A stretch of DNA of 10,315 bases, taken from positions 1-10,315 of the forward strand of contig QHUV01000143.1 in assembly GCA_003222065.1 (NCBI GenBank). The letters are read 5' to 3'. Origin of the DNA: Gemmatimonadota bacterium (GTDB lineage: Bacteria; Gemmatimonadota; Gemmatimonadetes; Gemmatimonadales; Gemmatimonadaceae). Below the pieces are notes generated by a model. That model was not told the DNA's origin, did not search any database, and saw only the letters and a list, made by a program, of their open reading frames with translations. Shown here piece after piece: positions 1-10,315 of the stretch (the first letter of the stretch is position 1; every line of letters begins with the position of its first letter). A program made the translations under genes and the position numbers.

Positions 1-1778
1 ACGTTTGACCTCAATCTCAGCACCGGTTTTTCGAAACTCGATAATCGGATTCCGCCGGAGAGCGATCTCATCATCGCGTTGTATTACGTCGGAATGCAGA
101 ACTACGGGTATAAGGGGTGCCCGGGAGGCGTGAGACCGTGTGGCCTGGATAAAGACCCGAACCAGACCGACGGCACGCCACTGCACGACGCCTTGCAATG
201 GGCTCCGGGCGACATCATGCAAGTGACGCAGAATTCTGACGTGCAGCGCTTTACGGGGAGCGCGAACGGCAATTGGCGGCCGTTGTCTTGGATGCAGAAC
301 GACGCGACGGTCGGCCTTGATCTTTCGGCGGTGAATTTCTTCCAGCTCTGCCGGCTCAACGAGTGTCCGCCACAAAGCGCGACCGCGCGGCTCGGACGCG
401 TGACGGACAATCAGACCAAGTTTCGCAACTTCTCAGCAAAGCTTTCGAGCACGGGCACGTGGAACGTTCGTCCGTGGATCAATCTGCGAACGAGCGCAGG
501 CACGGATTATACGAACGTCGAGGCCGACACGGCATTCACCAATGGAACGCGCCTACCACCAGGCGCGTCGACGATCGGCTCGGCCGCGGTGCAGAGCGCC
601 CAGGATCGGCAGCCCGTCGCGGTGAAGACGCTGGGTCTCTATGTCCAGGAGCAGGCCGGTTTCAACGACCGGCTATTCGTCACCGCAGCCGTGCGCACGG
701 ACCAGAACAGCGCCTTCGGTACAAACTTCCAGAGCGTGGTCTATCCCAAGGCAAGTCTGTCGTGGGTCGTCTCCGACGAATCCTATTTCCCGCGCTTTTC
801 CTGGCTCGACCAACTCCGACTGCGGACGGCGTACGGCGCCAGTGGCGTGCAACCCGGAGCGACGGCCGCGCTCGTACTATATAGCGCTGGAAGCGTGAAC
901 ATCCCGACGCGGTCGTCCACCGCAACCAGCGGCAGCGATGTGCCGGGCCTAACGGCAAGCCAACCGGGCACGAGGCTCAGGTCACCGCCCAGCTCTATCA
1001 ATCGCGTCGCTTCGGCTGGGACGTGCTCGTCACCGGTTCACATTTCAGCAACAAAGTCGTCGATCTCGGAACCGATCCGAGCACTGGCAAGCCGCGCATT
1101 CTCCAGCCGGCCGGTGGCAGCACGGGCGGGCAAGTACGCCAGATGGCGGGATATCCGATCAACTCGCAGTGGTATAGACCCTACACGTACCATGACGACA
1201 ACGGCGACGGGATTCTGCAGGTGAAGGAGGTGCATGTCGACTCGCTATTCCAGTTCTACGGATACCGCGTGCCGCGAGACATCGTGTCGCTACAAAACGG
1301 CTTCGACTTCTTTAGTGGATTAGTACACATCAACATGATGTTCGACTATAAGGGTGGGTCGAGCGTCCTCGACGGCGCGAACAACTTCCAATGCAACACC
1401 GGACCGTTCGCGTGCCGCGACACGCAGGATCCGACGGTTTCCCTCGATCGGCAGGCGGCGGCGATTGCCAAGACCTACGGCACGACGCTGAACGGTACGA
1501 ATTACAAGTCATCACTCGGCTACTTCCGGAACAATCAGTTCTGGAAGTTCCGCGAGCTTTCGGCCGTGTTGCAGTTGCCCAATGTCGTTAGGTCGCGCAT
1601 TCGTGCGCAGCAGGGATCGTCGATCGTCTTTGGCGCGCGCAACATTCACACATGGACGTCCTGGACGGGCGTAGATCCGGAAGCCAACTACGGCCTCACG
1701 CAGACCGAAGCGCAGAACGAATTCCAGACGACGGGACTACCGACGTACTTCACGATGCGACTCAACCTCAAGTATTGA
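1..1778 (+). pseudogene. SusC/RagA-like TonB-dependent outer-membrane receptor, C-terminal part, interrupted
   Basis: The reading frame is open from the first base, so the gene starts outside the window; the plug domain and first barrel strands (perhaps 400 residues) are missing. Frame 1 carries beta-barrel sequence typical of SusC proteins (for example LYVQEQAGFNDRLFVTAAVR, then a tract around LRLRTAYGASGVQPG near 820-855) to about position 969. The family then continues in frame 3 from about 963 (GHEAQVTAQLYQSRRFGWDV) to the stop at 1776-1778, ending in an aromatic residue (LNLKY) as outer-membrane barrels do. By my recollection of the family, about 60-70 residues normally between these two parts are absent and the frame changes, so this is more than a single-base slip. 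Frame 1 runs on to 1224 as non-homologous sequence. As read, the product would lack its last barrel strands and be non-functional. SusC proteins import substrates through the outer membrane using TonB energy, with SusD as lid. An assembly error is the main alternative to a true pseudogene. Confidence 0.85.
963..970 (+). other. Deletion junction in the SusC-like gene
   Basis: The eight bases accgggca can be read as the end of the upstream part (frame 1, ..Q-P-G-) or the start of the downstream part (frame 3, T-G-H..). Both readings are plausible family sequence, so the junction lies within or next to these bases. That is what a microhomology-mediated deletion, or an assembler collapsing two short repeats, would leave. 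The intact ancestor is not visible, so the repeat is inferred. Confidence 0.5.
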
Positions 1779-1793
1779 GCGAGGACGATACTC

Positions 1794-3230
1794 ATGCGCA
1801 ACGCAAAGAACCGCGCTCGTCGTGTGAACGCTGCCGCCGCGCTCGTCCTTGCGGCGGGTGTGATCACGATCGCGGCATGCGACCGAATCAAGAACGAGCT
1901 CCTGGAGCCTCAGAATCCGGGCCTCGTGGACCAGGGTGCAGTCGGTTCGCCGGCTGCCGCAGCGGCGCTAAAGGTCGGAGCCATTGGAAGGTTCAAGCGG
2001 CTGGCCTACGACAGCGCCCCCGCTGGATTCGCTGGCTCCTCGGTCTGGGAGGCGGGCGGATTGCTGACCGACGAGTTCTCGAATTCGGACTTCCAGAACT
2101 CGCAGAACGACGTCGATGCCCGGACGATGAGTCCCGACAATCAGGCCAGCAACTACACGCGCGTGACCCAGGCGCGTGGCTATATCACCGACGCGATCGC
2201 GGCCGAAAAACAATTCGAGCCGCAAAAGACGTCTGATATCGGAGAGTTGTACGCGGCGCTCGCGTTCATCGAGGTGAACCTCGCGGAAAGCTTCTGTAAC
2301 GGAATACCGCTAGGCAACAATAAGCAGGGCGTTGTCGACTACTCCAGTCCGGACTTCAAGCCACTGACCAACGCGGAAGTGTACGTGGTCGCGCTAGGAC
2401 ACGTCGACAATGCGCTGTCGACGCTCGGCAGTGCCACGGACGTCGCAACGACGTTCGTGCGGCAACTGGCTCTGATCACCAAAGCGCGTATTCTCGTGGA
2501 TCAAGGGAAGTTCACGGAAGCCGCTGCCCTGGTTCCATCGAGCACCATTCCGTCGAGTTATCAGTATCTCTGGACATCCTCGGCGTCGAACAACAACGAT
2601 GACCTGGGCATCTGGACGCTGAACAACTCCATCTCCCGAATGACTGTGGGCGACAGTTCGATGACGTATCAGGGGAAGACATTTAGAATCTTCAATGCCG
2701 TTCCATTCGCGTCCGCGAATGATCCTCGCGTCCCCATTCTCAAGGGCACCGACGCGCAGTTGTCGGCCGAGGATGGACTCACACCGTTGTTCATTCAGCA
2801 AGTCTGGAAGAACAGAGACGACGCAATTCCGGCTGCGTCGGGAATCGATGCTCGCTTGATCGAGGCCGAAGCATTGCTCAACAGCGGCGACTACGCGGGA
2901 ATGACCGTGATCCTCAATGCACTTCGCGCGGCTCCGCCGTCCATCGGTGCGTTTAAGCCGGCCGCGATGGCGCCGCTCGTGGCTCCGACGGTGAAGGACG
3001 ACGCGGTTACGCTGTTCTTCCGCGAAAAGGCCTTCTGGACGTTTGGCCGCGGTCAGCGTCTCGGTGATCTGCGTCGTCTCGTGCGGCAGTATGGACGTGC
3101 GCAGGATCAGGTCTTTCCGACCGGCCAGCATTACAAGGGCGGAAACTATGGCTCCGACGTGAACTTGCCGGTGCCGGACGCCGAGCGTGTCAACCCACAG
3201 TTCAAGGGGTGTCTCGATCGGAATGCGTAA
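1794..3230 (+). CDS. SusD/RagB-like outer-membrane lipoprotein
   Basis: This 478-residue protein is the surface lipoprotein partner of a SusC receptor, where it acts as a hinged lid binding substrate. The N-terminus is a lipoprotein signal: basic start (RNAKNRARR), hydrophobic stretch at 13-27, and lipobox IAAC with the lipidated cysteine at residue 29. The rest is soluble and mostly alpha-helical in character. A segment near 352-370 (DARLIEAEALLNSGDYAG) resembles the TPR-like helices of the family, and FFREKAFWTFGRGQRLGDLR at about 408-427 matches its conserved C-terminal block. It ends PQFKGCLDRNA, typical of high-GC SusD proteins. GAGG at 1781-1784 sits nine bases before the ATG and supports this start. 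The gene begins 15 bases after the receptor stop, so the two form an operon. Substrate is not evident; the neighbouring peptidase suggests peptides. The reading frame is intact although the partner is broken. Confidence 0.9.
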   Translation: MRNAKNRARRVNAAAALVLAAGVITIAACDRIKNELLEPQNPGLVDQGAVGSPAAAAALKVGAIGRFKRLAYDSAPAGFAGSSVWEAGGLLTDEFSNSDFQNSQNDVDARTMSPDNQASNYTRVTQARGYITDAIAAEKQFEPQKTSDIGELYAALAFIEVNLAESFCNGIPLGNNKQGVVDYSSPDFKPLTNAEVYVVALGHVDNALSTLGSATDVATTFVRQLALITKARILVDQGKFTEAAALVPSSTIPSSYQYLWTSSASNNNDDLGIWTLNNSISRMTVGDSSMTYQGKTFRIFNAVPFASANDPRVPILKGTDAQLSAEDGLTPLFIQQVWKNRDDAIPAASGIDARLIEAEALLNSGDYAGMTVILNALRAAPPSIGAFKPAAMAPLVAPTVKDDAVTLFFREKAFWTFGRGQRLGDLRRLVRQYGRAQDQVFPTGQHYKGGNYGSDVNLPVPDAERVNPQFKGCLDRNA

Positions 3231-3274
3231 CGCCTAACGTGAACCGCGGGCTCGGCGTGTTGTTCCGGGCCGGT

Positions 3275-3318
3275 GACGAGGGATCTGCTCTCCTGTCGAG
3301 TGGTCCCTCGTTTCGCTT
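3275..3318 (+). terminator. Probable rho-independent terminator after the susC-susD operon
   Basis: Bases 3275-3285 (gacgagggatc) pair with 3302-3312 over about 11 base pairs, two of them G-T wobbles, around a 16-base loop. The core acgaggga/tccctcgt is perfect. T-rich TTTCGCTT overlaps and follows the stem. It lies 45 bases after the SusD stop and 85 before the peptidase start, so the peptidase probably has its own promoter. The loop is long and the T-tract imperfect, hence moderate confidence. Confidence 0.55.
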
Positions 3319-3396
3319 GGGACGGTGCTTGCCGCTATGTTGAAGCCTGATGCAGGAGAGTCGTTCGCCGTATCGATTCGATTTTCGGGAGATCAC

Positions 3397-6261
3397 ATGT
3401 CCTCAATGACGCGCGCCGCCCTTGGCGCCTTGTTCGGAGCGGCTACGCTCGCCGCGCAACAGCCACAGAGTGTGGCGACCAACGCGTCATCACGATCTCG
3501 GCCAGCGCTCACCGAGGCCGACTTCGCACGCATCGAGACGCTTGGCGCGTCGGCGCTATCCCCGGACGGCAAGTGGGTCGCGTACGATTTTCGACGAGGC
3601 GCGTCGGGCCCTACGGAGCTGCGGTATCGGACCGTCGCCGGCGGCGCCGAGTCGACCGTACCGTTAGGCAACACGCCGCTGTTCAGCGCCAACGGACGGT
3701 GGCTGCTGTTCACGATTACACCGGACACGACCGCTGCCCGCGCTGCTTCACGTCGTGGCGGCGCGACCGGTGGGCGCGGTAGCGCGCCGCCGCCGGAGAC
3801 AACACGCAACAAAGTCGGTATCGTCGACTTGCGGAATGGCACTCGCACGGTACTGGAGGACGTCCAGTCGTTCGCGCTGAGCAAGGACGGCGCCCACGTC
3901 GCGCTCCGTCGTTATGTCCCCGCGGATCGGCGTGGCCGGGGTGCCGATCTCGTCGTCCGTGATCTGGAGCAAGGCACTGACGTCACCTTCGGCAACGTCT
4001 CCGACTTCGCGTGGAACGAGGATGGAACGCTCCTCGCCATGGCCATAGACGTCGAGGGTAAGACTGGCAATGCCCTCCAGCTGCTCAATGTCGCGACCGG
4101 CGCGCTTCGAGCACTCGATACGGGCGATCAGCTGTACACGAGCATCGCCTGGCGCAAGCACGGCGATGACCTGGCGGTGCTGCGCAGTCGCACTGATAGC
4201 AGCTTCGCCGATACGAGCGTCGCCGTCATAGCCTGGCGAGGACTTTCGTCTGCGCATCCAACGAAGACGGCTTACGATTTTGGCGGCGACAGTGCTTTCG
4301 CGCGCGGCATGCGCGTCGCGCCGTACCGCCCGCCACTGTGGGCCGAGGACGGGAATACGCTGTTCTTTGGCATCGCGCCACGCGAGCCGAAGGAGCAACG
4401 GCAGTGGGACGGCGCGCAGCCGGCGCGCGTCGAGATCTGGCACTGGAAGGATCTCCGCGAGTATCACCAGCAGGATCGCCAGGCGGCGCAGGACCGACAG
4501 AAGACCCAGCTCGTCGCCTGGCGGCCCGCGGACGGGCGACTCGTCAGGCTCGCCGATGATTCCTCGGATGTCGTGCAGCTCTCGGAGAACGAGCGCGTCG
4601 CCCTAACGACGGACGGGCGTCCGTATTTCAGCGAGGTGATCTCAGGCCGGCAGTACCATGACGTCTATCGCGTCGACCTCGCCACCGGTCAGCGCGAACG
4701 CATCGTCACGAAGACGGCATTCGGGGTCACGGCAAGTCCGGGTGGACGCTACGTCCTGTACGGCCAGGGCGGTCACTGGTGGACGTACGACCTAACGACC
4801 AAAGGGCGCGCGAACCTTACGGCCAAGATTCCCAGCGCCTTCGTGAACATGGAGGACGATCATCCGGTTCACGAGCGGCGGCCGTACGGCGTCGGTGGCT
4901 GGACGACAGGGGACCGCTCGGTGATTCTGTATGATCGCTATGATCTGTGGCAGGTGGCGCCCGACGGGTCGAACCCCGTTAGGCTCACGCGCGGCCGCGA
5001 GGACTCCACGGTCTATCGCATCGAGTGGCTGGACACCGAGTCACGCACGATCGATCCCGCGAAGCCATTGATGCTCGCCACGACCGGCGATTGGAACAAA
5101 AAGAGCGGCTACGCGCGGCTGACGATCGGTCAGCCGGCGCAACGCCTGCTCTGGGTCGACAAGAGCATCAGCCGCCTAACGCAAGCCAAGAATGCCGCCA
5201 ATGTTTATACGTACGTCGCGCAGAGCGCCAGCGAGTCCCCGAACCTCTTTGTGACATCGGGCCTACTCAGTAACGCGCAGGCGGTCTCGCACACGAATGC
5301 ATTCCTGGCCGACCATGCGTGGGGGAAGCAGGAGTTGATGTCGTACACGAATTCCCGCGGAGACAAGCTGCAAATGATGCTGACGTATCCGGCGGACTAT
5401 CAGCCGGGGAAGCAGTATCCGATGGTCGTCTACTACTACGAGAAGCTCTCGCAGGGATTCCATCAATGGGTCGCACCGACGGAGCGCTCGACGTATAACA
5501 CGAGTGTCTTCAGCCAGAACGGCTATTTCGTTCTACGTCCCGACATCGTCTTCCGCTTTCGCGATCCAGGTTACTCGGGGCTGGATTGTGTTACCGCGGC
5601 GGTGAAGGCGGCGCTTGCGACGGGGCTGATCGACCCGAAACGAGTCGGGAACATGGGGCACTCGTGGGGCGGATATCAGTCCGCGTTCTACGCCGTGCAC
5701 GGCCACGGTATGTTCGCAGCCACCATCGCCGGCGCGCCGCTGACGGACTTGATCAGCATGTACGGCTACACGTCGTTCAACAGCGGACTTCCGGAGACGG
5801 GCCACTACGAGACGGGCCAGGAGCGCATGCAGGTGCCGCTCTGGGAGGATCCACAAGCGTACATCCGTAACTCGACGGTGTTCGCCGTCGACTCGCTGCA
5901 GACCCCGTTGCTCCTCGAGGAAGGGGACGCCGACGGCAATGTCAACTACTGGCAAGGCATGGAGCTCTACAACTTCGGCCGACGCCTCGGAAAGGAAGTG
6001 GTCTTCCTGATCTACAACGATGAGAACCACGGCGTGGCGCGCCCGGAGAGCCAGATCGACTATCACCGGCGGCAGCTCGAGTGGTTTGCGCATTACCTCA
6101 AGGGCGAGGCGGCGGCGGATTGGATCGCGCACGGCGAGACGTACCTCGCGCGTCAGAAGATGCTAAAGGCATACAACGCCACAAACGAGGGCAACAGGTC
6201 ACCGGCGGTGCAGGCGGGTACGGCCGCCGATGCCGCGCCACGTGGTGCGCGGCGGCCCTAA
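3397..6261 (+). CDS. Exported S9-family (prolyl oligopeptidase-like) serine peptidase
   Basis: This is a 954-residue peptidase with an N-terminal signal sequence (MSSMTRAALGALFGAATLAA, likely cut before the QQ that follows). A long beta-propeller-like region follows, with repeats such as LSPDGKWVAYD near residue 55 and LWQVAPDGSNPVRLT near 517. The C-terminal alpha/beta-hydrolase domain starts around 665. The nucleophile elbow is GHSWGG with Ser756; the likely acid is Asp846 in GDADGNV and the base His878 in ENHG, the order and spacing of DPP-IV/acylaminoacyl-peptidase enzymes. Such proteins cleave short peptides in the periplasm or outside the cell; exact specificity (dipeptidyl versus acylaminoacyl) cannot be told. 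The frame is open upstream to a GTG at 3325, but only the ATG at 3397 puts the signal peptide at the N-terminus, with GGGAGA four bases upstream (3387-3392); the ATG at 3406 is an alternative. The gene follows a SusC/SusD pair, fitting a peptide-use locus, but is separated from it by a probable terminator. Confidence 0.93.
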   Translation: MSSMTRAALGALFGAATLAAQQPQSVATNASSRSRPALTEADFARIETLGASALSPDGKWVAYDFRRGASGPTELRYRTVAGGAESTVPLGNTPLFSANGRWLLFTITPDTTAARAASRRGGATGGRGSAPPPETTRNKVGIVDLRNGTRTVLEDVQSFALSKDGAHVALRRYVPADRRGRGADLVVRDLEQGTDVTFGNVSDFAWNEDGTLLAMAIDVEGKTGNALQLLNVATGALRALDTGDQLYTSIAWRKHGDDLAVLRSRTDSSFADTSVAVIAWRGLSSAHPTKTAYDFGGDSAFARGMRVAPYRPPLWAEDGNTLFFGIAPREPKEQRQWDGAQPARVEIWHWKDLREYHQQDRQAAQDRQKTQLVAWRPADGRLVRLADDSSDVVQLSENERVALTTDGRPYFSEVISGRQYHDVYRVDLATGQRERIVTKTAFGVTASPGGRYVLYGQGGHWWTYDLTTKGRANLTAKIPSAFVNMEDDHPVHERRPYGVGGWTTGDRSVILYDRYDLWQVAPDGSNPVRLTRGREDSTVYRIEWLDTESRTIDPAKPLMLATTGDWNKKSGYARLTIGQPAQRLLWVDKSISRLTQAKNAANVYTYVAQSASESPNLFVTSGLLSNAQAVSHTNAFLADHAWGKQELMSYTNSRGDKLQMMLTYPADYQPGKQYPMVVYYYEKLSQGFHQWVAPTERSTYNTSVFSQNGYFVLRPDIVFRFRDPGYSGLDCVTAAVKAALATGLIDPKRVGNMGHSWGGYQSAFYAVHGHGMFAATIAGAPLTDLISMYGYTSFNSGLPETGHYETGQERMQVPLWEDPQAYIRNSTVFAVDSLQTPLLLEEGDADGNVNYWQGMELYNFGRRLGKEVVFLIYNDENHGVARPESQIDYHRRQLEWFAHYLKGEAAADWIAHGETYLARQKMLKAYNATNEGNRSPAVQAGTAADAAPRGARRP

Positions 6262-6373
6262 GTGTGCCTGGGTATCCGACTGGGTGTGGCGACACCATTT
6301 CAGCGATAGTGGCTCCGGCCTCGACGCGAGCCTTATCATGAAGGCGCATTAGACCCTTCCTCGCGCACCACTG

Positions 6374-7345
6374 ATGGCCGATAGCTCAGAATTCAAGGCC
6401 CGCTCGCGCGCCCTCGCGCCGGACTTCGTGCTCGATCGCGAGATCGGTCGTGGTGGTATGGGGATCGTGTACCTCGGGACGGATGTCAAGCTCGACCGAC
6501 CAGTCGCGATCAAAGTCCTGCCCGAGCTGCTCTCCGACGTGCCCGAAGTGCGAGAGCGATTCCTTCGCGAGGCGCGAACAGCGGCGAAGCTCGCGCACCC
6601 GAACATCGTGCCGATTCATCGCGCCGACGAGATGGACGGCGTGGTGTTCATCGTTATGACGTACATCGATGGAACATCCCTGGCGGAACGGCTCGCCGCG
6701 CAGACCGTCATCGCTCCGTCGGCCATCGTGCCCATCCTCCGCGACGTGGCCCTCGCGCTGGACTACGCCCACGGCCACGGCGTCGTTCACCGCGACATCA
6801 AGCCGGAGAACATCCTCGTCGAAGCATCGAGCGGTCGCGCGTGGGTCACGGACTTCGGCATTGCGCGCCTCGCCGAAGCAAAGCCGCTCACGGCGACCGG
6901 CCAGGTACTCGGCACCGTGCATTACATGAGTCCCGAGCAGATCACCGGTGAGCCCGTCGACGGCCGCAGCGACCTGTACTCGTTAGGTGTCGTCGGCTTT
7001 CGCGCGCTCACTGGACGACTTCCCTTCGACAATGAAGTGGCGTCGGCGGTGCTTGTCGCACACGTCGTGAAGTCACCGCCGAAGGTTCGCGACGTCGCGC
7101 CGCACGTGCCGGCGGCGCTTGCCGACGTGATCGACACCTGTCTGGCCAAGGACCCGGCCGCGCGCTTCGCCTCAGGCAAAATACTGGCGCGACAACTCGA
7201 CGACGCGCTCGGCGCGGCGGAGGGAGAGGGCAGTCGATCTGCCGATGCCCCGGCCATCATCTCCGGCGGAGCTGGGCTTCACGCCGGCGTTGTCACAGCC
7301 CAGCGCTGCCAACCTGCCTCACCCGGCGCGTCGGCCGTCGCCTAA
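6374..7345 (+). CDS. Hanks-type Ser/Thr protein kinase (catalytic part; C-terminus probably frameshifted)
   Basis: The protein phosphorylates Ser/Thr residues of unknown targets. All kinase landmarks are present: glycine loop GRGGMGIVY (25-33), Lys47 in VAIKVL, Glu66 in REAR, catalytic loop HRDIKPEN (139-146), DFGIAR (160-165), SPEQ (186-189) and DLYSLGVVGF. The domain ends near residue 285 (DPAARFASGKILARQLDDAL). After that the frame gives an uncharacteristic tail and stops at 7343-7345, while the frame one base over (7245-7883) carries the membrane module that, as I recall, follows the kinase in related proteins. Removing one base in about 7206-7345, for instance in the CCCC run at 7248-7251, would join them into roughly 502 residues. 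The alternative is a real 323-residue kinase overlapping a second gene. The start ATG has no clear Shine-Dalgarno sequence. The 112-base upstream gap holds only a weak hairpin (6283-6296) and a TATCAT at 6334-6339 with no good -35 partner. Confidence 0.92.
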   Translation: MADSSEFKARSRALAPDFVLDREIGRGGMGIVYLGTDVKLDRPVAIKVLPELLSDVPEVRERFLREARTAAKLAHPNIVPIHRADEMDGVVFIVMTYIDGTSLAERLAAQTVIAPSAIVPILRDVALALDYAHGHGVVHRDIKPENILVEASSGRAWVTDFGIARLAEAKPLTATGQVLGTVHYMSPEQITGEPVDGRSDLYSLGVVGFRALTGRLPFDNEVASAVLVAHVVKSPPKVRDVAPHVPAALADVIDTCLAKDPAARFASGKILARQLDDALGAAEGEGSRSADAPAIISGGAGLHAGVVTAQRCQPASPGASAVA

Positions 7346-7883
7346 CGCGTCGCCAGTACACGCTGTCAGAGATGAGACGCCTCCCGCGTCGCCCTTGGCG
7401 GGCGCACCGATGGCAGTCATGTACGAGGTTGAGGTGGCCGGCGAGGTGCCCGATTCGGAGATGTTCGTGCTCGTCGACACCATTCGGCGTCGCCTTGGAG
7501 AGGCTGGACAGTTCGGCAGCATTGGACTCAGCGTGTCGTGGAGCTCCAACTCGAAGAACCGCCGTCTGCAGATCTCCATCTTGTCGCGTCACGGGAAGAC
7601 GACGATTCGTGCGGACGAGCGAATGCCTCCCCTTGCTGGTGCAGTGTTCGGCGGCGTGATGGGCGGCGTGGGAGGGGGATCGGGCGGACTCGCTTTCGCC
7701 ATCGGCATGGCGGGGTTCCATTCCGTGGCAGCGTCCCTCGGATTGTGGAGCGCGATAATCGGCGGCAGCTACCTGCTGGCGCGAACGATTTACGGCGCGC
7801 AGGTGCGTCGGCGCGGGAAGGAGCTGCGCGATCTCGTGGAGGAGTTGGGCGCGCAAGCGCGCGATACGATCGAGGGACGGTGA
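7245..7883 (+). CDS. Glycine-rich membrane module, probably the C-terminal part of the kinase
   Basis: The open frame encodes a Pro/Ala-rich linker (about the first 55 residues), a compact segment beginning MYEVEVAGEVPDSEMFVLVD, a basic stretch ending RADERMPPLAG, and two hydrophobic glycine-rich helices (AVFGGVMGGVGGGSGGLAFA and a later one ending IIGGSYLLARTIYG). A charged helix (RRRGKELRDLVEELGAQ) closes it. I recall similar tails on Ser/Thr kinases of Gemmatimonadota, where they would anchor the kinase in the inner membrane; this is recollection, not a search. The frame is open upstream of 7245 into the kinase gene, and the ATG at 7245 has no ribosome site, which favours a single protein split by a frame change. 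ATGs at 7410 and 7419 could be starts if it is a separate gene. In the overlap both frames show similar third-position GC, so codon use does not locate the shift. Confidence 0.7.
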   Translation: MPRPSSPAELGFTPALSQPSAANLPHPARRPSPNASPVHAVRDETPPASPLAGAPMAVMYEVEVAGEVPDSEMFVLVDTIRRRLGEAGQFGSIGLSVSWSSNSKNRRLQISILSRHGKTTIRADERMPPLAGAVFGGVMGGVGGGSGGLAFAIGMAGFHSVAASLGLWSAIIGGSYLLARTIYGAQVRRRGKELRDLVEELGAQARDTIEGR

Positions 7884-7900
7884 GCAGCGCACAACAGAAT

Positions 7901-7930
7901 GGCCCGACCGCGAGCACTCGCGGTCGGGCC
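7901..7930. terminator. Bidirectional hairpin terminator between convergent genes
   Basis: Bases 7901-7913 (ggcccgaccgcga) pair perfectly with 7918-7930 around the tetraloop gcac, a 13-base-pair GC-rich stem. It sits 17 bases after the kinase-module stop and 23 bases after the end of the minus-strand gene at 7954. There is no T-run on the plus side; read on the minus strand the stem is followed by attctgttg, which is only mildly T-rich. Position and stem strength suggest it ends transcription from both sides, or blocks read-through in a rho-dependent or intrinsic U-less manner. Confidence 0.75.
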
Positions 7931-7953
7931 CTCGACGTACCGTGTCGAAGTCG

Positions 7954-8451
7954 TTAGGCGACGCGGACAGTCGGCGTGCGTCGCGTACCGATCGGCCGAA
8001 GCGGAAGTGCGGCGATGGGCAGGTCGGCATTGGCAAACGCGACGCGGCGAGCGGCGCGGCGACGCAGGCGGAACAACCGGCGTACCGATTCGCTCATCCC
8101 GAGCGCGGCGATACCATGTCGAACCGTCTCCTCGGAGTAACTGAGTCGCGCCGCGACCTGCTTCAACGTGAGCGTTCCCGCGAGCCGTACTTCGCGCAGA
8201 ATCGCCAACACGTCGATGTTGCGTGTCCCGCGATGTCGGGCGAGGCCTGCTTCCATTACGCAGTGGCGGACCCACGTGCGGTTGCTGCCGAGCACGAACG
8301 CCACTTCGTCGAGCGTGGCACCGCCCAAGTAGAGCGCGAGGACCCAAGCCTCTTGCTGCTCGCGATTCAGGCGCGACGGCCGCGGAGCACGGGCTCTCGC
8401 GGAGGGAGCGTCAGCGCTGGTGACTAGGCGTGCCGTCGTGAGGGTGCGCAT
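7954..8451 (-). CDS. Putative DNA-binding protein with two helix-turn-helix segments
   Basis: The minus strand encodes 165 residues, very Arg-rich and without Lys-rich stretches. Residues 34-70 (core LGGATLDEVAFVLGSNRTWV) look like a helix-turn-helix, and residues 82-118 (core GTLTLKQVAARLSYSEETVR) like a second, a repeat arrangement seen in recombinase-type and sigma-region-4-type DNA-binding folds. The N-terminal 27 residues and the C-terminal 40 are basic and low in order, and could contact nucleic acid. I do not recognise a named family. It is transcribed against its neighbours, ends in a shared terminator, and could regulate either flanking unit. The ATG (complement of 8449-8451) has a poor ribosome site (ggtttccgg), so the start is uncertain. 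A plus-strand frame over the same DNA (7942-8427) is composition-driven and lacks recognisable motifs. The stop codon TAA lies inside a CCTAACG word. Confidence 0.68.
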   Translation of the reverse strand: MRTLTTARLVTSADAPSARARAPRPSRLNREQQEAWVLALYLGGATLDEVAFVLGSNRTWVRHCVMEAGLARHRGTRNIDVLAILREVRLAGTLTLKQVAARLSYSEETVRHGIAALGMSESVRRLFRLRRRAARRVAFANADLPIAALPLRPIGTRRTPTVRVA

Positions 8452-8864
8452 CCGGAAACCGGGTTAGAGGGAGCGTGAGGCGTCGCGGCGGCGCGACGAT
8501 GACTTCTGAAAGGGAGGCCCCTGCGCAAAGGAGACGCCGTGACCGCCAGCGCGGTAACTGTGTCCCTTGCGCCGCTACACGGGCGTCGAACCGGACGCAC
8601 GTGCCGGGTAGGGCAGGCTGTCCGAGTGCGCATCGCGGCCGCGACACGACGCGCTTGCCTAACGAGGAATCCATCGCGGGCAGCGACGTTGGCGCGCCCA
8701 GCAGTGGGCCTCGCCGGACCGAATGAAGCAAGGCCGGGCCGGCCGGGCCATCGTTTTCGCTTGAGCGGTCTCGCCGGCGCGACTAGCTTCTGGCTTCACA
8801 CGCGTCATCCCGCCCGCCGGCGGCCTGCCGCTCGCAATGCGCTTCGATTCGCCCCCCTCCACGC
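8452..8864. other. 413-base gap without a convincing gene
   Basis: This divergent intergenic region should hold promoters for the minus-strand HTH gene and the plus-strand GNAT gene. Visible elements are a strong Shine-Dalgarno-like AAAGGAG (8527-8533) five bases before a GTG at 8539, whose frame is Arg-rich, featureless and runs into the GNAT gene; a direct repeat GGCCGGGCC twice in tandem at about 8733-8750 followed by TCGTTTTCGCTT; and one CCTAACG word at 8658-8664. A 75-residue plus-strand frame from 8499 to 8726 contains a CxxC but is otherwise low-complexity and unsupported. I see no tRNA, known riboswitch or mobile element here. Confidence 0.6.
8761..8789 (+). promoter_or_regulatory. 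Weak sigma-70-like promoter candidate for the GNAT gene
   Basis: TTGAGC at 8761-8766 and TAGCTT at 8784-8789 are separated by 17 bases. The -35 matches consensus at 4 of 6 positions and the -10 at 3 of 6, so this is only the best candidate by eye in the gap. It would give a leader of about 70 bases. Confidence 0.2.
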
Positions 8865-9680
8865 ATGTCCGGATCCGACGTCGACATTCGTCCGCTACAA
8901 ACGCTCGATGAGCTTCGTGCTTGTGTCACGCTGCAACGCGAGACGTGGGGCGACGAGTTCACCGACGTGGTGCCGGCGAGCATCCTCAAGGTCTCACAGC
9001 GTGTGGGTGGTGTGGCCGCTGGCGCGTTCGACGCCGACGGTAAGCTGCTCGGCTTCGTGTATGGCCTCACCGGCGTGGAGGACGGACGCATCGTACACTG
9101 GTCCGACATGCTCGCCGTGCGGCCCGAGGCAAGAAATCTCGGTTTGGGAAGACGCCTGAAGGACTTTCAGCGCCACGCCGTGCAGCAGGTCGGTGGCGTC
9201 GTGATCTACTGGACGTACGATCCGCTCGTGGCGCGGAACGCGCATCTCAACATCAATGTGTTCGGCGCACACATCGCCGAGTACGTCGAAGACATGTACG
9301 GAGAGACGGAGAGCCCGCTGCATCGAGGGATTGGCACTGACCGGTTCATTGTCGCCTGGCCCGTAGCGGATGCGGAGGTCGAAAAGGGATTGACGGCGAC
9401 GCACGCGGCGGGTGTGAATCGGACGCTTCTGCAGTCGCCGATTCTCAATAGCCCCAACGACAGGCGCAACGCCGCCGTGGTGATCGGCGATCAGGCGCGG
9501 GTCGAGGTGCCCACCGACATCAACGCCTTGCAGCAGACGGATCGAAAGCAGGCCATCGCGTGGCGTCAGTCGACGCGCGCTGCGTTCCGGAACGCGATGT
9601 CAGCGGGCCTCGCCGTACGGGGCTTCGTGATCGACGATTGCGCGCAACGCGGCTATTATCTGCTGAGTAAGTCCGAATAA
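8865..9680 (+). CDS. GNAT-family N-acyltransferase (COG3375-like)
   Basis: This 271-residue protein begins with a GNAT fold (VDIRPLQTLDELRACVTLQR). The acyl-CoA binding motif A is clear: MLAVRPEARNLGLGRRLK, with the RxxGxG signature at residues 90-95. The following WTYDPLVARNAHLNINVFG and IGTDRFIVAWPV segments are typical of the COG3375 group, whose members are commonly annotated only as predicted GNAT acetyltransferases. The second half (about 170-271) is longer than a minimal GNAT domain. It lies 29 bases upstream of an OSBS/NSAR-family gene on the same strand. In Geobacillus a GNAT N-succinyltransferase neighbours an N-succinylamino acid racemase, so the likely role is succinyl-CoA-dependent N-acylation of amino acids (inference from context). 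No Shine-Dalgarno precedes the ATG; the upstream bases are C-rich (gcccccctccacgc), so initiation is weak or unusual, but no earlier in-frame start looks better. Confidence 0.87.
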   Translation: MSGSDVDIRPLQTLDELRACVTLQRETWGDEFTDVVPASILKVSQRVGGVAAGAFDADGKLLGFVYGLTGVEDGRIVHWSDMLAVRPEARNLGLGRRLKDFQRHAVQQVGGVVIYWTYDPLVARNAHLNINVFGAHIAEYVEDMYGETESPLHRGIGTDRFIVAWPVADAEVEKGLTATHAAGVNRTLLQSPILNSPNDRRNAAVVIGDQARVEVPTDINALQQTDRKQAIAWRQSTRAAFRNAMSAGLAVRGFVIDDCAQRGYYLLSKSE

Positions 9681-9709
9681 CCGAGCACAACGACCAATCA
9701 CCAGCGACC

Positions 9710-10315
9710 ATGCTGCGCCTCGATCGCATCGTACTCCGCGAGATTCGCCTCGCGCTAAAGGAGCCATTCCGGATCTCGTCAGGCGTGGTCACGGAACGTC
9801 GCGTCTTTCTCCTCGAGCTCTTCGACGCGGACGGTGCGTCGACGTGGTCGGAATGCGTCGCCGGCGAGCAGCCGAACTACAGTCCGGAGACGATCGACAC
9901 CGCGTGGTTCGCGATCCGCGAGTGGCTCGCGACGCGATTGCTCGGGCGCAGCTTCGATGGACCCGAGGTGATCTCCGGCGTGCTCGATCAGAACGTGCGT
10001 GGCCACAACATGGCGAAGGCGGCGCTCGAGATGGGCATGTGGGCGCTCGCCGCGACAAAGGAGCGTGTCTCCTTATCGAATAGACTTGGCGGCACGCGCG
10101 AACGCATTGCGACCGGCATCTCACTGGGAATACAGCAGACTCCCGATGCGCTGGTGCAGCGCGCGCAAGCGGCGTTCGCGCAGGGTTATCGCAAGATCAA
10201 GCTCAAGATCCAGCCCGGGCAGGACGTCGAGTATGTGGGCGCCGTGCGGACTGCTCTCGGACGCGATGTCCATCTCATGGCCGACGCGAACTCCGCCTAC
10301 CGGTTAGGCGACGCC
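9710..10315 (+). CDS. menC: o-Succinylbenzoate synthase / N-succinylamino acid racemase family protein, 3' end cut
   Basis: The first 202 residues are present; the family is about 370 long, so roughly 45% lies beyond the window. The N-terminal capping domain (MLRLDRIVLREIRLALKEPF ..) is followed by the start of the barrel: HNMAKAALEMGMWAL (99-113), GISLGIQQTP (136-145), the catalytic KxK at Lys164/Lys166 in YRKIKLKIQPG, and the first metal ligand Asp192 in MADANSAY. The 26-residue spacing from Lys166 to Asp192 equals that between Lys163 and Asp189 of the Amycolatopsis enzyme, which has both activities. The family dehydrates SHCHC to o-succinylbenzoate (menaquinone pathway), racemises N-succinylamino acids, or both; sequence alone does not decide. 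The adjacent GNAT favours racemase. The usual WDL near 111 is WAL here. The ATG at 9710 follows the GNAT stop by 29 bases, with no clear ribosome site. The symbol menC is the conventional family name, not proof of function. Confidence 0.92.
   Translation, partial: MLRLDRIVLREIRLALKEPFRISSGVVTERRVFLLELFDADGASTWSECVAGEQPNYSPETIDTAWFAIREWLATRLLGRSFDGPEVISGVLDQNVRGHNMAKAALEMGMWALAATKERVSLSNRLGGTRERIATGISLGIQQTPDALVQRAQAAFAQGYRKIKLKIQPGQDVEYVGAVRTALGRDVHLMADANSAYRLGDA

Follow-up and report, generated by a model that had tools for sequence, protein, structure and literature searches.

The heptamer CCTAACG, first noticed in a 10,315-nucleotide stretch of Gemmatimonadota DNA (hereafter the window), is a genome-wide word of the organism from which the window comes, and it recurs at high density in a minority of other genomes of the phylum. 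The core of this word is better given as GCCTAAC(G). Because its density, spread and orientation resemble those of DNA uptake sequences, we lean, by analogy, towards reading GCCTAAC(G) as a lineage-specific self-DNA word that would work like the uptake sequences of Neisseriaceae and Pasteurellaceae.

When both strands are counted, the window carries 12 exact copies of CCTAACG, seven on the + strand and five on the - strand. Their number, coordinates and strands, including the four copies within 4602-5181, agree with the initial annotation of this DNA:

948..954, + strand, in the TonB-dependent receptor ORF 1-1224 (Pfam match)
1586..1592, - strand, in ORF 1023-1778, a probable continuation of the receptor as judged by eye (no Pfam match)
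3233..3239, + strand, intergenic, 2 bases past a 478-aa ORF
3662..3668, - strand, in the S9 peptidase ORF
4602..4608, + strand, in the S9 peptidase ORF
4791..4797, + strand, in the S9 peptidase ORF
4977..4983, - strand, in the S9 peptidase ORF; genome G242 has the same copy
5175..5181, + strand, in the S9 peptidase ORF
6981..6987, - strand, in the protein kinase ORF; G242 has the same copy
7341..7347, + strand, its TAA being the stop codon of the kinase ORF; it also overlaps a 212-aa ORF and is present in G242
7952..7958, - strand, its TAA being the stop codon of the 165-aa HTH-protein ORF
8658..8664, + strand, intergenic

Predicted ORFs overlap 10 of these 12 copies, the exceptions being those at 3233 and 8658. 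The earlier description of copies spread over genes and intergenic DNA is therefore correct for the intergenic part, but its figure of at least five genes is too high, since we count four clear genes. ORFs 1-1224 and 1023-1778 look like two frames of one TonB-dependent receptor. The annotation had also put the expected number at about one copy and the excess at about tenfold. Markov models of the window predict 0.57 copies (second-order) or 1.09 copies (third-order, a value raised by the word itself), which corresponds to an excess of approximately 11- to 21-fold. Dinucleotide shuffles of the window contain 0.72 copies on average, and none of 200 shuffles reaches 12. At the rate of its own genome the window would hold 7.1 copies, and it is thus only mildly denser than that genome as a whole (P=0.06). 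The excess is therefore a property of the genome rather than of the window.

The genome that includes the window (3.73 Mb in 736 contigs, 82% complete) has 2,584 copies of CCTAACG (1,221 + 1,363, or 0.69 per kb), compared to 460 copies of the reversed string that served as a control. This count is far from the near-expectation value that the annotation had named as its refutation, and the proposal of a genome-wide word signal stands. In 133 kb of the same genome (20 contigs plus the window), we find 114 copies, where a second-order model predicts 5.6 and the third-order model recommended at the outset predicts 13.7, and CCTAACG ranks as the top 7-mer by z score. In this sample, the preceding base is G in 81% of cases and A in 14%, and the following base is A in 50%.

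One of the genomes rich in the word, G080, is the cultured Gemmatirosa kalamazoonensis, as 6 kb of its 1,106,233-base replicon is identical (100%) to NZ_CP007129.1. A 720-kb sample of the chromosome, made up of 36 stretches each 20 kb long, has GCCTAAC as its highest-ranking 7-mer, with 473 copies against 13.5 expected (0.66 per kb), and contains GCCTAACG 413 times against 7.5 expected. There, G precedes 99% of CCTAACG copies and follows 87% of GCCTAAC copies. The two megaplasmids reach at least the chromosomal density (91 copies of GCCTAAC in 120 kb, from six 20-kb stretches), and the word is present on every replicon sampled, namely the chromosome, both megaplasmids and a 21-kb element. The flanks differ mildly among genera. 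In genus g1, A is tolerated before CCTAACG (4-14%) and preferred after it (41-50%), whereas in G. kalamazoonensis A is found at these positions in 0% and 19% of copies. Among 27 loci of 11-23 kb each from non-enriched genomes, no other word is comparable to GCCTAAC in its strongest bearers, although some 20 kb per locus would miss weak words, as even the bearer G109 reaches only z 6-8 at that scale. Some of the non-enriched loci show z values of 10-12 for unrelated words. None of the literature matches listed, taken by title and the start of the abstract, describes GCCTAAC(G) or CCTAACG as a genome signal.

Across 395 Gemmatimonadota genomes, 24 (here called bearers) contain at least 100 copies of CCTAACG per Mb, and the remaining 371 lie at about 74 per Mb or less, with densities computed from rounded genome sizes. 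The bearers fall into two families. Seventeen are among the 140 genomes of the window's own family, f1 (genera g1, g10, g13, g15, g16, g18, g20, g24 and g28), and seven belong to family f2 (genera g41, g52 and g56). All sampled members of these 12 genera reach 100 per Mb with two exceptions, G229 of g24 (14 copies) and G037 of g41 (232 copies, or about 59 per Mb). The word trait is steady inside genera and changes between them. The nearest orthologous loci from named Gemmatimonadota (L171, L172, L174, L175 and L177; 90 kb) contain two copies together and show no enrichment. When the trait is mapped on a ComEC tree of 30 genomes, of which 17 have the word and 13 lack it, a minimum of seven changes is required, three of them forced by well-supported branches, and 20 of 500 label shuffles need as few changes as the real labels. 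A self-DNA word system may have arisen early in the order and may have been lost many times.

The coding context of the word was assessed with a simple codon-usage ORF caller, which defines the split into coding and intergenic DNA. By this division, its density in the window's genome is 0.86 per kb in predicted coding DNA and 0.84 per kb between genes, and the corresponding values for G. kalamazoonensis are 0.61 and 0.92 per kb. Within genes, the reverse complement outnumbers the word in both organisms (57:35, P=0.03, in the former and 211:124, P=2e-6, in the latter). The word is used there in four frames, one of which places the rare TTA codon. The word encloses 212 of the 242 TTA codons in 840 kb sampled from the chromosome and megaplasmids of G. 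kalamazoonensis, and 36 of 86 in the sample from the window's genome. Stop codons in that sample are also frequently supplied by the word (25 of 39 TAA and 20 of 121 TAG codons), compared to none of 182 stops at 13 loci of word-free f1 genomes.

Comparison between related genomes indicates that individual copies persist. One contig (C12) of the window's genome and the window itself align with G242 over 21 kb at 77% identity, and of the 20 and 18 words in the two sequences 12 are common. This retention (12/20, or 60%) exceeds that of anagram 7-mers (21%, P=0.0002), TA-containing 7-mers (15%) and all 7-mers (19%). Between G242 and G361, a Hopland soil 'Gemmatimonas sp.' MAG (JAJKIR010000132.1), 12 of 33 words are kept compared to 20% of anagrams (P=0.02), and between the window's genome and G361 the figures are 7 of 19 and 22%, a difference that is not significant (P=0.11). 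These results are based on about 20 kb for each pair involving the window's genome and 41 kb for G242 and G361. Many other common 7-mers, mostly those making common codons, are kept as well as or better than the word (36 of 183 between the window's genome and G361, and 98 of 856 between G242 and G361). Word totals are alike in each pair (20/18, 19/15 and 33/29 for window's genome/G242, window's genome/G361 and G242/G361, respectively). G363 and G200, at 95% identity, share five of five words, and the orthologous region of the word-free G027 has none. Because retention exceeds that of anagrams and totals are similar, the words seem to be maintained, with some gains and losses.

The arrangement of copies along the G. 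kalamazoonensis chromosome is close to random, with a mean of 13.1 and a variance of 15.7 words over the 36 stretches. Gaps of 60-300 bp are fewer than expected (27 against 61), but this short-gap deficit is missing in the window's genome, and even spacing was dropped as a general trait. Most copies are single and lie within genes. Inverted word pairs are a common trait of the DNA uptake sequences (DUS) of Neisseriaceae and the uptake signal sequences (USS) of Pasteurellaceae; in G. kalamazoonensis only five inverted adjacent pairs within 40 bp occur among 473 words. Forward and reverse words number 120:151 and 105:97 in the two chromosome halves (p=0.11), and the strongest contrast among 18 replichore rotations is only 43% versus 54% forward (p=0.016, uncorrected). 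Replichore polarity is weak at most, in keeping with the earlier argument from mixed orientation in the window against a strongly polar signal.

These properties can be set beside those of the two established families of uptake words. Uptake sequences are reported to number almost 1,500 copies (Neisseria), with an apparently random spread and no general orientation bias, to be somewhat rarer in coding DNA, and to occur in genes more commonly as the reverse complement (PMC2346458). DUS are also described as dialects that vary around a core (PMC3630211). GCCTAAC(G) resembles Neisseriaceae DUS as a short asymmetric word of high copy number genome-wide with core variants (PMC3630211, PMC2346458), whose reverse complement is commoner in genes and which lacks a general strand bias (PMC2346458). 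It differs in its unrelated sequence, shorter core, distant phylum and few inverted pairs, and in that receptor and uptake are putative here. The likeness to Pasteurellaceae USS lies in similar copy number, near-random spread and the bias towards the reverse complement in genes (PMC2346458); G. kalamazoonensis also matches the coding deficit of USS, whereas the sample from the window's genome does not. Again the sequence is unrelated, and paired inverted USS copies are reported to form terminators (PMC5217627), whereas pairs are rare here.

Competence genes were sought in an enriched set of 25 genomes, comprising the 24 bearers and G186 (about 67 copies per Mb), and in 25 chosen non-enriched genomes. 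ComEC exceeds the cut-off in 21 of the former and 19 of the latter (21 and 25 if any match is counted), DprA is matched in 21 and 23, and PilT in all 25 of each. The suggestion that competence genes might covary with the word is thus not borne out, and the uptake machinery does not explain the presence of the word, since it is equally common in genomes that lack it. If this machinery is involved, it must be a specificity factor that discriminates. GspH-type pilins are present as a family in both groups, do not discriminate bearers and yielded no candidate receptor, and no further competence gene was recognised in the comEC neighbourhoods of G. kalamazoonensis and G200, where ORF starts were read by eye. 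G229, the 14-copy member of a bearer genus (an 88% complete MAG), lacks a DprA match and has ComEC only as a fragment at the edge of a contig, alongside PilT and an AddAB-type pair, which is a weak hint of competence loss in a word-free member of such a genus. Transformation of Gemmatimonadota is the subject of no paper among the literature matches listed.

Under the uptake reading, which we hold to be the most likely mechanism by a narrow margin, a putative DNA receptor at the cell surface, part of the type IV pilus or competence apparatus, would prefer the word, such that word-bearing fragments from relatives would enter the cell and recombine at a higher rate. Such a bias would in turn restore words and convert near-words into words. 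We consider it an even question whether Gemmatimonadota own a self-DNA word system of this kind, with a GCCTAAC core, occurrence in two families, mild differences in flanks among genera and a putative receptor.

A different reader, in the form of a nucleoid, segregation or self-recognition factor that binds the word genome-wide without any link to uptake, is a less likely but still serious alternative. It would accommodate both the failure of uptake machinery to separate bearers from other genomes and the presence of words on all replicons sampled, down to the 21-kb element, and the evidence for maintenance makes no reference to uptake. Sites of the matS or Noc type have a domain-like distribution, but the near-random spread of this word reveals no obvious domain. 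Moreover, its orientation and gene bias match those reported for uptake sequences (PMC2346458). In a bolder form of this alternative, the reader may be a new genome-wide self-recognition factor that is neither uptake receptor, Chi, KOPS nor methylase.

It is improbable that the word is a target marked by a methyltransferase or defence system. An asymmetric 7-mer with an A near its end does resemble type IIL or BREX-type targets, and the methylome method used for G. kalamazoonensis sees 5-methylcytosine poorly. However, MmeI-type methyltransferases were rejected as a discriminator, as their matches occur in both groups and are weak, the matched frames being in most cases about 1,000-1,100 aa long; only G021, G026 and G080 have matches below 1e-100. 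The published G. kalamazoonensis methylome contains three m6A motifs (RGATCY, ATGCAC and CCAGN7TCA, each >99% methylated), none of which is like GCCTAAC(G) (PMC3974934). Methylation at the word, proposed earlier as something to seek in long-read data, is therefore unlikely with respect to adenine. The HIP1 words of cyanobacteria, palindromic and tied to methyltransferases (PMC4390886), offer a parallel in being highly iterated and patchy among lineages. A HIP1-type word is nevertheless disfavoured, because GCCTAAC is asymmetric, and it is missing from the Gemmatirosa methylome motifs (PMC3974934).

There is a slimmer chance that the word acts as a Chi-like hotspot for a RecBCD- or AddAB-type enzyme, or as a KOPS-like polar signal. 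Chi is likewise a short asymmetric word enriched across the genome, and GCCTAAC(G) has roughly the length and copy number expected of such a site. Of the 395 genomes, 42 have a match to RecC (PF04257), the only bearers among them being G040 and G090. A strong pair of matches to PF12705, the AddAB/RecB nuclease domain, is found in one bearer, G155, with weak matches in G080, G363, G040, G090, G102 and G140. The check for covariation with RecBCD-like genes thus identifies just three of 24 bearers that have either RecC or a strong pair of the AddAB type; the other 21 include the complete G. kalamazoonensis, absence from a MAG being weaker evidence. Several word-free genomes likewise show no Chi reader. 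The uncorrected p=0.016 for the extreme replichore rotation points towards polarity, and the difference between halves is not significant. Because polarity is weak or absent and these enzymes are rare among the bearers, both Chi and KOPS are disfavoured. From the initial list of uptake, HIP1, Chi/KOPS and methylation signals, the genome-wide class is upheld, HIP1, Chi/KOPS and adenine methylation lose ground, and an uptake-like role remains.

It is very improbable that the pattern stems from codon usage, from mutation bias or from chance clustering. The slightly elevated density of the window would suit such an origin, as would the excess in G. kalamazoonensis of GCCCAAC, one mismatch from GCCTAAC (154 against 65). 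A chance cluster is rejected by the shuffles of the window and by the genome-wide count relative to its control. In addition, the intergenic density is comparable to or above that in genes, the word occupies four frames, introduces a rare codon and supplies stops, and its retention exceeds that of anagrams in two of three pairs. Least probable of all, to the point of being negligible, is a scattered integron attC core, for although GCCTAAC/GTTAGGC is identical to a typical R-box core and G138 has same-strand word arrays with one copy per 0.6-1 kb, copies are mostly single and in genes without general pairing, and they show no association with integron integrase, which exceeds the cut-off both in the enriched set (14/25) and in other genomes (13/28).

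To our knowledge, Neisseriaceae and Pasteurellaceae are the only families with established genome-wide uptake words. If the uptake reading is true, such a word would have originated independently in a soil phylum distant from both, where two families offer word-free sister genera and a cultured bearer. It would suggest natural transformation among the Gemmatimonadota, which are abundant in soil and seldom brought into culture, and in which the word is perhaps kept as a tag for recognising own-kind DNA for uptake. The question of whether receptor bias alone or selection for exchange among relatives sustains such words would become directly testable, and sister genera with and without the word would constitute a natural experiment on the rise and decay of DNA-exchange barriers.

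RecBCD- and AddAB-type enzymes, the readers of Chi, occur patchily among the Gemmatimonadota in searches of 50 and 395 genomes, and neither is visible in many of the genomes in these two sets. RecC is found in 42 of the 395, most of which come from a single genus (g4). A strong AddAB-type pair is present in G229, an 88% complete MAG that contains 14 copies of the word CCTAACG despite its placement in a genus (g24) that bears it. A match to DprA is absent from G229, and its ComEC is a fragment located at a contig edge. The G+C content is 67-73% in five sampled contigs of this genome, compared with 67% in two stretches of the genome G200. Either the trait has been lost in G229 or the genome has been misplaced.

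At the sampled loci of Gemmatirosa kalamazoonensis, words are paired at 10-19 bp more often than expected (14 observed versus 2.8), with the same strand orientation in 12 of the 14 pairs. Some of these pairs reside within short tandem repeats. Examples of close pairs are the following.

L077, position 15279: close word pair
L082, position 3156: close word pair
L105, position 10869: close word pair
L052, position 18236: close word pair

The sequence GCCCAAC, which carries one mismatch to the word, is also enriched in the sample from this species (154 versus 65 expected), perhaps because some words have decayed by a T-to-C change or because GCCCAAC is itself recognised, if less strongly.

Within the window, a TonB-dependent receptor (1-1778) appears by eye to be divided between two frames, 1-1224 and 1023-1778, and only the first of these ORFs yields a Pfam match. 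The split seems to be due to a frameshift or an assembly error around 950-1023. The integron integrase of the same genome (G000:C102:2096-3035) matches in two adjoining pieces of 236 and 136 aa. Because these pieces are in different frames, the gene is broken or misassembled.

An integron integrase is also present in G138, where one locus (L259, G138:C5:12001-17000) carries GCCTAACG followed by RATSGCGY in six copies on one strand, spaced 0.6-1 kb apart. This locus looks like an integron cassette array, and the list of word positions reveals similar word spacing in G114:C2 and G256:C14.

The 21-kb element of G. kalamazoonensis (L051, G080:C1) has been described in the genome paper as a high-copy element, perhaps a phage (PMC3974934). 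Its ORFs and words recur every 14,997 bases, and therefore the unit is approximately 15 kb. Among the nine of 32 ORFs scanned, one encodes an integrase, another a protein resembling a primase, and a third an HTH protein resembling an excisionase, a predicted gene set like that of a phage satellite. Each unit of about 15 kb carries approximately 14 words, a density similar to or higher than that of the host.
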